In this document: piece after piece, positions 1 to 49,561 of the stretch
Numbering within the stretch: position 1 is the stretch's first letter
Layout: each line of letters starts with the position of its first letter
Origin: a virus
Virus record (IMG/VR): IMGVR_UViG_3300044692_000025
Span: 1 to 49,561 of that record
Reading direction: 5' to 3' (one strand)
DNA length: 49,561 nucleotides
The notes under the pieces: model-generated
The model's input: only the letters and a program-made list of their open reading frames with translations
Databases searched by the model: none
What the model was told of the DNA's origin: nothing
Made by a program: the position numbers and the translations under genes

Positions 1-384
1 CCCGGTGGTGGACCAGTGATCCCGGCCGGCGCGGTCGCCCACCAGTACGCCGACCCGCTCACCTCGGGCGGGCACTACGACATCTCAGCCGTGGCCGATC
101 ACTGGCCCGGCGTGGACGAAGGAGGAGACGTGCCACTCACCGACGCGGACGCCATCACCATCTGGGGCTACGAAAACCCCAAGGCCGGCGACACGCACGA
201 CATGCACCAGACCCTGCGGAACGCCGAGTCGTCCTCGGCGGCCGCAGTCGCGACGCTGAAGACGCTCGCGGCGCAGGTCGACGCCCTCACCAGGGCCGTG
301 GCCGCGCTTCAGGCCGGACAGACCCCGACCGGGAGCTACCCGGTCAGCGGGACGATCACCATCGGCCAGCCGGCCGTAGGCTGA
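1..384 (+). CDS. GH25-like lysin, C-terminal part (gene crosses the window ends)
   Basis: This is the 3' half of the gene that starts at 49087; the 124-bp overlap joins them in frame into a 244-residue protein. This part carries the end of a GH25-like barrel, with an HQYADP motif and a YDISAV segment that match the final strand of GH25 muramidases (WQY...D.N pattern). A tail of about 70 residues follows, with a short alpha-helical, probably coiled-coil stretch (TLRNAESSSA to AVAALQAG), and may be a binding or oligomerisation tail. It is followed closely by a holin-like gene with a clear AAGGAG site, which fits a lysis cassette. Cell-wall glycan hydrolysis is inferred from the fold and not proven; some actinophage GH25-like proteins are tail-associated. 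Confidence 0.8.
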   Translation, partial: PGGGPVIPAGAVAHQYADPLTSGGHYDISAVADHWPGVDEGGDVPLTDADAITIWGYENPKAGDTHDMHQTLRNAESSSAAAVATLKTLAAQVDALTRAVAALQAGQTPTGSYPVSGTITIGQPAVG

Positions 385-395
385 AGGAGACCAGC

Positions 396-653
396 ATGAC
401 CACTCCCTCCGGCATCCTCGCCGAGGTCGAGGCGTTCCTGGAGAAGTTCCGCAACCCACAGACTGCGGTCACCGCGCTGGCCGCGCTGGTGTCCGCGTTC
501 GGGTCGATCGGCATCCTGCAGGCCCCGTTGGTCGGGTGGCTACAGGGTGTCCTGTCTGCGGCTCTGGCGCTGCTGTCGGCGATCGCCACGAAGCCGGCGA
601 CGGCGGTCCTGGCACGCCGGGCGGCACGGGCGGTGGCCCGCTCGCGGGACTGA
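396..653 (+). CDS. Holin-like small membrane protein
   Basis: An 85-residue protein with a charged N-terminus (about residues 1-25), one long or two short hydrophobic segments (about 27-65, rich in Ala, Leu, Val and Gly) and a strongly basic C-terminus ending in repeated Arg. This is the common build of actinophage holins. A Shine-Dalgarno AAGGAG lies just upstream of the ATG. It sits directly after the GH25-like lysin, which supports a role in membrane permeabilisation at lysis. Two other small membrane proteins at 47348 and 47562 compete for the holin role, so this could instead be a partner holin or pinholin-type protein. Confidence 0.65.
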   Translation: MTTPSGILAEVEAFLEKFRNPQTAVTALAALVSAFGSIGILQAPLVGWLQGVLSAALALLSAIATKPATAVLARRAARAVARSRD

Positions 654-773
654 CCCGGCCCGGCTACCGCTCACGTGACGGTGGCTGGGTGGAGATCACC
701 ACGACGATCCCGCGGGACCGGCTGAGCCGGCACGGCTGGCCGGTCCGCGACCCCGACCACGAGGAGGGCACCG

Positions 774-2666
774 GTGCTGCTTCCTGACGGCCTGCCCAGT
801 GTCACGCTGACCGGGCGCGTGGTGTCCCCGTTGACCGGGGACGGTGGCACCGGATACGTGCTACTGGAGATGCCCGCCGCAGTGGCCGACTCGGCCGGCA
901 CGGTGCTGGGCAACGCCCAGCCGTACAAGCTGCTGGTCGAGGACGGCGACTACGTCGGGTCCTCGGCGGTGCTGCCCAACGACATGGCCGGTGTCGTGCC
1001 CACCGGGTGGCCGTATCGGATCACGGTCCAACTGGACGTGTGGCAGGCGGTGTTCTACGCACCGATTCCGTCCTCGCCGTCCACGGTCACCCTGGCAGAC
1101 CTGTACGCCCGGTCGGCCACCGCACCGACGCCGGGCGTGGCCTACGTGCCATTGTCGGAGGTCGGCCAGCCGGGTGGCGTGGCCACGCTCGGCGAGGACG
1201 GCATCCTCACCGCGGCGCAGCGGCCCCCGGCCGGCCAGCCGCAGTACGGGGTCGGCGCGGTCGCGCGGGACGAGTCCACGCTCACCGCCTACCCGGACAG
1301 CGGGGCGATCACGCTCACCGCGGGCGTGTACGAGGACTACCTGTTCACCTGCGACTCATTGATCCTACCGGTCAGCGGGATCACGGTGCGTCGGTGCAAG
1401 GTGGTCGCGTCCGGGAACTTCGGCGTGCGCATGGACGCCAACACCGGCGAGGAAACCGGCCGACTGCTGGAGGACTGCGAGATCATCTCGGCTGGCGGCC
1501 CCGCTATCTCTGGCGCCGGGTTCACCGCCCGCCGGGTGCTCGTGCACGACAGCTCGGACGATTTCGCCCGGATCGGCCGCTCCCATGCCGAGCCCACGGT
1601 CATCGAGGACTGCGCGGTCCGGGATTGTCGGCCGGCCGCAGGCGCGCACGCCGACGGCGTGCAGGTACTCACCCAGCCCGCCGCGGACGTCATCATCCGC
1701 CGCTGCGACATCGCCATGCTCACCGCGCCCGGCTACACCAGACCCGTCGATGCCGGCTATACCGGGGCCATCTTCATCGCCTATGACGTGCCGGTGGACA
1801 GTGGCGACCCGGAACCGACCCGGGCCGGACGTGTCTGGGTGGACAGTTGCCGATTGCAGGCCGAGGACAACTATGTCGTCGTGGTCGACGAGCAGGGCGT
1901 CGATGTCAGCCGATGCGCGATCGGCACGGGCACGACTGCGGTGGAGTCCATCAACAACGGCGTCACCGTGACCGGCACGGCTAACACCGACCTAGCCGGC
2001 CAGCCGCTGACCACTGACATCCACGGCGATCCCCGTGACGTCTTCCTCCGGGTCGGCGACCCGCGCCAGTCCGGTAGCGGCGGCGGCTCGACCACACTCG
2101 CCGCATTGACCGACGTGAACGTGGCGAGTGTGGCCGACGGGCAGCTCCTGGAGTACGACGCGGGCACGTCGACGTGGATTCCTGGCACACCGGCCGGCGG
2201 TGGCGGTTCTGGGCTGGTGGTGCGCTCGGCCTACATCACGTCCGGCACGGTGAACCTGCCGAACACGTCCGGCGCGTGGCAGGTCGTACAACAGGTCGGC
2301 GGCGCGCCGTTCGAGATCGACATCCCGGCCGCCGTCGGTGACTGGGTCGAGCTGGACGTGAACGGGATGCGCACCGGTGCGAACGCGGTCGACGTGGCCG
2401 TGTTGGTCGGTACCAGCCCGGCCCGGTATCTGGCCACGGGAACGAGCACGCCGGCCGGCGACGGCGACTCGGGTTGGTACGACTCCGGGGGCGGACCGTT
2501 CGCTCTGCACGGTGGCGCCCGCGGCTTCACCGTCACCTCTGGCGACCTGGACGCCGGATCGGTCCGGTTCTGCCTTGTCACGAAGGGAACTGGCACGGGC
2601 ACCGTGCTGGCCGGCCCGGATGACACCTACTACTGGTGCGCCAAGAACTTCGGGGCGCACTCCTAG
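774..2666 (+). CDS. Beta-helix tail protein / possible receptor-binding or depolymerase protein
   Basis: A 630-residue protein with a GTG start and GAGGAG at 761-766. Residues 1 to about 115 look like an N-terminal beta domain for virion attachment. About 200-430 show regularly spaced short strands with Cys/Asp-containing turns (RRCKVVASG, EDCEIISAG, EDCAVRDC, RRCDIAML, DSCRLQA, SRCAIGTG), the pattern of right-handed parallel beta-helix proteins such as pectate-lyase-like tail spikes. A Gly/Ser-rich linker (GSGGGSTT) and a C-terminal beta domain follow. Host surface glycan binding or cleavage is inferred from this fold; no catalytic residues can be assigned by eye. It is the last rightward gene before a strong terminator, so it sits after the lysis genes instead of within the tail block. 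Confidence 0.7.
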   Translation: MLLPDGLPSVTLTGRVVSPLTGDGGTGYVLLEMPAAVADSAGTVLGNAQPYKLLVEDGDYVGSSAVLPNDMAGVVPTGWPYRITVQLDVWQAVFYAPIPSSPSTVTLADLYARSATAPTPGVAYVPLSEVGQPGGVATLGEDGILTAAQRPPAGQPQYGVGAVARDESTLTAYPDSGAITLTAGVYEDYLFTCDSLILPVSGITVRRCKVVASGNFGVRMDANTGEETGRLLEDCEIISAGGPAISGAGFTARRVLVHDSSDDFARIGRSHAEPTVIEDCAVRDCRPAAGAHADGVQVLTQPAADVIIRRCDIAMLTAPGYTRPVDAGYTGAIFIAYDVPVDSGDPEPTRAGRVWVDSCRLQAEDNYVVVVDEQGVDVSRCAIGTGTTAVESINNGVTVTGTANTDLAGQPLTTDIHGDPRDVFLRVGDPRQSGSGGGSTTLAALTDVNVASVADGQLLEYDAGTSTWIPGTPAGGGGSGLVVRSAYITSGTVNLPNTSGAWQVVQQVGGAPFEIDIPAAVGDWVELDVNGMRTGANAVDVAVLVGTSPARYLATGTSTPAGDGDSGWYDSGGGPFALHGGARGFTVTSGDLDAGSVRFCLVTKGTGTGTVLAGPDDTYYWCAKNFGAHS

Positions 2667-2694
2667 TCGGCCTGCTGACCCCAGCAGCGGGCCG

Positions 2695-2745
2695 ATGGCC
2701 CCCGCGCTCCCTCTTCGGAGGTTGAGCGCGGGGGCCATTTTCGTG
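2695..2745 (+). terminator. Strong intrinsic terminator of the late operon
   Basis: A perfect 15-bp stem (2695-2709 with 2724-2738) encloses a second small hairpin, CCTC-TTCG-GAGG, so the whole element folds as a stacked stem capped by a stable UUCG-type tetraloop. ATTTTCG follows. It lies 28 bp after the stop of the beta-helix tail protein, at the end of all rightward structural genes, so it most likely ends the late transcript before the accessory block. Confidence 0.9.
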
Positions 2746-2816
2746 TTGCCTCATTACGCGCACCGGAACCGGGGACCGTCGACCCAGGGCAGGATGCCCT
2801 CGGCGCGCGTAGTCGG

Positions 2817-2864
2817 CCCCGTGCGACCCCACTTCCCAGTCACCCTACCTGAGGTCGCACGGGG
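2817..2864 (-). terminator. Inverted repeat, possible terminator of the leftward small-gene operon
   Basis: A perfect 12-bp inverted repeat (2817-2828 with 2853-2864, arm CCCCGTGCGACC) with a 24-nt loop lies directly after the stop of the last leftward small gene (stop at 2867). There is no U-tract, so it is either a factor-dependent terminator, a 3'-end stabiliser or a protein-binding site. No gene is seen between 2745 and 2817. Confidence 0.5.
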
Positions 2865-2866
2865 GA

Positions 2867-3004
2867 TCAGGGGGACAAGTCGGCACGGCGGGCGTACCGC
2901 GAACACAACGACGTCGCGTCGCCCTCACTGTCGACCCGCCAGGCGTGCTGCATGTGGTCCTGCGAATCCACCGACCACATCAGACCGTCATCCGGGCGGC
3001 TCAT
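2867..3004 (-). CDS. Small hypothetical protein (45 aa), last of a four-gene leftward operon
   Basis: A 45-residue ORF whose ATG overlaps the stop of the upstream gene (ATGA at 3001-3004). The protein has acidic and aromatic residues (LMWSVDSQDHMQHAWRVD) and a single Cys (SLCSRY). I recognise no domain; short AW-and-single-Cys proteins of this kind occur beside XRE/DUF397 loci in actinomycetes, but this is an impression from general knowledge and not a match. The coupling to its neighbour and the hairpin immediately downstream support it as a real gene. Confidence 0.55.
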   Translation of the reverse strand: MSRPDDGLMWSVDSQDHMQHAWRVDSEGDATSLCSRYARRADLSP

Positions 3005-3189
3005 GGCTGTCTCGCCTCAGGGACCGTGGACCGACCAGACACGGGAGGCGTCAGAGATGACGTGTCCGGCCGGTCCACGGAGTCATCGGGGGACAGGTCG
3101 GCGCACCGACAGTCCACGGCGCGGCACTGCCCGGACAACCACAGGACACACCTGGACCGTGCCGCTGCTGGACCGGTGAGCGCGCTCAC
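3001..3189 (-). CDS. Small cysteine-containing hypothetical protein (62 aa)
   Basis: GTG start whose first bases overlap the stop of the gene upstream (GTGA, 3186-3189), and whose own stop overlaps the ATG of the next gene. The protein has four Cys (RCVLW, GQCRAVDCRC) in its N-terminal half, a possible metal-binding cluster, and a Pro/Ser-rich low-complexity tail. No domain recognised. Overlaps on both sides argue for translation as part of one operon. Confidence 0.5.
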   Translation of the reverse strand: MSALTGPAAARSRCVLWLSGQCRAVDCRCADLSPDDSVDRPDTSSLTPPVSGRSTVPEARQP

Positions 3190-3380
3190 GATGTCCGCAC
3201 CCCCACAACCGAGGACGCCGCGACCAACAGGACCGCCTGCAACCTGCGCGCCTCACCTACGGCGATCGACGCCGACTCACCCGCCGGGAACCCGACCACG
3301 GTCAAGTGGCCCTGGTTCAGCACGGTCAGGGATCTGTTGCGGCCGACAGCGTCGGCACAGCGCACGGTCTGCCGATTCAC
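3186..3380 (-). CDS. Small hypothetical protein (64 aa)
   Basis: The GTG at 3380 is preferred over longer starts because GGAGGG lies just upstream at proper spacing; upstream codons are low-complexity Gly/Pro/His. The core (SLTVLNQGHLTVVGFPAGESA followed by ARRLQAVLLVAA) looks like two or three beta strands and a helix. It resembles, by pattern only, short proteins found next to XRE/DUF5753 genes in actinomycetes. The gene upstream (3475-3678) has a partly similar design: strands with a ligand-like GVSFTG turn, then a helix (NLRAKLAALL). The two may be distant paralogues. Confidence 0.6.
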   Translation of the reverse strand: MNRQTVRCADAVGRNRSLTVLNQGHLTVVGFPAGESASIAVGEARRLQAVLLVAASSVVGVRTS

Positions 3381-3474
3381 GGGGCCCTCCGGGGGAGTGT
3401 GGTGGTGGCCGGTGGGATGCGGCGCCCCGCCCGCGTGGGGGAGTCGAGGAGATGGGGCGCCGCGGCCTTGGGGG

Positions 3475-3678
3475 TCAGTCGCTGTCGATCCGGGAACCAT
3501 CGGAGACGTTCAACAGCGCGGCCAGCTTCGCCCGGAGATTCGCGACATCCATCAGCGATCCCGTGAAGGAGACGCCGCTGGGCTGGTGGGTGATGCGGAT
3601 CAGAGGCTTGCCGTCCTTGGACTTCTCGGTGGCGGCGGTGATCTCCTCACCGCTCATCGGTACCGTGTACTCGGCCAT
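3475..3678 (-). CDS. Small hypothetical protein (67 aa), first gene of the leftward operon
   Basis: ATG with an AGGAGG site 5-6 bases upstream, so the start is secure. Predicted beta strands (PLIRITHQPSGVSFTG) and one helix (MDVANLRAKLAALLNV). No domain recognised. It is transcribed divergently from the XRE-DUF5753 regulator at 3800, and the shared intergenic region carries paired CTACGTAG palindromes, so that regulator probably controls it. Confidence 0.7.
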   Translation of the reverse strand: MAEYTVPMSGEEITAATEKSKDGKPLIRITHQPSGVSFTGSLMDVANLRAKLAALLNVSDGSRIDSD

Positions 3679-3706
3679 CGACGCCTCCTGGGCGATCCGT
3701 AGAGCC

Positions 3707-3737
3707 TGCTACGTAGGAGCATGACTACTACGTAGCA
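3707..3737. promoter_or_regulatory. Operator: 10-bp inverted repeat of two CTACGTAG palindromes
   Basis: TGCTACGTAG (3707-3716) and CTACGTAGCA (3728-3737) are perfect inverted copies separated by 11 bp. Each contains the 8-bp palindrome CTACGTAG, centred 19 bp apart, close to two helical turns. It sits between the divergent starts at 3678 (-) and 3800 (+), 29 bp from the first and 62 bp from the second. This is the expected layout for a dimer- or tetramer-binding operator, most simply for the XRE-DUF5753 protein encoded next door. Confidence 0.65.
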
Positions 3738-3787
3738 CGGTGGCAATGCCCCATCCGGGGGATAACGAAGCCGGTCGACACGTCCCG

Positions 3788-3799
3788 TACGCTTGCTAC
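3788..3799 (+). promoter_or_regulatory. Possible -10 element of a leaderless transcript
   Basis: TACGCT at 3788-3793 fits the actinobacterial TANNNT -10 pattern and is 6 bases before the ATG at 3800, where no Shine-Dalgarno is seen. This suggests that the regulator mRNA starts at its own start codon. No convincing -35 is visible. Confidence 0.35.
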
Positions 3800-4651
3800 A
3801 TGTCGGTGAACACCAGTGGCGCCGGTAGCGCGGAGATGCGGGAACTGGGCGCTGGCCTGCGCAAGCTCCGCGAAGTGCGCTCCATGACCACGCGCGTGCT
3901 CGGCGAGCAGATCGGCATGTCCACAGCGAACATCTCCCATTGGGAGAACGGCGCACGCCTGATCAGCGCCGAACGTCTCGACCTCATGCTCGACGCCTTG
4001 CAACCCGACGACGCCGAACGCGAGCGACTGGTCAGCCTTCACCGCAAGGCAACCGGACCTGGTGAACTGGTCGCCGGCCAGACGACCATCGGCCAGCAAC
4101 TGGTGCAACTGATCGAATACGAGCAGGTCGCCACCCGGCTGACCGATGTCGCGCCGCTCATGATCCCCGGCCTGCTCCAGACCGAACGCTACGCGCGGGC
4201 CACCTTCGAGGGACTGACCGCCATCCCCACTCGCGTTGCACTCCGGTTAGGACGCCAGAAGATCCTCACGCGACCGCACGAGCCCGCCGAACTAGTCGCG
4301 TACATCGACAGCGAAGCCCTCACACGCCCGATTGCCGACGGTGACGTGATGGTCGACCAGTGGCGGCACCTGCTGGAGATGTCACAGCGGCCCAACGTCA
4401 CGATCCGGCTGGTGTCCAGCACGCTGCGCGGCTACAACCCGATGTTGGCCGGCCCGTTCCTGATACTGGAGTTCCCCAGCGCCAGCCCGGTCGTACACCT
4501 GGAGCATCACCGCACCGCAGCGTTCCTGTGGGAGGAGGAGGACGTCCGCGGCTTCGCCGCCGCGGTCGACAAGATAGATCAAATGGCGATGACCCCGGCC
4601 CAGACTGCCGAGGTCATCGCGGAGATCGTCAACGGAACGGAGTCGACATGA
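3800..4651 (+). CDS. XRE-family regulator with DUF5753 domain
   Basis: 283 residues from ATG 3800; a longer in-frame start at 3740 is unlikely because its codons lie across the operator edge and family members start near here. Residues about 15-70 form an XRE helix-turn-helix (LGEQIGMSTANISHWENG). The remaining ~200 residues match the DUF5753 domain (MIPGLLQTERYARA, RLGRQKIL, TIRLVSS, GPFLILEFPSASPVVHLEH). The family is widespread in actinomycete chromosomes, commonly just upstream of DUF397 genes as here, and is tied to developmental control and to a proposed toxin-antitoxin-like role. Its stop overlaps the DUF397 start (ATGA). Presence in a phage suggests cargo acquired from a host. Confidence 0.92.
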   Translation: MSVNTSGAGSAEMRELGAGLRKLREVRSMTTRVLGEQIGMSTANISHWENGARLISAERLDLMLDALQPDDAERERLVSLHRKATGPGELVAGQTTIGQQLVQLIEYEQVATRLTDVAPLMIPGLLQTERYARATFEGLTAIPTRVALRLGRQKILTRPHEPAELVAYIDSEALTRPIADGDVMVDQWRHLLEMSQRPNVTIRLVSSTLRGYNPMLAGPFLILEFPSASPVVHLEHHRTAAFLWEEEDVRGFAAAVDKIDQMAMTPAQTAEVIAEIVNGTEST

Positions 4652-4821
4652 CGACCATAGACCCCACCTGGCGCAAGAGCACCAGGTCCGCGCAGGAAAC
4701 GAACTGCGTCGAGGTCAGGAACGACCTCGGCGCCGTGCAGGACACGAAGCACCGCGGCCCGCATCTGACCGTGGATGTGGCCGCGCTGATCGCCGCGATC
4801 CGGAGCGGCCGGATGCGCTGA
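4648..4821 (+). CDS. DUF397 domain small protein
   Basis: 57 residues with the DUF397 hallmarks: WRKSTRS near the N-terminus, the NCVEV core, a VQDTK strand and a C-terminal helix (VAALIAAIRSG). The ATG overlaps the stop of the XRE-DUF5753 gene, giving the standard regulator/DUF397 pair. DUF397 proteins are thought to bind and modulate the adjacent XRE-DUF5753 regulator. The gene ends 18 bp before a perfect palindromic terminator. Confidence 0.92.
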   Translation: MTTIDPTWRKSTRSAQETNCVEVRNDLGAVQDTKHRGPHLTVDVAALIAAIRSGRMR

Positions 4822-4839
4822 GCCCTCGCCGGCACGACA

Positions 4840-4865
4840 GAGCCCCGGGCATATGCCCGGGGCTC
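4840..4865. terminator. Bidirectional palindromic terminator
   Basis: A perfect 26-bp palindrome with the core CCCCGGGCATATGCCCGGGG lies between two convergent genes (DUF397, + strand, ending 4821, and the MmpS-like protein, - strand, ending 4884). No U-tract; by position it should terminate or block read-through in both directions. Confidence 0.75.
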
Positions 4866-4883
4866 ACGTGTGCATAGCGGGGG

Positions 4884-5603
4884 TCAGCCGTTGGAGCAGT
4901 CGACGATCGCGTACGTCCCGGTCGAGGTGTTCTGCTTCACGACCTGCCCGTTGATGGAGATGGAGCACGAGATCTTCCCACTGCCCGCGTTCTGCGCCGA
5001 GATCGAGAGGAAGCCCTCGCCGCCGGCCGGCACGGTGAACTGCTTCTTCCACGGTAGCCGGGTGGTGTCGGTGACCTGTGATATGTCCCCAGAGTCGTTC
5101 ATGAACGTGATCGTCCCGGCCCTGCGCCCGGTGACCGTATAGACGACGGTGTCCTCGCCCAGCGTGATCCCGCTGTCGCTGCCGCCTGTGTTCTGCGGCT
5201 GGTCGGACACCACCAGGTCAATGTGGTCGTTCTGTGGCACTGTGGCGCCGGCATTCGGGACGTCGATGACGACGCAGTTCGTATCCGATGCCGAGCAGGG
5301 CGTGTCGCCGCTGTACTCAGTGTTCGCGTCGATGACCGGATAGGCCAGCCCGACCTGGGTGAGTTCGGCGGTGGCGCTGCCCAGCGTCTGCCCGACCAGA
5401 TCGGTGGGGACCTGCACGCCGCTGGGAGTGATGGCTGGCGCCGGCGTGCTCGGCGCTGGCGGCTGTGCCGAGTTCTTCGGTGACCCGGTGGTGCCACCGA
5501 TGATGGCGGCGACGATGGCGATGACCGCGGCTGCGCCGGCGAACCAGGGCCAGCGCTTGCGGCGGCGTGGAGCGTCCTGGACGGCGGGTTGCGGGTACGT
5601 CAT
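4884..5603 (-). CDS. PASTA / MmpS-like membrane-anchored extracytoplasmic protein
   Basis: 239 residues from ATG 5603 (GAGG upstream); an alternative ATG at 5684 would add 27 residues. A basic cytoplasmic N-terminus (RRRKRWPW) precedes one transmembrane helix (about 20-37) and a Pro/Ala-rich linker. Residues about 64-134 form one PASTA-like repeat (VPTDLVGQTLGSATAELTQVG ... NDHIDLVVS) with two Cys, and about 147-239 match the MmpS/beta-sandwich type (VYTVTG, GDISQVTDT, LPWKKQF, ISAQN, SCSISING). PASTA repeats bind peptidoglycan or lipid II. In a prophage this would be displayed on the cell surface, so a lysogenic-conversion or phage-exclusion role is plausible but inferred. It is the last gene of the leftward operon from 7106. 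Confidence 0.8.
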   Translation of the reverse strand: MTYPQPAVQDAPRRRKRWPWFAGAAAVIAIVAAIIGGTTGSPKNSAQPPAPSTPAPAITPSGVQVPTDLVGQTLGSATAELTQVGLAYPVIDANTEYSGDTPCSASDTNCVVIDVPNAGATVPQNDHIDLVVSDQPQNTGGSDSGITLGEDTVVYTVTGRRAGTITFMNDSGDISQVTDTTRLPWKKQFTVPAGGEGFLSISAQNAGSGKISCSISINGQVVKQNTSTGTYAIVDCSNG

Positions 5604-5667
5604 GGTGACCTCGTGGGCGGAGTGGCGGGTTCGGTCGGTTCGAGTATCGGCGGCCCCTCGTCCCGGG

Positions 5668-5772
5668 TTACCACTGTCCATCATCTGTCTCCTTTCCGAC
5701 GAGGCCGAGCATCACGCCGAGCACGGTCAGCCCGTCGCAGAGGCGCTCCCACGCGGCGGACAAGCGGGTCAC
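5668..5772 (-). CDS. Small amphipathic or hydrophobic peptide (34 aa)
   Basis: The GTG at 5772 overlaps the stop of the gene upstream (GTGA). The peptide has a helix with a hydrophobic face (WERLCDGLTVLGVMLGLVG) and an acidic end. No family recognised. It is supported mainly by stop-start coupling and its place in the leftward operon, so it could be a membrane-associated small protein or not a gene at all. Confidence 0.4.
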   Translation of the reverse strand: MTRLSAAWERLCDGLTVLGVMLGLVGKETDDGQW

Positions 5773-6095
5773 GACAAACCTGCCGTGACCAGTGCGGCGG
5801 CACCCAGCCACGCCCAGTGCCATGCCTGATCCAGGGCGTACGCGCCAGAGGCGAGTGGCGGTGTCCCGGACCGCCAGAACCCGCCCAACCCGAGGGCGTC
5901 GGCCAGTCGGGCGAGTGGGAGGCGCCGGTCCGCGACGTAGTGCGACACCGCCGACACGCCCAGGCCAAGGGTGAGGCCGAGGGTCGTGAGGTGTAGGTGC
6001 ACCACCACTGCGACCGCCACGACCGCCGCGAACTGGGTGAGCGTGTAGGTCGCGACGTGCGCAGCGCACGCGAGCCGACCGGGCCAGCCGTCCAC
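5769..6095 (-). pseudogene. 5'-truncated DUF3307-like membrane protein
   Basis: The 108 residues from GTG 6095 begin abruptly at GWPGRLACAAHVATYTLTQ, a segment that in DUF3307-like actinobacterial and actinophage proteins lies after an N-terminal HxxADYW-type stretch, which is missing here. Two or three transmembrane helices follow (VAVAVVVHLHL ..., ALDQAWHWAWLGAAALVTAG) with conserved SHYVADRR and LDQAWH motifs. No Shine-Dalgarno precedes the GTG, and the reading frame opens inside the GH76-like gene. I read this as the 3' remnant of a gene fused out of frame to a GH76 5' remnant. A functional shortened protein translated by re-initiation cannot be excluded. Confidence 0.6.
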
Positions 6096-6556
6096 CCGCT
6101 GGCGAGGTAGTCGTCGAGGTCTTCGGCGGTGGCCAGCATCGCCTTGTCCCCGGTCTGCTGGTAGGCGTCCAGCCAGAGCAGGGCCCACCAGCCGGAGTCG
6201 TCGTAGTTGTTGGTCCGGTAGCCCTGGATGTGCAGGACCTTCGCGTCCAGGTTGGTCTCGTAGGAGTGGATCAGGTCGCCGTCGTAGGCGTGCGAGCCGA
6301 GAGCCTGCTCGGCGCGGACGACGACATCGAGTGCGGCGGCGGACTGCCACCACGCGGCGGTCGGGTCCGTGGCGAACCGGCCGTCGACGGGGTTGTAGTC
6401 GGCCATCAGCCCGGCCAACGCGGACTCGGTGGCGGTGCGGGCATCGAAACGCGTCGGCCCGGCGTCGGAATGCGACGGCCACGCAGCGGCCACGGTGAGG
6501 ATGGCGGCCGCCGTGGCGAGGACGGCGGCGACGACGAGACGGAGAGGGCGGGTCAC
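6096..6556 (-). pseudogene. 3'-truncated GH76-family glycoside hydrolase
   Basis: GTG 6556 overlaps the preceding stop (GTGA). The protein begins with a signal peptide (VVAAVLATAAAILTVAAAWP) and then a recognisable GH76 half (LMADYNPVDGRF, WWQSAAALDVVVRAEQALG, NNYDDSGWWALLWLDAYQQTGD, DDYLASGW). GH76 enzymes are alpha-1,6-mannanases or transglycosidases of about 350 residues. Here family similarity stops at residue ~154 and the frame continues to 5681 as Arg/Ser/Pro-rich out-of-frame translation. The catalytic Asp pair of GH76 and the second half of the barrel are therefore absent. Probably inactive; a host-derived mannan-processing gene caught in a deletion. Confidence 0.65.
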
Positions 6557-6831
6557 CGGGCACCGTCCTTCGCGCCCTCGGAGACGAGCCGGTAACCCGT
6601 CGACGTCGGCCGCATCCGGGACACCTGGATGGACACGTGCCGATCTGGCGTCGGACGGCCGCCGAACTTATCCGTGAGCACTGTGCACAGCGCCACCGGA
6701 ACCTTGTCGTGGAAACCACCGCCGACGGAGCGCCACTCGTACGCGATCTTGTCCACGCGCACTGTCCGCTTCCCGGCGCGCTTGTCGTTGTCGGCCCAGA
6801 TCTGGCCGACCTTCACGGTGGGCTGGTCCAT
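6553..6831 (-). CDS. Hypothetical protein (92 aa)
   Basis: ATG 6831 overlaps the stop of the upstream membrane protein (ATGA), and its stop overlaps the next GTG. The N-terminus (VKVGQIWADNDKR) and a following beta-rich stretch (RTVRVDKI, VALCTVLTDKFG, HVSIQVSRMRPT) suggest a small beta-barrel, similar in pattern to short actinophage proteins that start GQVW.D.D.R. Function unknown. Middle of a leftward operon. Confidence 0.65.
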   Translation of the reverse strand: MDQPTVKVGQIWADNDKRAGKRTVRVDKIAYEWRSVGGGFHDKVPVALCTVLTDKFGGRPTPDRHVSIQVSRMRPTSTGYRLVSEGAKDGAR

Positions 6832-7106
6832 CACGCACCGTCCTTCGCCGACGCGATGATGCCGGCCGCGACCAGCAGCACCACGGCGGCCGCGTACATC
6901 ACGTCCGACCACGACGGGGAGGGCAGCAGGATCGGGGACGCGGACAGGTAGGACTGCCACGGCACACGGGCCAGGGCGGCCAGGAGCGCGACGAGGGTCG
7001 CGGTGAGGGGGCCGGCGACGGCGAGGATGCGCCAGGCGCGGCGGTGGATGGCACGGGTGGCCGCAGACGTGGCCGGTGAGTGGATGATGGGTTGGGCGGT
7101 GGTCAC
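6831..7106 (-). CDS. Small two-TM membrane protein
   Basis: 91 residues, GTG start with GGGGAGA upstream. It has two hydrophobic helices (about 28-47 and 71-87) with a basic cytoplasmic loop before the first. First gene of the leftward operon 7106 to 4884, whose start lies only 24 bp from the predicted attP. Membrane proteins at prophage ends often act in superinfection exclusion; that is inference only here. Confidence 0.65.
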   Translation of the reverse strand: MTTAQPIIHSPATSAATRAIHRRAWRILAVAGPLTATLVALLAALARVPWQSYLSASPILLPSPSWSDVMYAAAVVLLVAAGIIASAKDGA

Positions 7107-7129
7107 TGCTTCTCCCCAGGTAGCAAGTA

Positions 7130-7177
7130 GGTCCGTCTGGTGAACCCGTTCGGGGGTTCAGGTCATCTAGGGGTACC
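7130..7177. other. Predicted phage attachment site attP for the serine integrase
   Basis: The intergenic segment just upstream of int contains GTCTGGTGAACC (7135-7146), differing at one base from GTCTGGTCAACC of the Bxb1 attP as I recall it. Aligning the halves places 23-bp arms at 7130-7152 and 7155-7177 around a central dinucleotide GG (7153-7154). The arms match each other as imperfect inverted repeats at about 13 of 23 positions. A short perfect repeat TGAACCC/GGGTTCA (7141-7147, 7154-7160) sits at the centre. Location 5' of a large serine integrase is typical. Confidence 0.55.
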
Positions 7178-7185
7178 CTACCACC

Positions 7186-8676
7186 ATGACGGTGGCTGAC
7201 GCACCCAACCCACTCCTTGGACGCGAATACCTGCGCGTATCCAAGGACAAGTCCGGCCGGGGCCGCTCCCCCAACCAGCAGCACGACGACAACATGCCCG
7301 TGGCCACCGAGATGGGCATCACCCTGATCTACCCGGCATACCGAGACGATGACCGCTCGGCCAGCCGGCACGCGAGGAAGATCCGCGAGGACTTCGGCCG
7401 GTTGATCGCCGACCTGGAGGCCGACCAGTTCGGCGCCAGGGTGCTCGTGCTGTGGGAATCCAGCCGTGGCAGCCGGCAGGTCGAGGAGTGGGTCCAGCTG
7501 CTGAAGCTCCTGCGGGCGCGCCGGGTGAAGATCCTCGTCACGACGCACCGGCGCCTGTACGACCCGGCGTTGCCCCGTGACTGGCGCAGTCTGATGGACG
7601 ACGCGGTGGAAAGCGAATACCAGTCCGACGAGACCCACCTGCGGGTGCTGCGGGACGTGGCGGCGAACGCGGCCGCCGGCCGTCCGCACGCCGTGGCGAA
7701 CTTCGGGTTCAAACGGATCTACGACGACCGGTCGGGGGAACTGCTGGAGCAGGTCGCTGACCCGGTCGAGGCGCCGCTGGTTGCGGAGATGTTCGAGCGG
7801 ATGGACAGGGGCGAGTCGATCCGGTCCATCGAACGAGACTGGGAGCGGCGGCAGATCCGGGACCGGTATGGGCGAGGATTCTCTTCGTCGCGGCTGCGGA
7901 AGATGGCTCGCAACCCGGCCTACATCGGGCTGCGGGTGCACGACCCGGACCGCGTGCATCACCCTACGCAGGCCATCCGGCCGGAGTCGCGGGTCGTCAA
8001 GGCGATCTGGCCGCCGCTAGTCGAACGGGAATTGTTCGACCGGGTGCAGGCCATCCTCACCGACCCGGGCAGGCTGACCCGCCGAGGCGGGGACAGTCGG
8101 GCACAGCACCTGTTGAGCATGATCGCGGTGTGCGGGGTGTGCGGCGAGGTAGTCGACCGGACGCGCCGGCAGCGCAAGGACGAGAGCTTCTACACCCGGT
8201 ACCGGTGCAAGACGCGCGGGTGCGTGGTGGTCGACCAGGACTCGTTGGACGCGTTCGCCACGGAGGCGATCTTCGCGTTCGTGGCGAGGCTGGACAACTA
8301 CGGCGGGTTCGTCGAGCGTTCCTCGGCGGACCTGGAGGCCGCGGAGCGGGAGCTGGCCGAGGCGCACGCCGAGCACGAGGAGTTGGCCTCCTTGTCGGTG
8401 CGGCTGGCCGCCCGGATGGAACCGCCGGTCCTGGCGAAGATCGCGCGGCTGGAGTCGGTCGTGGCCGAGTTGCGGGTACCGACCCAGTTGGCCGGCCTGC
8501 TACGGCCAGGCGAGGACATCCGGGCCAGGTGGGCTGATCCGTCGACGCCCATGTCGGTGAAGCGGTCGTTCGCGCGGGCGGTGTTCAGCGCGTCGATGCT
8601 CGGAACTTTGGCCGTGCTCCCCCAGTCGGAGCGCGGCGGCCCGGTCGGTGACCGGGTGGAGTTCCGCACGTCGTGA
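7186..8676 (+). CDS. int: Large serine recombinase (phage integrase)
   Basis: 496 residues. The resolvase domain carries the catalytic YLRVS motif (nucleophile Ser19, with Arg17) and the conserved downstream part (LVLWESSRGSR, EYQSDETHLRVLRDVAANAAAGRPHAVANFGF). A recombinase domain follows (about 180-300), then a zinc ribbon with C316, C319, C341 and C346, and a coiled coil (DLEAAERELAEAHAEHEEL). Length and domain order are typical of phiC31/Bxb1-type integrases that join attP and attB. No clear Shine-Dalgarno is seen before the ATG. Excision would need a recombination directionality factor, not identified here. Confidence 0.96.
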   Translation: MTVADAPNPLLGREYLRVSKDKSGRGRSPNQQHDDNMPVATEMGITLIYPAYRDDDRSASRHARKIREDFGRLIADLEADQFGARVLVLWESSRGSRQVEEWVQLLKLLRARRVKILVTTHRRLYDPALPRDWRSLMDDAVESEYQSDETHLRVLRDVAANAAAGRPHAVANFGFKRIYDDRSGELLEQVADPVEAPLVAEMFERMDRGESIRSIERDWERRQIRDRYGRGFSSSRLRKMARNPAYIGLRVHDPDRVHHPTQAIRPESRVVKAIWPPLVERELFDRVQAILTDPGRLTRRGGDSRAQHLLSMIAVCGVCGEVVDRTRRQRKDESFYTRYRCKTRGCVVVDQDSLDAFATEAIFAFVARLDNYGGFVERSSADLEAAERELAEAHAEHEELASLSVRLAARMEPPVLAKIARLESVVAELRVPTQLAGLLRPGEDIRARWADPSTPMSVKRSFARAVFSASMLGTLAVLPQSERGGPVGDRVEFRTS

Positions 8677-8738
8677 GTCCTGCGCCACGCCGGGGAGGTG
8701 GGAGGGAAGCCGGCGGATGGCAGCAGGGCCTCGTGGGA

Positions 8739-9059
8739 CTAGCTGGCGTGCTTGCTTTCGCTGCGCTGGATGATGTCCAGGAGCATCTGGAAGCCGGCTT
8801 CGACCTGGGCTGCGTCCAGGTCTGGTACGGCGATCGGCTCCCGGGCGACCTGGATGGACCGGGCGGCCTTGCGGAAGCTCAACTCGATCCTCCATACGAG
8901 CAGCAGGACGGCTCCCGACCAGAACAGGTAGGTGTGGACGGGCACAGGGAGGAACAGATCCCCGTACAGGGCGGACCAGACGACGTCTGCTGTGGCGAGG
9001 GCTGCGGCGCAGGCACCCACAGTACCGAGTGTAGTCGCCATGGAACGAATGGTCGGCAT
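8739..9059 (-). CDS. Membrane protein downstream of the repressor
   Basis: 106 residues from ATG 9059, chosen because CGGAGG lies 9 bases upstream. Two transmembrane helices (about 9-30 and 44-60) are followed by a soluble helical tail (LDAAQVEAGFQMLLDIIQRS). It lies between int and the repressor on the repressor strand, 138 bp after the repressor stop, so it may be expressed in the lysogen. Membrane proteins in this position often mediate superinfection exclusion; no family recognised. Confidence 0.65.
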   Translation of the reverse strand: MPTIRSMATTLGTVGACAAALATADVVWSALYGDLFLPVPVHTYLFWSGAVLLLVWRIELSFRKAARSIQVAREPIAVPDLDAAQVEAGFQMLLDIIQRSESKHAS

Positions 9060-9174
9060 TGAGTGATACCTCCGTAGCTGGTAGTGAGCATGAGCACACC
9101 CGACACCAGCCGTTTCGTTAGGGATCACCATCATGTGACACGGATTCGTTTGGGAATACCCGCACGGGGCAACG

Positions 9175-9191
9175 GTTCTACTCACAGTAGA
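9175..9191 (-). terminator. Small hairpin after the repressor gene
   Basis: TTCTACT/AGTAGAA, a perfect 7-bp stem with a 3-nt loop, lies 7 bp beyond the repressor stop on the minus strand. Too weak to be a confident terminator; it could attenuate transcription into the downstream membrane-protein gene. Confidence 0.3.
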
Positions 9192-9197
9192 ATTCGG

Positions 9198-9692
9198 TTA
9201 CTCCGACGTGTCAAGAAGATCGGAGAGACGTTCATCTGGGACCGCGTCCAGCGTCCGCTTCAGGGTCGCCGTCCACTCTTCCCTGATCGTGTCGAGCAGT
9301 TCCGGGTGCTTTTGGACGACGGCGGCAAAGAGTGCGCGCATGATCTCTTCGCGCTGTTCTGCCGGGCCGCGTCGTCTAGCTGCACTGCCGTTGTCCAACA
9401 CGAACACGGACTCGTCTCCCGTTTCTAGGTAGCGGACAACGGAGTCCTCTGGCCAACCGAAAGCGCGCGCGACCGCCTCGTAGATGGTCGGTCCCACCGG
9501 ATCGCCATTTTCGAGTTTGACGAGGCTACGTAGGCCGACCCGAGCCGACTTGGCGAAGCTTGGTCGCCATTGGTGGCCGGCCGCCTCCCTGGTGCGGATC
9601 ACGATTAGGCCGAGATCCTTCCGGCGGCGTTCCGAGAATTCCTTGGTGTTCGGGCGCTCCGCTGTTGCCACGTGTGCATCATGGCGCACCAT
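9198..9692 (-). CDS. Immunity repressor (XRE-like HTH)
   Basis: 164 residues from ATG 9692; GTG at 9671 is an alternative (157 aa). Neither has a Shine-Dalgarno, so leaderless translation is likely. Residues about 18-80 form an XRE-like helix-turn-helix (SFAKSARVGLRSLVKLENGDPVGPTIYEAVARAFGW); a C-terminal helical domain (EEIMRALFAAVVQKHPELLDTIREEW) probably dimerises. It is divergent from a rightward HTH gene and separated from it by nine GCACCAT-type repeats, the first cluster of which overlaps its own start codon, so autoregulation is expected. Position next to int fits the lysogeny repressor. Confidence 0.8.
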   Translation of the reverse strand: MVRHDAHVATAERPNTKEFSERRRKDLGLIVIRTREAAGHQWRPSFAKSARVGLRSLVKLENGDPVGPTIYEAVARAFGWPEDSVVRYLETGDESVFVLDNGSAARRRGPAEQREEIMRALFAAVVQKHPELLDTIREEWTATLKRTLDAVPDERLSDLLDTSE

Positions 9693-9853
9693 CGCGCACC
9701 ACACCACCTGCCTGGACCAGCGCGACTGGTGCCGGCGCTGCCCCCCGTATGTCCGCGACAGTGTTCGCATGCGTGCACCATAGCGCACCATAACGCATGA
9801 TCGGTACCTTCGTGCATTGACATGCGATGCACCATCGTGCACCATCGTGTCAT
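9676..9853. promoter_or_regulatory. Immunity operator: three triplets of GCACCAT repeats at 10-bp period
   Basis: Related 7-mers start at 9676, 9686, 9696 (GCATCAT, GCACCAT, GCACCAC); at 9775, 9785, 9795 (GCACCAT, GCACCAT, GCATGAT); and at 9829, 9839, 9849 (GCACCAT, GCACCAT, and a degenerate GTCATG). Within each triplet the spacing is exactly 10 bp, one helical turn. The first triplet covers the repressor start. The third lies between a TTGACA (9817-9822) and the start codon of the rightward gene at 9852. This is a direct-repeat operator, unlike the dyad operators of lambda. Confidence 0.8.
9817..9851 (+). promoter_or_regulatory. Probable early rightward promoter
   Basis: A perfect TTGACA at 9817-9822 lies 35 bp upstream of the ATG at 9852. 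The -10 region (about 9840-9845, CACCAT) is poor but overlaps two operator repeats, so repressor binding would occlude it. The downstream gene has no Shine-Dalgarno, consistent with a leaderless early transcript. Confidence 0.5.
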
Positions 9854-10169
9854 GCCCCAAGTCTATGGCAACGCGTGGCGACACTACCGGGCGCGGATGG
9901 ACATCACATCCGACGACGCGGCCGCACTGCTCAAGATCGCCGGGGGAGCGTTGCGTCAGATCGAAACGGGCGTGAAGCCCGCGTCGCTGGCGCTCGCCTA
10001 CCGGGCAGCGCGGCTGTATGGATGCGACGTGTCCGACCTCGTCGCCACCGGCGAGGGCGTGCCGGACGAGCCTCCGAAAAAGAAGGAAGGCGGCAAGGCG
10101 CCCACTCGCCGCAAGGAGAGCACTACCAGGCCGAAGCGTCCGGAACACTCCGAGGCGATCGCGTCATGA
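9852..10169 (+). CDS. Cro-like XRE helix-turn-helix protein, first early gene
   Basis: 105 residues from ATG 9852; an upstream in-frame start would run through the operator. Residues about 5-65 form an XRE domain (WRHYRARMDITSDDAAALLKIAGGALRQIETG ... ARLYGCDVSDL). The C-terminus is a basic, Lys/Arg-rich tail. It is divergent from the repressor and starts the long early operon, the position of Cro; its stop overlaps the next start (ATGA). Confidence 0.78.
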   Translation: MPQVYGNAWRHYRARMDITSDDAAALLKIAGGALRQIETGVKPASLALAYRAARLYGCDVSDLVATGEGVPDEPPKKKEGGKAPTRRKESTTRPKRPEHSEAIAS

Positions 10170-10354
10170 CCACCCTCGACGACCACCCGATGTATGACGA
10201 CCCCGAGCGATGGCCACACCTGAAGTTCCTCACGCGCTCGGACATCGCCAAGGCGCGTGCTGCGGCTGCCGCCTCTCCGCCCTTTGACCACGAGACGCTG
10301 CGCCGGCTCGCTGCGAGCCTGCCGCCCGTCGAGGCACGGCGGGGTGCGGCATGA
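10166..10354 (+). CDS. Small hypothetical protein (62 aa)
   Basis: ATG overlaps the Cro-like stop, and its stop overlaps the antirepressor start (ATGA both). Mainly helical, with two predicted helices (RSDIAKARAAAAA and ETLRRLAASL) after an aromatic N-terminus (MYDDPERWPHLKF). No domain recognised; perhaps a partner of the flanking regulators. Confidence 0.7.
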   Translation: MTTLDDHPMYDDPERWPHLKFLTRSDIAKARAAAAASPPFDHETLRRLAASLPPVEARRGAA

Positions 10355-11106
10355 GCGACCTGATCCCGTTCGACATCGACGGCGCCGGCTGCCGGTTCGG
10401 CAAGGACGACGACGGCACGGCGTGGGTCGTCGCATCGGACTTCGCCAAGCTCATGGGTTACCGCGATGCCCGCGATGCCGCCCGCCTGCTCGATGACGGC
10501 GAGAAGGGTACGCAGATTGTGCGTACCCCTGGCGGCGATCAGCGGATGACCATCTTCTACGAGGACGGCATCTGGGAGCTGATCTTCCGCTCGACGCTGC
10601 CGGCCGCCAAGGCGATCAAGTCGCGCGTGAAGGCGATCCTCCGGGAGATCCGGGAGACCGGCCGGTACGCCGTCGACTCGGCATACGAGATCCCGAAGGA
10701 CTACCCGTCCGCGCTGGAGCTGGCCGCCCGGATGGCCCGTGAACTGGAGACGGCTGAACGGCGGGCCGCCGAGCTGGAGCCGGCCGCGAGGTCGTGGACC
10801 GAGCTGGCTGATGCGGGCGGGGACTTCTCGCTCCGTGAGGCCGCGCAGATCCTGCGCCGGTCGGGCGTGGACACCGGACAGAACCGGCTGTCCCGCTACC
10901 TGAAGGAGATCGGCTGGACCGACAAGTCCGGCCAGCCCTACCAGTCCCAGGTCGACGCGGGCCGGCTGGTCCGCCGTGCGACCGGTGGCTACGACACCTC
11001 GTCGGGCGAACACGTCGCGACGTGGCAGCTGCGGATCACCCCGAAGGGCGTGGCCGAACTGCACCGACTGATGGGCGGCGGCGGTCCGCTGCTGCTCGCG
11101 GTCTGA
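10351..11106 (+). CDS. Phage antirepressor (BRO-N and KilA-C domains)
   Basis: 251 residues. The N-terminal ~100 residues match the BRO-N DNA-binding domain (WVVASDFAKLMGYRDARDAARLLDDGEKG, YEDGIWELIFRSTLPAAKAIKSRVKAILREIRETG). A helical linker (ALELAARMARELETAERRAAELE) leads to a KilA-C (ANT) domain (FSLREAAQILRRSG..., RLSRYLKEIGW). Such proteins antagonise repressors or act as early regulators. ATGA overlap with the gene before. Confidence 0.93.
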   Translation: MSDLIPFDIDGAGCRFGKDDDGTAWVVASDFAKLMGYRDARDAARLLDDGEKGTQIVRTPGGDQRMTIFYEDGIWELIFRSTLPAAKAIKSRVKAILREIRETGRYAVDSAYEIPKDYPSALELAARMARELETAERRAAELEPAARSWTELADAGGDFSLREAAQILRRSGVDTGQNRLSRYLKEIGWTDKSGQPYQSQVDAGRLVRRATGGYDTSSGEHVATWQLRITPKGVAELHRLMGGGGPLLLAV

Positions 11107-11124
11107 CAACAGTACGAAATGGAC

Positions 11125-11154
11125 GCGGGTCGCCCGTGCGACCGAGCGACCCGC
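11125..11154 (+). terminator. Hairpin after the antirepressor, possible attenuator
   Basis: A perfect 9-bp stem GCGGGTCGC/GCGACCCGC (11125-11133 and 11146-11154) with a 12-nt loop lies in the first real gap of the early operon. No U-tract. It could partially terminate, leaving downstream genes dependent on read-through. Confidence 0.5.
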
Positions 11155-11176
11155 CTGAACACGAGGAGTGAGCCTC

Positions 11177-11395
11177 ATGTCCATCCAGAAGTCTCCCATA
11201 CCACCGCCGGCCGATCTCGGTCTGCACGCTGGCGACCACATCACGCCCCAGGGCTACGACGTCGACCTGGAGGTCATCTCCGTGGTCGACCACACGCAGG
11301 ACGCCATCGGCCAGACCGTGTACGAGCTGGTCGACACGGCGGGCTACCTGTGGTTGCTGATCGGCGGGGTCGCCATCAAGGGCGGTGTCCGGTGA
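11177..11395 (+). CDS. Small hypothetical protein (72 aa)
   Basis: ATG 11177 is chosen because GAGGAG (11163-11168) ends 8 bases upstream; the GTG at 11168 overlaps that site. The sequence looks like a small beta-barrel (GDHITPQGYDVDLEVISVVDHTQDAIGQTVYELVDTAG). Unknown function; stop overlaps the next GTG. Confidence 0.65.
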   Translation: MSIQKSPIPPPADLGLHAGDHITPQGYDVDLEVISVVDHTQDAIGQTVYELVDTAGYLWLLIGGVAIKGGVR

Positions 11396-11559
11396 GCGAC
11401 ATCTACCAGAAGTTGTGGCAGTCCGAGACCAGACGCGAGATCAAGCAGACCCTCGCGAAGGCCACGAAGGACATCCGGCACAGCGACCAGTCCGCCCTCG
11501 GGATCTCCACCGACCAGGCCATGGAGGCCATCCGACGCGGGCAGGAGGAGAAGCGGTGA
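11392..11559 (+). CDS. Small hypothetical helical protein (55 aa)
   Basis: GTG overlaps the previous stop (GTGA) and the stop overlaps the next GTG. Charged and helical throughout (REIKQTLAKATKDI, DQAMEAIRRGQEE). No family recognised. Confidence 0.6.
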   Translation: MSDIYQKLWQSETRREIKQTLAKATKDIRHSDQSALGISTDQAMEAIRRGQEEKR

Positions 11560-11927
11560 GCGGCATGTTCGCGGTGACCGCACCCGCCGAACTGTGGTCA
11601 GTGCTCAACGACGCCGTAGCGCTGAAGGACCTCCGGCTGACACGGGTCGAGACGTCGCCGGCGCAGACACCCCGCTACCTGCTGGGCGTGAACCTCGTCG
11701 ACCATCGGCCGCCCGAGGACACCGTCCTGACCGAGCGGGAGATGCAGATCCTCGTGCGCGTCGCACAGGGCATGTCGAACTCGCAGATCGGCAAGGCGAT
11801 GTTCCTGTCCGGGGACACGGTGAAGACGTACAACCGGCGGCTGTTCCGGAAGCTGGGCGCGCGGGACCGGGCGCACGCGGTGCACATCGCGCACACGCGG
11901 GGACTGCTCGGAGGTGAACGGTCGTGA
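11556..11927 (+). CDS. LuxR-type HTH protein
   Basis: 123 residues from GTG 11556 with GAGGAG upstream. The C-terminal ~65 residues are a LuxR/GerE helix-turn-helix (LTEREMQILVRVAQGMSNSQIGKAMFLSGDTVKTYNRRLFRKLG). The N-terminal ~55 residues form a short unidentified beta-rich domain, not a receiver. It shares the R-AHAV end pattern with the second LuxR-type gene at 12587. Likely a DNA-binding regulator of phage or host promoters. Confidence 0.85.
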   Translation: MSGMFAVTAPAELWSVLNDAVALKDLRLTRVETSPAQTPRYLLGVNLVDHRPPEDTVLTEREMQILVRVAQGMSNSQIGKAMFLSGDTVKTYNRRLFRKLGARDRAHAVHIAHTRGLLGGERS

Positions 11928-12172
11928 CCGCCATCGCCGTGCACACGCACCACTCCCGGTCGCCGTGGTCGCTGCTGACGTGGCTGATCGCTCTGGTCAA
12001 CGCGGTCGAGGCGCTGCTGTTCGAGGCCGACCCGCCCCGGCACGCCCGCCGGGAACTGTGCCCGGCCGCAGTCGTGGCGATCGAGGCATGGGACCGGGTG
12101 ATGCTCATGGACACCGTCGAGATGCCGGCCGTGTCCGCCGTGGACGTCGCGTTCCGGGCGGGGGTGCGGTGA
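11924..12172 (+). CDS. Small hypothetical protein with one hydrophobic helix (82 aa)
   Basis: GTG overlaps the LuxR-type stop. After a His-rich N-terminus (VHTHHSRSPW), one hydrophobic stretch (SLLTWLIALVNAVEALLF) is followed by helical regions. Could be membrane-associated or an amphipathic helical protein. No family recognised. Confidence 0.6.
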   Translation: MTAIAVHTHHSRSPWSLLTWLIALVNAVEALLFEADPPRHARRELCPAAVVAIEAWDRVMLMDTVEMPAVSAVDVAFRAGVR

Positions 12173-12375
12173 TGGACCACTACGTGGAAGCCGAGCGCCT
12201 GATGGGCATGGCCAAGACGTGGCGGGAGGGCGAGCCGACCGAGCACCGGTTGGACCTGATGCGCGAAGCCGTGGCTGCGGCCCAGGTGCACGCCACGCTG
12301 GCGCAGGTCCGGGCGGCCCGCGAACTGATCGCCGTGTGCACGCCGCCGCAGCGGTTCGGGAAGGAGCCGTCATGA
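12172..12375 (+). CDS. Small hypothetical helical protein (67 aa)
   Basis: ATG overlaps the preceding stop (TGATG) and its stop overlaps the next ATG. Almost entirely helical (VEAERLMGMAKTW, RLDLMREAVAAAQVHATLAQVRAARELIAV), similar in style to small actinophage proteins of the 'MAxxWRxG...LAQVHATLA' type, which are uncharacterised. Confidence 0.65.
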   Translation: MDHYVEAERLMGMAKTWREGEPTEHRLDLMREAVAAAQVHATLAQVRAARELIAVCTPPQRFGKEPS

Positions 12376-12590
12376 CGCCACAACGAGGGGACATCGTGGT
12401 CATCCTCCAGGCCATCTGTCGGGTGGACCTGCGCGGCCAGTACGCCGTCGTCGAGCACATGTTCGACCGGCACGGCGTCCGCTGGCTGGTTCTGGCGCCG
12501 TGGCTGGAGTCCTGGCCTGTGGACCACGTCATCCTCCAACCGTCCGCCGTGGACATTGTCACGGCCGCTCCTGAGGGGAGCCCGGCGTGA
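12372..12590 (+). CDS. Small hypothetical protein (72 aa)
   Basis: ATGA overlap with the gene upstream and GTGA overlap with the gene downstream. Beta-rich with a KOW/SH3-like feel (RGDIVVILQAICRVDLRGQYAVVEHMFDRHGVRWLVLAPW). No confident family. Confidence 0.65.
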   Translation: MTPQRGDIVVILQAICRVDLRGQYAVVEHMFDRHGVRWLVLAPWLESWPVDHVILQPSAVDIVTAAPEGSPA

Positions 12591-12853
12591 TCAGCGAGCC
12601 GACCATCCAGGACTACATCGACGCGGCCACCGAGGGTCGCAGCCGGACCGGCCTGGACCCGATCATGATCCGGGTCTTGGAGCTGATCGCCGAGGGCCTG
12701 ACCTACCAGCAGATCGGCAGCAAGATCGGCATGCCGGGGAGCACCGCGCGGTGGCACGCCTCGCAGATGATGCGCCGGCTCGCCGCCCGCAGCCAAGCTC
12801 ACGCCGTGGCGATCGGATTCCGTCGCGGCATTCTCAAGAGGGGACAGTCATGA
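12587..12853 (+). CDS. Second LuxR-type HTH protein (88 aa)
   Basis: GTG start. The core (IMIRVLELIAEGLTYQQIGSKIGMPGSTARWHASQMMRRL) is a LuxR/GerE-type helix-turn-helix with almost no flanking domain. Its ending (AARSQAHAVAIGFRRGIL) parallels the first LuxR-type protein at 11556 (GARDRAHAVHIAHTRGLL), so the two look like paralogues. Probably a DNA-binding regulator. Confidence 0.8.
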   Translation: MISEPTIQDYIDAATEGRSRTGLDPIMIRVLELIAEGLTYQQIGSKIGMPGSTARWHASQMMRRLAARSQAHAVAIGFRRGILKRGQS

Positions 12854-12993
12854 CGATCTTCGCATCGCTGCTCATCGCCGGTGGCCTGCTGTTCGTGGCC
12901 CGGTGCATGTGGCGGATCGGCCAGGACGACGGATGGAGCGAGCAGGACGACCGGGACTACGCCGCCCTGTGCGAGTCGGAGCGTGGGGCATGA
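12850..12993 (+). CDS. Small single-TM protein (47 aa)
   Basis: ATGA overlaps at both ends. One transmembrane helix at the N-terminus (IFASLLIAGGLLFVARCMW), then an acidic soluble tail (DDGWSEQDDRDYAALCESE). No family recognised. Confidence 0.6.
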   Translation: MTIFASLLIAGGLLFVARCMWRIGQDDGWSEQDDRDYAALCESERGA

Positions 12994-13562
12994 GCGCACC
13001 TGACCCGCTGTTGCCCGTGGCTGTCCTGAAGACGTTGTCCTCTCACACGAAGGACCGCTACGAGCTGGCCCGCGCGGAGGCGGCCGATCTGATCGGACCG
13101 GGAGATCGGCGGATCGTGCGGTCACCACTGGACAACGCCAAGCTCGGCGCCGTCTACATGACCGACCCGCCAGCCAAAGCTGTGCTCACCGACGAGGCCG
13201 AATTGGTCGCCTGGCTGACCGCGCACGGTTACGACGATCGGGTGGAGAGCCGTTACGAGGTGACCGGCACGGCAGAGCAGGTCGAGCAAGTCCTGTTCGA
13301 GCACGCTCCCGAACTGCTGTCTCGTCGCGCGAAGCTGACTAGCGCGGCGAAGCAGGAACTTCTGACGGATGCCACGGCGGTCGGGCAGGCGATCGGCCCG
13401 GGTGGGGAGGTGGACGTGCCAGGAATCGCGATCCACAAGGGCGAGCCGGTCGTCGCGTGCAAGCCCGATCCGGACGCCCTGCTGGCCGTGTACGAACTGG
13501 TCAACTCCGGTCGCGTGATGTTGGACGGCACGGTGCTGCCGGAACTGGAGGCCGGCGAGTGA
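12990..13562 (+). CDS. Phage hypothetical protein next to the annealing protein (190 aa)
   Basis: ATG overlaps the previous stop; the stop overlaps the GTG of the annealing protein. The first ~30 residues (LPVAVLKTLSSHTKDRYELARAEAADLI) and the middle (VYMTDPPAKAVLTDEAELVAWLTAHG) look like a conserved uncharacterised actinophage protein that accompanies recombination genes. Helical with several strands near the C-terminus (GIAIHKGEPVVACKPDPDALLAVYELV). The context suggests a recombination or replication accessory role. Confidence 0.7.
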   Translation: MSAPDPLLPVAVLKTLSSHTKDRYELARAEAADLIGPGDRRIVRSPLDNAKLGAVYMTDPPAKAVLTDEAELVAWLTAHGYDDRVESRYEVTGTAEQVEQVLFEHAPELLSRRAKLTSAAKQELLTDATAVGQAIGPGGEVDVPGIAIHKGEPVVACKPDPDALLAVYELVNSGRVMLDGTVLPELEAGE

Positions 13563-14278
13563 ACCGCGAACAGGCCGACCGGCTCCGCGCGCCATTCCCT
13601 CCTGAGTCCATCGGACACAGGCCGGTCGTGACGTGCAAGGCGTGCAGCGACGCGCAAGGCCGCGTGTGCGACAAGAAGACTCACCAGGTCAAGGAATGCC
13701 GGGAATGCGGTAACTACCTGACGTCCGCACACACGCACCTGGATTTCGTGGGCCACGCCTTCGTGCGTGAGCGGCTGCTGGACGTCGATCCGGAATGGAA
13801 CTGGGAGCCCATGGCCCGCGACGACGTTGGCCGACCGGCGTTCGACTCCAACGGCGGCATGTGGATCTACCTCACGGTGTGCGGCACGACGCGGATCGGC
13901 TACGGAGACGCCCAGGGCAAGAAGGGCCCGAACGCCGTCAAGGAAGCCATCGGCGATGCGCTTCGCAACGCCGGCCAGTCCTTCGGCATCGCACTGGACA
14001 TGTGGAAAAAGGAGTCTAAGAAGGCCACACCGGTCGACTCCGATCACCAGGAGTCAGATCGTCCGGTGACGCTGGAGGACCGCCTGAAGAGCCTGCGCGG
14101 CCAGTGCATCGTCATCTGGAAGACACGCGGCGGCGACATGGCCGGCCTGGCCGACGAGTACCGCGGTTGGTCATCGGATGCTGACCAACCGCAGGGCCGA
14201 GAATTCACTACCGAGAAGGACCCGAACAACCTCTACCAGTTCCAGCGGTACCTGCAGAAGCAGGGAGCGAAGTCGTGA
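13559..14278 (+). CDS. Probable single-strand annealing protein (Rad52/Erf-like)
   Basis: 239 residues, GTG start overlapping the previous stop. An N-terminal Cys-rich stretch (TCKACSDAQGRVCDKKTHQVKECRECG) may bind zinc. The core (HLDFVGHAFVRERLLDVDPEWNW, MWIYLTVCGTTRIGYGD, VKEAIGDALRNAGQSFGIALDMWKK) shows the pattern of phage Rad52/Erf/DUF1071-like annealing proteins, with the GYGDA...KEAIGDALRNA helix typical of that superfamily. It is likely to pair single strands during phage recombination together with the RusA-like resolvase at 17752. Confidence 0.75.
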   Translation: MNREQADRLRAPFPPESIGHRPVVTCKACSDAQGRVCDKKTHQVKECRECGNYLTSAHTHLDFVGHAFVRERLLDVDPEWNWEPMARDDVGRPAFDSNGGMWIYLTVCGTTRIGYGDAQGKKGPNAVKEAIGDALRNAGQSFGIALDMWKKESKKATPVDSDHQESDRPVTLEDRLKSLRGQCIVIWKTRGGDMAGLADEYRGWSSDADQPQGREFTTEKDPNNLYQFQRYLQKQGAKS

Positions 14279-14445
14279 ACCGCGTCGTGCTGGTCCTCGC
14301 CTCGCACCCGGACTGCTGCGAGGTGTGCGGCGGGAAGCCGGTGGCGATCAGCGCGCCGGGCCAGGCGGTCGCCCAGCCGGTGCCATGCCTGCACTGCAAG
14401 ATCGGTGTGCGGGTGGTCCAGATACCGATGCGGAGTGAACGATGA
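14275..14445 (+). CDS. Small zinc-ribbon protein (56 aa)
   Basis: GTG overlaps the previous stop and the stop overlaps the next ATG. Two Cys pairs (CCEVC and CLHC) about 25 residues apart form a zinc ribbon. Function unknown. Confidence 0.65.
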   Translation: MNRVVLVLASHPDCCEVCGGKPVAISAPGQAVAQPVPCLHCKIGVRVVQIPMRSER

Positions 14446-15185
14446 GCGACAACAGCGGCATCGAGTGGACCGAGACGACCTGGAACCCGACCACCGGATG
14501 TGACCGGATCTCGGCTGGCTGCGACAACTGCTACGCCCTCACCCTGGCTAAGCGCCTCAAGGCCATGGGGTCCGCGAAGTACCAGGCCGACGGCGACCCG
14601 CGCACCAGCGGCCCCGGATTCGGCGTCACCGTGCATAACGACGCGCTCGACGCACCTTTGCACTGGCGCAAGCGCCGCACGGTGTTCGTCAACTCCATGT
14701 CCGACCTGTTCCACGCCAAGGTCCCCACCTCGTTCGTCCAGCGCGTGTTCGAGGTGATGGCCGCGACGCCGCAGCACACCTACCAGGTGCTCACCAAGCG
14801 CGCCCGGCGGTTGGCCAGGTTGGCACCAACCATGGAGTGGCCGGCCAACGTGTGGATGGGCGTCTCCGTGGAGAACAGCGACGTGCTGCACCGCGTGGAC
14901 GAACTCCGCACGGTGCCGGCCGCGGTGCGGTTCCTGTCCTGCGAACCCCTCCTCGGCCCGCTCGACAGGCTGGACCTCGACGGGATCGGCTGGGTCATCG
15001 TCGGCGGCGAGTCCGGACCGCACGCCCGCCCGGTCGCCGCCGAGTGGATCACTAACATCCGGGACGCCTGCAACGACCACGAGGTGCCGTTCTTCTTCAA
15101 GCAGTGGGGCGGCTTCACCCCGAAGGCCAACGGCCGCGATCTGGACGGACGTACCTGGGACGAGTACCCGGCGGGTGCGGTGTGA
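14442..15185 (+). CDS. DUF5131 (phage Gp37/Gp68) family protein
   Basis: 247 residues, ATGA overlap with the gene before. The N-terminus (IEWTETTWNPTTGC) and the Cys motif C20-X6-C27-X2-C30 are diagnostic of the DUF5131/Gp37-Gp68 phage family, with conserved VFVNSMSDLFH, YQVLTKRA, WMGVSVEN, RFLSCEPLLGP, GGESGP and PFFFKQWGG segments. The cysteines and fold suggest an iron-sulfur, radical-SAM-like enzyme; its reaction is not established. It is widespread in phages and prophages. Confidence 0.92.
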   Translation: MSDNSGIEWTETTWNPTTGCDRISAGCDNCYALTLAKRLKAMGSAKYQADGDPRTSGPGFGVTVHNDALDAPLHWRKRRTVFVNSMSDLFHAKVPTSFVQRVFEVMAATPQHTYQVLTKRARRLARLAPTMEWPANVWMGVSVENSDVLHRVDELRTVPAAVRFLSCEPLLGPLDRLDLDGIGWVIVGGESGPHARPVAAEWITNIRDACNDHEVPFFFKQWGGFTPKANGRDLDGRTWDEYPAGAV

Positions 15186-15835
15186 TCCCGCGCCGTAAGG
15201 GCCTGGCCCGCCGTACCCGGCTGGTCGCCACGACACCGCTGGAGCGCACCCGCCTGCGCTCCAGCGGCCCCACCAAGGCCCGACGCCGCGACACGGGCCC
15301 ATCCCAGTCGGTGCGCGAGATCGTCCGTGAGCGTGCCGGCTGGCGGTGCGAGCACTGCGGCCGCGCTGACGTCCGCCTGGACCTGCACCACCGGCGTCCC
15401 CGGGCCATGGGTGGCACCAGCGACCCGGCGGCGAACCAGCCGTCCAACCTCGTGCTGCTGTGCCGGCGTTCGCACGAGCACTTCGAGTCCGAGCGGGCCT
15501 ACGCGCTGCGCACCGGGTGGCTGGTCGCCCAGGGCGCTGACCCGGTGGCCGCGCCGATCTGGCTCGGCCATCGGTGGGTGCTGCTCGACGACGAGGGAGG
15601 TGTCACCGATGTCGAAGCCAGCGAGTACCTGCCCGTCTGGATGGACCCAGTATCCGACCCGGCGGGAGGCGAACAAGCATCTCGGTCGGATCGCGCGCGC
15701 ACGCAACGGGGTCCGTCGGGAGCGGTCGAAGTACCTGTGCGTCCTGTGCCTGAAGTGGCACCTGACGCACGAGACGCAGACCAGGAAGCCGAAGAAGTGG
15801 GCCCGGCGACTGAGGTACTAGGCGGTGCGGCATGA
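15182..15835 (+). CDS. HNH endonuclease with long out-of-frame C-terminal overlap
   Basis: 217 residues, GTG start overlapping the DUF5131 stop. The HNH domain spans about 45-105: CEHCGRADVRLDLHHRRPRAMGG with LVLLCRRSHEHF. The recognisable protein ends near residue 145 (LLDDEGGVTDVEASEYLPVW). The last ~70 residues (Arg/Pro/Ala/Glu-rich) are read from the same DNA as the small gene at 15609-15821 in another frame. Yet the stop overlaps the WhiB start (ATGA), so the full length may really be translated. Probably a DNA nicking or processing enzyme, or a homing-type remnant. Confidence 0.8.
   Translation: MIPRRKGLARRTRLVATTPLERTRLRSSGPTKARRRDTGPSQSVREIVRERAGWRCEHCGRADVRLDLHHRRPRAMGGTSDPAANQPSNLVLLCRRSHEHFESERAYALRTGWLVAQGADPVAAPIWLGHRWVLLDDEGGVTDVEASEYLPVWMDPVSDPAGGEQASRSDRARTQRGPSGAVEVPVRPVPEVAPDARDADQEAEEVGPATEVLGGAA
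15609..15821 (+). CDS. Small basic Cys-containing protein nested within the HNH gene
   Basis: 70 residues in a different frame, wholly inside the HNH gene. A strong GAGGGAGG site at 15593-15600 precedes its ATG by 8 bases. The sequence has low-bias, protein-like composition: YPTRREANKHLGRIARARNGVRRERSKYLCVLCLKWHLTH, with a CxxC and WHLTH pattern that suggests zinc binding, and a basic C-terminus. Proteins with this 'KY.C..C..WHLT' design are common and uncharacterised in actinophages. I consider this frame more likely to be the selected one here. Confidence 0.75.
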   Translation: MSKPASTCPSGWTQYPTRREANKHLGRIARARNGVRRERSKYLCVLCLKWHLTHETQTRKPKKWARRLRY

Positions 15836-16146
15836 ACAAGGGTCCGATCAGCGCGCAGGCCAGGGCCTACCGGCTGTCGCGTCACGTCGACGCCGACGTG
15901 TCCGACCCGAAGTGGCGGGACCGGGCGGCGTGCCGCGGTGAGGACACCGCGCTGTTCTTCGCCGAGGAGGCGACCGTCGAGGCGCGGCGGACGCGGGCAC
16001 GAGCACGGGACATCTGCTTCGGCTGCCCGGTCCAGGGGGACTGCCTGCTGTGGGCGGTGGCTGCGGACGCGCACGGCATCTGGGGTGGGACCACGCGCGA
16101 GGAGCGCCTGGCGGTGCGGAAGAAGCGGAAAGGAGCTGCTGCGTGA
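15832..16146 (+). CDS. WhiB-like transcription factor
   Basis: 104 residues with the four iron-sulfur Cys ligands of the family, C34, C62, C65 and C71 (single Cys, then CxxCxxxxxC), followed by G82-I-W-G-G86 and a basic C-terminus. WhiB proteins bind a [4Fe-4S] cluster and the sigma factor; phage copies such as WhiBTM4 of mycobacteriophage TM4 are known to interfere with host WhiB regulation. Its ATG overlaps the HNH stop and its stop overlaps the initiator GTG. Confidence 0.95.
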   Translation: MNKGPISAQARAYRLSRHVDADVSDPKWRDRAACRGEDTALFFAEEATVEARRTRARARDICFGCPVQGDCLLWAVAADAHGIWGGTTREERLAVRKKRKGAAA

Positions 16147-17093
16147 CGGCGTTCGCCGCCATCAAGTGGGCGAGGTCGGCTCCCATCCTGCGGCGTGGGG
16201 ATGGGAAGCCGGACTCGACGGCTCATCACGTCCTGCTCGCCCTGGCCACGTTCGCGGACCGGGATGGTAGGGCGCGGCCTTCGGTGGCGACGCTGGCGGA
16301 CGCGACGACGCTGGCTGACCGGACCGTGGTGGAGTCGCTGCGCCGGCTGGAAGACGCGGGTCTGATCAAGTCGGAGGGGAAGTACGGCGGCACGGGTGCC
16401 GCCGTGTGGATGCTGGTGATGGACACCACGCGGTCTGAGACGGACGGCGATCTACTCGGCCGGCGGTCCCGCAAGCGCGAGGCGACCGCTGCGCGAGTGG
16501 CCAAGTTCCGGTTGCTGCGCAAGGAGGTAACGCCGCCGGAAAGCGTTACTGATGATCTAAGTAACGCCCCCGCAGAGCGTTACGTAACGCCGTCGGACGG
16601 CGTTACCGAGTTGCCTGTAACGCCGTCGCACGACATCGGTAACGCCGTCGGACAGCGTTATGTAACGCCGTCCGACGACAAATGTAACGCCGTCGACTGC
16701 GTTACAAGCGCTGATCAGAGCCCTAGAACTGCCATTGAACTGCCAGTAGAACTGCCATTGAACTGCCACGCGCTGCCTACGGCAGCGCAGCGCGCGCGAA
16801 ACTCCTACCCACCAGAGTTCGAGGAGTTCTGGGCCGCATACGGCCGCAAGGGTGCCAAGCGCGCCGCCGGTGCCGAATGGACCCGTGCCGTGAAGCGCGC
16901 CGACCCGACGACGATCCTCGCCGCGGTCCCCGCCTACGTCGCCAGCACGCCGAACCCGCGCTACCGCAAGGACGCCGAACGGTGGCTCAAGGGCGACTGC
17001 TGGGAATCGACCGTCGTCCCGATCCGCGCTGCCGGTGACTACCAGCCCTACCGCAACCCGATCGACCAGTCCGTCTATCACGAGGACCTGTGA
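16143..17093 (+). CDS. Replication initiator (lambda O-like / winged-helix)
   Basis: 316 residues, GTG start. The N-terminal ~90 residues are a winged helix (TAHHVLLALATFADRDGRARPSVATLADATTLADRTVVESLRRLEDAGLIK). The C-terminal ~90 (YPPEFEEFWAAYGRKGAKRAAGAEWTRAV ... RYRKDAERWLKG) match the phage replisome-organiser or helicase-loading tail. The middle (about 128-190) is encoded by seven iterons and is correspondingly repetitive (YVTPSDG, NAVGQRYVTPSDD). The gene directly downstream encodes a DnaC-like loader, the O/P order of lambda. Confidence 0.85.
   Translation: MTAFAAIKWARSAPILRRGDGKPDSTAHHVLLALATFADRDGRARPSVATLADATTLADRTVVESLRRLEDAGLIKSEGKYGGTGAAVWMLVMDTTRSETDGDLLGRRSRKREATAARVAKFRLLRKEVTPPESVTDDLSNAPAERYVTPSDGVTELPVTPSHDIGNAVGQRYVTPSDDKCNAVDCVTSADQSPRTAIELPVELPLNCHALPTAAQRARNSYPPEFEEFWAAYGRKGAKRAAGAEWTRAVKRADPTTILAAVPAYVASTPNPRYRKDAERWLKGDCWESTVVPIRAAGDYQPYRNPIDQSVYHEDL
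16527..16705. repeat. Seven iterons: probable origin of replication inside the initiator gene
   Basis: GTAACGCC-N7-8-GCGTTAC-type repeats start at 16527, 16561, 16584, 16617, 16639, 16662 and 16684. Those at 16527, 16561, 16584, 16639 and 16684 are near-palindromic with both arms (GTAACGCC and GCGTTAC/T); 16617 and 16662 keep only the left arm. The common core is GTAACGCCGTCGGAC. Tandem initiator-binding sites inside the initiator gene recall the lambda O gene. Confidence 0.85.
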
Positions 17094-17755
17094 TGGCCAC
17101 TGACCCGACCCTGTTCACGTTGCCCGCGATCTACCCGGATCGCGAGTTCGACCCGCACTTCCTCAATGAGGGCATCGCGCGAGGCGCCGAGCGCACGGCG
17201 GCCGCGATCCCATCACACTTCGTCGATGCCACCGTGACCGAGCCGGAAGTGGCCCGGTGGGTGCGGTCCCTGGCGGACGCGACGGTCGCCGCGATGCGCA
17301 CGGAACTTGCCGCGGTGTCAACAGGTCCGTCGCTGCTGCTGCTCGGCCCCACCGGGACCGGGAAGACACACCAGGCGTACGGCGCGATCCGCGCGATCTC
17401 CGTGTCCGGGTTGCACTGCTCGTGGCTGGCGACGACCGCGGCCGACGTGTACGCCGCGCTGCGGCCGCGGCCCAAGGTGGACGCGGAGGCCGAGTTCCAC
17501 CGGTACGCCGGCGCACGGCTGCTCGTCCTAGACGACCTGGGCGCTGCCAAGGCGAGCGAGTGGACCGAGGAAGTGAACTACCGGTTGATCAACTACCGGT
17601 ACGAGCGCAGCCTACCGACGATCATCACGAGCAACGTGCGGCCGAAACTGCTCGGCGAGGCGGTGGGGGAGCGGGTCGCGTCCCGGCTCGTCGAGATGTG
17701 CCAGCGGGTCGTCCTGGAGGGCGACGACCGCCGCCGGAACCGGGGTGCGGCGTGA
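17090..17755 (+). CDS. DnaC-like AAA+ helicase loader
   Basis: 221 residues from GTG 17090 (overlapping the initiator stop); ATG 17093 is equally possible. Walker A GPTGTGKT at 86-93 and Walker B LLVLDD at 144-149, followed by a sensor region (LPTIITSNVRP) and Arg-finger region (GERVASRLVEMCQRVVLEG). This is the DnaC/IstB type ATPase that loads the replicative helicase. No phage helicase is seen nearby, so it probably recruits the host DnaB. Confidence 0.92.
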   Translation: MMATDPTLFTLPAIYPDREFDPHFLNEGIARGAERTAAAIPSHFVDATVTEPEVARWVRSLADATVAAMRTELAAVSTGPSLLLLGPTGTGKTHQAYGAIRAISVSGLHCSWLATTAADVYAALRPRPKVDAEAEFHRYAGARLLVLDDLGAAKASEWTEEVNYRLINYRYERSLPTIITSNVRPKLLGEAVGERVASRLVEMCQRVVLEGDDRRRNRGAA

Positions 17756-18144
17756 CGGGCTCCTGGCGCATCGACGTCCCCATGGTCATTCCCTTCGGCG
17801 TCGGCGAGTTCCGGCCGCTGTCCTCGAACGACCGGTGGCACTTCCGCGTCAAAGCGCGGCACGTCGCCGCGATCCGCGAGGGTGCCGGGTGGGCGGCGAA
17901 AGCGGCGAAGATCCCGCCGCAGGAGCACATCACGGTCCGCCTGCACTACGCGCCGGGCGATTCGCGACGGCGCGACGCCAGCAACCTGATGGCCACACAG
18001 AAGCCGGCTGTGGACGCGCTCGTGGATGCCGGGGTTGTGCCGGACGACACGGCGAAGTGGGTTACCGAGCTGATGCCGGTGATCCACGAGGGTCCTGGTC
18101 GGCGGGCGTTGTGGCTGGAGATCCGGGCGGGTGAGCCGTCGTGA
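17752..18144 (+). CDS. RusA-like Holliday junction resolvase
   Basis: 130 residues, GTG overlapping the loader stop. RusA-family features include SSNDRWHFRVKA near the start and the acidic core (RRRDASNLMATQKPAVDALVDAGVVPDDTAKWV), which carries the conserved Asp residues that bind metal. It would resolve branched recombination intermediates before packaging. Confidence 0.9.
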   Translation: MTGSWRIDVPMVIPFGVGEFRPLSSNDRWHFRVKARHVAAIREGAGWAAKAAKIPPQEHITVRLHYAPGDSRRRDASNLMATQKPAVDALVDAGVVPDDTAKWVTELMPVIHEGPGRRALWLEIRAGEPS

Positions 18145-18146
18145 GG

Positions 18147-18335
18147 TCAGTCGGACTCGCGCTCGACGGCCGGCCGCACTGGCTGCTTGGCGCCTTTCTC
18201 GCGCAGGTACCAGGCCAGCAGGGCGTTCACCAGGTCGGTGATGGTCTGCCCGTCGGGGAGGGACTGCTGCGCCGCACGCCAGCGGTCATCCGGGACTCGG
18301 ATGCTGCGGTTAGGCGTCTTGGGCGCGTTGGGCAC
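18147..18335 (-). CDS. Ribbon-helix-helix DNA-binding protein
   Basis: 62 residues, the only leftward gene in the early region, GTG start without a clear Shine-Dalgarno. PNRSIRVPDDRWRAAQQSLPDGQTITDLVNALLAWYLRE has the ribbon strand and two helices of CopG/Arc-type regulators. It is divergent from the gene at 18444; two GGTGTNNNACACC palindromes lie in the shared gap, a likely operator for it. It converges on rusA with only a 2-bp gap. Confidence 0.82.
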   Translation of the reverse strand: MPNAPKTPNRSIRVPDDRWRAAQQSLPDGQTITDLVNALLAWYLREKGAKQPVRPAVERESD

Positions 18336-18383
18336 GGGGTCAACGGTAGCGGGTGTATTGCGCCTCGACTAGTCCTGAGGGTT

Positions 18384-18423
18384 GCGGTGTCCTACACCCG
18401 AGGGCTAAGGTGTAAGACACCGC
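18384..18423. promoter_or_regulatory. Twin palindromic operator between the RHH gene and 18444
   Basis: GGTGTCCTACACC (18386-18398) and GGTGTAAGACACC (18409-18421) are both GGTGTNNNACACC palindromes, centred 23 bp apart. Together they also form a 15-bp inverted repeat with one mismatch (18384-18398 and 18409-18423). Ribbon-helix-helix regulators typically bind tandem short palindromes, and the element lies in the promoter gap of a divergent RHH gene. Confidence 0.7.
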
Positions 18424-18443
18424 GACGGATCGGAGCAGGGGAA

Positions 18444-18647
18444 ATGATCAGAACTGTCCGTAATCCGGACGGAACCACGACGACCACGGTCGACCAGCCG
18501 ACCGCGCCCGCCACCCAGCCCGCCGGTGTCCGCATCGAGCTGGTCGACCCCACCGACCGGGACGCCGTGCGCGCCTGGCAGCACGGCACCTACCCGGCTG
18601 ACCGCGCGATCGCCCTCGTCGACAACCCCGACCCCGAGAAGGACTGA
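18444..18647 (+). CDS. Small hypothetical protein (67 aa)
   Basis: ATG with GGAG 11 bases upstream. Begins MIRTVRNPDGTTTTTV, a short beta stretch, followed by a Pro/Ala linker and a helical part (DAVRAWQHGTYPADRAIALVD). First gene after the RHH operator; function unknown. Confidence 0.65.
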   Translation: MIRTVRNPDGTTTTTVDQPTAPATQPAGVRIELVDPTDRDAVRAWQHGTYPADRAIALVDNPDPEKD

Positions 18648-18652
18648 AGACC

Positions 18653-19315
18653 ATGCACGACACCAAGATCCGCATCGAGACCGAGGTCACCCTGTTCACG
18701 AACGATGCCGGCGACACCATCGGCCACATGGTCGCCGTGCCGCGCACGATGACCGGCTTGGCGGCCGACCGGATCGTCTACGTCGGCTTCGCGCACGACT
18801 GGGACGGCGAGAGTGACGTCCGCTTCGGCGACGAGTACGACCCGATCTGCGTCGACACCTCCGACGACCCGGAACAGGTCCGTAACGAGGTCGAGCGCCG
18901 TGACCGTGAGGCGCAGGCGCCGGAGGGACACACGATGACCACCTACTTCGTCGACCCGGACGCCAGCGGCGAGCCCACGCTGTGGCGGTCCACCGGCACC
19001 GAGGACGACTTTCCCGTGGCGCTGTTCGACAAGCGTGAACTGGACGCCAAGGACCCGATCCTATGGCCGACGTTGACCGCCGCGATCCCGAAAATGTCCG
19101 CCGACTCGGCGTCCGCGAGCCTCGTGCCGATCATCAAAGCAACCGGGGCGATCGACGGCACGATCGCCGCGATCCGCGAGTACCGACACGAGATGCACCA
19201 GCTCAGCCACCACGTCGGCTTGCGCGAGGCCCGGGACTTCGTGTGGTCGACGCTCGGCGTCACGAGCAACCAACCGGCCGGCGCCCACCTGACCGACCCG
19301 ACCAAGGAGGACTGA
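18653..19315 (+). CDS. Hypothetical protein, apparent fusion of two small phage proteins (220 aa)
   Basis: Residues 1-94 (TKIRIETEVTLFTNDAGDTIGHMVAVPR, YVGFAHDWDGES) form one acidic beta-rich unit. Residue 95 is a Met at 18935 preceded by GGAGGG at a proper distance, after which a distinct unit starts (MTTYFVDPDASGEPTLWRS ... IAAIREYRHEMHQLSHHVG). The second unit could therefore be translated separately or as part of the fusion. Neither half is recognised. It ends in the recurring TKED sequence that overlaps the next Shine-Dalgarno. Confidence 0.7.
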   Translation: MHDTKIRIETEVTLFTNDAGDTIGHMVAVPRTMTGLAADRIVYVGFAHDWDGESDVRFGDEYDPICVDTSDDPEQVRNEVERRDREAQAPEGHTMTTYFVDPDASGEPTLWRSTGTEDDFPVALFDKRELDAKDPILWPTLTAAIPKMSADSASASLVPIIKATGAIDGTIAAIREYRHEMHQLSHHVGLREARDFVWSTLGVTSNQPAGAHLTDPTKED

Positions 19316-19319
19316 CCTG

Positions 19320-19466
19320 ATGGCCAAGATCACCCCGCCGCGTAGCCCGGACCCGAAGTGCGTCAGCTGTGGCACGCCGACGGCCAACACGTACGGCGGT
19401 AGCCCGATGTGCGGGTCGTGCGCGTCTGTCGCGAGACGTGTGGACGACTCGCCGACCACCCGCTAA
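19320..19466 (+). CDS. Small zinc-ribbon protein (48 aa)
   Basis: ATG with AAGGAGG upstream. Two CxxC pairs (CVSCG and CGSC) 17 residues apart make a short zinc ribbon. Function unknown. A perfect hairpin follows the stop. Confidence 0.65.
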   Translation: MAKITPPRSPDPKCVSCGTPTANTYGGSPMCGSCASVARRVDDSPTTR

Positions 19467-19470
19467 CCCG

Positions 19471-19502
19471 GTCCCGGTCTCTACTTCCCCGGAGACCGGG
19501 AC
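19471..19502 (+). terminator. Hairpin upstream of the repeat protein
   Basis: A perfect 11-bp stem GTCCCGGTCTC/GAGACCGGGAC (19471-19481, 19492-19502) with a 10-nt loop lies 4 bp after the zinc-ribbon stop and 43 bp before the repeat-protein start. No U-tract; it may attenuate expression of the repeat gene or insulate it. Confidence 0.55.
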
Positions 19503-19545
19503 CACCACCACACCCACCGAACTCACCGCAACGAACGGAGACCAC

Positions 19546-20643
19546 GTGTCCACCACCGTCACCAACCAGGCCGAACTTGACATGGCACTGGCTGACGACA
19601 GCATCACCCACATCCTGATCGACTCACCGGCAGGCGTCTGGCTCACAATCGGTGACACTCACGGCAAACAGGTCGACATCGCCGGCAAATCCACCATCAA
19701 AGAACTGGGCGACACCGCCCGCGTCGGGTCGATGCGCGACACCGCCCGCGTCGAGTGGATGCGCGACACCGCCAGCGTCGGGTCGATGGGCGACACCGCC
19801 CGCGTCGAGTGGATGGGCGACACCGCCCGCGTCGAGTGGATGGGCGACACCGCCAGCGTCGAGTGGATGGGCGACACCGCCCGCGTCGAGTGGATGGGCG
19901 ACACCGCCCGCGTCGGGTCGATGGGCGACACCGCCCGCGTCGAGTGGATGGGCGACACCGCCCGCGTCGGGTCGATGGGCGACACCGCCAGCGTCGAGTG
20001 GATGGGCGACACCGCCCGCGTCGGGTCGATGCGCGACACCGCCCGCGTCGGGTCGATGCGCGACACCGCCAGCGTCGAGTGGATGCGCGACACCGCCAGC
20101 GTCGGGTCGATGGGCGACACCGCCCGCGTCGAGTCGGCCGCTGGCACCGTGGCCATCCAAGGTGTCCATGATCAGGCGACCGTTCACGCCGGTGCCTACG
20201 TCGCCGTGCACGTGTACTCGGCCACAGCCACCGTCGAGGGCGGCCACATCATCGACCTCACCCGCCTCGACGAGCTCGCCGGTCCGGAGTGGTGCGAGTT
20301 CCGCGGCATCCAAGTCGACAAGCTGCGCGCCGACCTGGAGTGGATCACCGCCCATCCCGACGAGTGGGACCAGGGTGTCTGGGCGCGCAAGACAGCCTGT
20401 GGCACCGCGTGCTGCCTCGCCGGCACCGCTGTGGTTCGTTCCGGGATCGGATTGCAGTGGGAGGGCGATCAGGCTGACTACACGGAGCACGGCGTGTTGA
20501 TCTCGACCGCCGCTGCCCAGTTGTACGGGCTGAGCGACCCGGAGGGGCTGTTCGCGGGTGAAAACTCGCTGCGGCGGCTGTGGGAAATCGCCTCGGAGCT
20601 GACGCGTGGCGTGATTCAGGTGCCGGCGGATCTTCCGGAGTGA
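19546..20643 (+). CDS. 9-residue tandem-repeat protein with a conserved C-terminal domain
   Basis: 365 residues from GTG 19546 (GGAG upstream). An N-terminal domain of ~54 residues (ELDMALADDSITHILIDSPAG) leads into 16 near-identical 9-residue units (GDTARVEWM and variants) and about four degenerate ones. Regular D-T-A-x-V spacing suggests a beta-solenoid. From about 245 a C-terminal domain (LRADLEWITAHPDEWDQGVWARKT, CGTACCLAG) is of a type seen in uncharacterised mycobacteriophage-like proteins. Without transmembrane or signal segments it is likely cytoplasmic. Function unknown; a DNA-mimic, binding scaffold or inhibitor are all possible. Confidence 0.8.
   Translation: MSTTVTNQAELDMALADDSITHILIDSPAGVWLTIGDTHGKQVDIAGKSTIKELGDTARVGSMRDTARVEWMRDTASVGSMGDTARVEWMGDTARVEWMGDTASVEWMGDTARVEWMGDTARVGSMGDTARVEWMGDTARVGSMGDTASVEWMGDTARVGSMRDTARVGSMRDTASVEWMRDTASVGSMGDTARVESAAGTVAIQGVHDQATVHAGAYVAVHVYSATATVEGGHIIDLTRLDELAGPEWCEFRGIQVDKLRADLEWITAHPDEWDQGVWARKTACGTACCLAGTAVVRSGIGLQWEGDQADYTEHGVLISTAAAQLYGLSDPEGLFAGENSLRRLWEIASELTRGVIQVPADLPE
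19708..20139 (+). repeat. 16 tandem copies of a 27-bp coding repeat
   Basis: Each unit is GGCGACACCGCC plus 15 bases, encoding GDTARVEWM. Variation is almost binary at three places: first codon GGC/CGC (G/R), fifth codon CGC/AGC (R/S), seventh-eighth codons GAGTGG/GGGTCG (EW/GS). Unit order: GR-GS, RR-EW, RS-GS, GR-EW, GR-EW, GS-EW, GR-EW, GR-GS, GR-EW, GR-GS, GS-EW, GR-GS, RR-GS, RS-EW, RS-GS, then a final GR unit ending ESA. The array opens long stop-free frames on both strands. Confidence 0.95.
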
Positions 20644-20789
20644 TCAATGGGCGCGGCTGGCAGTCACACCGGGTTCGAGGCCCGGGCGCGCACGACGTCA
20701 CTGACCGCCCACTGATCCGGGAGGACACACCCACCATGACCACCGAGACCGCCGACAACGTCGAACTGCCGAACGGGAGGCGCAGTTGA
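20640..20789 (+). CDS. Small hypothetical protein (49 aa)
   Basis: GTG overlaps the repeat-protein stop (GTGA) and the stop overlaps a TTG of the next small ORF. The first 20 residues (INGRGWQSHRVRGPGAHDVT) are basic, the rest polar. An ATG at 20736 with GGGAGG upstream could instead start a 17-residue peptide. The support is context only. Confidence 0.4.
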   Translation: MINGRGWQSHRVRGPGAHDVTDRPLIREDTPTMTTETADNVELPNGRRS

Positions 20790-20887
20790 GAGGCGAGGAG
20801 CGCCGCAGGGTCACGCTGACCCAGATCATCGACCGGGCTCGTACGGCACTGGCGGGTGCGGGCGGCGAGGACGGAGGGACTGCCTGA
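20786..20887 (+). CDS. Small hypothetical peptide (33 aa), TTG start
   Basis: TTG overlaps the preceding stop (TTGA), with GGGAGG 8 bases upstream; its stop overlaps the next ATG (TGATG). Basic helix (RRRVTLTQIIDRARTALAG). Supported only by coupling on both sides. Confidence 0.35.
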   Translation: MRGEERRRVTLTQIIDRARTALAGAGGEDGGTA

Positions 20888-21027
20888 TGGACGCAATGGA
20901 ATGGTTCGGCCTGGGTTACGGGGTGCTGTGTCTCGCGGGCCTGGCTCTCGCGGTTCGTTTCGCTGGTGGTGGCTGTGATTGCGACCCGCCCGGCACCTGC
21001 ACGTTCTGTCGAGAGGACGAACGATAG
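20887..21027 (+). CDS. Small single-TM protein with a Cys-rich tail (46 aa)
   Basis: ATG overlaps the previous stop. A transmembrane helix (FGLGYGVLCLAGLALAVRFA) is followed by CDCDPPGTCTFC, a four-Cys cluster that could bind metal. Unrecognised. Confidence 0.6.
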   Translation: MDAMEWFGLGYGVLCLAGLALAVRFAGGGCDCDPPGTCTFCREDER

Positions 21028-21048
21028 TAGTCCGAGAGAGGACAGAGA

Positions 21049-21252
21049 TGGACTACACGACAATCAAGCTTCTTGCTCAGCAGCAGTATGGGACTGATCT
21101 CGAACCGGACGAGGCAGTCTTCGCATGGCTCGACTACGCGCCGTCTGGAGATCTGGCGCACCCTCACGCCCGCACAGCGGGACCGGACAGACGATGGCCC
21201 GGAGGGAATCGAGTGGCAGGACGCCGCCGCCGAGAGGAGCGAGACACCGTGA
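21049..21252 (+). pseudogene. Small hypothetical gene with an apparent frameshift
   Basis: From ATG 21049 (GAGAGGA upstream) the frame gives MDYTTIKLLAQQQYGTDLEP then a plausible helix (EAVFAWLDYAP). After about 21140 G+C bias at third codon positions moves to another frame, which reads LEIWRTLTPAQRDRTDDGPEG and IEWQDAAAERSETP and stops at 21250-21252, overlapping the next GTG as most genes here do. In the original frame the ORF runs on into the downstream gene. A frameshift (true or sequencing) near 21138-21145 is the simplest reading. This stretch is also less G+C-rich than its surroundings. Confidence 0.4.
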
Positions 21253-21791
21253 CCACCGCCAAGCGCGTCTATCGCGAAGTCCCACCCGGCCACGCCGCCT
21301 GCACCACGTGCGACGAGATCCACCCCTGGCTGGCACAACGCACCCCGAAATCCCCGTGCCTGCTCTACGCCCACGGGCCACGCGGCCACCGCTGCCCCGG
21401 CTCCCACCAACCCGGTCAGCCCTGGCTGGAGGCCACCCGCCTGCCCACCTGGGACGAACTGTCCGACGTCGACAAGGGCGCCGTGTTGATGTTCGTGTGG
21501 AAATGCCACTGGGAACGCAGCTACGCGTACGCACGGGACAACTACCCGGCCACCTACCGCGATCACCCGATGCTGGTCGACCTCGACCGTGCCACCCGCT
21601 GCCGGTACGCCACCGCCGTGATCCGGGCACGGTTCGGGTCCTACGACGGTGGCCGGTCGGTCTGGCCTCGGCCGCGTCCGGGTGGCCCGCAGTACATGGC
21701 GGAACGCGGTCTGGGCGACTTCGAGTGGCAGCGGCTGTACGACCTCGCCATGGCCGCCGAGGTCCGGTCGGCCGAGACCAAGGAGGCGTGA
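21249..21791 (+). CDS. Hypothetical phage protein (180 aa)
   Basis: GTG at 21249 is favoured because it overlaps the stop of the frame above and precedes the low-bias start TTAKRVYREVPPG. Cys/His residues (HAACTTCDEIHPWL, SPCLLYAHGPRGHRC) form a possible N-terminal zinc site; the rest is helical with many Trp and Tyr (FVWKCHWERSYAYARDNYPATYRDHP). No known family. Ends with the TKEA junction that contains the next Shine-Dalgarno. Confidence 0.65.
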   Translation: MTTAKRVYREVPPGHAACTTCDEIHPWLAQRTPKSPCLLYAHGPRGHRCPGSHQPGQPWLEATRLPTWDELSDVDKGAVLMFVWKCHWERSYAYARDNYPATYRDHPMLVDLDRATRCRYATAVIRARFGSYDGGRSVWPRPRPGGPQYMAERGLGDFEWQRLYDLAMAAEVRSAETKEA

Positions 21792-21792
21792 C

Positions 21793-22095
21793 ATGGAGAT
21801 CCCCGACGAGGCGTACGAGGCGGCCAGCGCGGCGATTTCGGACTGGCCGATGGCATCCAGCGACGCCTACGACTGCGCGTCGACCGCCGTCCAGGCCGCC
21901 GCACCGCTCATCGTGGCAGCCGAACTGGACCGACTGATGGACGGCGATATCGACGCCGTCCGGATTGGCTTCCGGCAGGCCAACCGGTTCAACCGGGCCA
22001 GCGCGGTGGAGCACGTGCAGCGCCTCATCCGCGAACGTGCCGCCGAGTTGCGTGCCATGACCACCGACCCGACCGCCCCGAGAGAGAAGCAGTGA
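21793..22095 (+). CDS. Hypothetical helical protein (100 aa)
   Basis: ATG 21793 just after the preceding stop, with AAGGAGG in the junction. Entirely helical (DEAYEAASAAISDWPMASSDAYDCASTAVQAAAPLIVAAELDRLM, VEHVQRLIRERAAELRAM), reminiscent of short actinophage proteins of the 'ADAVLAEAA..AAPLI.A.LRR' kind, which are uncharacterised. Stop overlaps the next GTG. Confidence 0.7.
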   Translation: MEIPDEAYEAASAAISDWPMASSDAYDCASTAVQAAAPLIVAAELDRLMDGDIDAVRIGFRQANRFNRASAVEHVQRLIRERAAELRAMTTDPTAPREKQ

Positions 22096-22379
22096 GCACT
22101 GACCCGATCGCCGACGCGCTGGGAATCGACATGAACGACCCGACGCAACGCCTAGCCTGCCATCTGGTGGCCAACGACGACGCCATGATCGGCGCACTCG
22201 TCCGGCTGCGCCTCGCGCGGCGACTGCCCGTCGCCATCGTGGCCGAGCGGATGGGCACCACCGCTGACAGCGTGCGCGAGCTGGAAGCGTTCGAGTCCGA
22301 CCCGCGCCTGTCCACCCTTCGCCGGTATGCACTCGCTCTCGGCGCCCGCATCACGACCACCGTGACCAAGGAGGACTGA
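22092..22379 (+). CDS. XRE-like HTH protein (95 aa)
   Basis: GTG start overlapping the previous stop. Residues about 38-88 contain a helix-turn-helix of XRE type (RLRLARRLPVAIVAERMGTTADSVRELEAFESDPRLSTLRRYALALG). Likely a small early regulator or the antitoxin-like half of a lost pair. It ends in TKED and is followed directly by AAGGAGG for the next gene. Confidence 0.78.
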   Translation: MSTDPIADALGIDMNDPTQRLACHLVANDDAMIGALVRLRLARRLPVAIVAERMGTTADSVRELEAFESDPRLSTLRRYALALGARITTTVTKED

Positions 22380-22382
22380 CCG

Positions 22383-22994
22383 GTGAGCACCGACCCCACA
22401 GACAAGGCCGCGCGCCGGTCGATTGCCGCGTGTGCGCGAGAGGCCGCACTGGCACGCGCACGACACGAGCACTCCGACGGCGTGATCGCCGAGGCGGTCG
22501 CAGCCGATGTCGTAGCAGCATTGCGCGATCGCGGCTTTCTGGCCACCACAGGCGACACCCCGCGCACGCTGCCCGACACCCCGCGGGGCATCACCCCTGA
22601 GCAGTTCGAGGCCGCCCGGCAGGCTGCTGACGACGAGGCCCTTACGCGCACGGATCGATCGTTGGGCGACCTGGCGTCGGAGCACATCGTCCGGGCTGTG
22701 TTCGCGGCTGCTGGCATCGGCGTGGCCTCTGCGGGCGGCGAGGACAACGGCGACGGGACGGCCGAGAAGATGCCCGCGCCGAAGTTCAACGTCGGCGACG
22801 ACGTGCTCTACGGCTCGTGGACCACGCCCCGCACTATCCACCGCCGCTACTGGGATGACGAGGCGGACTCGTGGGTGTACTGCGCCGCTCGGGATGGCAT
22901 GGCGTCTGTCGAGGCCAGCGAGGACCGGCTCACGCTCGCTGCCGTCGCCGGGGTGTCCTCTCACCCGGGCGCCCAGCCGGGCGGTGAGGCATGA
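22383..22994 (+). CDS. Hypothetical protein with a C-terminal beta-barrel-like domain (203 aa)
   Basis: The N-terminal ~110 residues are helical (AREAALARARHEHSDGVIAEAVAADVVAALR). Around 135-185 there is a KOW/Tudor-like stretch (FNVGDDVLYGSWTTPRTIHRRYWDDEADSWVYCAARDG). The last residues, SHPGAQPGGEA, come from a 20-bp sequence that recurs at the end of the next gene. Function unknown. Confidence 0.7.
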   Translation: MSTDPTDKAARRSIAACAREAALARARHEHSDGVIAEAVAADVVAALRDRGFLATTGDTPRTLPDTPRGITPEQFEAARQAADDEALTRTDRSLGDLASEHIVRAVFAAAGIGVASAGGEDNGDGTAEKMPAPKFNVGDDVLYGSWTTPRTIHRRYWDDEADSWVYCAARDGMASVEASEDRLTLAAVAGVSSHPGAQPGGEA

Positions 22995-23187
22995 GGTGCC
23001 GCATGGAGCTGTGCACGCACTGGAGCGGTGACGGCGACGTGTGCCCGTGCGCGGTGTTCGGCATGGAACCCAACACGCCGGACTGGGTCGACGAGCAGCC
23101 GTGGTGCCCGTTCGGCTGCGATCCGGGCACTCATCGCAGCTACTGCCCCCGTGGTCCGTTGTCGGCCCACCCGGGCGCCCAGCCGGG
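22962..23187 (+). repeat. 20-bp direct repeat bracketing the Cys-rich gene
   Basis: CACCCGGGCGCCCAGCCGGG occurs at 22962-22981 and 23168-23187, 206 bp apart, each time near the 3' end of a gene and in the same reading frame (HPGAQPG). The unit between them is essentially the 70-residue Cys-rich gene. Confidence 0.8.
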
Positions 23188-23203
23188 GGAGGCGCAGGCG
23201 TGA
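22991..23203 (+). CDS. Small Cys/His-rich protein (70 aa)
   Basis: ATGA overlap with the gene before; the stop overlaps the methyltransferase GTG. Six Cys and two His (CTHW, CPCAVFG, WCPFGCDPGTHRSYC) are consistent with zinc binding, similar to short 'C.CAVFG' actinophage proteins. Its end, AHPGAQPGEAQA, repeats that of its neighbour. The whole gene lies between the two 20-bp repeat copies. Confidence 0.65.
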   Translation: MRCRMELCTHWSGDGDVCPCAVFGMEPNTPDWVDEQPWCPFGCDPGTHRSYCPRGPLSAHPGAQPGEAQA

Positions 23204-23850
23204 CCCGGCCGCGGCTTCTCGATCTCTACTCCTGCGCCGGCGGGGCCGCGATGGGCTACCACCAGGCGGGGTTCGAGGTGGTCGGCGTGGACATCGAGCC
23301 GCAGCCGCGGTACCCGTTCGAGCACCACCAGGCCGACGCGCTGGAATTCCTCGTCGAGCACGGGCACGAGTTCGACGTGATCCACGCCAGTCCGCCTTGT
23401 CACGACCACACCGCGCTCGCGGCCCGTTCGGGCGAGGACGGCACCGGCTGGCTTCTCCAGGCCACCCGCGCAGCGCTCGTGAAGCTGGGCCGCCCGTGGG
23501 TGCTGGAGAACGTCGAGGGCTCCGACATGCATCCGATGCTGCTGCTGTGCGGATCCATGTTCGGTCTGGGCGCCAACGGTCGCATCCTGCGACGGCACCG
23601 CTGGTTCGACGCCTCGTTCTGGGAGTTGAGCCCTACCGATGCCTGCTCGGGCAGGTCGATCGGCGGCGTCTACGGCACGGGCGGCGCCGGCCAGATGACC
23701 CGCGGCTACAAGTTCCACCCGGACGAGGCCCGTAAGGCGATGGGCATCGACTGGATGTCCCGCAGGGAACTCTCCCAGGCTTTGCCCCCTGCGTACACGA
23801 GCTGGCTGGGGGACCTGCTGATGGTCCATCTACGACAGGAGGCGGCGTGA
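23200..23850 (+). CDS. C5 cytosine-type DNA methyltransferase
   Basis: 216 residues, GTG start. Motif I (LLDLYSCAGGAAMGYHQAGFEVVGVDIE) binds S-adenosylmethionine; motif IV has the catalytic PPC (HASPPCHDH); ENV (VLENVEG) is motif VI; LPPAYTSWLGDLL is the C-terminal helix. It is short against typical m5C enzymes (over 300 residues), with a compact target-recognition part, as in many phage orphan methyltransferases. Without a nearby restriction nuclease it most likely protects phage DNA from host restriction. Confidence 0.92.
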   Translation: MTRPRLLDLYSCAGGAAMGYHQAGFEVVGVDIEPQPRYPFEHHQADALEFLVEHGHEFDVIHASPPCHDHTALAARSGEDGTGWLLQATRAALVKLGRPWVLENVEGSDMHPMLLLCGSMFGLGANGRILRRHRWFDASFWELSPTDACSGRSIGGVYGTGGAGQMTRGYKFHPDEARKAMGIDWMSRRELSQALPPAYTSWLGDLLMVHLRQEAA

Positions 23851-25343
23851 CCCCCGATGACACCCCCCGGGACGCGGGGGAGGACACCCGAGAGCGGACC
23901 GAGCACATCGCCCGTGTCCTGCACGACGCGGCCACCGGCAGGATCACACCGGACCCGGCCGACCCGACACCGTACGGCCGGATGGCGGCCAGGGTGCATG
24001 ACGAGGTCGTGGCGCCTCTGGTGGAGCGGCTACGGCAGGCCGAAGCCGACCGGGACGAGGCGCGCGCACAGTTCGCGTCGGCGATCGAGACTCGGGAGCA
24101 GGCGTGGCACGACCGGGACCGCAACCGTGCCCAGCTAGGCAACCTGCTGGCGCAGCGCGACCAGTGGTGGGAGCAGGTTGGCCGCGAGAAGGCCGCCCTG
24201 CGTGCCGAGGTCGACGAGCTGCGCGAGTCCCGCTTCCGGTGGGCCGAGGAAGCCGCCGGGCTGTCCGCGATGCTGCGGGCGATGGCGCGGCGGTCGGCAC
24301 GGTTGAAGCGGCAGCGGAACGTGTGGCGACGCATCCAACGTGATGTGGTCGAGGTGTGCGGCGCGGAGCCGGGAACGCCGGTGCCGGTCGCAGCGCGCGC
24401 GTTGCGGTCCCGTGTGGCGGCCCTGGAGGCCCGGCTCGCACAGGCCGAGCAGCAGCGGGACGAGATCGTCGCAGAGATGAGCGCGACCCGTGGTGCCCTG
24501 CTTGGCCACCTGGACATGGAGTGGTCGTCTGTGCCTACAGCTGAACTCGTGGACGAAGCGTTCGAGGGAGCCGTGATCCTGCCCGAAACGGCTGGCGCGG
24601 ATATCGGAGCGTTCCTCATCGGCGCCGAGGTGCCGCACAGCGAGGGTGAGTCGTGGACGCACATCGGCGCGCGCCTGGTCGATGCCATCCATGACTGGTG
24701 GGGTGTGGCGGCCCAACCCCTGAACGGCAACGAGCCCGGACCATCCGAAGACGATCCGGGCCGTATAGCCACAACTCTTGGCAGTCAAGCGTCCAGAGTA
24801 GCAGGTGTGGCGGCCCAACCCGCCGAGCCGACGCGCCCGACCCTGACCGACGAGCAGCGCGCCGAGGTGATCGCCAATATCGAGGCCGGGAACTACCTCG
24901 CGTGCGACGGCGAGTACTACGCCAGCCTTCCGGACTGCGAGCGCTGCGAGGGTACCGGTCGCGTCGAGGAGTGCCCCGACTGCGACGGCACCGGGAAGAT
25001 CGACCGGGACGGCGGCGCTGAGCCGGGCGCGGAGGTTGACGGCATCCCGTTGATCGAGTCCGCAGCAGAGGTGAGCTGCCCCACGTGCAAGGCGTCATGG
25101 GTGCCGGGCCCGCTTGTCTGTCCGGAGTGCGGTCTGTCGGTTGTTCGTGTGGCCGCTGCTCCATCCGTGCCACAGGCCGAGACCACCGCGTTCCGGTCAT
25201 GGCTATGCCCGAACAACCGGTGCGAACACAGCTCGGTCGCGCACGACGTGTCCGGCGACCCCGAAGATCCACGGCCGATGTGCACGATGGACGGCTGCAC
25301 CTGCGGGCGTGTCTCGGACTACAAGGAGGACGACCGTGGTTGA
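23847..25343 (+). CDS. Coiled-coil protein with DnaJ-type zinc finger and zinc ribbons (498 aa)
   Basis: ATGA-type overlap with the methyltransferase. Residues about 60-215 are a long charged coiled coil (VERLRQAEADRDEARAQFAS..., EARLAQAEQQRDEIVAEM). A helical middle and a disordered linker (about 280-330) hold two copies of GVAAQP from an 18-bp DNA repeat. Then come a pair of DnaJ central-domain repeats (CERCEGTGRVEECPDCDGTG), a CxxC-CxxC ribbon (CPTCKASW, CPECG) and a last Cys cluster. Such a combination looks assembled from parts. Function unknown; zinc-dependent binding of protein or nucleic acid is possible. Confidence 0.7.
   Translation: MTPDDTPRDAGEDTRERTEHIARVLHDAATGRITPDPADPTPYGRMAARVHDEVVAPLVERLRQAEADRDEARAQFASAIETREQAWHDRDRNRAQLGNLLAQRDQWWEQVGREKAALRAEVDELRESRFRWAEEAAGLSAMLRAMARRSARLKRQRNVWRRIQRDVVEVCGAEPGTPVPVAARALRSRVAALEARLAQAEQQRDEIVAEMSATRGALLGHLDMEWSSVPTAELVDEAFEGAVILPETAGADIGAFLIGAEVPHSEGESWTHIGARLVDAIHDWWGVAAQPLNGNEPGPSEDDPGRIATTLGSQASRVAGVAAQPAEPTRPTLTDEQRAEVIANIEAGNYLACDGEYYASLPDCERCEGTGRVEECPDCDGTGKIDRDGGAEPGAEVDGIPLIESAAEVSCPTCKASWVPGPLVCPECGLSVVRVAAAPSVPQAETTAFRSWLCPNNRCEHSSVAHDVSGDPEDPRPMCTMDGCTCGRVSDYKEDDRG
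24702..24821 (+). repeat. 18-bp direct repeat within the 498-aa gene
   Basis: GGTGTGGCGGCCCAACCC is found at 24702-24719 and 24804-24821, 102 bp (34 codons) apart, so the gene stays in frame with or without one unit. The enclosed stretch encodes a low-complexity linker and is less G+C-rich. Confidence 0.75.
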
Positions 25344-25515
25344 CATCATCCTCGCCTGCGTCCTCGTGGCCATCGCCACCGTCCTGACGATCGCGGCCTG
25401 GGCCGTGCTCCGCAAGGCGACCGCACTGGACCGGAGCGCCAGCGAGCGTGAGCTGCGACTCCGGGACTTGGCTGCGCAACTGGGCGTGCCCGACAGGGAG
25501 GACCACCAGCCGTGA
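25336..25515 (+). CDS. Small single-TM protein (59 aa)
   Basis: GTG start overlapping the previous gene by 8 bp, with AAGGAGG upstream. N-terminal transmembrane helix (IILACVLVAIATVLTIAAWAVL) and a basic helical cytoplasmic tail. Unrecognised. Confidence 0.65.
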   Translation: MVDIILACVLVAIATVLTIAAWAVLRKATALDRSASERELRLRDLAAQLGVPDREDHQP

Positions 25516-25925
25516 AGGCGCTGACGATCAGACAGCCGTGGGCCTGGGCCATCGCCCGCGGCCACAAGACCATCGAGAACCGCACCTGGGCCACCTCCTA
25601 CCGTGGCCCGCTCGCCATCCACGCCGCCAAGAAGCCAGACGACGGCGACGCGCTGAGCTTCGTCCTGCGCTATGCGCGGCTCGACTCCACCGAGGCGTTC
25701 CACGGCGACCGGCCGACCAGCGACAGGGGACGCATCGTGGCCGTCGCTGACCTGGTCGACATCTGCACGCGCTCGCTGTCCGCCGAGCACTGCGGCTGTG
25801 GCGTGTGGGCGATGTGGGGTCACGCCCACTGGAAGCTCGGCAACGTGCGCCTGGTCGACGGACCGGAGATCAGCGGCCGGCTCGGGCTGTGGGAGTGGGA
25901 CAGGGAGGACCACCACGATGGCTGA
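25512..25925 (+). CDS. ASCH domain protein (137 aa)
   Basis: GTG start overlapping the previous stop. The opening MKALTIRQPWAWAIARGHKTIENRTWATSYRGPLAIHAAKK is the classic ASCH/PUA-like signature, with GRIVAVADLVDI and GRLGLWEW strands. ASCH domains bind RNA or modified bases; phage members lie near DNA-modification genes, as here with the cytosine methyltransferase, and may recognise or handle modified nucleotides. Confidence 0.92.
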   Translation: MKALTIRQPWAWAIARGHKTIENRTWATSYRGPLAIHAAKKPDDGDALSFVLRYARLDSTEAFHGDRPTSDRGRIVAVADLVDICTRSLSAEHCGCGVWAMWGHAHWKLGNVRLVDGPEISGRLGLWEWDREDHHDG

Positions 25926-26478
25926 CCTCAGCCGGCACGTCACCGACGGAACCTGCTGGTGCGGCCACTCCGCGCTCCGCGAAGTCGCGCTCGACGTGCT
26001 CCACCCGGACCGGTGCCGCATCCCCAACGCTCCCGACTCGCCAGCGCCCGTGACCTCCCGCTACCCCCACACGAAACCCGCACAGAACGCACGAGAGGAA
26101 ACCCCGATGAGCCTTGTCGAGCACGCACGCAGGGAACTCGCACTGATCGGCGAGGACCAGGACGTGACCGAATGGATGATCTCCGTCATTGAACGGTACG
26201 CGTCGTTCGGGCACTCCGGCGGATCGCACTCCGTCTGCTTGCCGCGCCTGACCCAACTGCTCAACTTCGAGCCGCTGGCACCGCTGACCGACAACCCCGA
26301 CGAGTGGACCGACCATTCCGCGATCAGTGGCTACCCGATCTGGCAGTCCGTGCGCAACTCGAAGGCGTTCTCCGGGGACGGCGGCAAGACGTACTGGCTG
26401 CTCGACGAGCGCGAGGCAGCGGGCAGCGCCGAGACAACTCCGCTGCACCGGTCCGAACCGGCCAACCCAAGATCGTGA
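25918..26478 (+). CDS. Hypothetical protein, likely fusion of a short N-part with a known phage family (186 aa)
   Basis: ATG 25918 overlaps the ASCH gene by 8 bp. Residues 1-63 hold a small Cys motif (GTCWCGH) and a polar linker. Residue 64 is a Met at 26107 with GAGAGGAA upstream, where a conserved actinophage protein begins (MSLVEHARRELALIGEDQDV..., YASFGHSGGSHSV, LTQLLNFEPLAPLTDNPDEW, DGGKTYWLLDE). That second part occurs alone in other phages, so an internal start is likely also used. A 21-bp direct repeat flanks the second part. Confidence 0.75.
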   Translation: MADLSRHVTDGTCWCGHSALREVALDVLHPDRCRIPNAPDSPAPVTSRYPHTKPAQNAREETPMSLVEHARRELALIGEDQDVTEWMISVIERYASFGHSGGSHSVCLPRLTQLLNFEPLAPLTDNPDEWTDHSAISGYPIWQSVRNSKAFSGDGGKTYWLLDEREAAGSAETTPLHRSEPANPRS

Positions 26479-26494
26479 CCTCCCGCTGCCCCCA
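26049..26494 (+). repeat. 21-bp direct repeat flanking the MSLVEHAR-type gene
   Basis: CGTGACCTCCCGCTRCCCCC followed by A occurs at 26049-26069 and 26474-26494 with one mismatch (20 of 21). The spacing is 425 bp and the enclosed DNA is almost exactly the ORF that starts at 26107. The second copy supplies the stop codon of that ORF. Confidence 0.75.
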
Positions 26495-26504
26495 GGGAGG
26501 GTCA
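26476..26504 (+). terminator. Bulged hairpin after the MSLVEHAR-type gene
   Basis: TGACC-TCCC pairs with GGGAGGGTCA with one bulged base (26476-26484 and 26495-26504). It lies at the stop codon, before a 64-bp gap to the next gene. No U-tract, so it may act only as an attenuator. Confidence 0.35.
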
Positions 26505-26568
26505 GCGCCGACCTAGACCTGTCTACACCACCATGGGTCGAGGGGACCCCAGACCACGGAGGCACGTC

Positions 26569-27210
26569 ATGACCACCCAGGAAGCCTGCCTACCCTGCGG
26601 CTCACGGGGCCGGGCGCGCGCCGCCACCCCCGGCTACCGCACCTGCGATTCGTGCAGCCTGGACATCCGCGACGACCTCGCCGAGATCCGGGACCGCTAC
26701 GCCCGCCTCGACGTCCGCCCGGCCAGCTCGGCCGGCGAGGGCTCCAGCGTGCGCTCCGTGCCACGCAGCAAGTCCCCAGCCAACGACCACGTGCTGAGCA
26801 TGATGGACCCGCGCTCCACCACCACCGGCCGTGCCTACGCCCCACCCGCCACGCTGCGCGGCTGGGTGCAGCTCCTGGAAGAGGAGACCGGGCAGCGCGT
26901 CTGGGACGCCTCGGTCACCGCGATGGTGGCCTACCTGTCCGGCCTACACGCCCACATCACCCGGCAACTCTGGGTCGACGACTACGCCCGCGAGCTGCAC
27001 GAGCTGGTGCAGGCCCTGCGCCCGGTGACCGGCGAGCCGAGGCCGCGGCCCATCGGTTCGTGCCCCACACTGGTCGACGACGGACAGCGGGAATGCGGGA
27101 CGAGGCTGTACGCGCCGCTCAACGGCGACACCATCCGGTGCCGTGGATGCGGCCGGGAATGGGTTCGCGCGGAGTGGCTCCGACTGGGGAAGGTGCTGGA
27201 GGCATCGTGA
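26569..27210 (+). CDS. Conserved actinophage hypothetical protein with zinc motifs (213 aa)
   Basis: ATG 26569 with CGGAGG upstream. An N-terminal CLPCGSRG...CDSC motif and a C-terminal ribbon (CPTLVDDGQRECGTRLY ... IRCRGCGREW) flank a helical middle (LRGWVQLLEEETGQRVWDASVTAMVAYLSG). Proteins with this arrangement are common in actinophages just before a small MerR-like HTH gene, as here at 27427. Function unknown. Confidence 0.75.
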   Translation: MTTQEACLPCGSRGRARAATPGYRTCDSCSLDIRDDLAEIRDRYARLDVRPASSAGEGSSVRSVPRSKSPANDHVLSMMDPRSTTTGRAYAPPATLRGWVQLLEEETGQRVWDASVTAMVAYLSGLHAHITRQLWVDDYARELHELVQALRPVTGEPRPRPIGSCPTLVDDGQRECGTRLYAPLNGDTIRCRGCGREWVRAEWLRLGKVLEAS

Positions 27211-27383
27211 GCGATATCGAAGACCTGGCCAAGCTGTCGACCATCACGCGGGACGCCATCGTCAAGGAGGCTGAGCGGATTAGTGCGGCGATCCGCGATA
27301 TCGCCGCCCCGGCGTTCGCCCAATTCGGGCGTACTGTTGCCGCGATGAAGCTGCCTGACATCAGCGGCAGGGACCAGTCGTGA
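27207..27383 (+). CDS. Small hypothetical helical protein (58 aa)
   Basis: GTG overlaps the preceding stop. Helical (DAIVKEAERISAAIRDIAAPAFAQFGRTVAAM). No family recognised. Confidence 0.6.
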   Translation: MSDIEDLAKLSTITRDAIVKEAERISAAIRDIAAPAFAQFGRTVAAMKLPDISGRDQS

Positions 27384-27426
27384 CCTCAGCCCCGTCTCAC
27401 CGGGCCGAAGTGTATGGGATCGAGCC

Positions 27427-27630
27427 GTGATCAAGCCCCGCCACCGCTGGCTGGACACAGAGGCCCTCGCCCTGCACTACGGCGTCCCCCAGGGCACGCT
27501 GCGCCGCTGGGCGCACGAGGACGGTTGGACCCCGCACGGCGGCCGCCGCACCCGCCAGTGGGACATGGACCAAGTGCAGGCCAGCTACGACCGGCGTCGA
27601 CACGCCACAGGGCAGGCTGCTTGCGCTTGA
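27427..27630 (+). CDS. MerR/excisionase-like HTH protein (67 aa)
   Basis: GTG start. WLDTEALALHYGVPQGTLRRWAHEDGWTPHGGRRTRQWDMDQVQASY is a winged-helix of the MerR/excisionase type, with the wing sequence GGRRTRQW. It is the last early gene, before a terminator. It could be a recombination directionality factor, but similar genes in this position in actinophages are more often of unknown role. Confidence 0.75.
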   Translation: MIKPRHRWLDTEALALHYGVPQGTLRRWAHEDGWTPHGGRRTRQWDMDQVQASYDRRRHATGQAACA

Positions 27631-27674
27631 CCTGCGGCGAACGTATCTTGATGTTGACTCGCGAGAGCTGTCGA

Positions 27675-27709
27675 GAAGCCCCGACCGTCTGCCATGCGGC
27701 CGGGGCTTC
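27675..27709 (+). terminator. Terminator at the end of the early operon
   Basis: GAAGCCCCG-A-CCG pairs with CGG-C-CGGGGCTTC (27675-27687 with 27697-27709), a strong 12-bp stem with one mismatch and a 9-nt loop, following the last early gene. No long U-tract. It separates the early operon from the structural genes. Confidence 0.7.
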
Positions 27710-27790
27710 GCCGTGTCTCGTCCCGAACTAAGATCAAACTATCGGGTCGTCGCAGCGCGTACTCGATTCAGAAACATCAAGGAGCGCGCC
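27710..27790 (+). promoter_or_regulatory. Probable late promoter region and RBS
   Basis: Between the terminator and the first structural gene the DNA is locally A+T-richer (AACTAAGATCAAACTATCGG at about 27726-27745). It ends in AAGGAG before the ATG at 27791. An exact -10 cannot be fixed by eye. The terminator-promoter layout suggests the start of the late transcript. Confidence 0.4.
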
Positions 27791-28138
27791 ATGCCGGCAC
27801 CCACGCCGATCGCGGCCACCAGCCTCAAGCACAACGTCGCCATCGACCTCTCGGTGGGCGCCACGGCCGACATCACCAACGGCAACAGCGTCCCGAACAA
27901 CGGCAACACGCTGCTGGTCGTGACCACCGGTGCCACGCCCGGCACCGTGCACATCAGCTACGCCGGCAGCGTCGACGGCGCGGTCCCGGCCGACTACAAC
28001 GTGCTCGACACCGCCGGTGCCGCGCTGGCCGCCAGCAAGACCTATGGCATCCCGCTCGGCTCCATCGCGGCCTACGGCAACTCGGTCAAGGTCACCTGCT
28101 CGCAGGCGACCACGAAGCTCGCCGCGTACACCCACTGA
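27791..28138 (+). CDS. Hypothetical structural-type protein (115 aa)
   Basis: ATG 27791 with AAGGAG upstream. Beta-rich and low in charge (KHNVAIDLSVGATADITNG, TLLVVTTGATPGTVHISYAG, NSVKVTCSQATTKLAAY), like small virion decoration or tail-associated proteins. Located ahead of the packaging genes. Function unknown. Confidence 0.65.
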   Translation: MPAPTPIAATSLKHNVAIDLSVGATADITNGNSVPNNGNTLLVVTTGATPGTVHISYAGSVDGAVPADYNVLDTAGAALAASKTYGIPLGSIAAYGNSVKVTCSQATTKLAAYTH

Positions 28139-28139
28139 C

Positions 28140-28382
28140 ATGCGCGTCAAGCCGAAGATCGCCCGCGTAGCACCCGGCAAGTGGGTGGTGCGCAAGCCGC
28201 TGTTCGGCTTCCGAGCCGCGCCGGATGAGACCGAGCACACCTCGCACGCGGACGCGGTGGCCAGCCTGGTCGACGTGGCCAAGGACTACGCATCCGGCGG
28301 ATCGGCGGAGCGCGGCCGGCAGATGATGGATCAGGTGTCTTCGGTGCCGACCTGGACGCCGCTGGAGTACCGGGCCTCTTGA
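28140..28382 (+). CDS. Hypothetical protein (80 aa)
   Basis: ATG 28140, immediately after the previous stop. Short basic beta-hairpin start (PKIARVAPGKWVVRKPLFGFR), then helical (HADAVASLVDVAKDYASGG). Frequent as a small gene before terminase in actinophages; role unknown. Confidence 0.65.
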   Translation: MRVKPKIARVAPGKWVVRKPLFGFRAAPDETEHTSHADAVASLVDVAKDYASGGSAERGRQMMDQVSSVPTWTPLEYRAS

Positions 28383-28442
28383 GCGACACCACCCCTGCCT
28401 TGGCGCATACCCGGCGCCCCGAATAGGACGGAGGGTGAACCG

Positions 28443-28667
28443 ATGGCCGACCTGTCCGAGCACGACCGCATCCAGGCGGCCGCCGATCTGCTGGACCAGA
28501 TGGACCACGCCGACCTCGATACGGCCATCGCCCGTGGATTACCGTTCAACCTGGCGGAGTGGCTTCGGCACGAGGCCGCCACGTTCGCCGAGTACCCGGC
28601 ATCCGACGGCTCACCGTCGACTCACGCGCTCGCCTTCGCGGACGCGCTGCTCAACCACCGCCGCTGA
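28443..28667 (+). CDS. Hypothetical protein (74 aa)
   Basis: ATG with GGAGGG upstream. Helical (HDRIQAAADLLDQMDHADLDTAIARGLPFNLAEWLRHEAATF). Unknown. The 60 bp before it hold only a weak GGCGC/GCGCC hairpin. Confidence 0.65.
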   Translation: MADLSEHDRIQAAADLLDQMDHADLDTAIARGLPFNLAEWLRHEAATFAEYPASDGSPSTHALAFADALLNHRR

Positions 28668-28669
28668 TC

Positions 28670-28999
28670 GTGGCCGGTGTCTGCTCCCAGCCTGGCTGCC
28701 CGGAGCTGACCGACACCGGCCGCTGCCCGGACCATGCACGGCAGCACGAGCGGCATCGTCGCCGCACGACGCCCACGAAGGCGACGAGGACGTCGGCGGA
28801 GATACGACGTAGGGCGGCGGCTGTCCGGGCCTACCGCCTGGCACACGGCAACTGGTGTCCCGGCTGGGGCGTGCCACGACACGAGGCGAGCGATCTCACT
28901 GCGGATCACGTCGTGTCGATCGCCGCGGGAGGCAGCCCGACGGGTGAGCTGCAGGTGCTGTGCCGGTCGTGCAATGGGCGTAAATCGGACAATCCATGA
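28670..28999 (+). CDS. HNH endonuclease adjacent to terminase
   Basis: 109 residues from GTG 28670. An N-terminal Cys motif (VCSQPGCPELTDTGRCPDH) is followed by a basic helix and an HNH core (LTADHVVSIAAGGSPTGELQVLCRSCNGRKSDNP). HNH proteins next to terminase are a hallmark of HK97-type packaging and help cut cos DNA. Confidence 0.88.
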   Translation: MAGVCSQPGCPELTDTGRCPDHARQHERHRRRTTPTKATRTSAEIRRRAAAVRAYRLAHGNWCPGWGVPRHEASDLTADHVVSIAAGGSPTGELQVLCRSCNGRKSDNP

Positions 29000-29117
29000 A
29001 TCGGACATGTCGGACTTGGATCATGGACGGGGTGGGCCTCCCTCCCCCCACGTACCGGCCCGACGCCCCGAGCAAGGCCAGCGTGGCTGCGTACGGGTCT
29101 CAGACTGACGTGAGGCG
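28985..29117 (+). other. Possible cos/terminase recognition region
   Basis: TCGGAC is repeated at 28985, 29001 and 29010 around the HNH stop, and a 118-bp gap holding purine/pyrimidine-biased runs (GGTGGGCCTCCCTCCCCCCA) follows before the small terminase gene. Position beside HNH and terminase genes is where cos is expected. No cut site can be read directly. Confidence 0.35.
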
Positions 29118-29126
29118 GTGATCATC

Positions 29127-29702
29127 ATGCCCGGCATGGGACCGCCGCCGAACCCGAACGCCCGCCGCCGCAACGCCCGGCCAGCCCGCACCCAACTGCC
29201 AGCCGAGGGCCGCAAGGGCAAGACGCCACCGTGGCCGCTGCCGCGCAACCTGAAGCTGACCATCGACCTGCAGGTAGCCCAGGACACGGTCGACGCGCTG
29301 TCCGGCCAGGACGACCTGACCCCGGCGGAGAAACGGAAGCTGAGCCGGGCGCTGGAGCAGGTGGTATTCCTCGACCACCAGGCTCAGCATGTCGAGGCCG
29401 CCGAGCTGGCGATGTGGGCCGAGCTGTGGTCGCTGCCGCAGGCGGTGGCGTGGGAGCGGCTGCGGTACTTCCGCGATGTCGCCCAGTACGTCCGGTGGAA
29501 GGTGCTCGCCGAGTGGGGCGACATGGACGCGGCCAAGGAGGCCCGCCAACTGTCCGACCGTCTGGGCTTGACGCCGATGGCGATGCTCCGCCTGCAGTGG
29601 GAGATCGTCGCCGACGAGACAGCGGAGCAGCGCGCGACGCGCAAGCCCGCCACGAAGCCGCCGGCGCGACGCCGGTTGAAGGTGGTCGACGAGACCGGTT
29701 GA
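29127..29702 (+). CDS. terS: Terminase small subunit-like protein
   Basis: 191 residues from ATG 29127; GTG 29118 adds three residues but is too close to the GAGG. Basic Pro-rich N-terminus, then helical body (ALEQVVFLDHQAQHVEAAELAMWAELW, ERLRYFRDVAQYVRWKVLAEWGDMDAAKEARQLSDRLGLTPMAMLRLQWEI). The RLGLTPMA segment matches P27-type small terminases. It lies directly before the large subunit and would recognise phage DNA for packaging. Confidence 0.8.
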   Translation: MPGMGPPPNPNARRRNARPARTQLPAEGRKGKTPPWPLPRNLKLTIDLQVAQDTVDALSGQDDLTPAEKRKLSRALEQVVFLDHQAQHVEAAELAMWAELWSLPQAVAWERLRYFRDVAQYVRWKVLAEWGDMDAAKEARQLSDRLGLTPMAMLRLQWEIVADETAEQRATRKPATKPPARRRLKVVDETG

Positions 29703-29721
29703 CCTTGACGCTGGAGGCGCG

Positions 29722-31284
29722 ATGCCTTGGCGAGGTCCGAACTACCCCGGCGAGTTTCCCAGCCTCGGCTGGACGATCGGGGACTGGATCGAAGCTCACT
29801 GCGTGATCCCGGACGGGGACCACATCGGCGAGCCGTACAAGCTGACAGATGAGATGTGGCGGTTCCTCGTCCACCACTACCGGCTCCGTGAGACCGCGGA
29901 CCCGGCCCGGCCGAGCATGGCGTGGCGCTACCGGCGTTCGCAGCTGGTCCGGCCGCAGAAGTGGGGCAAGGGCCCGTTCTCCGCGGCGATCATCTGTGAC
30001 GAGGCGGAAGGCCCGGCGCTGTTCGGTGGGTGGGATGCCGACGGGGAGCCGGTGGGCCGGCCGTGGCCGACACCGTTGATTCAGATCACGGCCACGTCGG
30101 ACGACCAGACGGCGAACGTGTACTCGGCGTTGCAGCCGATGATCGAGCTGGGGCCGCTGACCGACCTGATCCCGGATACCGCGGAGACGCGGATCAACCT
30201 GCGTGGCGGCGGCCGGATCGACCCGGTCACCTCGAACGCCCGGTCCCGGCTGGGCCAGCGGGTGACGTTCGTGCTGCAGGACGAGACGGGGATCTGGGTC
30301 AAGTCCAACCGCGGGCATGAGCTGGCCGACGCGCAGAAGCGCGGCCTGGCCGGCATGGGCGGCCGGGCGATCGAGACGACGAACGCGTGGAACCCGTCGG
30401 AGAACAGCGTGGCCCAGCAGACCGCGGCGACCACGGTCGACGACGTGTACCGCGACCATGTCGAGGCGCCGAAGAACCTGTCCATCCGGAACAAGGCGGA
30501 ACGCCGGAAGATCCTGCGCGCCGTGTACGGGGACAGCTGGTGGGTCGACCTGGACCGCATCGACGCCGAGGCGGTGGAACTGTTGGACCGCGGCGAGGAC
30601 TCGCAGGCTGAGCGGTTCTTCGGGAACCGGGCGAAGTCGGGCCGGTCGTCATGGCTGCGCGAGGGCGTCTGGGAGCGCGCGAAGCGACCGCGGACCGTCG
30701 AGCCGGGAACGCAGGTCTGCCTCGGCTTCGACGGCTCGGAGACCGACGACTGGACAGCCATCACCGCCGAGACACTGGACGGCTACTCGTTCATCCCGAC
30801 CTACGGCCCGGACGCGCGGCCGACGTTCTGGGACCCAGCGCAGTTCGACGGGCGTATCCCGGTCGGCGAGGTGAACGCGGCGATGGACGAGTTGACGCAC
30901 ACATACCGGGTGGTGCGTGGCTACTTCGACCCGCGGGCCTGGCGTAGCCAGATCGAGGAGTACCAGCTGCAGTACGGCACCAAGAAGATCGTGATCTGGG
31001 AGACCAACCGCATCACGCAGATGCACGAGTCGTTGAAGCGGTTCACGCAGGACCTGGCCAACGGCGACATCACCCACGACAACAACCGGGTCCGCAACGA
31101 GCACGTCGACAACGCACGGAAGGTCGCCCGTCCAGGCGAGCGATACATCCTCGGCAAGCCGACCCAGCACCAGAAGATCGACCTGGCCATGACCACCGTC
31201 CTCGCCCATGAGGCCCGCTGTGACGCCGTCGCGGCCGGCGCGCTGAAGGCGCGCAGCCGCCCGCGGGCGATCGTCCTATCGTGA
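29722..31284 (+). CDS. terL: Terminase large subunit
   Basis: 520 residues. The ATPase domain has a Walker A-type RPQKWGKG (77-84) and a Walker B ending in D187-E188 (VTFVLQDETG). A nuclease domain begins near LGFDGSETDDW (Asp337 is the first acidic ligand), with DPRAWRSQIEEY and a final H-N-R-V-R-N-E-H segment. It matches HK97/P27-like actinophage TerL in length and layout; it translocates and cuts concatemeric DNA. Confidence 0.96.
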   Translation: MPWRGPNYPGEFPSLGWTIGDWIEAHCVIPDGDHIGEPYKLTDEMWRFLVHHYRLRETADPARPSMAWRYRRSQLVRPQKWGKGPFSAAIICDEAEGPALFGGWDADGEPVGRPWPTPLIQITATSDDQTANVYSALQPMIELGPLTDLIPDTAETRINLRGGGRIDPVTSNARSRLGQRVTFVLQDETGIWVKSNRGHELADAQKRGLAGMGGRAIETTNAWNPSENSVAQQTAATTVDDVYRDHVEAPKNLSIRNKAERRKILRAVYGDSWWVDLDRIDAEAVELLDRGEDSQAERFFGNRAKSGRSSWLREGVWERAKRPRTVEPGTQVCLGFDGSETDDWTAITAETLDGYSFIPTYGPDARPTFWDPAQFDGRIPVGEVNAAMDELTHTYRVVRGYFDPRAWRSQIEEYQLQYGTKKIVIWETNRITQMHESLKRFTQDLANGDITHDNNRVRNEHVDNARKVARPGERYILGKPTQHQKIDLAMTTVLAHEARCDAVAAGALKARSRPRAIVLS

Positions 31285-31294
31285 GGGAGGCCGC

Positions 31295-32800
31295 GTGGAC
31301 CTGAGCATGCTGTCTCCCGAGGACTGGTTCCAGCGGCTCAACCTGCGTCGCCTGCGCTACGTCCACGAACACCGGCTGAACTGGTCCTACTACGAGGGCA
31401 CGCAGCCACTGCACTACGTGGCCCGGATCATCCGCGAGCAGCAGGACAGGTTCCCGGCGTTGGTCATCAACTGGCCCGGCCTGGTCATCGACGCCACCGA
31501 CGAGAGGTTGACGGTCGAGGGCTTCCGCCTGGGCGGTGTCGATTCGCCTGATGACGACATTGAGGGCATGTGGCAGGCCAACAACCTCGACGCGGCATCC
31601 GGTGAGGCGCACATCTGTGCCCAGGTCACCCGCGAGGCGTTCCTGATGGTCGGCCCAGGTCCGGGCCGCTACCCGCTGATCACAGTGGAGTATCCGGAGC
31701 AGGTCGCGGTCGAGACGGACCCGAGGACGCGGCGCGTGATCGCCGCCCTGCAGGTGTGGAAGTCCGACGAGAACCTGCCCACTGAGGACATGGGCGAGCT
31801 GATGCTGCCCGGTCGGTCGTACATCTTCGAGTGGGGCTCGATGACCGAGTCCAATCCGGGATGGTCACTGGCTGATGTTCGCGAGCAGGCCAGCCCGCTG
31901 GTCCCGGTGGTGCCGATGCTGAACCGGCCGCGCCGCGGCTACGGTCGGACCGAACTGCACGACATCAAGTCACCGGCCGATGCGGCGAACCAGGTCGCGA
32001 CGAACATGCTGGCCGGCATCGAACATCACAGCTTGCCGCGTCGGTGGGCGGTCGGCGCGCGCGAGTCGGACTTCGTCGACCCGAAGACCGGGAAACCGTT
32101 GCCCGCGTGGAAGATCGCAACCGGTGCGGTGTGGGGCTTGAACGCGGAGACCGAAGAGGGAAACCAGTACCTCAAGGTTGGGCAGTTCACCGCATCGGAC
32201 ATGACCAACTTCCACAACACGATCAAGCTGATGGCGTCGGTCGCGGGCACGCTGTACGGCCTGCCGGCGCACTATATGGCCTACACCACGGACAACCCGG
32301 TCAGCGCTGAGGCGATCCTGTACTCGGAGGCGCGCCTGGTGAAGCGCGCCGAGCGCAAGCAGGTCACCTACGGCGAGGCGTGGGAGCAGGCGATCCGGAT
32401 CGGCCTGGACGTGATGGGCCGCGACTCGTCGCAGGCGATCAAGCTGGAGACCGTGTGGCGGGACGCCAGCACGCCGACGCAGGCCAGCAAGATGGCCGCT
32501 GCGGTGCAGGCGCTGCAGGTCGGCATCTTCGACGAGGAGGCCGCCCGTGAGTTCATCGGCCTGTCGCCGCAGCAGCGGGCGGCCATCGCGGCCCGCCAGG
32601 GCACACCCGGTGGACAGGCGGCGGCCATCGTGCAGGGCTTGCGCGCACTGGACGTCGGTTCCCAACCGGCTCAACCGCAGCCGCAGCCGGTGGGAGAAAC
32701 GCCAGGTCCGACCACCTCGGCAGGCGAGTTCCCCCGCGGGCTTGGTCCGGTAGCGATCACACAGAACGGCGCGGTCGGTGCTGCCCGCGTCGGTGGCTGA
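31295..32800 (+). CDS. Portal protein
   Basis: 501 residues, GTG start with GAGGG upstream. SPP1 gp6-like portal pattern: N-terminal WSYYEGTQPL..., INWPGLVIDATDERLTVEGFR, middle beta domain, stem-loop-helix region (LMASVAGTLYGLPAHYM...SAEAILYSEARLVKRAERKQ) and a Gln/Pro-rich C-terminus. It forms the dodecameric DNA gateway in the head. It overlaps the following gene by 23 bp. Confidence 0.94.
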   Translation: MDLSMLSPEDWFQRLNLRRLRYVHEHRLNWSYYEGTQPLHYVARIIREQQDRFPALVINWPGLVIDATDERLTVEGFRLGGVDSPDDDIEGMWQANNLDAASGEAHICAQVTREAFLMVGPGPGRYPLITVEYPEQVAVETDPRTRRVIAALQVWKSDENLPTEDMGELMLPGRSYIFEWGSMTESNPGWSLADVREQASPLVPVVPMLNRPRRGYGRTELHDIKSPADAANQVATNMLAGIEHHSLPRRWAVGARESDFVDPKTGKPLPAWKIATGAVWGLNAETEEGNQYLKVGQFTASDMTNFHNTIKLMASVAGTLYGLPAHYMAYTTDNPVSAEAILYSEARLVKRAERKQVTYGEAWEQAIRIGLDVMGRDSSQAIKLETVWRDASTPTQASKMAAAVQALQVGIFDEEAAREFIGLSPQQRAAIAARQGTPGGQAAAIVQGLRALDVGSQPAQPQPQPVGETPGPTTSAGEFPRGLGPVAITQNGAVGAARVGG

Positions 32801-33761
32801 GGCCGCGTTCGCGCACCAGCGGACCATCCGTCAGCTCACGCTCGCCGCGATCCAGCTACTCCAGCAGGCTCTGCGCCGGGCGGGGACATCGCCACAGGCG
32901 TGGCGGGACGCGGTCGCGGCAATCGGCACAGACCTGTTGGCGCTCCAGGTGGCTGCGGCCGGACTGGCCGACGGCTACCTCGACGACACGCTCACAGCGC
33001 AGGGCGTGAACACGACGTCAGCGTTCGCGGTCAACCCGGACGGATTCGCCGACCTCACTGACGGCGGCGGCTCGTGGCTGCGCCTGCTCGTGTTCGCGGG
33101 CAACTCCGTTGCACCACAGGCGCGCGGCCTGGTGGCCAACTCGATCGTCCTGAACGGCGTGCAGGACGCCGGGCGGGCTGCGGTACAGGCCGGGATGCAA
33201 GCGCGACCCGCAGTCCGTGGTTACGTGCGGATGCTGAACCCACCGTCGTGCTCACGATGCGCGATCCTCGCCGGCCGGGTGTACCACTCGATGGCCGCAT
33301 TCGACCGGCACCCGCGCTGCGACTGCGTCAACGTCCCGGCCGCCGAGTCCGCCGAGGACTGGACGACCAGCCCACGGCACTACTTCGACAGTCTGACCGC
33401 CCAGCAGCAGGACGCCACGTTCGGCGAGGCGGCCGCCCAAGCGATCCGCGATGGCGCCGACATCGCCCAGGTGGTCAACGCCTACTCCGGTGTGACCACG
33501 ATGCGTGCCTACGGCAAGGACGTACAGGCCACCACGGTCGGCACGACGAAACGGGCCCTGTTCGGCGGGTACGAGATGCTCGCCGACGGCACGCTGCGCC
33601 GACGCCCAGACTCCGAGCTGCGCAAGCTGCCCGGGAATCGATACCGCACTGCCACCCCGCCGCGTCTCCTGCCGGACGAGATCTACCGGCTGGCCGGCGA
33701 ACTGGGTTGGGACCGCGCCGAGGTGCTGCGACAGCTCCGGCGTTTCGGATACCTGCGCTGA
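32778..33761 (+). CDS. MuF-like / capsid maturation protein
   Basis: 327 residues, GTG start inside the end of the portal gene. The conserved C-terminal block, NPPSCSRCAILAGRVYHSMAAFDRHPRCDCVNVP, is typical of the VG15/MuF-like minor head protein of actinophages that is often annotated as capsid maturation protease. The N-terminal half is helical. Likely injected with or attached near the portal. Confidence 0.85.
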   Translation: MLPASVAEAAFAHQRTIRQLTLAAIQLLQQALRRAGTSPQAWRDAVAAIGTDLLALQVAAAGLADGYLDDTLTAQGVNTTSAFAVNPDGFADLTDGGGSWLRLLVFAGNSVAPQARGLVANSIVLNGVQDAGRAAVQAGMQARPAVRGYVRMLNPPSCSRCAILAGRVYHSMAAFDRHPRCDCVNVPAAESAEDWTTSPRHYFDSLTAQQQDATFGEAAAQAIRDGADIAQVVNAYSGVTTMRAYGKDVQATTVGTTKRALFGGYEMLADGTLRRRPDSELRKLPGNRYRTATPPRLLPDEIYRLAGELGWDRAEVLRQLRRFGYLR

Positions 33762-33801
33762 GCGCGACGCTCACGCGCGTCACCCTGGAGGACTCCTCGC
33801 G

Positions 33802-34470
33802 ATGAGGAACACCGCGCGTTACCGTATGTCCCGCTACCTGCGTTCGGCACCGACCGGCGAACAGCCGGCGAACGGCGGCGGTGGCGCACCGGCCCAGCCG
33901 GCACAACCCGCCGGGCAGCAGGGACAATCCAACGGTCAGCAGGGACAGCCGGCCCAGCCGGCGAACGGCCAGCAGCCGAATGGTCAACCGGCCGGTGACC
34001 AACTCGGCGAGGCCGGCCTGAAGGCACTCCATGCGGAGCGCGACGCCCGCAAGGAAGCCGAACGGAAGCTCGGCGAGATGGAGAAGCAGCTCAGAGAGTT
34101 GACCGACCAGCGGCCGGCCGACGAGAAACTGGCCGCGCAGCTCGCCGAGATCCAGAAACGGCTGGAGCAGTCGGAGATCGCTCGCATGCGCAGCGACACC
34201 GCACTGACCCACAAGATCACACCCGAGTACGCCCCGCTCCTCACGGCCACCACCGCCGAGGAGCTGGCAGCCCAGGGTGCCCTGATCGCCCAGCTCCAGG
34301 CGGCCGCGACGGCCGCGGGCAACACCAGCACCACTCCTGGCCACCAGCCCCATCCCGGCCAGGGAACTCCGTCGTCGGGCGAGCCGCCGGCGAAGACCCT
34401 CACGGACGGCCAGAAGGCCTACGAGGCCTTCAAGAACAAGAACCGTCCACCCCAGCCCGCAACCTCATAG
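33802..34470 (+). CDS. Scaffolding protein
   Basis: 222 residues from ATG 33802 with GGAGG upstream. Disordered Gln/Pro/Gly/Asn-rich N-terminus (residues 15-70, many QQGQ/PAQP repeats), a central coiled coil (AERDARKEAERKLGEMEKQLRELTDQR...LAAQLAEIQKRLEQSE) and a basic C-terminal helix. This composition and the place between the MuF-like and capsid genes are characteristic of internal scaffolds. Confidence 0.88.
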   Translation: MRNTARYRMSRYLRSAPTGEQPANGGGGAPAQPAQPAGQQGQSNGQQGQPAQPANGQQPNGQPAGDQLGEAGLKALHAERDARKEAERKLGEMEKQLRELTDQRPADEKLAAQLAEIQKRLEQSEIARMRSDTALTHKITPEYAPLLTATTAEELAAQGALIAQLQAAATAAGNTSTTPGHQPHPGQGTPSSGEPPAKTLTDGQKAYEAFKNKNRPPQPATS

Positions 34471-34479
34471 GAGGAAGTC

Positions 34480-34866
34480 ATGGATCTCACGATCCAGACG
34501 CAGAACTTCAGCGGCGGTGACTACACCTGGCTCGGGTCGGAGTTCGGTACCTGCGCGACGAAGTCCGCCACGCTGAACGCCAGCCTGTTCACCACCGGAA
34601 CCCACGCGCCGAACGGCTACTACCCGTCCGGCCTGCCACTGGGCAAGGTCACCGCGACCGGCCTGTACGGACCGTACAAGCCCGCCGCCTCCGACGGCAC
34701 GCAGAACCTCGCCGGGTTCCTGTTCGGCGACGTCGCGCTGTCCCGCACCGGTGCCAACGTCCAGGGTGCCGTCCTGGAGGTCGGCATCATCAACACCGCC
34801 AAGGTGCCGATCATCACGGTCGACGCCACCGCCCAGGCCACCAACGGCCACTTCATCTACCGGTAA
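34480..34866 (+). CDS. Head decoration protein-like
   Basis: 128 residues with AGGAGG upstream. All-beta sequence (FSGGDYTWLGSEFGTCATKSATL, GKVTATGLYGPYKPAASDGT, LAGFLFGDVALSR) similar to lambda gpD-type decoration proteins, in the position just before the major capsid gene. It would stabilise the expanded head. Confidence 0.8.
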   Translation: MDLTIQTQNFSGGDYTWLGSEFGTCATKSATLNASLFTTGTHAPNGYYPSGLPLGKVTATGLYGPYKPAASDGTQNLAGFLFGDVALSRTGANVQGAVLEVGIINTAKVPIITVDATAQATNGHFIYR

Positions 34867-34881
34867 GGAGGACCGTCCACC

Positions 34882-35907
34882 ATGGATCTGAACACGGACT
34901 ACATCCTGCCGGTGGAGCTGACCGGCTTTATCCGCCAGGCGCTGGTCGACATCCAGCTCAACCAGTTCGCGTTGTCCCAGTGGCTGCCCAACCGCACCAT
35001 CGAGGACATCGATTATCGGGTCACCGCCGGCCAGCTCGGCCTGGCCCGCTCGGCGACGTTCCGCGCCTACAACGCGGAGAGCCCCATCGGGTCCCGCGAG
35101 GGCCTGAAGCGGCTCATCGGCGAGCTGCCGCCGATCAGCATCAAGATGCTGCTCGACGAGTACACCCGGCTGCGGCTGCGCCGCCTGCAGAACGCCGACC
35201 CGATGGTCCAGTCCATCTACAACGACGCCGTGATCGTCGCCCGTGGCATCGCGGCCCGCATGGAACTGGCCCGCGGCGAGGCGCTGGTCAACGGCACCCT
35301 GTCGTTCAACGAGAACGGCGTCGTGGCCAGCGTGAACTTCGGCCGTGACCCGGCGTTCTCGGTGACCCCGGGCACGCTGTGGTCGGTCAGCACCGCCACG
35401 CCGGTGTCGGACCTGCTGACCTGGCAGCAGAGCTACATCGCCACCGGTGCGCAGGTCGGCTCGATTGTCACCTCGCGGCGGGTGCTGGCCACCCTGATGC
35501 GGTCCACCGACTTCCGGCAGACCTATTCCACGCTGGCCGGCCAGCCATCCGTCGTGTCGCAGTCCGCGATCAACGCCACCCTGGAGGCGTTCGGCCTGCC
35601 GCCGATCACCCTGTACGACGTGCAGGTCCAGGTCGGCACCACCGCGACCCGGCCGATCCCCGACAACAAGGTCCTGCTCCTGCCGGCACCGGGCAGCACC
35701 GACGACACCACCCTGGGCAGCACCATCTGGGGTATTCCGGCTGAGGCCATGGATCCCCGGTTCGGCCTGTCCGAGGGCCAGCAGGGCGGCATCGTCGCGG
35801 GTGCGTACACCGAGGAGGACCCGCCGAGCCTGTGGACCAAGGCGTCCGCGGTCGGCATGCCCGTCCTGGCGAACCCGAACCTCGCGATGGCCGCGACCGT
35901 CCTGTAG
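34882..35907 (+). CDS. Major capsid protein
   Basis: 341 residues, AAGGAGG upstream. Matches the phage E-type major capsid family: an early FALSQWLPNRTIEDIDYR segment, IGELPPISIKMLLDEYTRLRLRRL, a central SIVTSRRVLATLM, and a C-terminal DPRFGLSEGQQGGIVAGAYTEEDPPSLWTKASAVGMPVL that is diagnostic for this group. Flanked by decoration and connector genes. Confidence 0.93.
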   Translation: MDLNTDYILPVELTGFIRQALVDIQLNQFALSQWLPNRTIEDIDYRVTAGQLGLARSATFRAYNAESPIGSREGLKRLIGELPPISIKMLLDEYTRLRLRRLQNADPMVQSIYNDAVIVARGIAARMELARGEALVNGTLSFNENGVVASVNFGRDPAFSVTPGTLWSVSTATPVSDLLTWQQSYIATGAQVGSIVTSRRVLATLMRSTDFRQTYSTLAGQPSVVSQSAINATLEAFGLPPITLYDVQVQVGTTATRPIPDNKVLLLPAPGSTDDTTLGSTIWGIPAEAMDPRFGLSEGQQGGIVAGAYTEEDPPSLWTKASAVGMPVLANPNLAMAATVL

Positions 35908-35916
35908 GAGGACCTG

Positions 35917-36252
35917 ATGGATCGGAAGCTGGCCTACACGGTCCACGTGGAAGACGAGGAGCACGGCCGGCGCGTGCTCCTCGCCGGCACCGTGCCGCCG
36001 TCCTGGGCCGCGAAGATGATCGGTCCCCACGCCTACGTCGCCGACGACCAGCCGGGAGACGACCAGGACGAGGACGAGGACGGCGACCAGGGCGGAGCGG
36101 GCACGGGCGGCGAGGTGAAGCGGCCCGGGAAGTCCGGCCCCGGCAGTGGCCGGGACGAGTGGGCCGCTTACGCGCAGTCGCGTGGCCTTCAGGTAGGCGA
36201 CCAGATGTCCCGCAACGACATCATGGCCGCCGTGGACGAACTGGACGACTGA
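35917..36252 (+). CDS. Hypothetical head protein with C-terminal SAP/HeH-like motif (111 aa)
   Basis: Beta-rich start (AYTVHVEDEEHGRRVLLAGTVPP), a very acidic Asp/Glu/Gly linker (about 47-66) and a C-terminal helix-extension-helix (WAAYAQSRGLQVGDQMSRNDIMAAVDEL) of the kind that binds DNA or Rho-like targets. A small gene of this build is common right after actinophage capsid genes. Stop overlaps the next ATG. Confidence 0.7.
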   Translation: MDRKLAYTVHVEDEEHGRRVLLAGTVPPSWAAKMIGPHAYVADDQPGDDQDEDEDGDQGGAGTGGEVKRPGKSGPGSGRDEWAAYAQSRGLQVGDQMSRNDIMAAVDELDD

Positions 36253-36629
36253 TGGGTGTGCCCTACGCCCTGCCGTCCGACGTGGCCGCACGGCTGAACA
36301 CGACGTTCGACGCCGGCCAAGAGCAGAAGGTCACCCTGCTCCTCAAGGACGTCTCGGCGTTGATGCGCACCAAGTCGTCCGGGCTGGATGACAGGATCGC
36401 CAGCAGCGAGGTCGATTCCGACCTCGTCCTGGCGGTCGCCTGCCAGATCGTCATTCGACTCGCCGAGGCCGTCGACCACGGCGGTGCCACGGTGATGTCG
36501 GAGACCTATCCGGAGTACGCCTACCAGTTGTCCAAGGCCGATTCCGCCGGCCTGGCCATGACCGATGACGAGATCGACCTGCTGTCCGGTGCACCGGAGG
36601 GCAGGGCGTTCTCCATCATCCCGGGGTGA
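36252..36629 (+). CDS. Head-to-tail connector (gp6/gp15-like)
   Basis: 125 residues. Helical adaptor pattern: YALPSDVAARLNTTFDAGQEQKVTLLLKDVSALMR ... LVLAVACQIVIRLAE ... SETYPEYAYQLS with DDEIDLL near the end. Corresponds to the adaptor that stacks on the portal. Position agrees. Confidence 0.85.
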   Translation: MGVPYALPSDVAARLNTTFDAGQEQKVTLLLKDVSALMRTKSSGLDDRIASSEVDSDLVLAVACQIVIRLAEAVDHGGATVMSETYPEYAYQLSKADSAGLAMTDDEIDLLSGAPEGRAFSIIPG

Positions 36630-36632
36630 GAC

Positions 36633-36878
36633 ATGAGCGTCGTGCACGTGGTCGACAACGAGGGAAACCACCACTGGGGCAGCGCCTACGGGCCACTGTC
36701 CGAGTGGTTGGCCCGCGGCGAGGTGAAGGAGGTCGACAGTGCGTCCGAGCTTCCCGCACACGGTGACACTGACGAACCCGGGACCAGCGAGGCAGGACCC
36801 GGTGACCCGGAACATGCTGCCGGGCCCGGCGGTGACGGTGACGAGTCCGGCGTATCTCGCCGCAAGACCCGTCACTGA
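36633..36878 (+). CDS. Hypothetical protein overlapping the head-tail stopper (81 aa)
   Basis: Begins MSVVHVVDNEGNHHWGSAYGPLSEWLARGEVKEVD, a plausible small beta-helix protein. From about residue 36 the reading continues 140 bp into the stopper gene in another frame and turns acidic and Gly/Pro-rich. The N-terminal part looks conserved and the overlapped part looks like a by-product tail. Confidence 0.6.
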   Translation: MSVVHVVDNEGNHHWGSAYGPLSEWLARGEVKEVDSASELPAHGDTDEPGTSEAGPGDPEHAAGPGGDGDESGVSRRKTRH

Positions 36879-37095
36879 GCTGCGGTCGCAGTTCGAACTG
36901 ACCGCGCAGCAGAACACCACGGTCAGCCAGTTCGACCTGCTACTGCCGCCCGGATCGCCGATCACGTCGAAGACGAAGGTCACCGACGAGAACGGCCGAG
37001 ACTACATCGTCTCGGGCAACCCGGTGTCCCGGCCGCACCGCAACCCGCAGTTCATGGCCGCTTCCCTACGCCTCATCTCAGACCTGCAGGGCTGA
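36739..37095 (+). CDS. Head-tail stopper protein
   Basis: 118 residues, GTG start with AAGGAGG 5 bases upstream, within the preceding ORF. Pattern FPHTVTLTNPGPARQDPVTRN ... SFELTA-like beta segments and DENGRDYIVSGNPVSRPH matches SPP1 gp16/HK97 gp10-neighbour stoppers, which close the head after packaging. Confidence 0.8.
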   Translation: MRPSFPHTVTLTNPGPARQDPVTRNMLPGPAVTVTSPAYLAARPVTELRSQFELTAQQNTTVSQFDLLLPPGSPITSKTKVTDENGRDYIVSGNPVSRPHRNPQFMAASLRLISDLQG

Positions 37096-37098
37096 ACA

Positions 37099-37482
37099 AT
37101 GGCCACCACGATCAGGATCACCGTGTACGCTGCGGAGTCCATCTCGGAGGCCAACCACCTGTCCACGCCGGATCGGATGCGGATCGCCTCGCAGATCGCC
37201 GACGAGGCTAGGGCGGCGGCGCCGGTGCTCACCGGGGCATTCCGGGACGGCATCGGTATCACGGCCGACGGCGACACGATCCGGGTGGTCGACGAGGACC
37301 CGGACGCCGGCTACAAGGAGTACGGCACCAGCGACACGCCAGCGCACGCCACGCTCACCTCGACCGCTAGCGAGTTCGGCCGCTACTCCGGTATCCGGCC
37401 ACGCGGCAGCCGCGCCGGCACTAAATCCCAACCGGTCCACGTGAGCGCGCGAGTGCCGCACAGGAGAGGCAAGGGCCGGTGA
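37099..37482 (+). CDS. HK97 gp10-like tail/head-tail protein
   Basis: 127 residues. Shows the gp10-type layout: helix (RMRIASQIADEARAAAPVLTGAFRDGIGI) followed by strands (DTIRVVDEDPDAGYKEYGTSDTPAHATL), with a basic end. Usually between stopper and tail terminator, as here. Overlaps the next ATG. Confidence 0.82.
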   Translation: MATTIRITVYAAESISEANHLSTPDRMRIASQIADEARAAAPVLTGAFRDGIGITADGDTIRVVDEDPDAGYKEYGTSDTPAHATLTSTASEFGRYSGIRPRGSRAGTKSQPVHVSARVPHRRGKGR

Positions 37483-37937
37483 GCGACGAACTACCGTGGA
37501 TGTCCGGTGCCATCATCGCCCTACTGTCCGCGGACGACGACTTCCGTCAGGCGTGCAACGACCGGATCGCCGGCCGCAGCCAGGACGACGTCACAACCCT
37601 CTACGTGACCGTTCGCACGCTGACCGACACGGCGATCGACGGTAGGGCCAGCGCGTGGCGCATGGTCACCACGATCATCGCCTGGGTTCCCCCCGCCAAC
37701 CCGGGCGCCGACGAGGACCCCTTCCTGTCGGTGTGGCGGCAGGCCGCGAAAGCGGTCCGCGTACTGGGCCCACTGCAGGGCAAGCAACAGACCTACAGCG
37801 ACGGTTCGGCCACGGCGTTCTACAAGCTGCACATCCTGCAAGGACCGACGGAGACCGTGGACGACAGCCGCGGCCAGGACGCCGTGATGTACGGCTGTTC
37901 CGTGCAGCTCGAACTCTCGGTGCACACCGAGCACTGA
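37479..37937 (+). CDS. Tail terminator protein
   Basis: 152 residues, GTG start. Matches the lambda gpU-like/SPP1 gp17 arrangement: N-terminal helix (AIIALLSADDDFRQA), a strand TTLYVTVRTLTDTA, then PFLSVWRQAAKAVRVL and C-terminal strands (MYGCSVQLELSVHTE). Caps the finished tail tube at the head side. Confidence 0.82.
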   Translation: MSDELPWMSGAIIALLSADDDFRQACNDRIAGRSQDDVTTLYVTVRTLTDTAIDGRASAWRMVTTIIAWVPPANPGADEDPFLSVWRQAAKAVRVLGPLQGKQQTYSDGSATAFYKLHILQGPTETVDDSRGQDAVMYGCSVQLELSVHTEH

Positions 37938-37939
37938 CC

Positions 37940-37980
37940 CCCGGACCGCCGTTGGCGGGGCGCCTGAGCGGCGGTCCGGG
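37940..37980 (+). terminator. Hairpin before the major tail gene
   Basis: Perfect 12-bp stem CCCGGACCGCCG/CGGCGGTCCGGG (37940-37951, 37969-37980) with a 17-nt loop and CCTGTTCTTCC after it. It follows the tail terminator gene and precedes the major tail protein, so it could be an attenuator or could shield a separate transcript of the highly expressed tail gene. Confidence 0.6.
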
Positions 37981-38027
37981 CCTGTTCTTCCGGCGCCCGA
38001 TCATCCACAACCATCCCTGGAGGACGC

Positions 38028-38606
38028 ATGTCCACTTACGTCGATCCGGGCTCGGCCGCACTGTGGCTCGACGGGGACGCCTTCCGTGGCCCGGCCGGTT
38101 ACGACCCGCCGACCGACCCGTTCGCCAGCCAGCCGCAGTTGATCATCGCCACCGTCGCGACCAACATGGACGCGTTCGGTGGCATCGAGGCCGGTTTCAC
38201 GGTCACGCCGAGCCAGGACACCAAGGACTACACCGTCTGGAACGACAAGTCCGGGGCGGCGTACGCGACGGATAAGAAGCCGCCGACGACCTCGATCAAG
38301 TTCCGGCCGGTCGACTACTCCAAGGCCACCGCCCTGACCATCCTGGCCGGCGGGTCGATCTCCGGGTCGGCCAGCCCGTTCGAATGGGTACAGGGCGAGG
38401 ACGAGGAGTTCTCCATCCTCATCCGCGTCGTGTCGGGCACCAAGCAGCAGGCCTACTACTGCGAGCGTGCCACCCTGGCCAGCCCACCACCGCAGACAAT
38501 GGACGACTCGGACCTGGCCGGCTGGGACATCGAGATCAAGCCGCTCGCCCCCGCCAGCGGACACGACGCGGTGCGCAAGTTCACCAACTTCAACCCCCTG
38601 GCCTGA
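38028..38606 (+). CDS. Major tail protein
   Basis: 192 residues, TGGAGG upstream. An all-beta tube protein pattern (GFTVTPSQDTKDYTVWNDKSGAAYATDKKPPTTSIKFRPVDYSK, FSILIRVVSGTKQQAYYCERATL, GWDIEIKPLAP). Placed between tail terminator and chaperones, the standard siphovirus order. Confidence 0.9.
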   Translation: MSTYVDPGSAALWLDGDAFRGPAGYDPPTDPFASQPQLIIATVATNMDAFGGIEAGFTVTPSQDTKDYTVWNDKSGAAYATDKKPPTTSIKFRPVDYSKATALTILAGGSISGSASPFEWVQGEDEEFSILIRVVSGTKQQAYYCERATLASPPPQTMDDSDLAGWDIEIKPLAPASGHDAVRKFTNFNPLA

Positions 38607-38620
38607 TCGGAGTAGGACCC

Positions 38621-38989
38621 ATGGCAGGCGCCCCGAAGAAGAACAGCGACCGGCCGGCGAGTGACGTGCTCGACCTCGACGCGCTCCTCGCCGGCCGCCG
38701 ACTGCTGCCTAAGCCGGTGAAGTTCGCCGGGCACACCTACCAGGTGCGCACCGACCTCACCCCGGCGGAGATCGTCGCCTACCACCAGCTGGCCGGTGAA
38801 CAGCGTGACGAGGAGGCATTCCGGCTACTCGTCGGCGATGATGCCGCCCGGCTGAACGAGCAACTGGAACTCACACCCAGGCCGCACATGCGTGTCGTGA
38901 CGACGGCGATCCTGCACGCCAGCGGCTGTTTCGAAGGCTTCATCGCCGACGAGGAGGCCGACCGGCCGGGGGAATCCTCGGCGTCCTGA
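38621..38989 (+). CDS. Tail assembly chaperone (gpG-like)
   Basis: 122 residues. Sequence (LDLDALLAGRRLLPKPVKFAGHTYQVRTDLTPAEIVAYHQLAG, MRVVTTAILHASG) matches actinophage G-type chaperones. It ends just after a G-run where a -1 shift would produce the GT fusion, and its place before the tape measure is canonical. Confidence 0.88.
   Translation: MAGAPKKNSDRPASDVLDLDALLAGRRLLPKPVKFAGHTYQVRTDLTPAEIVAYHQLAGEQRDEEAFRLLVGDDAARLNEQLELTPRPHMRVVTTAILHASGCFEGFIADEEADRPGESSAS
38968..38974 (+). promoter_or_regulatory. Programmed -1 ribosomal frameshift site
   Basis: Heptamer G-GGG-GAA, zero-frame codons GGG (38969) GAA (38972), 12 bases before the zero-frame TGA (38987-38989). The -1 frame is open on both sides and joins the G and T chaperone parts, the same arrangement found in most long-tailed phages. 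Confidence 0.78.
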
Positions 38990-39423
38990 TCGGCATCCTC
39001 GGACCGCACTGGGACGCCACATTCGCATCCTTCCGCCGCCACTACCACCTCGACCTGCGCGAGTGCTTCTTCACCAGGCCGGTCCAGGACTTCATGGCCC
39101 TCTACCGTGGTCTGCGTGACCATTGGGGTCCGCACGAGGAGAACACCGCGCGGCTATTGGAAGTCCGTTCCTACGCCCTGGATCTGACTTGGGCCGACCG
39201 GACCATCGACCCGAACGATCCAGAGGTCATCCGCGAACGGCGTGCGGCACGCCACCGCAAACCGCCCCCGCACCCGATCATCCCGCCGATCGCGCTACGC
39301 CCCCCGTGGGCGGCCGACGAACGGATGCGGGACTACACCGCCGCGCTGGAAGCACACCAGCCGTCCACGGCGCCGCGCACGGTGACACTCGACGAATGGG
39401 ACCGGGCGGCCGGACTGATCTGA
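38968..39423 (+). CDS. Tail chaperone frameshift extension (gpT-like part of gpGT)
   Basis: After a -1 shift at GGGGGAA (38968-38974) translation continues GILGVLIGILGPHWDATFASFRRHYHLDLRECFFTRPVQDFMALYRGLRDHWG to a stop at 39423. There is no good independent start before ATG 39094, and the reading is protein-like right from the slip site, so this is the T part of a gpGT fusion of about 267 residues, required with G for tape-measure folding. The slip could be a single P-site slip on GGG, because the A-site codon GAA does not re-pair well with GGA. Confidence 0.82.
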   Translation, partial: GGILGVLIGILGPHWDATFASFRRHYHLDLRECFFTRPVQDFMALYRGLRDHWGPHEENTARLLEVRSYALDLTWADRTIDPNDPEVIRERRAARHRKPPPHPIIPPIALRPPWAADERMRDYTAALEAHQPSTAPRTVTLDEWDRAAGLI

Positions 39424-39438
39424 CCTGGGAGGTGACGC

Positions 39439-42400
39439 ATGCCCGGTGGCAAGATCGATATCCTGGTGGACCCCGACCTGCAGGGGTTCGACGGGAAACT
39501 CGCCGCCGGGCTGCGGACGTCCAGTAGCGCGCTGAGCAAGTTCGGCGCCGGCATCGGCCTGGCCGTCACGGCCGGCGTCGGCATCGCCGCGGTCGGCCTG
39601 AAGAACGTCATCAAGCTCGGCACGGACTACCAGAACAACCTGAACCAGATCCAGGCCGTATCGGGTGCCACCGGCGACCAAATGGCCGCGGTGAGCGCGA
39701 AGGCCATCGCCTTGGGCAACGACCTGTCCCTGCCGGCCACCTCGGCGGCCGACGCGGCACAGGCCATGTTGGAACTGGCCAAGGGCGGCCTGACCGTCGA
39801 TCAGGCCATGCAGGCCGCCAAGGGCACGCTGCAGCTCGCCGCGGCCGCGCAGATCTCCGGCGCCCAGGCCGCAGAGATCCAGGCCAACGCGCTCAATTCG
39901 TTCGGCCTGAAGGCCGCCGACGCCGGACATGTCGCCGACGTGCTGGCCAACACGGCCAACCAGTCCAGCGGCGACATCACCGACTTCGCGCAGGCACTCG
40001 CCCAGACCGGTGCTGTGGCGCACCAGTTCGGCATCAGCATCGACGATACGTCCACCGCGCTAGGACTGCTGGCCAACGCCGGCATCAAGGGTTCGGACGC
40101 CGGCACGCTGCTGAAGACGGCCCTGACCCAGTTGGCGGCGCCGAGCAAGCCGGCCGCGGCGGCCATCAAGGACCTCGGCCTGAAGGTCTTCGACGCGCGG
40201 GGTCAGTTCGTCGGCCTGCAGTCCATCATGGCGCAGTTGCACGATGCGTCAGGCCGGATGACCCAGGCCCAGTATGCGCAGGCCACCGCCACGGTGTTCG
40301 GCACGGACGCGGTCCGGCTGGCCGGCGTCGCAGCGCAGGACACCAGCGCCGACTGGACGAAGATGTCCCAGGCGGTCAGCAAGGCCGGCGGCGCGTCCCA
40401 GGTGGCCCAGGCCCAGATGAAGGGTCTCGGCGGCGCGGTCCAGGGCTTCCAGTCCACTCTGGAGACCATCGAACTGCAGATCTTCCAGGTCATCGCGCCA
40501 GCGGCCGAAGCGGTGGTGCGCGAGGGCACCACGGTGCTCAGCACCGTCGGGCAGAAGGCTGTCACCGCGCTGCAGGACGGCGTCAAGGCAGCGCAACTGT
40601 TCGGACCGCAGGTCGCCGACGCGATCAAGTCCCGGGCCGCACAGATCGGTCAGGAAGCCGAAGAACTCGGCAAACCGATCGTCGAAGGTCTGCGAGACGC
40701 CACCGCCGAGGCCGTGGCGATCGTCGTCACCTACGTCAAGGATGTCGAGCAGGCCGGCTCTACGGTGGCCAAGGGCCTGGAACCGGTCGCGAAGGCGGCC
40801 GGCGACGTCGCGAAGAGCCTGGACAAGGCAGGCGGTCCACTGCGCACCGCAGGCACCCTGCTGGGTGTCGTCGGCGATGGCGCGAAGGCTGCGGCCGGTC
40901 TGGTGCACCCGCTGGCCGTCGTGGTCGGCGACGTGGTGCACGCGTTCTCTGATCTCCCGGGCCCGGTGCAAACCGCGGTCACGGCGCTGGTCGCGCTGCG
41001 TGTTGGCCCGTCGATCCTGAGCGGCCTGAAGTCGGCGCTGTCTGGCGCGGCCAGTTCAGCGGACGACGCGGGCAAGAAGACAGGCATCTTCGGCAAGTCC
41101 GTCAGCGCGCTGACCCTACCGGTGCGGGCAACGGGCAGTGCCGTGACGGGCGTGGTTTCCACGGTCCGCCAATTCTCCGACGAGATGCGTGTCCAGCAGG
41201 CGCTGGCGGCCGCCTCGGGTGAGTCGATCGGCAAGATGGGTGCCGCAGCGGCCGCGTTCAACACGTCGGCCATCCCGGCGGTGCGCACGGCCTCGGAGTT
41301 CGTGCAGCAAACCCGGGACATTCAGGCTGGTGCGGCCGCGGCGGGTAGCCCGATCAGCACGTTTGGCGCTGCTCTGGGCACGCTGGTGGAACGCAGCCCT
41401 GCACTGTCCCAGATGCGCGACAGCTTCCGGTCCGCGGCGGACGGTGCGCAGCGGTTCGGCGGGCTGGCCGGCACCGCCGCAGCCGCCGGAACGGGCCTGA
41501 AGCTGGCCGCTGGCGGTCTGGTGAGCGCCCTGGGTGGCCCGTTCGGCATCGCCGTGGCCGGAGCTTCTCTTCTATTGGGGAACCTGGCGTCAAAGCAGGA
41601 AGCGGCCGCGCAGGCCGCTGCGGAGCACAAGAGGGATGTCTCCGACCTGGCCGGGTCACTCGACCAGACGACGGGCGCGGTCACCGAGCAGACCCGTCGG
41701 TTGCAGGCCAACAAGAACGCCACCGACGGTGTCAACGAGGCGGCCAGCCGTCAGGGCCTCCAGCTCGGCCTGCTGCTGGATGCGCAAACCGGTAACGCAG
41801 AAGCACTGGGCGAAGTGAACAGCCAGCTCCGCGAGCAGACATTGAGCTGGCTGGAGAACACCGTCCACATCGGTGACTACAAGACGGCCATGGATGCCGC
41901 TGGTTTGACGACGAACGATTTCGTCGAGGCCGCCGTGGGCAACAAGAACGCCATCGACAAGGTGTCCCATTCACTTGGGCAGATGAGCGTCGACGGTCAG
42001 ACAGTCGAGAATCCGCTGAACAACCTGTGGTCGGTCATCCAGAACGGGAATGGGGACTTCAACAAGCTGGGCACGTCGATCGGCGCGGCGAACGACAACT
42101 TGAGCGAAGCTCAGAAGCGAGTCAACCAGACCGCGCAAGCGATGGGCACGACCAGTGAGAACGCGTCCGGCCTGATCGACGACTTCGGCAAGCTGTCCGA
42201 CTCCGAGGCATCCGCGGCTGACCGGGCATCGGCGTTGAAGGATGCCTTGGACCGGCTCAACGGCGGCAAGATCGACCAGGCGCAGGCACAAGCCCAATTG
42301 AATCAGACCATCCTGGACTTCAATTCCGCGCTGAAGCAGGGCGTCGACGAGTCCGCCGGCTTCGGCAAGGCACTACTCAACACCGACGGATCGATCAACA

Positions 42401-43341
42401 CGACCACGCAGAACGGCCAGAAGTTGCAGCAGTTCGCGCACGACCTGTCCGGGAACATGTCCGATCTCGCGGCGCAGACGTTCAAGGTCTCTCAGGCCAA
42501 CGGTGACACGCTCGCCCAGAGTTTCAGCCAGGTCTCAGCCCAGGTCGCGAAGACGCGGACCGCGTTCATCACGGCAGCCGAGCAGATGGGGCTGAACTCC
42601 AAGGAGGCCAACAAGCTTGCTGACGCCTACGGTCTGATCCCCACGCAGGTGGCGACACTGGTCACGACGCAGGGAAGCGCACCGCAGACGCAGCGAGAGG
42701 TGCAGGGCGTCATCGACAAGATCAACGGAGTGCACGACCGCACTGTCACCGTCAAGTCGCTGACGGCGCAAGCGGCCGCACAGCTGAGCGCCCTGGGCTT
42801 CCAGGTGCTGCACCTGCCCGACGGGAGTGTCACGGTCACCGCGCAGGACCATGTCACCACTGCGGTAAACAAGGTGATCGCGAAGAACAACGGCAGGAAG
42901 ATCTTCCTCAGCCTGGTAACCGGGGAAGTGCGAGCGCAGGGCACCTCCGTGGTGGCCCGGGCTCAGGGCGGCATCATCGAGGCGTACGCAGCCGGCGGCA
43001 TCCGGCCGATGAAGGGAGGCTACGCACAGATCGTCGCACCGAAGACGATGCGGCTGATCGGCGATCGCGTAGTCGATGACGAGTCCTACATCCCGATCAA
43101 CCGGTCGCTACGGTCGGCGCAGATCCTCGCCGAAACAGCTACCCGCATGGGATACAGCCTGATCCGCCGATATGCGGCTGGTGGTATCGCCTCGGCTGCG
43201 AACGGGCTCCCTGTGACCACGGCAGCCGGTCCGACGATCAACAACAACGTCACCGTCAGGAAGAACGAGGACGCCTACACCGTAGCCCAGACAGTATCCG
43301 CGCAGACGGCGTGGCAATTGCGTACGAGGCGGTCCGGATGA
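39439..43341 (+). CDS. Tape measure protein
   Basis: 1300 residues, GGAGG upstream; the longest gene. An N-terminal ~350 residues match the TP901-1 family (LGTDYQNNLNQIQAVSGATGDQM, AMLELAKGGLTVDQAMQAAKGTL, DTSTALGLLANAGIKGSDAGTLLKTALTQLA, ATVFGTDAVRLAG). Ala/Gln-rich helical stretches and several hydrophobic segments (about 30-50; 680-705) follow, and the last ~150 residues are beta-rich with glycine-rich AQGGI and AAGGI stretches. Length sets a tail of roughly 190-200 nm if 1.5 angstrom per residue applies. No lytic-enzyme domain is apparent. Confidence 0.96.
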   Translation: MPGGKIDILVDPDLQGFDGKLAAGLRTSSSALSKFGAGIGLAVTAGVGIAAVGLKNVIKLGTDYQNNLNQIQAVSGATGDQMAAVSAKAIALGNDLSLPATSAADAAQAMLELAKGGLTVDQAMQAAKGTLQLAAAAQISGAQAAEIQANALNSFGLKAADAGHVADVLANTANQSSGDITDFAQALAQTGAVAHQFGISIDDTSTALGLLANAGIKGSDAGTLLKTALTQLAAPSKPAAAAIKDLGLKVFDARGQFVGLQSIMAQLHDASGRMTQAQYAQATATVFGTDAVRLAGVAAQDTSADWTKMSQAVSKAGGASQVAQAQMKGLGGAVQGFQSTLETIELQIFQVIAPAAEAVVREGTTVLSTVGQKAVTALQDGVKAAQLFGPQVADAIKSRAAQIGQEAEELGKPIVEGLRDATAEAVAIVVTYVKDVEQAGSTVAKGLEPVAKAAGDVAKSLDKAGGPLRTAGTLLGVVGDGAKAAAGLVHPLAVVVGDVVHAFSDLPGPVQTAVTALVALRVGPSILSGLKSALSGAASSADDAGKKTGIFGKSVSALTLPVRATGSAVTGVVSTVRQFSDEMRVQQALAAASGESIGKMGAAAAAFNTSAIPAVRTASEFVQQTRDIQAGAAAAGSPISTFGAALGTLVERSPALSQMRDSFRSAADGAQRFGGLAGTAAAAGTGLKLAAGGLVSALGGPFGIAVAGASLLLGNLASKQEAAAQAAAEHKRDVSDLAGSLDQTTGAVTEQTRRLQANKNATDGVNEAASRQGLQLGLLLDAQTGNAEALGEVNSQLREQTLSWLENTVHIGDYKTAMDAAGLTTNDFVEAAVGNKNAIDKVSHSLGQMSVDGQTVENPLNNLWSVIQNGNGDFNKLGTSIGAANDNLSEAQKRVNQTAQAMGTTSENASGLIDDFGKLSDSEASAADRASALKDALDRLNGGKIDQAQAQAQLNQTILDFNSALKQGVDESAGFGKALLNTDGSINTTTQNGQKLQQFAHDLSGNMSDLAAQTFKVSQANGDTLAQSFSQVSAQVAKTRTAFITAAEQMGLNSKEANKLADAYGLIPTQVATLVTTQGSAPQTQREVQGVIDKINGVHDRTVTVKSLTAQAAAQLSALGFQVLHLPDGSVTVTAQDHVTTAVNKVIAKNNGRKIFLSLVTGEVRAQGTSVVARAQGGIIEAYAAGGIRPMKGGYAQIVAPKTMRLIGDRVVDDESYIPINRSLRSAQILAETATRMGYSLIRRYAAGGIASAANGLPVTTAAGPTINNNVTVRKNEDAYTVAQTVSAQTAWQLRTRRSG

Positions 43342-44231
43342 CCACGCTGCTAACCGATCCGAACTGGACCGTGGATGGGTGGACGGCCAACGCGGTCGAT
43401 GACAACGGCGTCATGTGGGTGTGCGACGCCGACTCCGGCTGGTTCTCGCCGGTCGGAATCCGAAGCGGCGACTCGGACATCCCGAACTATGACGGCACGT
43501 ACTCCAGTCAGGACCGGCTGACCAACCGGGTCATCACGCTGGCCGGATACGGAAAGGCGCCGACCGGAGCGCTAGCCGACGCCGCCTGTGACCAGTTCGC
43601 CGCTCTGCTGCGCGGCGGTGTGCTGAAGACGCTGTCCGTGACGAAGGCCGGTGTCATCCGGACCGCCACGGTGAAACGCGGGTCGGGGTCAGACCTGAGT
43701 CGGACCAGTCCGCGCGGGTTCGAGTGGCAGTTGGTCCTCAACGCCCCCGATCCCCGCAAGTACGGGCCGGCGACCACCGTCCCCGCATCTCTGCCATCCA
43801 CCACGGGTGGCCTGGACTACGTGACCACTGGCGGCCTGGACTATGTCACCGCAGGCGGCTTGAATTACGGCACAATCGGCTCCTCGGGCCTGGTCACGCT
43901 CACCAACGTGGGCACGGCAGAATCCTGGCCGCAGTTCACGGTCAACGGTCCGACGGACGGCGCGACCCTTTCCAACCCGTCCATCGTGAACACCCAGACC
44001 GGCGACCAGATCACCTACTCCGGCATGCTGGCCACTGGTGACATCCTCGTCGTCGACACTTCCCCGTACCGGGCGAGCGTGACACTGAACGGCCAGCCCT
44101 ACCGGCGCAACCTGTCCTCTGCGGCGTGGTTCGCGATCGACCCCGGCGACTCGGTATCGGTGCAGTTCCAGGGCACATCCACGTCGTCCACGCCCGTGCT
44201 TCAGGCCACTTTGGCCCCGGCTTACCTGTGA
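43338..44231 (+). CDS. Distal tail protein (Dit-like)
   Basis: 297 residues; ATG overlaps the tape measure stop. N-terminal domain typical of siphovirus distal tail proteins (PNWTVDGWTANAVDDNGVMWVCDADSGWFSPVGIRSG, DGTYSSQDRLTNRVITLAGY, FEWQLVLNAPDP), then a repeat-containing linker (GGLDYVTTGGLDYVTAGGLNYGT) and a C-terminal galectin-like beta domain (YRASVTLNGQPYRRNLSSAAWFAIDPGD). Forms the hub connecting tube and tip. Confidence 0.88.
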   Translation: MTTLLTDPNWTVDGWTANAVDDNGVMWVCDADSGWFSPVGIRSGDSDIPNYDGTYSSQDRLTNRVITLAGYGKAPTGALADAACDQFAALLRGGVLKTLSVTKAGVIRTATVKRGSGSDLSRTSPRGFEWQLVLNAPDPRKYGPATTVPASLPSTTGGLDYVTTGGLDYVTAGGLNYGTIGSSGLVTLTNVGTAESWPQFTVNGPTDGATLSNPSIVNTQTGDQITYSGMLATGDILVVDTSPYRASVTLNGQPYRRNLSSAAWFAIDPGDSVSVQFQGTSTSSTPVLQATLAPAYL

Positions 44232-44238
44232 GGACCGC

Positions 44239-45417
44239 ATGGCATTGACCCCGTGGGAAATCGGCGGCGGCTCCGGACATCTGGGCGGCACGCGCAGCTA
44301 CCAGAACCTGGACACCGCGCAGCGCACCCGCTACTACGGCCTGGCGCATTTCATGGAAGGCGCGGCTGGTGTCAACGAGTTCACGACCTCTCGGCCAGGC
44401 GTTCTACCCGGACCGGCGGATGCGTCATCCGGGCTGCCCGTGGCGATGCTGTGCAGCTACGCGGGCAGTGGCCTGAACGTGTCGATCCGGCCGGGCGCGG
44501 CGGTCGTCGAACGGTCCACGCTTGTCGGACCTTACCTGGTCACTTCGAACCAGACCGCGATGGTCACCCTGGCCACACCGGACTCCACGAACTCGCGCGT
44601 GGACTGCGTGTACGTGCAGATACTCGACGGCGCGCTGGGCGATTCCGGTGGCACGAAGTCACAGTTCCTACCGGTGACCGGTACGGGTACGCCGGTCGGT
44701 GGGGTCATCCCCGCCGCACCTGCTCCGCCGAATTCGATCTTGCTGTGCCAGGTCACCGTTCCTCCGAACGTGGCGAACCTCTCGACGGCAACCTTCGCGG
44801 ACAAGCGGAGATCGGCCGCAGTGCGCGGCGCGGTTAGGCTGCTGCTTCCTGGCGATTCGCTCAGTGACCCTGGTTTCATGGTCGGGGAGCTCCGCGATAC
44901 ATCAGTCCTCCAGTCTCCCGGGACAGTGGACCGGTGGGATGCGGTGGCCAACGCATGGGTCCGCGAGATCGATTTGGGTGTGGCTACCACGGCGTATTAC
45001 CAGTGCACCAACGAAATCCCTACCAGCGGAACGAACACGACCTACGCTGATCTCTTGGACAGCACGGCGACGCGGGTCGGTGTCGTCTTCACCGCTCCCG
45101 CGAGCGGAAGGATCAAAATCAGCTGGGGCGGAAACTTCCGGTTCAACTCCAGCAGCGGCGGTGCCGGCTTCGTCGGGTCCAATGTGGGCACCGGCGGGAC
45201 AATCGGCTCAGGATTGATCAACGGGATCATCGCAGGCGACTACGAATCCCTAGAGATAGGACCGATAGCCGCGACTGGTGGCATGTCCCGCAAGAGATTC
45301 GTCGCAGGACTCACTCCGGGCAGCACCTACAACGCATGGCTCGCATGGCGATCGACCAATGCCACTACTAGAGATGCTCTGGGAGCGTGGGTCTCTGTCG
45401 AACCGGTGGCGCGATGA
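44239..45417 (+). CDS. Minor tail protein (392 aa)
   Basis: GAGGACCG precedes the ATG. N-terminal ~190 residues match a conserved tip protein of actinophages (FTTSRPGVLPGPADASSGLPVAMLCSYAGSGLNVSIRPGAAVVERS, VDCVYVQILDGALGD). The C-terminal half is an all-beta domain (FTAPASGRIKISWGGNFRFNSSSGGAGFVG), probably a receptor-binding or baseplate beta-sandwich. Stop overlaps the next ATG. Confidence 0.8.
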   Translation: MALTPWEIGGGSGHLGGTRSYQNLDTAQRTRYYGLAHFMEGAAGVNEFTTSRPGVLPGPADASSGLPVAMLCSYAGSGLNVSIRPGAAVVERSTLVGPYLVTSNQTAMVTLATPDSTNSRVDCVYVQILDGALGDSGGTKSQFLPVTGTGTPVGGVIPAAPAPPNSILLCQVTVPPNVANLSTATFADKRRSAAVRGAVRLLLPGDSLSDPGFMVGELRDTSVLQSPGTVDRWDAVANAWVREIDLGVATTAYYQCTNEIPTSGTNTTYADLLDSTATRVGVVFTAPASGRIKISWGGNFRFNSSSGGAGFVGSNVGTGGTIGSGLINGIIAGDYESLEIGPIAATGGMSRKRFVAGLTPGSTYNAWLAWRSTNATTRDALGAWVSVEPVAR

Positions 45418-46559
45418 ACGATGCTTACCACGCACTGCTGTATCTCACTGTTACCGGTGAGATCGTCAACGAGATCCCGATGACGGACATCCCGTCATGG
45501 CTGCAACAGATCAACGCCGACGGCTCATGGTCGATCAACACGGCGATTGGTCCCTCCGACGAGGACACCGGATTGCTCACCAAGGACGAACTGTGGCCGA
45601 TCCTGCAGGACGATTGGCGATACTCGGTCGCTATTGTCTTCGGTTCCAGCCACGCCGGTTATGTCTGCCAGGCTGGCCCGATCATCTCCTGGCAGCAGAA
45701 TTCCGAGGACCCAGCCGTCGTCCAGCTGGGCGGGTCCGGCATATGGGCGCTGCTACGCGCCACCCTGCAGGTCTCAGCGACATGGCCTGGGACGGATATC
45801 TCCGACGGTTCAGGTGACACCTCGTACACGGGTAGCCTGCAGTACATCGCGCAGCAGATCCTCGCCAACGCTGTCGGTCCGGCCGGACGCAATCCACTGC
45901 CGGTGGACATCGTCATGAATGCTGGTGGCAGTGATTCCCGGTCCTACCTGGCCTCGGATCTCGCATCCGTTGGGCAGCGTCTACAGGATATCACCCAGGA
46001 CGATGGCGGCCCGGACATCCTGCTGAAGCCCTACTTCGCCGACAGCAAGCACATCCGCCACCAGGCTCTCGTCGGCAACCCCACCCTCACCGGAACTGGA
46101 GCGCCACTGCGATTCGACTACCCACGCAATCTGGTCTCCGTGCTGCCCTCCGGCGACGGGTCGAAACGGGCCACGTCGAGCTATGTCGGTGGCAACGGCA
46201 CCGGCCCTACCCGACTGTGGTCTGTGGCCGTGGACACGAGCGGACTGGAAGCGCACGGCTGGCCTAGCCTGGACTACGTCGACACCAGCAAGTCCGACCA
46301 GTCCGACCCGTCCGTGCTCCAGCAGATCGCCACCGCAGACCAGGCACTGTATGGCCGGCAGTCCCAGACGATGGCCATCACGGCACTGATGGACGACGCG
46401 AACAATCCGTTCGGCAGCTACGATGCCGGGACCTACGCCTACTACAACATTCGTGGCCATTCCCTGCTGCCCGACGGTGAAACGTACCACCGGATTCTGG
46501 GCCTGCAGAACGGGACCGCGGACAACCAGGTCCGCCACATCCTGGAGGGCAGCTCGTGA
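45414..46559 (+). CDS. Minor tail protein (tail tip hub, 381 aa)
   Basis: Begins MNDAYHALLYLTVTGEIVNEIPMTDIPSWLQQINADGSWSINTAIG, followed by GYVCQAGPIIS, YIAQQILANAV and SLLPDGETYHRILGLQN. These are the marks of the actinophage tip protein usually third after the tape measure, related to Gp27-like hubs. Likely part of the tail-tip complex. Confidence 0.82.
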   Translation: MNDAYHALLYLTVTGEIVNEIPMTDIPSWLQQINADGSWSINTAIGPSDEDTGLLTKDELWPILQDDWRYSVAIVFGSSHAGYVCQAGPIISWQQNSEDPAVVQLGGSGIWALLRATLQVSATWPGTDISDGSGDTSYTGSLQYIAQQILANAVGPAGRNPLPVDIVMNAGGSDSRSYLASDLASVGQRLQDITQDDGGPDILLKPYFADSKHIRHQALVGNPTLTGTGAPLRFDYPRNLVSVLPSGDGSKRATSSYVGGNGTGPTRLWSVAVDTSGLEAHGWPSLDYVDTSKSDQSDPSVLQQIATADQALYGRQSQTMAITALMDDANNPFGSYDAGTYAYYNIRGHSLLPDGETYHRILGLQNGTADNQVRHILEGSS

Positions 46560-47332
46560 CCGCGAACTCCCCCGTATCAGCGGACAGATATGATGCGCTG
46601 GCCAACGAGTTGACCGCCCTGCGCGCCTCGATGGACGCACAGGGCCGGAAGGTCCCCAACTCGCTGTACGTGGAAACAGCCGGCGGCCTAGTGCTGGTGG
46701 CCATCGGGCCATCGGGTTTCGTGGACACCGACGGGAATCCGCAGAACAGCATCACGATCAATGACCCAACGACCGGGGCGCCAATCCTGAAGCAGTCGCC
46801 GGCAACGGTCACGACCAACCCGGACGGCAGCCAGAACGGCAGCAACTGGTTCTGGCGAATGGACGATGCCGGCGGCCGACAGCTCATTGCCACCGACGGA
46901 ATCTCCGGCGTGGGGCTGGCTTTCCCGAAAATGTCATATCCGATGGAAAAGGTATTCCCGTTCACTTATGGGATACAGCCTTATAGCGTCGGGAGCTGGG
47001 CTTCGATCTCCGTTCCCACGACGGAAACCATCCTGTACAACGGCTATATCAGCCGTATCGTCAACCCGCTGATGACGATCGACGGCACGTGGGGTGGCGG
47101 TTCGACGGCCGTGACGTTCCGGCTGTACCTCAATGGGACGCTCGCGTATTCCTGGACGCAGCCCGCAGGCGGCGCCGCGGTGACGTACGGTCAGAAGTTC
47201 ACCCCCCTGCCAGATCCTGCGACGTGGTGCGTCCAGTCCAATGTGAACGCGTCGATCACCGCGCAAGCAAGCGGATCGACCAGCACCGGGTGCGCCGTCC
47301 AATTGTGGGCGTTCTTCGGTGATCAGAGCTGA
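46556..47332 (+). CDS. Minor tail protein (258 aa)
   Basis: GTG overlaps the hub stop. Starts SADRYDALANELTALRASMDAQGRKVPNS, a short coiled coil, then beta-rich (TDGISGVGLAFPKMSYPM, TFRLYLNGTLAYSWTQPAGGAAV). Typical of the small tip or fibre protein closing the tail cluster; may bind the host surface. Confidence 0.75.
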   Translation: MTANSPVSADRYDALANELTALRASMDAQGRKVPNSLYVETAGGLVLVAIGPSGFVDTDGNPQNSITINDPTTGAPILKQSPATVTTNPDGSQNGSNWFWRMDDAGGRQLIATDGISGVGLAFPKMSYPMEKVFPFTYGIQPYSVGSWASISVPTTETILYNGYISRIVNPLMTIDGTWGGGSTAVTFRLYLNGTLAYSWTQPAGGAAVTYGQKFTPLPDPATWCVQSNVNASITAQASGSTSTGCAVQLWAFFGDQS

Positions 47333-47347
47333 ACTGACGGAGGTCGT

Positions 47348-47575
47348 GTGCTCGATGGAATCGCCGGCCTCATCGCAGCGGTAGCGGGTCTGATCACCGC
47401 CGTGACCGGGTTCGTGGGCATGCTCGTAGTGGCCCGTCGGACCTCTCCGCGTGAACGCGATGATGCCGCCCAGCAGGCCACCGAGCAGGCTCTCAACCCG
47501 CCGACACAAGCAGAAGCCGACGAGACAGCGATGATCACGATTCGCAAGAAGCGGAGGCACCGTGGCCGACGGTGA
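47348..47575 (+). CDS. Small membrane protein, holin candidate (75 aa)
   Basis: GTG start with GGAGG upstream. One long or two short hydrophobic helices (IAGLIAAVAGLITAVTGFVGMLVVA) and a charged C-terminus ending KKRRHRGRR, like many holins. It opens the lysis block between tail fibre and peptidase genes. Confidence 0.65.
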   Translation: MLDGIAGLIAAVAGLITAVTGFVGMLVVARRTSPRERDDAAQQATEQALNPPTQAEADETAMITIRKKRRHRGRR

Positions 47576-48350
47576 GCCGACTCTCGATCCACAGCAGACC
47601 GCTCGTCTCGCAGCACGCACGGCCAAGGATGCGCGGGCTCACAGACTGTTCACGGCGATGGCCGCCCTGGCGCTTGTCGGATGCCTCGCCTGCGCGGTCG
47701 GCTTGTACTACCTGAGCAGTCGCAGCAACCAACTCGCTGAACAGCAGGCTGGCGCGGCCGTAGCCGCCCAGCAGCTGGCCGGGCAGGTACGGGCGCTGGG
47801 CGCCACGCCAGTGGTGTCCCCACCCGCACCGGTCGCCCCCGTGACAGGTGCCCAAGGGCCACGTGGTGAACAGGGACCCGGACCCAGCCAGCAGCAGATC
47901 GATGCCGCAGTCGCCGGGTATCTCGCCGCGCACCCGCCCGCGCCGGGCAAGGACGCCACTGCGGCGCAAGTGTCGGCTGCCGTCGGCGCCTATCTCTCGG
48001 CACACCCACCGTTGCCCGGTCGGCCACCGACGGCCGAGGAGATCGCCGGCGCGGTGTCCACCTACTGCTCCGCGCACGGCGGGTGCGCTGGACCGTCCGG
48101 GCAGGATGCCACGGACAGCCAGGTCGCCCAAGCGGTCGCCGCCTACTGCGGTCGCTCACCCAGCCCCTGCCAGGGCCCTGCCGGTGCGGACGGTCCGAGT
48201 GGGCCGCCGGGACCCTCAGGCGACCAGGGCGCGGCCGGTCCTCCCGGCTCGCCGCCCGCGGGCTGGACGTACACGGACGCCCTGGGCTTGCAGCACACCT
48301 GCACCCGTGACAACTCCGACGACTCCTCGCCCACCTACAACTGCTCGTGA
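47562..48350 (+). CDS. Membrane-anchored collagen-like protein (262 aa)
   Basis: GTG start overlapping the previous gene by 14 bp. A cytoplasmic ~28 residues, one transmembrane helix (about 30-50, LFTAMAALALVGCLACAVGLYYL), then an extracellular part with short Gly-X-Y runs (GAQGPRGEQGP, GPAGADGPSGPPGPSGDQGAAGPPG) between helical spacers that look alike (QQIDAAVAGYLAAHPPAPG, QVSAAVGAYLSAHPPLPG, EIAGAVSTYCSAHGGC, QVAQAVAAYCGRSPSPC). At least four ~25-residue degenerate repeats are thus visible. Ends with a two-Cys segment. Similar membrane proteins near actinophage lysis genes are uncharacterised; a spanin-like or lysis-timing role is speculative. Confidence 0.75.
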   Translation: MADGEPTLDPQQTARLAARTAKDARAHRLFTAMAALALVGCLACAVGLYYLSSRSNQLAEQQAGAAVAAQQLAGQVRALGATPVVSPPAPVAPVTGAQGPRGEQGPGPSQQQIDAAVAGYLAAHPPAPGKDATAAQVSAAVGAYLSAHPPLPGRPPTAEEIAGAVSTYCSAHGGCAGPSGQDATDSQVAQAVAAYCGRSPSPCQGPAGADGPSGPPGPSGDQGAAGPPGSPPAGWTYTDALGLQHTCTRDNSDDSSPTYNCS

Positions 48351-49084
48351 TTGGGGACCTCGACCACATGCCGAACTTTCGCCGCTACACCGAGAAGCCG
48401 GACAACCCGTACCGGCTGGGCCGCCACCAGGTACACGACGCACTGGACGCGCTACCCGAACGGCAACTGGAACGCGCGCTGGACCTGCTCGCACCGGTGA
48501 AAACCGTGACGCACTTCGAGACCCAGCCGGTGTTCGACCAGGGCCAGCTCGGCTCGTGCACGGCGAACGCCGCCCTGGGATGCCTGGTGACCGAACCGTT
48601 CGCGGACCACGTCAAGCAGGGCCGGCCCTTCGATGAGCAGGACGCGGTCGCGCTGTACCAGTTGGAGACCAAGCTGGACGACTCACAGATCCCCGGCGAG
48701 TACCCACCGGACGACACGGGAAGCTCGGGTCCGTGGTCGATGCAGGCGTTGGAGAAGGAGGGCTTCATCTCCAGCTTCACGCACACCCGGTCGGTGCACA
48801 CCGCGCTGGTCGCGCTGAACCGTGGCCCGATCTCGATCGGCATCCCATGGCTGGAGTCGATGTTCCAGGTCGACGGGAACGGCAACATCACGGTGGACCG
48901 CGGTTCGCAGGTGGCCGGCGGACACCAGGTGTGCATCGTCGCCGACGACACCGCCCGCCAGGCCGTGTACGTACGGAACTCGTGGGGCACGTCGTGGGGC
49001 CAGAACGGGCACGCGTGGCTGGCGTGGGACGACCTGAAGTGGCTGTTCGTCCAGGGTGGCGACGCGGTCCAGCCGGTGCTGTAG
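48347..49084 (+). CDS. Papain-like (C1A) cysteine peptidase
   Basis: 245 residues from GTG 48347 (overlapping the previous stop; ATG 48368 is an alternative). Papain signatures are intact: Q65-G-Q-L-G-S-C71 (oxyanion Gln and nucleophile Cys), G-G-H193-Q-V and R-N211-S-W-G, with the expected ~120 residues between Cys and His. No signal peptide and no prodomain beyond ~50 residues. Lies immediately before the GH25-like lysin, so it probably cleaves cell-wall peptides or a host protein at lysis; a role in virion entry is the alternative. Confidence 0.88.
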   Translation: MIGDLDHMPNFRRYTEKPDNPYRLGRHQVHDALDALPERQLERALDLLAPVKTVTHFETQPVFDQGQLGSCTANAALGCLVTEPFADHVKQGRPFDEQDAVALYQLETKLDDSQIPGEYPPDDTGSSGPWSMQALEKEGFISSFTHTRSVHTALVALNRGPISIGIPWLESMFQVDGNGNITVDRGSQVAGGHQVCIVADDTARQAVYVRNSWGTSWGQNGHAWLAWDDLKWLFVQGGDAVQPVL

Positions 49085-49086
49085 CC

Positions 49087-49561
49087 ATGACACGCCGGAT
49101 GTACGACTCGACCAACGCCGCGGACATCCCGATGACGGCACAGATGGTCGCCGGGTACCTGGCGCCGTCGCCGTACGCGTGGTCGGCGACGGACTGGGCT
49201 CGGTTCCCGCACGCCGTGAAGGTGCGCATCGCGGTGCGGGCGTACACCGACGACGGCCACGTCCTGGACGTGGAGTCCGGCGACGCGACCCCGGCGCAGG
49301 CACCCGGTTGGGTGCGGATGCGGCGGGCGGCCGGTGCGGACCCGACGGTGTACTGCTCCGCGTCGGCGTGGCCCACCGTCAAGGCGGCGTTCGCCGCGGC
49401 GCACGTCGCCGAGCCGCACTGGTGGATCGCCGCCTACCCCGGTGGTGGACCAGTGATCCCGGCCGGCGCGGTCGCCCACCAGTACGCCGACCCGCTCACC
49501 TCGGGCGGGCACTACGACATCTCAGCCGTGGCCGATCACTGGCCCGGCGTGGACGAAGGAG
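49087..49561 (+). CDS. GH25-like lysin, N-terminal part (continues at position 1)
   Basis: From ATG 49087 the protein starts TRRMYDSTNAADIPMTAQMVAGYLA, the first strand of a GH25-like barrel (Asp7 in the position of the invariant N-terminal Asp). The D61-V-E63 pair in HVLDVESGDATP corresponds to the DxE catalytic motif of GH25 lysozymes, followed by YCSASAWPTV and PHWWIAAYP. The reading frame runs through the 124-bp repeat and continues at base 1 to the stop at 384. It should hydrolyse peptidoglycan glycan strands in the host cell wall. Confidence 0.82.
   Translation, partial: MTRRMYDSTNAADIPMTAQMVAGYLAPSPYAWSATDWARFPHAVKVRIAVRAYTDDGHVLDVESGDATPAQAPGWVRMRRAAGADPTVYCSASAWPTVKAAFAAAHVAEPHWWIAAYPGGGPVIPAGAVAHQYADPLTSGGHYDISAVADHWPGVDEG
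49438..49561 (+). repeat. 124-bp terminal duplication of positions 1-124
   Basis: Bases 49438-49561 are identical to 1-124. The repeat lies inside one ORF with no packaging feature around it, so it is best read as the overlap of a circular assembly, not as physical genome ends. Confidence 0.97.

What the first reader, a model, noticed from the sequence alone, without database searches (positions are those of the whole stretch)
2867..4821. Candidate undescribed phage cargo: four small genes divergent from an XRE-DUF5753/DUF397 pair under paired CTACGTAG operators
The actinomycete DUF5753/DUF397 pair is here part of a phage genome and faces an operon of four small proteins (67, 64, 62 and 45 aa; the last three linked by GTGA/ATGA overlaps). 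The shared 121-bp gap holds two perfect CTACGTAG palindromes in inverted arrangement 19 bp apart. The block is isolated by terminators on both sides (2695-2745; 4840-4865) and lies at the presumed prophage end. This has the anatomy of a self-contained module, for example a regulated toxin-antitoxin, anti-phage or host-development switch. The pair is known in the family; the combination and its target genes are my inference.
Basis: partly seen in the sequence, partly recalled or inferred. Interest (0 to 1): 0.8.

Follow-up and report, generated by a model that had tools for sequence, protein, structure and literature searches.

The report
Phage-borne whiJ–bldB switch with divergent gene
A complete actinomycete phage genome carries a small regulatory cassette of the kind that controls development in Streptomyces: a DNA-binding protein, its small partner and a tiny gene facing the other way. 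Its DNA-binding sites appear both between the genes and around the regulator's own start codon, so the local target of this poorly understood regulator family can be read from sequence and tested.

Summary
The core observation holds. The XRE-DUF5753 gene (3800-4651), the DUF397 gene (4648-4821), the 121-bp gap and the two CTACGTAG sites 19 bp apart are real. The four-gene operon is not supported: only the 67-aa ORF has strong coding signal and relatives; the 64-aa ORF is possible; the 62- and 45-aa ORFs have no support. The record is a complete genome (124-bp terminal repeat). The block lies between the late genes and the serine integrase, not at a contig-edge prophage end.

Comparative work shows a WhiJ/BldB-type locus, anatomically like iosA-whiJ9-bldB9 of Streptomyces venezuelae. 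In 56 related loci the 6-bp half-site before the regulator's start codon recurs in the gap, is mirrored just inside the coding sequence, and changes with the recognition helix. CTACGTAG is therefore very probably this regulator's own operator, and the regulator likely controls its own leaderless promoter and the divergent gene. The 67-aa family's six strong matches in 299 genomes all lie beside such a regulator. Six cultivated phages carry the same kind of cassette, so the kind is known. Biological role is unproven; toxin-antitoxin and phage-immunity readings are less likely.

The parts
3800..4651 (+). XRE-family regulator with HTH_31 + DUF5753 (WhiJ/Hpb type), 283 aa, probably leaderless
   Evidence: Pfam; -10-like TANNNT at -12/-13 of the start codon in 45 of 56 relatives
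4648..4821 (+). DUF397 (BldB-type) small partner protein, 57 aa, ATGA overlap with the XRE gene
   Evidence: Pfam PF04149 E 3.7e-11; coding score 0.29 per codon
3475..3678 (-). divergent 67-aa gene, first and best supported leftward gene; predicted beta-beta-beta-beta-alpha fold
   Evidence: highest coding score in the block; Shine-Dalgarno AGGAGG; family of relatives at the same place in L001, L044, L045, L046, L048, L055, L060; AlphaFold mean pLDDT 75.7
3186..3380 (-). 64-aa ORF (GTG), possible second gene of the leftward transcript
   Evidence: coding score 0.18 per codon, GC3 0.85, GGAGGG before the start; no relative found
3001..3189 (-). 62-aa ORF, probably not a gene
   Evidence: negative coding score; no family match
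2867..3004 (-). 45-aa ORF, unsupported
   Evidence: coding score 0.10 per codon; no family match
3707..3737 (.). paired operator O1/O2: TGCTACGTAG-n11-CTACGTAGCA
   Evidence: same layout in L001 (TGTTACGTAG-n11-CTACGTAACA) and, with other sequences, in further relatives
3793..3812 (.). operator O3 around the XRE start codon: TTGCTAC-ATG...GTGAACA
   Evidence: half-site recurrence and mirror symmetry across the start codon in 56 relatives
3788..3793 (+). -10-like element TACGCT of the XRE promoter (leaderless)
   Evidence: sequence; 45 of 56 relatives carry TANNNT at this spacing
3718..3746 (-). inferred leftward promoter: TTGCCA (3746-3741), 17 bp, CATGCT (3723-3718); the -10 lies between the two palindromes
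   Evidence: sequence; the -35 core (CAAT on the + strand) is conserved near -55 in 39 of 56 relatives against 5.9 expected; promoter itself inferred
2695..2738 (.). stem-loop between the tail gene and the block, terminator-like
   Evidence: 15/15-bp arms; not called by the consensus terminator scan
4840..4865 (.). 26-bp perfect palindrome after DUF397, terminator-like
   Evidence: sequence; not called by the consensus terminator scan

Best explanation
The block is a phage-carried WhiJ/BldB-type (XRE-DUF5753/DUF397) regulatory cassette with one local target, the divergent 67-aa gene, possibly followed by the 64-aa ORF. The XRE dimer recognises TGCTAC half-sites. At O3, two half-sites flank its own leaderless start codon, so binding should shut off the XRE-DUF397 transcript. 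At O1/O2, the paired CTACGTAG palindromes overlap the inferred -10 and spacer of the leftward promoter, so binding should repress, or switch, the 67-aa gene. The DUF397 protein, made from the same transcript, is the partner that adjusts the XRE protein, as proposed for BldB paralogs and WhiJ. The phage most likely keeps the cassette as cargo expressed in the lysogen, with the 67-aa protein as output. Shown here: gene identities, operator layout, its recurrence and its link to the recognition helix, and co-occurrence of the small gene. Inferred: binding, direction of control, DUF397 role, lysogenic expression.
For: Family membership. Operator layout shared with the phage contig L001, whose XRE is 63-65% identical and whose paired site is a variant. 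In 56 non-redundant relatives the 6-bp half-site before the start codon occurs 2.86 times in the gap at <=1 mismatch, against 1.44 for half-sites borrowed from other loci (p 5e-4, the floor of the test), and is mirrored at +8..+13 (3.61 of 6 matches against 2.71, p 2e-4; no signal at offsets 5, 6 or 8). The operator differs between loci together with the recognition helix: SHSVVVRWE with GAGACC, SHSAISRWE with GGCACC, SNASLSRYE with GTTACC, HSRISEIE with TGTTCGCGAACA, S-ANISHWE with TACGTA. The 67-aa family: six of six strong genome matches lie beside a related XRE. Leaderless promoter and conserved leftward -35 core. Precedent: WhiJ9 binds repeats in the iosA-whiJ9 gap, activates iosA and appears to repress itself (PMC10294661).
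Against: No binding or expression data exist for this phage. In the precedent WhiJ9 activates its divergent gene, so the sign of control here could be activation. The window's own start-codon site is an imperfect mirror and its single-locus test is borderline (p 0.05-0.11). The window's 67-aa protein is only weakly recognised by a profile built without it (best of 486 window ORFs, but E 0.16), so part of its family claim rests on position. The helix-operator link is partly confounded with relatedness. Only 36 of 56 loci have at least two own-half-site hits in the gap.
Confidence: 0.7

Rival explanations
1. Type II toxin-antitoxin module: DUF397 is a toxin, XRE its antitoxin and repressor, the cassette an addiction element.
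For: Proposed from genome patterns (PMC2701414; PMC4239341); two-gene overlap, mobility, autoregulatory operator.
Against: Overexpression of 14 DUF397 proteins of S. coelicolor was not toxic and none of the pairs behaved as a TA system (PMC10364602). A divergent target gene with its own operator is not TA anatomy. No TA or defence family match for the small proteins.
Confidence: 0.07
2. The XRE protein is the phage's immunity repressor and the gap is the lysis-lysogeny switch.
For: A phage XRE regulator with paired palindromic operators and a divergent gene, near the integrase.
Against: A separate immunity-type region exists at 9198-11106: a leftward 157-aa HTH-like gene, a rightward HTH gene, a BRO/KilAC antirepressor, and five copies of a different repeat (GCACCAT, 10-bp register) between them. 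The paired CTACGTAG site does not occur there; the one copy at 9526 is inside a gene. Samy carries a comparable pair but its putative immunity repressor is another gene, SAMYPH_32 (PMC11302927).
Confidence: 0.1
3. Anti-phage or superinfection-exclusion cargo: the 67-aa protein (with or without the 64-aa ORF) is an effector released from repression on infection.
For: Cargo position between late genes and integrase; small fast-evolving proteins under a dedicated regulator; second genes that vary between loci.
Against: No match to PADLOC models for the small ORFs, no domain match; relatives are mostly chromosomal, not clustered with known defence genes in the few neighbourhoods examined.
Confidence: 0.13
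4. Host-development switch: the cassette plugs into the host's BldB/WhiJ network and delays or alters sporulation or antibiotic production of the lysogen. (This is a reading of the biological role; it is compatible with the mechanism in the best explanation.)
For: BldB paralogs hetero-oligomerise; iosA, divergent from whiJ9, inhibits sporulation (PMC10294661); phages Picard and Darolandstone carry a HATPase (AbaA-like) gene divergent from the pair.
Against: The 67-aa protein is not AbaA- or zf-HC3-like by Pfam; IosA was not compared, since its sequence was not at hand; host unknown; no phenotype data.
Confidence: 0.3

Closest known systems
iosA-whiJ9-bldB9 locus of Streptomyces venezuelae (PMC10294661)
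   Same: XRE gene followed by a DUF397 gene, divergent small gene, repeats in the shared gap bound by the XRE protein, a leaderless message in the locus, autorepression indicated
   Different: Chromosomal; divergent protein is 15-kDa IosA, itself the leaderless one; WhiJ9 site is three direct repeats CGXXCTCAAC, not paired palindromes; there the divergent gene is activated
XRE-DUF397 pairs of Streptomyces phages Picard and Darolandstone
   Same: Pair in a phage genome near the endolysin/tail genes, in Darolandstone also near a serine integrase; divergent genes
   Different: Divergent gene is HATPase_c_2 (AbaA-like); XRE only about 30% identical; no TACGTA site in the gap examined
XRE-DUF397 pair of Saccharomonospora phage PIS 136 (PIS_119/120)
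   Same: Closest XRE in cultivated phages, 41% identical; gap holds TGTGAACACA-type sites, and a GTG that could be the true start is flanked by TGTGC and GCACAC
   Different: Divergent gene is a zf-HC3 zinc-finger protein, not the 67-aa family
IMG/VR contig 3300044667_000292 (L001/L005)
   Same: 63-65% identical XRE, same paired TACGTA operator, same start-codon site, divergent small gene, next to phage tail genes
   Different: Small protein 24% identical; second gene zinc-ribbon-like; contig ends at the XRE gene, so DUF397 unseen
Scr1/Scr2 and the other XRE-DUF397 pairs of S. coelicolor (PMC6262351, PMC10364602)
   Same: Same two-protein architecture
   Different: Studied as pleiotropic regulators of antibiotic production; divergent targets and operators not defined in the passages read

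Membership tests
WhiJ/BldB-type XRE-DUF5753/DUF397 pair | N-terminal XRE-type HTH followed by DUF5753 | tested here: met
   HTH_31 E 4.4e-12, DUF5753 E 2.7e-47
WhiJ/BldB-type XRE-DUF5753/DUF397 pair | Adjacent small DUF397 gene with C-V-E motif | tested here: met
   PF04149 E 3.7e-11, NCVEV present; C, V, E invariant in 14 aligned relatives
iosA-whiJ9-bldB9-like locus (divergent target under the XRE protein) | Divergent gene sharing the gap | tested here: met
   67-aa gene, 121-bp gap; family conserved at the same place
iosA-whiJ9-bldB9-like locus (divergent target under the XRE protein) | XRE protein binds repeats in the gap | tested here: inconclusive
   Comparative support only: half-site recurrence and recognition-helix link; no binding assay possible
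IosA family | Divergent protein homologous to IosA | not tested
   IosA sequence not at hand; size (15 kDa against 67 aa) argues against
Type II toxin-antitoxin | Toxicity of one partner, neutralised by the other | not testable with these tools
   14 homologous DUF397 proteins were not toxic (PMC10364602)
DUF397 family (for the 67-aa protein) | Profile similarity to DUF397 | tested here: not met
   hhalign probability 0.2%
PUR-repeat (Pur-alpha) fold (for the 67-aa protein) | Beta-beta-beta-beta-alpha fold similar to PUR repeats | tested here: inconclusive
   Top 21 Foldseek hits are Pur-alpha, but E 0.013-0.4, TM about 0.56, model pLDDT 75.7 from two sequences
Phage immunity repressor | Operators at the early lytic promoter | tested here: not met
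   Paired CTACGTAG site occurs only at 3707-3737; the early region has other repeats

The most novel reading that the evidence does not exclude
DUF5753-type regulators of this clade carry a self-declaring operator: the sequence flanking their own leaderless start codon repeats the operator that controls the divergent gene, and both change with the recognition helix. Operators and targets of hundreds of orphan XRE-DUF397 pairs could then be read from sequence. In this phage the output is a new family of PUR-like, possibly nucleic-acid-binding, 60-67-aa proteins used as lysogen cargo.
Probability: 0.4. Interest if true: 0.65.

Novelty: new variant of a known kind. Interest (0 to 1): 0.5.

Why it matters
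XRE-DUF397 pairs are among the most multiplied regulator families of actinomycetes (median 19 BldB paralogs per bldB-containing genome, up to 94; PMC10294661), yet few have a known binding site or target. Here the site and the local target can be read from sequence, in a small phage genome in which one such pair was found, so the function of the pair could be tested as an isolated cassette. It also shows that phages carry the whiJ-bldB logic of actinomycete development, with interchangeable divergent genes (AbaA-like HATPase, zf-HC3, the 67-aa family).

Tried and rejected
Protein searches of the 67-aa and 64-aa ORFs in IMG/VR found nothing, nor did the 67-aa ORF in cultivated phages and plasmids. 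The exact operator pattern in IMG/VR found only L001/L005. A broad phylum sample at E 1e-45 gave nothing. A 297-genome class sample gave no small-protein match, though without a positive control. Distant XRE relatives (about 30-42% identity) do not show the operator layout (16 loci, combined p 0.5 and 1.0), so the layout is a property of the closer clade. The small protein was tested as a DUF397 relative and rejected. A single-sequence DUF397 model was too poor to use. L047 has a 5'-truncated XRE gene and was set aside. The four-gene operon was rejected on coding signal. Rfam: no match. The consensus promoter scan found nothing, as is common for high-GC DNA. PDB profile hits for the small family were chance-like.

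Full report
1. What is in the sequence. The window is the whole IMG/VR record, 49,561 bp, with an identical 124-bp stretch at both ends, so it is a circularly closed complete genome and the window edges are not prophage ends. Terminase, portal, major capsid, tape measure, serine integrase and antirepressor genes are present. The nearest cultivated terminase is about 58% identical, in Streptomyces phage Kromp. CTACGTAG occurs three times in the window against 0.16 expected.

2. The small ORFs. A codon-usage score trained on the phage's long genes gives the 67-aa ORF 0.46 per codon (a level reached by the best structural genes), the 64-aa ORF 0.18, the 45-aa ORF 0.10 and the 62-aa ORF -0.10. Shine-Dalgarno sequences fit the first two. 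None of the small ORFs has a significant match in Pfam, PHROGs, NCBIfam or PADLOC. The four-gene operon is therefore not supported; one gene is, with a possible second.

3. Relatives of the regulator. The closest relative is on another phage contig, L001, with a 63-65% identical XRE next to tail genes. It has the operator TGTTACGTAG-n11-CTACGTAACA at the same distance and a divergent 64-aa gene. Among 299 genomes of one (unnamed) actinomycete family, 73 hold relatives at E <= 1e-48, the best at 52-53% identity. Cultivated phages with the pair are Saccharomonospora phage PIS 136 and Streptomyces phages Samy, Success, Darolandstone, Picard and Ididsumtinwong. Their divergent genes differ: HATPase_c_2 (AbaA-like) in Darolandstone and Picard, zf-HC3 in PIS 136, no Pfam match in the other three.

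4. Relatives of the 67-aa gene. L001, L044, L045, L046, L055 and L060 carry a 60-64-aa divergent gene of the same pattern (M-x-x-W/Y-x-V ... helix with LR..L..AI). Used as a seed, the profile found L048 at the expected place (E 3e-10). In 299 genomes all six strong matches lie beside a related XRE gene. The family is fast-evolving: the profile without the window ranks the window's 67-aa ORF first of 486 ORFs, but only at E 0.16. The second genes downstream differ between loci, so the 64-aa ORF has no counterpart. AlphaFold gives a beta-beta-beta-beta-alpha fold (mean pLDDT 75.7); the 21 best PDB matches are all Pur-alpha repeats, but weak (E 0.013 and above). This is a lead to nucleic-acid binding, not a result.

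5. Operators. In loci of the close clade the gap holds paired sites whose sequence differs from locus to locus: L060 TTGTTCGCGAACA-n8-TGTTCGCGAACAA, L072 TTGGTCTCGGGACCA-n7-TGGTCCCGAGACCAA, L066 TGTTACCGCA-n12-TGCGGTAACA. Against dinucleotide shuffles, repeated 6-mers in the gap and their recurrence at the start codon are significant for the close clade (25 loci, combined p 2e-8 and 1e-10) and not for 16 distant ones. In 56 non-redundant loci the 6 bp before the start codon recur in the gap more than other loci's half-sites do (2.86 against 1.44), and are mirrored at +8..+13 only at that offset. Pairs of loci with near-identical recognition helices share more gap 6-mers (10.5 against about 4.6-4.9 for unlike helices); relatedness contributes to this. 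A TANNNT -10 element 12-13 bp before the start codon in 45 of 56 loci indicates a leaderless XRE transcript, and a conserved CAAT near -55 (39 of 56, 5.9 expected) fits the -35 of the leftward promoter.

6. How it most likely works. In the window, O3 (3793-3812) covers the XRE start codon and inferred transcription start, so XRE binding should repress its own transcript. O1/O2 (3707-3737) overlaps the inferred leftward -10 (3718-3723) and spacer, so binding should repress or switch the 67-aa gene. DUF397 probably modulates the XRE protein, as proposed for BldB paralogs. The sign is inferred; WhiJ9 activates iosA (PMC10294661).

7. Rivals. The TA reading is weakened by the lack of toxicity of 14 DUF397 proteins (PMC10364602). 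The immunity-repressor reading is weakened by a separate region at 9198-11106 with other repeats. Anti-phage cargo and host-development control both remain open.

8. Novelty. The kind, an XRE-DUF397 pair with a divergent target, is known. Not found in the papers that could be searched here (open-access library only) are the 67-aa family, the operator around the regulator's own start codon with its link to the recognition helix, and a phage-borne case with a legible operator. Hence new variant of a known kind.

Noticed in passing
window 5681-6556 (-): ORF starts as a glycosyl hydrolase family 76-like protein (Pfam E 7e-6) but loses coding signal downstream, where another frame reads like a membrane protein; looks like a truncated gene, fused or frameshifted.
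   Followed up: partly
window 19706-20130 (+): About sixteen copies of a 27-bp tandem repeat inside the ORF 19546-20643, encoding a 9-residue repeat.
   Followed up: no
window 9198-11106: Probable immunity region: leftward 157-aa HTH-like gene, five GCACCAT-type repeats in 10-bp register, rightward HTH gene and a BRO/KilAC antirepressor.
   Followed up: partly
window 4884-5603 (-): PASTA domain plus weak Mycobact_memb similarity, probably secreted, convergent with the DUF397 gene; another likely lysogen cargo gene.
   Followed up: no
window 16724-16768: Direct repeat TAGAACTGCCATTGAACTGCCA with 23-bp spacing inside a coding region.
   Followed up: no
L043 2290-2733 and L152 2286-2732: Streptomyces phages Darolandstone and Picard carry a HATPase_c_2 gene divergent from their XRE-DUF397 pair, i.e. 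an abaA-whiJ-bldB-like cluster in a phage.
   Followed up: partly
L079 (G888:C16) 7290-8171 and 10778-11668: Two DUF5753-type regulator genes lie about 2.6 kb apart around the small-gene region, suggesting local duplication of the cassette.
   Followed up: no
L076 (G823:C37), locus L047: A 53%-identical XRE gene has lost its 5' part, including the DNA-binding domain, at a junction with unrelated sequence; a natural recombinant or remnant.
   Followed up: no

Follow-up and report, generated by a model that had tools for sequence, protein, structure and literature searches.

How is the lysogeny switch of a phage read if its operators appear to consist of tandem direct repeats? Textbook phage switches mostly comprise symmetric operators and dimeric repressors. 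In the CI-Cro systems of lambda and 434, divergent repressor and Cro genes are controlled by three groups of operators lying over both promoters, whose dyads are bound by dimers. The window analyzed here, i.e., the whole stretch of 49,561 bases making up a complete virus record (IMGVR_UViG_3300044692_000025), resembles them in its divergent repressor and Cro-like genes and in its three operator groups, but differs in that a direct-repeat structure of the operators is favoured. A reading of this DNA made from the letters alone (the sequence-only reading) had proposed an immunity operator composed of nine 7-bp words in three helically phased triplets. We reexamined this proposal by analysis of the arrays, their neighbourhood and two related phages.

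Organization of the control region

Three arrays were identified between the divergent repressor and Cro-like early genes (Table 1). Eight of the nine proposed words were confirmed with an exact spacing of 10 bp. Array A contains GCATCAT (9676), GCACCAT (9686) and GCACCAC (9696), array B GCACCAT (9775 and 9785) and GCATGAT (9795; 5/7 matches), and array C two copies of GCACCAT (9829 and 9839). The ninth word, proposed at position 9849, had to be abandoned. The letters at this position (GTCATGC) agree with the consensus in 1/7 nucleotides and represent the region of the start codon; hence, the third triplet is a pair and the arrays comprise three, three and two words. One triplet had also been thought to cover the start codon of the repressor gene. 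This applies only if the ATG at 9690-9692 is used, while the GTG at 9669-9671, located just beyond array A, is the likelier start. With the latter, array A would cover the -10 region of the gene.

Table 1. Coordinates of genes, arrays and inferred promoter elements in the window
Feature	Position	Strand	Description
Large serine integrase	7186..8676	+	Pfam Recombinase and Resolvase; PHROG integrase 1.4e-58
Repressor gene	9198..9671	-	157 aa from GTG start; 164 aa if ATG at 9692 used
Inferred repressor promoter end	9669..9683	-	CATGAT -10 (9683-9678), 6 nt, GTG 9671-9669; leaderless
Array A	9675..9704	+	three 10-bp units TGCATCATGG CGCACCATCG CGCACCACAC; over likely repressor -10 region
Array B	9774..9803	+	three 10-bp units TGCACCATAG CGCACCATAA CGCATGATCG; -78 to -49 of early promoter
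Inferred early promoter	9817..9845	+	TTGACA 9817-9822, 17-bp spacer, CACCAT 9840-9845, 6 bp, ATG 9852-9854; leaderless
Array C	9828..9847	+	two 10-bp units TGCACCATCG TGCACCATCG; the -10 element of the early promoter corresponds to the second word
Cro-like early gene	9852..10169	+	105 aa, XRE-type HTH, basic tail
Antirepressor (Bro-N + KilAC)	10351..11106	+	Pfam ANT 3.4e-16, Bro-N 1.4e-12; PHROG anti-repressor 2.5e-51

The repressor did not yield any Pfam match. Its structure was modelled with AlphaFold using an alignment of three rows, which gave a usable model (pLDDT 70.5), while an alignment of only two rows was too poor (43.7). An XRE-type five-helix domain was predicted for residues 8-88, followed by a low-confidence linker (about 91-102) and a helical C-terminal domain. 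The structure closest to the model was 2ofy, an XRE regulator of Rhodococcus (Z 10.6). The Cro-like protein was matched by the Pfam families HTH_31 (E 1.6e-5, just under the family cut-off) and HTH_3 (E 4.8e-5). Relatives of the repressor were not found in annotated phage or plasmid records, nor were relatives of the Cro-like protein in annotated phage records, and scans of genome contigs did not disclose any relative of the two regulators. The antirepressor gene is followed by genes encoding a single-strand annealing protein and a WhiB-like protein, the latter of which points to a phage of actinobacteria. An open reading frame at 14442-15185 (+) revealed a very strong match to PHROG 2045 (E 2.1e-96), a family of unknown function.

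Occurrence of the words by chance and in the rest of the genome

Within the 178 bp of the control region, one strand harbored seven words with at most one mismatch, five of which were exact copies of GCACCAT. In 600 dinucleotide shuffles of this sequence, the maxima were six words with at most one mismatch and three exact words, each reached once. Unbiased autocorrelation of the control region showed a peak at lag 10 (21 matches vs 0.26 expected), and genome-wide, word pairs at a spacing of 10 occurred four times compared to 0.3 in shuffles. The search of the remaining genome that had been recommended together with the original proposal was carried out, and neither a further GCACCAT-NNN-GCACCAT pair nor a comparable array was found in the rest of the 49.6-kb record. 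A random frequency of the word throughout the genome, which had been named as an argument against the operator, was indeed observed for loose single words elsewhere in the record (146 vs 157 expected), but the phased arrays were confined to the control region. The special feature of the locus is the phased clusters only, not the loose single words.

Conservation of the arrays in a related prophage

By help of the window repressor, a related prophage was found (L003, IMGVR_UViG_2899332677_000002). Outside of the cassette, few proteins are common to L003 and the window, and these are weakly similar. L003 contains three arrays at places matching those of the window. Arrays A and B are identical in 24/30 and 23/30 positions, respectively, and the segment from array C to the start codon in 26/27 bases. 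The distances of the arrays (98 vs 99 bp between A and B, 53 vs 54 bp between B and C) agree within 1 bp. By contrast, identity within the A-B spacer (22/68) corresponded to the random level determined by shuffling (22.1). Thus, the arrays (77-96% identical) and their distances have been kept, in contrast to the sequence separating A from B. The conservation of array C is partly attributable to the promoter inside it. The Cro-like proteins of the window and L003 are 52% identical. A stretch located upstream of and over the -35 element (9803-9822, TCGTGCATTGACATG) shows 100% identity between the window and L003, even at the bases outside of the hexamer, and pairing of this stretch with array C at a lag of 25 bp was seen in both genomes. 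A third phage with a GCACCAT-type word was found neither by operator DNA patterns nor by either regulator protein, so that two phages are known to contain this word, while a variant word occurs in the phage described below.

Exchange of the specificity cassette

The second related phage (L011, IMGVR_UViG_2517287020_000001) is a sister of L003 as judged by collinear flanking genes. The repressors of these two phages are nearly the same in their tails (43/49 identical residues) but not in their HTH domains (9/43), and a similar partition was observed for the Cro-like proteins, which share 18/27 residues of the basic tail and 14/51 of the HTH. The window and L003 showed the reverse picture, with 29/43 identical residues in the repressor HTH, 36/51 in the Cro-like HTH and only 8/38 in the repressor tail. 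Neither the L003 nor the L011 repressor had a relative in annotated phage records. In the L011 control region a different word, TGCGnnnnn (TGCGnnnnnTGC), forms direct tandem repeats with a period of 9 bp. The 5.2 kb of L011 contain five TGCG-TGC pairs with this spacing, four of which reside at three places inside the control region; in the unbiased autocorrelation, lag 9 gave a modest signal (P about 0.05 when all lags are considered). Since the window and L003 share HTH domains and operators, while L003 and L011 have similar tails but different HTH domains and words, the operators go together with the HTH domains of the repressor and the Cro-like protein. L003 and L011, which have tails and flanks in common and differ in HTH domains and operator words, show that the cassette has been exchanged as a unit. 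This linkage is what would be expected for an immunity-specificity cassette. Within the control region of L011 (about 2776-2990), the sequence CTGCATAC(A/G)TGG was found to precede both divergent starts, which makes the start regions of the early and repressor genes near mirror copies of each other.

Inferred promoters

In L003 the geometry of the inferred early promoter is the same as in the window, and in L011 the corresponding sequence is TTGACT-16-TAATCT-6-ATG. For the repressor genes of L003 and L011, TATGGT-6-GTG and CATCCT-6-GTG were identified, respectively. A clear -35 element was not seen at the repressor promoter, and CACCAT, the putative -10 element of the early promoter, is poor by consensus. 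All six inferred -10 elements have A at the second and T at the last position, as in the mycobacterial TANNNT motif. Among TANNNT promoters of Mycobacterium tuberculosis, leaderless ones are common (PMC3898074). In the window and in L003 the inferred -10 elements are situated inside words, so that occupancy of the words would block both promoters. The layout thus corresponds to a repressor/Cro switch, with divergent HTH regulators and operators over both inferred promoters. On the minus strand, array B also yields the sequence TATGGT-6 nt-ATG (9768-9780; ATG 9770-9768) in the repressor frame. This ATG is a possible second leaderless start, which would add 33 residues before the GTG; L003 does not have a start codon at this place.

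Direct repeats or dyads

The words had been interpreted as direct repeats and not as dyads. Because GTGCAC is self-palindromic, the arrays can also be read as overlapping 14-bp dyads (YGCAC-CATN-GYGCA), each bound by a symmetric repressor dimer as in 434 or lambda, or, in a variant of this model, by tandem dimers as in the controller proteins of restriction-modification systems. The 10-bp period would then reflect the distance between half-sites located in successive major grooves. The perfect dyad TGCACCATCGTGCA (TGCAC-CATC-GTGCA, 9828-9841) is present in the window and in L003 and is the sole perfect TGCAC-N4-GTGCA of either genome, and in array C overlapping dyads fit nearly as well as direct repeats. 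Moreover, four of the seven dyad pairs (1, 2, 3 and 7) are symmetric in 8-10 of 10 sites, and the fold neighbours of the repressor include C.Esp1396I, a binder of tandem dyads (a tetramer on 35-bp DNA according to the PDB title). On the other hand, the conserved columns follow the direct repeat. In the 16 units of the window and L003, the core columns are conserved in 13-16 cases, while in the dyad reading the mate of position 6 is retained in 1/10 sites, that of position 4 in 4/10 and that of position 5 in 6/10. Pair 6/9 is symmetric in one and pair 4/11 in four of ten sites, yet position 6 is a C in 14/16 units. End units, for which a half-site would be enough under the dyad model, retain CCA(T) even where the right half is lacking, and CCAT was still matched at 11/16 positions (P 0.0003 to 0.004). 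Finally, the 9-bp words of L011 (TGCGCAAAC-TGCGTAATC) are direct. The period of 10 bp and the conserved columns thus describe asymmetric direct words spaced by one turn. We therefore regard the dyad model as rather unlikely, albeit a serious competitor, and favour the direct-repeat reading on the basis of the column pattern; an operator composed of one-turn direct repeats is probable. The original distinction stands insofar as the conservation follows the direct repeats, but the arrays do read as overlapping dyads too.

Function of the arrays

The assignment as immunity operator is well supported by the context: the arrays lie between the genes of an XRE-type repressor and a Cro-like protein, close to a serine integrase and an antirepressor, they have been kept in the otherwise largely different L003, and the cassette is swapped in its sister. 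The arrays are real and conserved, and most likely represent the immunity operator of the lysogeny switch. With reasonable, though far from full confidence we propose that XRE-type protomers would line up head to tail on the 10-bp units of these switch operators, thereby silencing the early operon and autoregulating the repressor. One HTH protomer of the repressor would read one asymmetric unit (5'-YGCACCATNR-3'), which is probably read by the Cro-like protein too. Protomers on adjacent units, one helical turn apart, would bind cooperatively along a single face of the DNA in a putative polymer-like mode. Filling of array C would cover the spacer and the -10 element (word CACCAT) of the early promoter and silence the lytic operon, whereas filling of array A would cover the -10 region of the leaderless repressor gene, resulting in autoregulation. 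Array B, about five turns away from C, may serve as a third cooperative or bending site, and the downstream antirepressor would relieve repression.

It is improbable that the sole reader of the arrays is the Cro-like protein or an Apl-like, DNA-coating excisionase-like factor, with the repressor acting elsewhere. The hallmark of 186 Apl is direct repeats spaced by one turn and located between divergent phage promoters (PMC7498355), and the Cro-like HTH is as conserved between the window and L003 as that of the repressor. However, the scan of six genes around the region did not disclose any winged-helix excisionase, and the phage has a serine-type integrase. Array A overlaps the start region of the repressor gene itself, and in L011 operator and repressor HTH have changed jointly. 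A chance origin of the repeats, or a coding constraint on the N-terminus of the repressor, is so improbable that it was discarded. In the repressor frame, the letters of array A can be translated (MVRHDAHV), but arrays B and C are outside of the likely repressor gene, autocorrelation and shuffle tests argue against chance, and the arrays, unlike the random spacer between them, are kept in different phages. An iteron or partition site is not favoured either, since the arrays are situated between two HTH genes, where they overlap start regions, and since a rep or par gene was not detected among the neighbouring genes scanned.

Comparison with known systems

The head-to-tail arrangement proposed for the window has precedents. 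Apl of phage 186 binds cooperatively as a monomer per operator to direct repeats one turn apart, as do other excisionases (PMC7498355). At pR-pL of phage 186, as in the window, one-turn direct repeats are located between divergent phage promoters, but Apl, lambda Xis and P2 Cox are excisionases (RDFs), whereas the window encodes an XRE-type repressor and a Cro-like protein in a serine-integrase phage. Furthermore, Apl is weakly specific, while the words of the window are tightly conserved. BldC of Streptomyces forms cooperative head-to-tail oligomers on direct repeats with 9 bp per subunit (PMC5859096); it is a MerR-like winged-helix protein, in contrast to the XRE regulators of the window. 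WhiJ9 of Streptomyces venezuelae, an Xre-type HTH protein, binds direct repeats arranged as a tandem of three, with CGXXCTCAAC as their 10-bp consensus, next to a leaderless gene (PMC10294661). It shares these properties with the window, but is a chromosomal developmental activator with a different word and without a phage switch. The P2 C protein is, like the candidate reader in the window, a phage immunity repressor with direct repeats. Its non-palindromic 8-bp repeats flank the -10 region of the early promoter, and the two are 22 bp apart and bound by a dimer (PMC4752584); they do not form a one-turn tandem array. The immunity repressors of cluster A mycobacteriophages read an asymmetric site as a monomer (PMC9283540). 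Their stoperators are similar to the window in being asymmetric sites of an actinobacterial phage repressor system, but they are single sites scattered genome-wide, while the arrays are clustered in tandem at the switch only. The record does not contain dispersed copies of the paired word, and we rejected stoperators as an explanation.

The contrast to lambda drawn by the sequence-only reading was fair, though one-turn direct repeats are known from 186 Apl, BldC and WhiJ9. For this reason the arrays constitute a variant of known direct-repeat operators and not a new principle. The window combines features of Apl, BldC, WhiJ9 and P2 C in one XRE repressor/Cro switch, and the switch of this actinobacterial phage appears to be based on phased direct repeats with an XRE protein as reader. 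In the open-access literature searched, we did not find a described example of such a switch with one-turn direct repeats in a serine-integrase phage, which is weak evidence of absence. Tentatively, and with more doubt than confidence, the three phages may belong to an immunity class in which the XRE repressor and Cro polymerise head to tail, with word and pitch set by an exchangeable HTH cassette. If this is true, the word and the helical pitch (10 bp in the window, 9 bp in the cassette of L011) jointly encode immunity specificity. The phages amount to a natural swap experiment, in which the operator was kept with a different repressor tail and the tail was kept with a different operator. They offer a clean system to study the reading of tandem repeats by HTH proteins and the origin of immunity specificities.

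Adjoining the repressor gene, a small hydrophobic open reading frame without any family match was found on the same strand (8739-9185, -). L003 likewise contains a membrane-like open reading frame behind its repressor gene. The reading frame of the window is possibly a lysogenic or superinfection-exclusion gene.
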